Shown: piece after piece, positions 1 through 9,200 of the stretch | Numbering within the stretch: position 1 is the stretch's first letter | How the letters are laid out: every line of letters begins with the position of its first letter | From: Pseudomonadales bacterium | GTDB lineage: Bacteria > Pseudomonadota > Gammaproteobacteria > Steroidobacterales > Steroidobacteraceae | DNA: 9,200 bases | Assembly: GCA_020442965.1 (NCBI GenBank) | Contig: JAGRJB010000265.1 | Location: 1-9,200 of the forward strand | Direction: 5' to 3' | Made by a program: the position numbers and the translations under genes | The notes under the pieces: model-generated | Databases searched by the model: none | Told to the model about the DNA's origin: nothing | What the model saw: only the letters and a program-made list of their open reading frames with translations

Positions 1-70
1 TATCGAGACCACCGGAATAGGCGAGCACGATGGGTTTGGCGCCCGCAGGTGGGGCTTTGTTAGTCGTCAT
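1..70 (-). CDS. argG: Argininosuccinate synthase, N-terminal 23 residues (cut by window edge)
   Basis: This is the beginning of a minus-strand gene that leaves the window at position 1. The visible start reads MTTNKAPPAGAKPIVLAYSG and continues GLD. The KPIVLAYSGGLD segment is the N-terminal ATP-pyrophosphatase P-loop (SGGxD) of argininosuccinate synthase, which joins citrulline and aspartate using ATP in arginine synthesis. The ATG is at 68-70, 7 bases after the argR stop codon, so the two genes are probably co-transcribed and both under ArgR control. SGGxD alone also occurs in other PP-loop enzymes, but the IVLAYSGGLD wording together with argR next door makes argG the best call. Confidence 0.85.
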   Translation of the reverse strand, partial: MTTNKAPPAGAKPIVLAYSGGLD

Positions 71-77
71 GTTGAGC

Positions 78-536
78 TCAGACTCGGAAGATACGGTTGA
101 GACGCTCGACCAGGCGCGCTTGCGCGCGGCCGTCGATGGTGGCCAGGAATAGGGTGTCGTCGCCCGATACCGTGCCGACGACTTCCTGCCACTCACTCTT
201 GTCGATGGCAGCCGCCACGCTCTGCGCCGCACCGACTGTGCTTTTCACCACGGTGAGCGACGGTCCTGCTGTGCGGACGTCGCGGACGAATTGCGCCAGG
301 GCACTGAAGTTGTCGCGCGTGCGCGCGGCGATGTCGGCATCGCCCGGCAGCACGTAACGATCGCTCGCCTTCAGAACTCCCAGCTCGCGCAGATCCCGAC
401 TGATCGAGGATTGAGTGACCGCATGCCCCTCACGCTGCAAGAGTCGCGCGAGATCCGCCTGCTTGCGCACCGGCGCCTGGCGGAGCAGGCGCACGATGGC
501 CGCGCGGCGCGTTTCGCGCTGGTGATCGTTCAGCAT
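78..536 (-). CDS. argR: Arginine repressor ArgR
   Basis: This is a transcriptional regulator that hexamerises with arginine and binds ARG boxes to control arginine biosynthesis. From the ATG at 536 it is 152 residues; an in-frame GTG at 548 would give 156, the length of E. coli ArgR. The N-terminal winged helix-turn-helix covers about residues 5-65 and has the recognition-helix signature QSSISRDLRELGV (about residues 42-53). The C-terminal oligomerisation and arginine-binding domain ends with VVGTVSGDDTLF, matching the family GTxxGDDT motif. I prefer the ATG because a TATTAT -10-like box at 555-560 would start transcription near 548, too close to use the GTG except as a leaderless start. Neither start has a clear Shine-Dalgarno sequence. 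argG follows after 7 bases, and a tandem ARG operator lies directly upstream, implying autoregulation. Confidence 0.93.
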   Translation of the reverse strand: MLNDHQRETRRAAIVRLLRQAPVRKQADLARLLQREGHAVTQSSISRDLRELGVLKASDRYVLPGDADIAARTRDNFSALAQFVRDVRTAGPSLTVVKSTVGAAQSVAAAIDKSEWQEVVGTVSGDDTLFLATIDGRAQARLVERLNRIFRV

Positions 537-549
537 AACGATGGGCACG

Positions 550-588
550 CGTGCATAATATCCCAGAAGTCTTGCATAAAAATGCGTG
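550..588. promoter_or_regulatory. Tandem ARG-box operator for argR-argG
   Basis: Two 18-base ARG boxes occupy 550-567 and 571-588, separated by 3 bases. The 571-588 box is nearly symmetric, TGCAT-AAAA-ATGCG at 573-586, close to the consensus TGAATnnnnATTCA. The 550-567 box has a good left half (TGCATAATA) and a weaker right half (TCCCA). The 21-base start-to-start distance equals two helical turns and is the classic spacing for one ArgR hexamer on paired boxes. A TATTAT -10-like element (minus strand, 555-560) lies inside the proximal box, so bound ArgR would block RNA polymerase. A perfect TTGACA occurs on the minus strand at 592-597, but it has no good -10 at the proper distance. Confidence 0.72.
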
Positions 589-621
589 CTCTGTCAAACA
601 AGCTGCGGCAGGCGCGGCGAC

Positions 622-650
622 TTGCTGGCGCGCAATCGTACGACCACAAT
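622..650 (+). promoter_or_regulatory. Possible sigma-70 promoter of the secreted-protein gene
   Basis: TTGCTG at 622-627 and CACAAT at 645-650 are separated by 17 bases and match four of six consensus positions each. Transcription would start near 657, giving a leader of about 33 bases before the GTG at 690. The match is modest and could be chance. Confidence 0.3.
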
Positions 651-689
651 CTTTGTTGGCACGCTGCTGCCGACAACGAGGTAACTGAC

Positions 690-1418
690 GTGAAGAGCAC
701 AATAGCCGTCCTTGCGGTCTCGCTAGCTTTCCTCGCCACCAATCCGAAGATCGCACAGGCGGCCGGGAACTCCGCCGCCAGCAGCGCATCAGGCCTCAGC
801 AACGCGATCGAGACGGTCGGGTTCGACACCAGGACCCGCGTCGGCTATGGCGGCATGCTGACGTTCGACCCGACGCCGATCGTGCTGTTCAAGTCCGGCG
901 ATGCGCTGCGTGACATGGCTGCGCTGAAATCGATCACCGATGTCGCGACCCACAAGGCGGCGCATCCCAAAAGCTGGACCACCTGGCGTCGCTCAGGCAA
1001 AGCCATCGAAATTCTGCAGGCCAAGGGCTGGCAGAAGATCACCTATACCCAGACCCTGGATCGGTTGCCGGCGGGCTACCAGCTTGTGGGCGCTTATCGG
1101 CGCTTGTCGGGCGGCGGCAATCTGGCGATCGGCGGCAACGCGGCGATCGCCGTCTGGTCGACGCTGAGTTTCGATCGCGCGGGAAATTTCGCGAGCGGTG
1201 GCGGCAGCGGCTCCTCCACCAGCAACGAAAGCGCCGGTACAACGACCAGTGTAGTCACGACCGGTCGTGCGCCTGATCGCTATGGCCGCTACCGCATCGA
1301 AGGTTACACGCTCACGCTCAATTATGCCGATGGCCGTGTCGAGCGGCGCATGATCGTCACCGACGTCAGCGATCCCGGGGTGATCTGGCTGGACGGCGAC
1401 GGTTATACCTCGCGTTAG
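690..1418 (+). CDS. Secreted protein of unknown function with Gly/Ser/Thr-rich linker
   Basis: I do not recognise a named family. The GTG start at 690 is chosen because GAGG (678-681) sits 8 bases upstream and because a signal peptide begins there: KST, a hydrophobic stretch IAVLAVSLAFLA, then a probable Sec cleavage after AQA (residue 24). The open frame continues further upstream without a plausible start. The mature part of the 242-residue protein has a first domain (about 40-168) with HPKSWTTWRRSG and WSTLSFDRAGNF. A low-complexity linker rich in Gly, Ser and Thr follows (about 168-192). The C-terminal beta segment (about 198-242) is GRYRIEGYTLTLNYADGRVE followed by RRM. Alternating beta patterns suggest a small beta-barrel or sandwich acting in the periplasm or outside the cell. 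There is no lipobox. It is divergent from argR and convergent with the membrane-protein gene, so it is probably monocistronic. Confidence 0.75.
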   Translation: MKSTIAVLAVSLAFLATNPKIAQAAGNSAASSASGLSNAIETVGFDTRTRVGYGGMLTFDPTPIVLFKSGDALRDMAALKSITDVATHKAAHPKSWTTWRRSGKAIEILQAKGWQKITYTQTLDRLPAGYQLVGAYRRLSGGGNLAIGGNAAIAVWSTLSFDRAGNFASGGGSGSSTSNESAGTTTSVVTTGRAPDRYGRYRIEGYTLTLNYADGRVERRMIVTDVSDPGVIWLDGDGYTSR

Positions 1419-1492
1419 CACGCGCGCCATGTGGCTTTGCAATCGGGCAACTCGCGCAGTCGATCGGGTACCACGACGTTGCGATGTACGCG

Positions 1493-1963
1493 TCAGGGCA
1501 TATCGATCCGTGAACGGGTATACCAGTGGATCAAGAAGGGCAATAACGTAGCGAGCCCCACGATCCAGTGCGCGAGCGAGGTCCATGCGCGCCACTCGGT
1601 GCTACCAATGTAGTACAGCGCGACGCCGGTCAGCATGAGCCAGGTAACAACGCCGAACAACCAGCCGCCCGAGGTTCGTCGCACCTTGGCCTTCCAGCCG
1701 CGCAGGACGTGATTGGGCCACAGCACACCAAACATCCAGGCCGCAGCCACGGCAAAGACGCCATGAGCTACTAACCACCCGTGCTGATAGGGGTGCACGT
1801 TCTCGAAGCCGAACTGATCGACACTCGTCACGAAGTAATGATAGATCAGCCATACGGCTCCCGTGACCCAGGTGCCCATCGAAATCACGTACAGGGTTCG
1901 ACGGCGACTCTTCGGCAAGACGCCGACGCGCGCGCTGCTCGTGGCGCGCTTCAATCGCTGCAT
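1493..1963 (-). CDS. Four-helix inner-membrane protein, possible heme-binding electron carrier (DUF4405-like)
   Basis: This 156-residue protein has four predicted membrane helices at about residues 24-45, 62-82, 100-119 and 130-148, after a basic N-terminus (RRR at 20-22). Histidines fall in or at the edge of helices: H42, H67, H85, H132 and H146. The pair H132/H146, 14 residues apart within one helix, resembles spacing that coordinates two stacked hemes in b-type cytochromes, and H67/H85 flank another helix. The overall look resembles small DUF4405/cytochrome-b-like membrane proteins found with flavinylation genes; this is pattern recognition, not a search result. Its ATG overlaps the apbE stop region by 13 bases, so translation is probably coupled. 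It may pass electrons from the quinone pool to the periplasmic FMN protein encoded at 4722-5243. Confidence 0.78.
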   Translation of the reverse strand: MQRLKRATSSARVGVLPKSRRRTLYVISMGTWVTGAVWLIYHYFVTSVDQFGFENVHPYQHGWLVAHGVFAVAAAWMFGVLWPNHVLRGWKAKVRRTSGGWLFGVVTWLMLTGVALYYIGSTEWRAWTSLAHWIVGLATLLPFLIHWYTRSRIDMP

Positions 1964-2895
1964 CCGAGCGTTCGCCAGCCATCGCGCGCGTGAAAGAGAA
2001 AGGCAGCCGCTCGATACTGATTCAGGATTTCAATAGAGGCACTCGCATCAGCTAACACGACTTTCGTCAGTGCATCCGCCACGGCGCAAAGCGGGGCAAC
2101 GACTGATACAAACTGCATACTGTCGACCCGTTCACGTGTGCGACCGTTCAAATGTGATCCGCGTGCCGCGGATTGCGTTGGCTGCAAAGATGCCGGCGCT
2201 GCGCCACTGCTCGCCAAACTCCCATCAGCGATCTCGATCACGGGCAGCTGCTCGGGCGGATGATGCGGTACGCGCAGCAGCGCCCGATCGCGCCACGGTC
2301 CATGCACCCGCAAGTCGCCACCGGCGTTGACACGAGCGATCAAAGACTCATCATCATTGGCATTCGCCATCCGTTCAATTGCGCGATCGACCGCGTAGCC
2401 CTTCGCGATTCCACTGAGGTCGATCCACAGCGGCCGGTGAAAGCGGATTCGATCGGGCTCGATCAGCTCGATATCGCGCCACGACGCCGCGGGATGCGGC
2501 GCGGGAGCATCGACGGGCCGCGGCAGCTGTCCGTCGTCGACGAGGCGTGCCGCCGTCGTAATGTCGAACAGACCGCACGATGCAGCGGACATCTGCAACG
2601 CCAGCCGCACGACTTGGTAGGTATGCCAGCTGACAGTAACGGCTTCGCGCGCGGCTTCACGATTGAGCCTGCTCACGTCACTACCAACTTCCTGAAAGCT
2701 CATCAGAGCGTGCAGTTCAGCGATCGTTGCAAAACCTGCGTCGATGTAGCGGTGCGCGACGGCGGCCGCAACACCGCCGACGAAAACGCGAACAATCGTT
2801 CCGAGTAGCGGCCGCGCCCGCTCCACGGTCACCTGGGTCGTGGTAGGAGCTATGGCCAGCCCGCGAGACGCTATAGAACTCCGACAGACGGACAT
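1951..2895 (-). CDS. apbE: FAD:protein FMN transferase (ApbE family)
   Basis: ApbE enzymes split FAD and attach FMN through a phosphoester bond to a threonine of a target protein, with Mg2+. Family landmarks in this 314-residue protein, in order, are RPLLGTIVRVFV (28-39), MSFQEVGSDVSRLNR (65-79), GLFDIT (108-113), IDLSGIAKGYAVD (158-170), VNAGGDLRVHG (189-199), ASSGA (228-232) and ADALTK (273-278), where D274 and T277 match the metal-binding pair. Unusually, no signal peptide or lipobox is visible, although most bacterial ApbE proteins are exported. The ATG at 2893-2895 has no clear Shine-Dalgarno sequence; in-frame upstream codons add no hydrophobic segment. It leads a two-gene unit with the membrane protein at 1493-1963 and is divergent from the operon encoding its likely substrate, the FMN-binding protein. 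Confidence 0.93.
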   Translation of the reverse strand: MSVCRSSIASRGLAIAPTTTQVTVERARPLLGTIVRVFVGGVAAAVAHRYIDAGFATIAELHALMSFQEVGSDVSRLNREAAREAVTVSWHTYQVVRLALQMSAASCGLFDITTAARLVDDGQLPRPVDAPAPHPAASWRDIELIEPDRIRFHRPLWIDLSGIAKGYAVDRAIERMANANDDESLIARVNAGGDLRVHGPWRDRALLRVPHHPPEQLPVIEIADGSLASSGAAPASLQPTQSAARGSHLNGRTRERVDSMQFVSVVAPLCAVADALTKVVLADASASIEILNQYRAAAFLFHARDGWRTLGCSD

Positions 2896-2973
2896 TTGTG
2901 GGTTCTGAGTGCGCGCTGGACCATGCTGCAGCGTAGAATGCCATAGTGTCAGAGCGTGCGGTACCGACAGCCG

Positions 2974-3012
2974 GGCCGCGAGGGGTTCGGGTCGGCCGCG
3001 TCGCGGCCTTTT
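2974..3012 (+). promoter_or_regulatory. Leader hairpins with T-tract upstream of the 3061 operon (possible attenuator)
   Basis: GGCCGCG occurs twice in the leader, at 2974-2980 and 2994-3000, and both copies can pair with CGCGGCC at 3002-3008. The proximal copy forms a tight hairpin (GGCCGC 2994-2999 with GCGGCC 3003-3008) directly followed by TTTT at 3009-3012, resembling a short intrinsic terminator. The distal copy forms an 8-base-pair alternative stem (2974-2981 with 3001-3008). The T-tract is short, and GC-rich DNA makes such pairs by chance, so regulatory function is speculative. Confidence 0.3.
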
Positions 3013-3060
3013 CGACTTTCCGATTCAGCACATGGCGTTTGCGCCAAGGAGCCTACGACT

Positions 3061-3405
3061 ATGGCTACTACTCCAGAAACAAAGCGACAAACCTACACCG
3101 TCGAGGCGATACCGTCGGACGTCAAGAACGGCGTCTTTCTCGGTAACCCGATGCTCGACAATCTGGTGTCGTGCGTGATCGCGATGGGGTCCGAGATGTG
3201 GACGACGAAGCGCCGCTTGAAGGTGCTCGAAGCGGTCATGTCCAAGGCAGGCGTCACGTCTGAAATGGTCGAGAAATACCAACCCACCGAGCAGGAACTC
3301 GCAGCGTGGGAGCAGGAGCGTGGCCGCTTCATCGAAATGACACTCGGCTCGCTGGCCAACGACGGCATACGCGGCGTCGGCGCCGACTACCCAGCGCGTG
3401 ACTAA
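3061..3405 (+). CDS. Small helical protein of unknown function, upstream partner of the methyltransferase
   Basis: This 114-residue protein has no signal peptide and no membrane segment. The ATG at 3061 is chosen because AAGGAG (3046-3051) lies 9 bases upstream; the frame is open further 5' but lacks a comparable ribosome site. The sequence looks almost entirely helical from residue 30 onward: NPMLDNLVSCVIAMGSEMW (29-47), a basic helix TKRRLKVLEAVMSKAG (49-64), EMVEKYQPTEQELAAWEQ (68-85) and RFIEMTLGSLAND (89-101). I do not recognise a named domain. It lies 54 bases upstream of the Tat-signal methyltransferase gene with a strong ribosome site between them, so the two are presumably co-expressed. 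A subunit or accessory role for the methyltransferase is inference. If its partner is exported and it is not, the two would meet only before export. Confidence 0.8.
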   Translation: MATTPETKRQTYTVEAIPSDVKNGVFLGNPMLDNLVSCVIAMGSEMWTTKRRLKVLEAVMSKAGVTSEMVEKYQPTEQELAAWEQERGRFIEMTLGSLANDGIRGVGADYPARD

Positions 3406-3459
3406 CACCCCATTGTCCGTAGGGCGCCAAAGCGTGCGCTTGCGAGAGGAGATCACATC

Positions 3460-4656
3460 ATGATCGGTCGTCGTACATTTTTCGGTGCCGCTACAGCTTC
3501 GGTTGCGCTCGGCAGTCTGTTGAAGAGCCAGGCCGCAGCCGCAGCCGCGCAGGCGGCGGGGCAAATCGCCGGCAACTACGACCCGCGCGGTATGGTTGGG
3601 CGACTCGAGCGCCTGGGCACGCTGGATCTCGAAAGCCAACAGGATTTTACGGAAGGCTTTCGGTTGATGCATGGCAAGATGATTCGCAAGGCGTCGAACG
3701 ATGCACTGGAGCGCGTGCTGGCGCGCAACGGCATCGACCCGACCACACCTCTGACAAAAGAAGAACTGATCGCGTTGGTCGAGAACGAGCCGGCAATCAA
3801 CATCGCGTCGAAGGCCTGGCTGGCCAATCAGCAAGTTACCTGGAAGTCATTGCAAGATCACTTCCATCGACACGCCGATGAGTATCTGAGCGAGATGGAC
3901 GCTGCCGATCGGGCCGGACCGGGCGCACTCGAGCTCAATCCGAGCATGGATGTTCCCGCTTACACCCGGCACGAGATCCATATTCAGCCAGGTGGTTACG
4001 TCGGCGATCCGTTCGCCGGTCACATGTATCACTATGGCACTAACAGCTTTTACATTGGGGTGATCGGTCACAATGAGCAGGACCAGATCCACAAGGGAAC
4101 GGCCGCGCGTATTCCTCTGCCGCAAGACGGCAAGGTAAAGCGGATTCTCGATATGGGCTGTGGTGTCGGCCAGATGACCGCGGCCATGAAGGAGCGCTTC
4201 CCGGATGCCGAGGTCTGGGGTATCGATATCGGCGGCCCGATGGTGCGTTACGCGCACATGCGTGCCGCCAATCTCGGTATCGGCGCCAACTTTGCGCAAC
4301 GTCTCGCTGAGGACACCAAGTTCCCGGACGGCTATTTCGACATTGTGGTTAGTTACATCATGCACCACGAGTTGCCCGCCCATATCACGCGCGCGGTCAT
4401 CGTCGAGGCGGAACGTGTCACTCGTCCGGGCGGCGTTTACTATCCGGTCGATTTTCTGAGCGGTGGCACCAAAATGCCGGCGCGCAACATGTACGGGCGC
4501 TGGTGGGATCATCGTTGGAACAACGAGGTCTGGAGCTTTGAGTACCACGGCCTCGATTTCACGCAGGAAATCGCCAAGCGTGCATTCACGATCAACAAGG
4601 CTACCCCAGCGGCCCTGCCCGGGTTTGGGGCTCGTCACGCAGTTCGCAATGCTTGA
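3460..4656 (+). CDS. Class I SAM-dependent methyltransferase with a twin-arginine (Tat) signal
   Basis: The ATG at 3460 follows AGGAG with good spacing. The N-terminus reads GRRTFFGAATASVALGSLL (3-21) followed by an Ala-rich stretch (25-34) with AxA cleavage options. This is a twin-arginine signal, although the position before RR is Gly rather than Ser/Thr. Residues about 40-220 form an extra N-terminal region of unknown fold that includes HEIHIQPGGYVGDPFAGHMY. The C-terminal Rossmann methyltransferase is complete: motif I ILDMGCGVGQMT (229-240), the acidic motif VWGIDIGG with D256, FPDGYFDIVVSYIMHHE (288-304), and RPGGVYY (322-328). At 398 residues it is long for a single-domain methyltransferase. 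The substrate is unknown. An exported SAM-dependent enzyme is odd because SAM is cytosolic. It sits between the small helical protein and the FMN-binding gene in one apparent operon. Confidence 0.88.
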   Translation: MIGRRTFFGAATASVALGSLLKSQAAAAAAQAAGQIAGNYDPRGMVGRLERLGTLDLESQQDFTEGFRLMHGKMIRKASNDALERVLARNGIDPTTPLTKEELIALVENEPAINIASKAWLANQQVTWKSLQDHFHRHADEYLSEMDAADRAGPGALELNPSMDVPAYTRHEIHIQPGGYVGDPFAGHMYHYGTNSFYIGVIGHNEQDQIHKGTAARIPLPQDGKVKRILDMGCGVGQMTAAMKERFPDAEVWGIDIGGPMVRYAHMRAANLGIGANFAQRLAEDTKFPDGYFDIVVSYIMHHELPAHITRAVIVEAERVTRPGGVYYPVDFLSGGTKMPARNMYGRWWDHRWNNEVWSFEYHGLDFTQEIAKRAFTINKATPAALPGFGARHAVRNA

Positions 4657-4679
4657 CGGGGACTGGACCTGGGTGCTGC

Positions 4680-4693
4680 CTGCTAGTTAGCAG
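4680..4693. repeat. Short perfect palindrome CTGCTAGTTAGCAG between operon genes
   Basis: Arms of six bases (CTGCTA / TAGCAG) flank GT in the 65-base gap between the methyltransferase stop and the FMN-binding start. No T-tract follows, so it is not a typical terminator. It could be a weak RNA processing hairpin, a protein site, or chance. Confidence 0.3.
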
Positions 4694-4721
4694 ACGGCAC
4701 CGGTCCGCTCGGATCACGCCC

Positions 4722-5243
4722 ATGTACTCGCGCTTTCTGTTAGTTCCCGTAGCGGCTATGGCGATCAGCCAGCCCGCGCCGGCGATGGATATTCAGACGC
4801 TGGAGGCGGCGCAGCAGAAGCTCGCTCCCGGCGCCAAGCTGATTCCATCGGATTTCAAACTGAGTCAGGAAGACTTTGACCGCCTGAAATCTGTCTATCG
4901 GGTGCCGGCACTCAGGCCCGCCGTCAAAGCGTGGCGGGTCGAGGGCGGCGGGTGGCTGTTTCTCGATCAGGTCTACGGCCTCAACGACATCGTCACCTAC
5001 CTCGTCGCCATCGATGCCCAAGGCGCCGTCAGTGGCATCGAGATCCTGGTCTGTGCAGAGGGCTTTTGCGGGCCATCATCAGCCGCGTGGCGCGCGGAGT
5101 TCGTCGGCAAGACCCATGGCAAATGGAATCCCGCCGAGGCCGTGACCAATATTTCGGGCACGACCCTCTCGAGCACGCACATTGCCGAGGGCGTGAAGAA
5201 GATTCTCGCCATCCACGCGCGCTTCTTGCCGACCAATCACTGA
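4722..5243 (+). CDS. Secreted FMN-binding domain protein, predicted ApbE substrate
   Basis: The ATG at 4722 is chosen because it begins a Sec signal peptide (SRFLLVPVAAMAISQPAPA, cleavage after A21) and has a weak GGA ribosome site 8 bases upstream; the frame upstream of it gives no sensible protein. Of 173 residues, about 65-170 form an FMN_bind domain: WLFLDQVYGLNDIVTYLVAI, then GAVSGIEILV, then WRAEFVGKTHGKW, and finally NISGTTLSSTHIAEGVKKIL (143-162). SGTT matches the ApbE acceptor motif SGAT, so FMN would be esterified to T148. The Ala-to-Thr change leaves the acceptor Thr intact. Two cysteines, C111 and C116 (CAEGFC), lie where I expect charged residues in related proteins. It probably acts in the periplasm as a one- or two-electron carrier, served by the ApbE and membrane protein encoded divergently. 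It ends 8 bases from the convergent receptor gene. Confidence 0.88.
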   Translation: MYSRFLLVPVAAMAISQPAPAMDIQTLEAAQQKLAPGAKLIPSDFKLSQEDFDRLKSVYRVPALRPAVKAWRVEGGGWLFLDQVYGLNDIVTYLVAIDAQGAVSGIEILVCAEGFCGPSSAAWRAEFVGKTHGKWNPAEAVTNISGTTLSSTHIAEGVKKILAIHARFLPTNH

Positions 5244-5251
5244 CAGGCGCG

Positions 5252-7789
5252 TCAGAAACTGTAAGTCATGCGTACGCCGTACACGCGCGGTGTCGGCAAC
5301 GAGAAGCGCAATTCGCTCTTGGTGGGTTGCAAGATGAACGTGAACGCATCGGTGCCCAGCAGCGCGGTCTGTAGAACCTTGTTGTCGGTCAGGTTGGTAC
5401 CAAACACCTCCGCGGTGACATGTTCGCCACGCACGCCGAACCGCGCGTTCAAATTGTTAGAGGCACCGACCTGTGTCGCGCCGGCGAAATCCGTGAGCTT
5501 GGCGCCCTGACGCTGGAAATCGAGGCGCCCGAACCAGTCAACCCCCTCGCGCAACTTATGTGAGTAGTCACTGGAGAACGACCAGGCCGTTTCCGGCGTA
5601 GTGGGCAGGCGCCGGCCGATCGCGCCGCTGAATTTCCCATAGATCAGATTGCAATCTGCGCAATTGCCGTCGCCCAACCCGTAGCTCTTGATCTCTGTCT
5701 TGTTGAGTCCGAAGCTTGCCGACAATCGAAGATGGTCGGTGGCCTGCAACTGAGCCTCGAATTCGACGCCCTTCAGCTCCGCCTCGCCGTTGTTGACGGT
5801 GATTCCAAACAGGTTGGCGACTCCCGTGACGACCACCGGGATCGAGTTCTGAACCTGGCCGTCGAGCCACTTGTCCTTGTAGAGCGTGAGCGTCGTGCGT
5901 GCGCGCCCGTTGAGCCAGGTGGATTTGACGCCGACCTCGAGGTTGTCGAGCTGCTCCTGGTCATAGGTGACGCCCGCATTCGGCACGATGGCGCGCAGCG
6001 CGTCGATGGTGGCTTGCGAGGAAGTGGCCAGGCTTGGGTTGAATCCGCCGGGCCGGTAGCCACGGGAGAACAGTGCGTACAATGTCGAGTTGGGCGCGTA
6101 TTCGTAGTCAATCGAGATGCGCGGTGCGAAGCTCTTGAAGGTTGCCTGCAACGGATTCGCTGCCGCGCCGGTGACCACCCGACCGTTACCGCCGACGATC
6201 GGCGTGGCCTTGATCTTGTCCCACTGATAGCGTCCTTCGACGCTGAGCGTCAGAGCGTCGGTGAAATCGAAATAGGCGGCGGCAAATACCGCTGGCGTTT
6301 CGACATCGTTCCTGGTGATCGACGCCACGAACAGCGGCCCAACGACCGATTCGCCGTAGACTGTCCCACCGGGTGAACCGGCCTTGAGGTAGTTAGCGCC
6401 GACGGTCCAGCGTAGCCGCTGATCGGCGGGTGAGGTGAGCCTTACTTCCTGGCTCCAGTCGCGTAACTTGCCCTGCGAAAGCAGCAGGAACTGCTGCCAG
6501 GGGACCCGCGTCGCCGGGTTGAGTGCATAGAGCGGGTTGGGCCGATCATGACCATCGCGAGTATTGAGATCGATCAGGGTCTGGGTCTTGTCGTTGTGCA
6601 TCGCGGACAGCGCACTCAGGTTGTAACCATCGGCGAATTCGTAGTCGATTCTAAGATCAGCCTGGAAAGCCTTACGGCTAAAGCCACCTTTGGTGCGAAA
6701 CGATGGATCGAAGACGAGCCAGTTTGGGTCCGGATTGAACAGCGCATTCTGCGTCGCGGCAGCGGCGGTGTCGTAGTCGCCCGAAATGACGTGGGCGGCA
6801 TATTCGTCTGCTTGCGGCACCGTGCCGCAGAAGTAGCCGAAGGATGCGCGCGAACCGGCGGTTTGACCGAGCGCAGCGGTCCCGGCGGGGGCTTGTGAAA
6901 ATGGCACGCAGGTACCATCTGGTGCGATACGCCCGTTGAACTCGCTCGACTTCAGCGCGCCTCCCGCCGGCGGGCCGTCATCATTTTTGAACGCGTTGAC
7001 ATACGCCTTGATCTTGAGTTGGTCAGTCGGCTTGTACACCAGGGAGCCCGAGATCGACTGTGTCTTTTGCTCGCCCAAGCGCCCGCCGATGACGCCGTTA
7101 TTGGCATAGGGCCCGCCGACTTTGGAATCACGATACGTGAGTCGCCCAGTCAATTTTTCCGCGACTAGCGGACCCTCCACGCTGATACTCGCATCGCGCG
7201 TGCCATAGGAGGCGCCCTCGAGCGAGACTTTGCCCTTGAACTCGTCACCCGGCTCGATCGTGACGAAGTTGATAGCACCGACGAACGTGGAGCGCCCGAA
7301 GTAGGCGCTCTGCGGGCCTTTCAATACTTCAACGCGCGCCACGTCGACGATCGCAGGTGGTTGGGCGCCGATCACGGGTGCGCCATCGACGAAGAGCTGT
7401 CCACCAGCGTTCAGCCCGGTGTTGTTCCCGAGATATAGGCCACGGAACACCAGGGCAGTGCTGGAGCGATCGTTCCGGCCAGTAGAACCCGTTTGGTTGA
7501 CGAAGTAGAAGCTTGGCGTCATCAACATGATGTCACCGAGCTGCTTGATGCCCTGCGACTCGATGTCTTTGGCGGAAAACGCGGTTATCGCCAGGGGCAC
7601 GGTCATGAGGTTTTCCTCGACCTTGCGGGCGGTGACCATCACTTCATCGAGCATGCCGCTGGTTTGGGAGACCTGCGGCGCATTCTGAGCGAATACCGGA
7701 GGCGCGGATATCGGGCTAATCACTAGAAGCGCGGTGGCCAGCACCCAAGCTGCCGCGCCGAAGCCGAGACTTCGGTCAACTCTGCTCAT
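5252..7789 (-). CDS. TonB-dependent outer-membrane receptor
   Basis: This 845-residue gated beta-barrel imports a scarce ligand across the outer membrane using TonB/ExbBD energy. The ATG at 7789 follows a strong purine-rich ribosome site (GAGGGGGG on the minus strand, about 7795-7803). A signal peptide covers residues 1 to about 34 (hydrophobic AAAWVLATALLVI, cleavage near VFAQ). LDEVMVTARK (47-56) fits a TonB-box region. The plug follows, with VPLAITAFSAKDIESQGI, LVFRGLYLG, QLFVDGAPV and VARVEVLKGPQSAYFGRST. The barrel runs to the C-terminus YGVRMTYSF, with the expected terminal aromatic residue. Paired cysteines occur in two predicted extracellular loops (about 295-322 and 705-710). Nothing identifies the ligand; siderophore, cobalamin-like, sugar and terpenoid substrates are all possible. 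It is convergent with the FMN-binding gene and has its own 150-base upstream region. Confidence 0.96.
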   Translation of the reverse strand: MSRVDRSLGFGAAAWVLATALLVISPISAPPVFAQNAPQVSQTSGMLDEVMVTARKVEENLMTVPLAITAFSAKDIESQGIKQLGDIMLMTPSFYFVNQTGSTGRNDRSSTALVFRGLYLGNNTGLNAGGQLFVDGAPVIGAQPPAIVDVARVEVLKGPQSAYFGRSTFVGAINFVTIEPGDEFKGKVSLEGASYGTRDASISVEGPLVAEKLTGRLTYRDSKVGGPYANNGVIGGRLGEQKTQSISGSLVYKPTDQLKIKAYVNAFKNDDGPPAGGALKSSEFNGRIAPDGTCVPFSQAPAGTAALGQTAGSRASFGYFCGTVPQADEYAAHVISGDYDTAAAATQNALFNPDPNWLVFDPSFRTKGGFSRKAFQADLRIDYEFADGYNLSALSAMHNDKTQTLIDLNTRDGHDRPNPLYALNPATRVPWQQFLLLSQGKLRDWSQEVRLTSPADQRLRWTVGANYLKAGSPGGTVYGESVVGPLFVASITRNDVETPAVFAAAYFDFTDALTLSVEGRYQWDKIKATPIVGGNGRVVTGAAANPLQATFKSFAPRISIDYEYAPNSTLYALFSRGYRPGGFNPSLATSSQATIDALRAIVPNAGVTYDQEQLDNLEVGVKSTWLNGRARTTLTLYKDKWLDGQVQNSIPVVVTGVANLFGITVNNGEAELKGVEFEAQLQATDHLRLSASFGLNKTEIKSYGLGDGNCADCNLIYGKFSGAIGRRLPTTPETAWSFSSDYSHKLREGVDWFGRLDFQRQGAKLTDFAGATQVGASNNLNARFGVRGEHVTAEVFGTNLTDNKVLQTALLGTDAFTFILQPTKSELRFSLPTPRVYGVRMTYSF

Positions 7790-7814
7790 GTCATCCCCCC
7801 CTCGATCGAACTTA

Positions 7815-7827
7815 TGAGACGTTCTCA
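7815..7827. promoter_or_regulatory. Inverted repeat upstream of the TonB receptor (possible operator)
   Basis: TGAGA-CGT-TCTCA forms a 13-base inverted repeat with 5-base arms, centred about 32 bases upstream of the receptor start codon. This position suits a repressor site between promoter and ribosome site. No recognised regulator motif. Confidence 0.3.
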
Positions 7828-7874
7828 GTAGCGCGCGTATCGTAGCGCCGCCTTTCCCTCTGAGGCCATACTAA

Positions 7875-7894
7875 TTCACGTCTCGCGACATGAA
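7875..7894. promoter_or_regulatory. Imperfect 20-base palindrome upstream of the TonB receptor
   Basis: TTCACGTCTCGCGACATGAA matches its reverse complement at 16 of 20 positions. It contains ACGTCTC, the reverse complement of GAGACGT at 7816-7822 in the downstream inverted repeat, so the two sites share a 7-base core in opposite orientation. It could be a second regulator half-site; chance is not excluded. Confidence 0.3.
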
Positions 7895-7939
7895 ACCCCG
7901 TCCGGCCTTGTAGTCCACGGTACAGTCATTCCAGGGCTA

Positions 7940-8713
7940 CTACTTGTGGAGACGTGCCAGCGTTCGTTTGAGCGCGAAGTGTTGGTAGCTCGTCAGCGCT
8001 AGTGCACGCAGCTCGGTCACGCGGTGCGCTCGCGCGACCTCGAGCGCGATCCAGCCGTTGTGTCCGAGATAGGCGGGTATCGAGTAGCGCGGATCCTGTG
8101 TCAGCAACGCTTGCTGGTCTGTGCCTGCCCAGAATGCCGCGCGCCACCCCTCGTGCTGGCAGTAGGCCCTTGCAAATACACGCTTGCCGACGCGCCATAC
8201 GGGTGAGCCGAACTGCGTCCCTTCGCTGGTCGCGGGCAATGCAAGACAAACGGCGCGCATCGTCGCGAGCACACGCTGGCCACGTGGGGTGTTAGCCGGG
8301 TCGACGTCCGCCACACTCGGTCGCGCCCGTGGCGCGGGCGACTTAGGTGTCGGACCCACGCTTTCGACCAGCGCCGGGGGCGCAATCTGCTCGTATGCCA
8401 TTCGCACCAGTTCCCTGACACGATCCCACGCCAGCCCCTGGTCCAGCCGTACGCCTAACCACCCACGCGGTCCAACATAGGGCGGTACAAAAAAGTGCCG
8501 CGGCTCATCAGTCACGTATTCGCCTTGCGCGCCGCTCGGCATTGGCAGCCAGAGGGCTATTCGGCCATCGCCGTGATGATTGACCGCATACATGACGAAC
8601 ACTTTGCCGCCCTGGACCCGAAACGTACGCATGCCGTGCGCTTGCCTTTCTGCAACTCGTGGAAACGCCAGACAGAGCTTGCGCAGCGCGCGCTCCAGAT
8701 CATTGGTTGCCAT
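7940..8713 (-). CDS. Tandem YjbR/MmcQ-domain protein
   Basis: This 257-residue protein has two copies of the YjbR/MmcQ fold (CyaY-like, often annotated as a DNA-binding protein, function poorly known). The first copy covers about residues 1-112, with GGKVFVMYAVNHHGDGRIALW, RHFFVPPYVGPRGWLGVRLD and MAYEQIAPPAL. The second covers about 150-257, with VWRVGKRVFARAY, DPRYSIPAYLGHNGWIALEV and LTSYQHFALKRTL. A Pro/Ala-rich linker joins them. Single-domain family members are about half this length, so this is a duplication or fusion. I chose the ATG at 8711-8713 over the upstream GTG at 8737 because GAGGGG (minus strand, 8723-8728) is 9 bases upstream. That ribosome site overlaps the alkB stop codon, implying translational coupling. 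The Lys found in many copies is not preserved in both. Confidence 0.87.
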   Translation of the reverse strand: MATNDLERALRKLCLAFPRVAERQAHGMRTFRVQGGKVFVMYAVNHHGDGRIALWLPMPSGAQGEYVTDEPRHFFVPPYVGPRGWLGVRLDQGLAWDRVRELVRMAYEQIAPPALVESVGPTPKSPAPRARPSVADVDPANTPRGQRVLATMRAVCLALPATSEGTQFGSPVWRVGKRVFARAYCQHEGWRAAFWAGTDQQALLTQDPRYSIPAYLGHNGWIALEVARAHRVTELRALALTSYQHFALKRTLARLHK

Positions 8714-8726
8714 CGTGCTTCGCCCC

Positions 8727-9200
8727 TCATCGACCACGCCGAAACGTCAGGTTATAGCGCAACGATCCGGTCAGTGGGTGTTGTGCAGGCTTGACCGGCC
8801 GTACCGCGTGATAACGCAAGCGTGCAGGTCCACCCCACACCAAGACATCGCCGTCGGTCAACGCCACAGGTCGGCCCTTGCCGCCGCGCGTGAGTCCGTA
8901 GAACACGAACGTCGCCGGTACGCCGAGTGATACCGAGACGATGGGTTGCTCGAAGTTGGTTTCGTCGGCATCGCGATGCGCTCCCATGCGTGCACCGGGC
9001 TCATAACGATTGATCAAGCAGGCGTCAGGATCGAATTCCCCGAAGCCGGCGTGTGCCGCGGCAGTTAGTGCAAGCTGGCGAAATGCGGCTGGCATCGCCA
9101 GCCAGGCACGTCTAGCGATGGGATCGAGCGGTGAATATCGGTAGCCGCTGCGATCGCTGACCCAGCCGACCGGCCCGCAATTGGTCATCGCCACCGACAT
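8727..9200 (-). CDS. alkB: Alkylated-DNA repair dioxygenase AlkB (N-terminus beyond the window)
   Basis: AlkB oxidises N-alkyl lesions such as 1-methyladenine and 3-methylcytosine using Fe(II), 2-oxoglutarate and O2. The visible 157 residues begin with MSVAMTNCG, which is internal in E. coli AlkB (around residue 57), so roughly the first 50-60 residues lie past position 9200. The Met at the window edge is not the start. The catalytic parts are all present: YSPLDP, DACLINRYEPGARM, the iron ligands H75 and D77 in AHRDADE, IVSVSLGVPATF, GDVLVWGGPARLRYHAV with the distal His, and SLRYNLTFRR with the two 2-oxoglutarate/catalytic arginines. The gene's 3' end carries the ribosome site for the YjbR-domain gene, making a two-gene unit. 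Confidence 0.95.
   Translation of the reverse strand: MSVAMTNCGPVGWVSDRSGYRYSPLDPIARRAWLAMPAAFRQLALTAAAHAGFGEFDPDACLINRYEPGARMGAHRDADETNFEQPIVSVSLGVPATFVFYGLTRGGKGRPVALTDGDVLVWGGPARLRYHAVRPVKPAQHPLTGSLRYNLTFRRGR

What the first reader, a model, noticed from the sequence alone, without database searches (positions are those of the whole stretch)
1493..7789. Possible envelope system: flavinylation genes, Tat-signal methyltransferase and TonB receptor in one locus
Seen: ApbE plus a histidine-bearing four-helix membrane protein on one strand; a small helical protein, Tat-signal methyltransferase and covalent-FMN protein on the other; and a TonB-dependent receptor ending 8 bases from the FMN protein. 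Known: ApbE, FMN_bind protein and a redox membrane protein make extracytosolic electron-transfer units. Inferred: a receptor-imported substrate is reduced and/or methylated in the envelope. A methyltransferase in such a unit is not a combination I know to be described.
Basis: partly seen in the sequence, partly recalled or inferred. Interest (0 to 1): 0.7.

Follow-up and report, generated by a model that had tools for sequence, protein, structure and literature searches.

The report
Exported methyltransferase wired to flavin electrons
Several bacteria keep together the genes for a methyltransferase predicted to be exported from the cytoplasm, a likely flavin electron-transfer set and often an outer-membrane import channel, a combination that would likely let them chemically alter imported compounds in the cell envelope.

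Summary
The genes are as described. The flavin set (FMN_bind protein, ApbE, membrane protein with four invariant histidines) is a conserved trio that also stands alone: 11 of 11 distant loci hold it without the methyltransferase pair. The methyltransferase and its 114-residue neighbour belong to a large family, 1 to at least 46 copies per genome, mostly without flavin genes: 9 of 78 related loci hold the FMN gene. In the window's own branch the link is tight. FMN protein and membrane protein occur in the same 18 of 41 genomes, including all 17 from which a methyltransferase of that branch was fetched. FMN gene and methyltransferase lie within 1 kb in 14 of 18 (0.8 expected), in several gene orders. 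A twin-arginine leader is present in 87 of 90 intact members of the window's clade and 0 of 23 outside it. My literature searches showed no description of this. The TonB receptor is a frequent but unspecific partner. Export, flavinylation, heme, substrate and methyl transfer are untested; the supply of SAM outside the cytoplasm is the open problem.

The parts
1493..1963 (-). Four-helix membrane protein (MEM), likely di-heme cytochrome b: four invariant histidines, two on each of two predicted helices (by eye)
   Evidence: Window H67, H85, H132, H146 invariant in 15 of 15; three of them in 31 of 31 and the fourth in 30 of 31, the miss being a gene cut by a contig end. DUF4405 and cytochrome b561 below cut-off in relative L043.
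1951..2895 (-). ApbE, FAD:protein FMN transferase, without a visible signal peptide
   Evidence: PF02424 116 bits; core residues in 29 to 31 of 32 homologues, no leader seen by eye before the conserved start in the copies of this unit
2896..3060 (.). 165-base intergenic region between the two divergent arms
   Evidence: best match to a recalled Fur-box consensus 8 of 19, no background computed
3061..3405 (+). SMALL, 114-aa helical partner of the methyltransferase family
   Evidence: Within 700 bases of the methyltransferase in 44 of 96 Tat-clade rows and 17 of 23 others, contig ends not excluded; AlphaFold2 mean pLDDT 76, long helices; no Foldseek PDB match at E 10
3460..4656 (+). Class I SAM methyltransferase-fold protein with predicted twin-arginine signal (about residues 1-35)
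   Evidence: AlphaFold2 mean pLDDT 90 with residues 1-12 and 14-38 below 50
4722..5243 (+). FMN_bind protein with leader-like N-terminus, flavinylation motif SGTT and a CX4C pair
   Evidence: PF04205 28.1 bits; motif glycine in 44 of 44, T at the acceptor place in 40 of 44 and S in the other four; CX4C in 20 of 24 FMN genes next to the pair, 3 of 9 elsewhere
5252..7789 (-). TonB-dependent receptor, convergent with the FMN gene
   Evidence: PF00593 107 bits, PF07715 44 bits; 59-62% identical copies sit next to MEM/ApbE in five other genomes

Best explanation
The window holds a recurring gene unit: a methyltransferase with a conserved twin-arginine leader that is predicted to send it to the periplasm, its likely partner (a small helical protein), an FMN-binding protein, the ApbE that likely attaches the FMN, and a membrane protein with four invariant histidines that likely holds two hemes; together they would pass electrons from the quinone pool to the periplasm, where the methyltransferase likely modifies a compound that the neighbouring TonB receptor would bring in. 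Shown: the genes, their motifs, the conservation of the leader, the shared distribution and the adjacency. Predicted: heme binding, flavinylation and export. Inferred: the direction of electron flow; that the substrate is a receptor-delivered organic compound or metal chelate, perhaps phenolic; that FMN-borne electrons reduce it and the methyltransferase alkylates it (for instance capping a phenol so that it no longer binds metal or re-oxidises); and that the small protein is a subunit or helper, since it also accompanies family members that lack the leader.
For: FMN protein and MEM in identical sets of 18 of 41 genomes; these include all 17 genomes from which a methyltransferase of the 21-row branch was fetched (branch support 91, under the starred level of 95) and 1 of the other 24 (Fisher P 1e-10; relatedness and unfetched methyltransferases ignored). 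FMN gene within 1 kb of a methyltransferase in 14 of 18 genomes, the window's included, against 0.8 expected. Gene order varies while the set stays: MEM-SMALL-MT-FMN-ApbE all on one strand in L111; MEM, ApbE | SMALL, MT, FMN divergent in the window, L194, L196 and L197; SMALL, MT, FMN facing MEM, ApbE in L043. The receptor faces the FMN gene at 8 bases in the window but MEM at 16 bases in L197. Leader in 87 of 90 intact rows of the window's clade and 0 of 23 others; TatC in 39 of 41 genomes. Haliea sp. E1-2-M8 has one family member, beside SMALL and FMN, with a second tatC and a TatA/B-like gene 2.8 kb away; its MEM is on another contig. Residues of the SAM site are conserved. A tannase/feruloyl esterase follows the methyltransferase in L045.
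Against: Most family members have no flavin neighbours (9 of 78 loci with the FMN gene), and the trio exists without the methyltransferase pair in 11 of 11 distant loci, so neither part needs the other. G569 (two of three copies), G570 and G572 have MEM-ApbE-SMALL-FMN with no methyltransferase in between. No source of periplasmic SAM is known to me. ApbE of the unit shows no signal peptide although its presumed substrate has a leader; the genome's second ApbE (L040) does have one. Tat-like leaders are not significantly commoner among near neighbours of the methyltransferases (18 of 257 against 7 of 193, P 0.15). TatC was not found in 2 of 41 genomes, one of them (G570) FMN-holding. The receptor family is not specific (36 of 41 genomes). 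Record titles are nearly all proteobacterial, so counts are not independent.
Confidence: 0.47

Rival explanations
1. Iron or metal reductase with a passenger: the FMN_bind, ApbE and MEM trio reduces receptor-delivered ferric chelates, and the methyltransferase pair merely sits there and does something unrelated.
For: Trio without the pair in 11 of 11 distant loci, one directly after an Nramp-family metal transporter gene (L136) and several near outer-membrane-type proteins (Porin_O_P from weak to over its cut-off, DUF6662). Flavinylation clusters with PepSY-like proteins and TonB receptors are read as iron reduction and reported Fur-repressed in Caulobacter (passages of PMC8238504; a table passage of PMC3751524).
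Against: Adjacency of methyltransferase and FMN gene in 14 of 18 genomes through several gene orders. No good Fur-box match in the window's divergent region (8 of 19; no background computed, and L041 reaches 12 of 19). The receptor does not reach the siderophore-receptor cut-off (109 against 223.5 bits).
Confidence: 0.25
2. The exported methyltransferase-fold protein does not transfer methyl groups: it carries SAM as a resident, unconsumed cofactor, as RdmB is thought to, and takes reducing equivalents from the FMN protein for an oxygen-dependent hydroxylation or decarboxylation.
Confidence: 0.12
3. The methyltransferase is not exported: the leader is a short membrane tether or a misread signal, and the enzyme works with cytosolic SAM at the inner face of the membrane.
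For: Cytosolic SAM would be available; SMALL and the unit's ApbE show no signal peptide by eye; leaderless paralogues exist in the same genome.
Against: Twin arginine and uncharged stretch conserved in 87 of 90 intact rows of the clade while the letters between vary; the leader lies outside the confident part of the model.
Confidence: 0.12

Closest known systems
ApbE-dependent extracytosolic flavinylation systems (eLife 2021, PMC8238504; passages read)
   Same: ApbE, FMN_bind protein with an [S/T]GA[S/T]-like motif, membrane electron carrier, sometimes a TonB receptor
   Different: Membrane protein without a Pfam match, so not PepSY, MsrQ, NapH, DsbD or NQR/RNF by that test; adds an apparently exported methyltransferase and its partner; the word methyltransferase does not occur in the paper's main text
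DUF4405/FezC-type flavinylation-associated cytochromes (mSystems 2024, PMC11334425; passages read)
   Same: Membrane protein beside apbE with four conserved histidines fit for two hemes; DUF4405 sub-threshold in relative L043
   Different: About four helices by eye against six stated for DUF4405; below the Pfam cut-off
Class I natural-product, quinone and terpene methyltransferases (UbiG, GPP C-methyltransferase, RebM, DsyB, DnrK/RdmB)
   Same: SAM-binding fold and motifs
   Different: Predicted Tat leader, own N-terminal helical part, partner gene SMALL, many paralogues per genome
SciP / DUF1153
   Same: Faint match over about 43 residues of SMALL
   Different: Below both cut-offs; linked to methyltransferases

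Membership tests
ApbE/FMN_bind flavinylation system | ApbE enzyme encoded | tested here: met
   PF02424 116 bits against cut-off 25.6
ApbE/FMN_bind flavinylation system | FMN_bind domain with [S/T]GA[S/T]-like acceptor motif | tested here: met
   PF04205 28.1 against 22; ISGTTLS, acceptor T in 40 of 44 and S in the other four
ApbE/FMN_bind flavinylation system | Extracytosolic leader on ApbE or its substrate | tested here: inconclusive
   FMN protein starts MYSRFLLVPVAAMAISQPAPAMD, leader-like by eye; ApbE has none visible; no predictor run
ApbE/FMN_bind flavinylation system | Covalently bound FMN | not testable with these tools
   Needs protein
DUF4405-type cytochrome | Pfam PF14358 over its cut-off | tested here: not met
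   No match for the window protein; 18.9 against 26.7 in L043
DUF4405-type cytochrome | Four conserved histidines for two hemes | tested here: met
   Invariant in 15 of 15; heme itself not testable
PepSY-like flavinylation system | PepSY domain protein | tested here: not met
   No Pfam match for the membrane protein
Class I SAM methyltransferase | Fold and SAM motifs | tested here: met
Class I SAM methyltransferase | Methyl transfer | not testable with these tools
   Needs assay
Tat substrates | Twin-arginine leader | tested here: met
   87 of 90 intact rows of the clade by a pattern rule of my own; one of the three misses has RR with a proline nearby
Tat substrates | Tat-dependent export | not testable with these tools
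   TatC found in 39 of 41 genomes, own genome included
SciP / DUF1153 (for SMALL) | Score over curated cut-off | tested here: not met
   22.8 against 23.5; 21 against 100
TonB siderophore receptor TIGR01783 | Score over curated cut-off | tested here: not met
   109 against 223.5; PF00593 and PF07715 are met
RdmB-type SAM-dependent hydroxylase | SAM required but not consumed | not testable with these tools
   Fold match only, tied with methyltransferases

The most novel reading that the evidence does not exclude
A periplasmic SAM enzyme run on electrons: the methyltransferase-fold protein is loaded with SAM in the cytoplasm, exported folded through Tat with the cofactor locked in, and uses SAM as a permanent charge or template rather than a methyl donor, while a di-heme cytochrome and a covalently flavinylated FMN protein supply the reductant for chemistry on receptor-delivered compounds. 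The large paralogue sets would then be an envelope toolbox with different redox partners.
Probability: 0.12. Interest if true: 0.9.

Novelty: new variant of a known kind. Interest (0 to 1): 0.63.

Why it matters
SAM is taken to be a cytosolic cofactor (general knowledge). A clade in which 87 of 90 intact members keep a twin-arginine leader, in genomes with up to at least 46 family copies, leaderless ones counted, makes it directly testable whether SAM-binding enzymes work in the periplasm and how they are supplied. The tie of one branch to an ApbE, FMN and cytochrome-like set gives a new candidate partner for flavinylated electron transfer, many of whose end uses are still unknown.

Tried and rejected
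Fur control: best match to a recalled consensus 8 of 19 in the window's divergent region and 9 to 12 in nine relatives (12 in L041); no background was computed, so this is only no support. General Tat enrichment around the methyltransferases: odds ratio 2.0, P 0.15, rejected as support. SMALL as a SciP-like regulator: below cut-offs. SMALL as a Tat chaperone: unlikely, as it also pairs with leaderless paralogues (17 of 23). A nitrile-hydratase link for SMALL: E 0.28 over 23 residues, ignored. Foldseek with the SMALL model: no match at E 10. Receptor as a diagnostic part: too common. Literature: searches for Tat or periplasmic methyltransferases, for apbE with methyltransferase and TonB and for Steroidobacteraceae with methyltransferase and TonB showed no description of this combination; of these only listings were seen, plus one table passage of PMC3751524. 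Passages, not whole papers, were read of PMC8238504, PMC11334425, PMC10491745, PMC4938201 and PMC6708511. The library lacks most subscription papers.

Dropped rows and limits: one search kept the best 80 of 84 relatives, 78 distinct loci. The tree (quick method) kept 119 methyltransferase rows with profile score at least 180 and more than 230 residues matched, identical rows once; only fetched methyltransferases are in it. Searches covered one locus per genome, 41 genomes. One search left out loci repeating others (L001-L021, L119-L123, L128-L134, L192), and part of its printed output was cut. One search counts only loci with an FMN gene; MEM, ApbE and receptor loci on other contigs (L207-L211) are described. 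I ran no signal-peptide or membrane-helix predictor.
Full report
What is there. The window carries ArgR (78-548, -), an unassigned protein (690-1418, +), then the six genes of the finding, then a YjbR-domain protein (7940-8737, -) and an AlkB-like protein at the edge (8727-9200, -). The receptor gene's stop lies 8 bases from that of the FMN gene, on the opposite strand, so it is convergent and not an operon member. The window is contig C192 of a 3.0 Mb bin that is 67.6% complete. The same methyltransferase lies on 22 contigs of up to 149 kb in the protein database and the same small protein on 35, up to the same length, so the genes are not an oddity of one assembly.

The methyltransferase family. 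The window's genome gives 19 matches to the methyltransferase at E 0.001, 13 at E 1e-30 with the family profile, and ten matches to the small protein at E 1, all ten on contigs that also hold a methyltransferase match. It holds two ApbE genes and one FMN_bind gene. A scan of bacterial genomes gave 78 distinct related loci. Of these, 9 hold the FMN gene, 3 ApbE, 3 the membrane protein and 7 a receptor that the window-derived profile detects. In 41 genomes the family has 1 to at least 46 members, 46 being the scoring limit; tandem arrays occur in L073, L078 and L084.

The leader. Of 96 rows in the clade that holds the window's protein, 6 are cut by contig ends. Of the other 90, 87 pass a pattern rule of mine for twin arginine followed by an uncharged stretch; one of the three misses (L073) has the twin arginine with a proline nearby. 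None of 23 rows outside that clade pass (clades from the tree, midpoint-rooted for drawing, support 90 for the clade, long branches flagged). The structure model is confident from about residue 40 onward (mean pLDDT 90) and not before. TatC is found in 39 of 41 genomes, the window's own included; the misses are G570 and G580. No signal-peptide predictor was available, so export is predicted and not shown.

The enzyme. The model is a class I SAM-binding fold with its own N-terminal helical part. Foldseek puts DsyB first, and the re-alignment ranks UbiG, geranyl diphosphate C-methyltransferase and many others within one Z unit. Seventeen columns are invariant over 45 sequences, among them G237 and D256, which fall in the SAM-binding motifs as I recall them and as the aligned methyltransferases show, and H303-E304 after the fourth strand. 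The active-site reading is inference.

The flavin trio. The FMN_bind protein, ApbE and membrane protein also form a unit on their own. FMN relatives at 29-39% identity were found in 4 of 368 other genomes sampled from the class (E 1e-20) and 7 of 195 others from the order (E 1e-10). In these 11 loci, 11 of 11, ApbE and MEM lie near, and none has the methyltransferase pair beside it; L139 has a weak methyltransferase match (7e-11) 6 to 7 kb away, and weaker ones (about 0.005) were ignored. One trio follows an Nramp gene (L136). Others stand near proteins with Porin_O_P matches (weak to over the cut-off) or clear DUF6662 matches. MEM has four invariant histidines in 15 of 15 aligned sequences, two on each of two predicted helices, the layout of a di-heme cytochrome b; that placement is read by eye. 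ApbE has no visible signal peptide in the copies of this unit, while the FMN protein has a leader; the other ApbE of the window's genome (L040) has a leader-like start and could act outside the cytoplasm. This mismatch is unexplained.

The link between the two modules. In the 41 genomes, FMN protein and MEM occur in exactly the same 18. These include all 17 genomes from which a methyltransferase in the 21-row branch of the tree with the window was fetched (support 91); the eighteenth is G571. Fisher's test gives 1e-10, but the genomes are related, were chosen by methyltransferase similarity, and may hold unfetched members of the branch. In 14 of 18 genomes, the window's included, an FMN gene lies within 1 kb of a methyltransferase; in 17 of 18 within 1 kb of a methyltransferase or SMALL. 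Under random placement with the observed copy numbers 0.8 genomes are expected (which takes copies as independent and the 46-copy cap at face value). Of 33 FMN genes, 18 are within 1 kb of a methyltransferase, 24 within 1 kb of a methyltransferase or SMALL, and 15 each within 3 kb of MEM and of ApbE. Methyltransferase, MEM and ApbE all lie near one FMN gene in 6 of 18 genomes (G000, G562, G567, G576, G591, G596). In G561, G566 and G573 the two halves end at contig edges in a way that fits the same layout. G569 (two of three copies), G570 and G572 have MEM-ApbE-SMALL-FMN with no methyltransferase in between, which shows that SMALL can stay with the trio.

The receptor. The window receptor's relatives (E 1e-90, at most 23 candidates scored per genome) occur in 36 of 41 genomes. 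Among the 17 other FMN-holding genomes, the best-scoring copy is the one beside MEM and ApbE in five (G566, G567, G573, G576, G591; 60-62% identical), and in G575 the only copy lies about 2.9 kb from MEM. In the remaining eleven the best copy is elsewhere or none was found, though G563 has a 45% identical copy beside an FMN gene. A receptor lies within 5 kb of an FMN gene in 5 of 18 genomes. It is a frequent partner, not a defining part.

Other context. Haliea sp. E1-2-M8 holds one family member, beside SMALL and FMN, and a second tatC with a TatA/B-like gene 2.8 kb away; its MEM is on another contig. A tannase/feruloyl esterase follows the methyltransferase in L045, and MoCoBD, FAD_binding_2, amine oxidase and berberine-bridge-like proteins occur in the surroundings of other members, several with Tat-like leaders by a pattern. 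Enrichment of such leaders is not significant. The CX4C pair of the FMN protein is in 20 of 24 FMN genes next to the pair and 3 of 9 others.

Mechanism. I commit to an envelope electron-transfer unit: quinol to MEM to FMN protein, working on a receptor-delivered compound that the exported methyltransferase modifies. The gene set, motifs and linkage are shown; heme, flavin, export, direction and substrate are not. The largest difficulty is SAM in the periplasm. If the enzyme uses SAM without consuming it, as is held for RdmB, which needs O2 and a reductant, the difficulty goes and the flavin partner makes sense; that is the novel case, at 0.12.

Novelty. In the two flavinylation surveys the word methyltransferase does not occur in the main text, and the searches listed no description of a Tat-exported methyltransferase family or of this gene set. 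It is filed as a new variant of flavinylation-based electron transfer.

Noticed in passing
L060 5869-6962 (-): Second tatC (243 bits) and a TatA/B-like gene (22.2 bits, cut-off 21) 2.8 kb from the only SMALL-MT-FMN set found in Haliea sp. E1-2-M8; may be a dedicated translocase.
   Followed up: partly
window 1951-2895; homologues: ApbE of this trio has no visible signal peptide although its presumed substrate has a leader; the genome's second ApbE (L040) has one.
   Followed up: partly
window 4722-5243: CX4C pair in the FMN protein, mostly in copies next to the methyltransferase pair (20 of 24 against 3 of 9); role unknown.
   Followed up: partly
L199, L201, L202, L203: MEM-ApbE-SMALL-FMN with no methyltransferase in between; methyltransferases of the same branch lie on other contigs of those genomes.
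   Followed up: partly
L073, L078, L084: Tandem arrays of 5 to 8 methyltransferase genes.
   Followed up: no
L085, L086, L087, L089, L090, L091, L094, L113: Divergent pairs of a leader-bearing and a leaderless methyltransferase, each with its own SMALL, in bins titled Gammaproteobacteria.
   Followed up: no
L045 9334-10986; L068 3-1208: Tannase/feruloyl esterase genes, directly after the methyltransferase in L045 and about 7 kb away in L068, hinting at phenolic substrates.
   Followed up: no
window 690-1418: 242-aa protein with leader-like N-terminus by eye, no Pfam or NCBIfam match.
   Followed up: no
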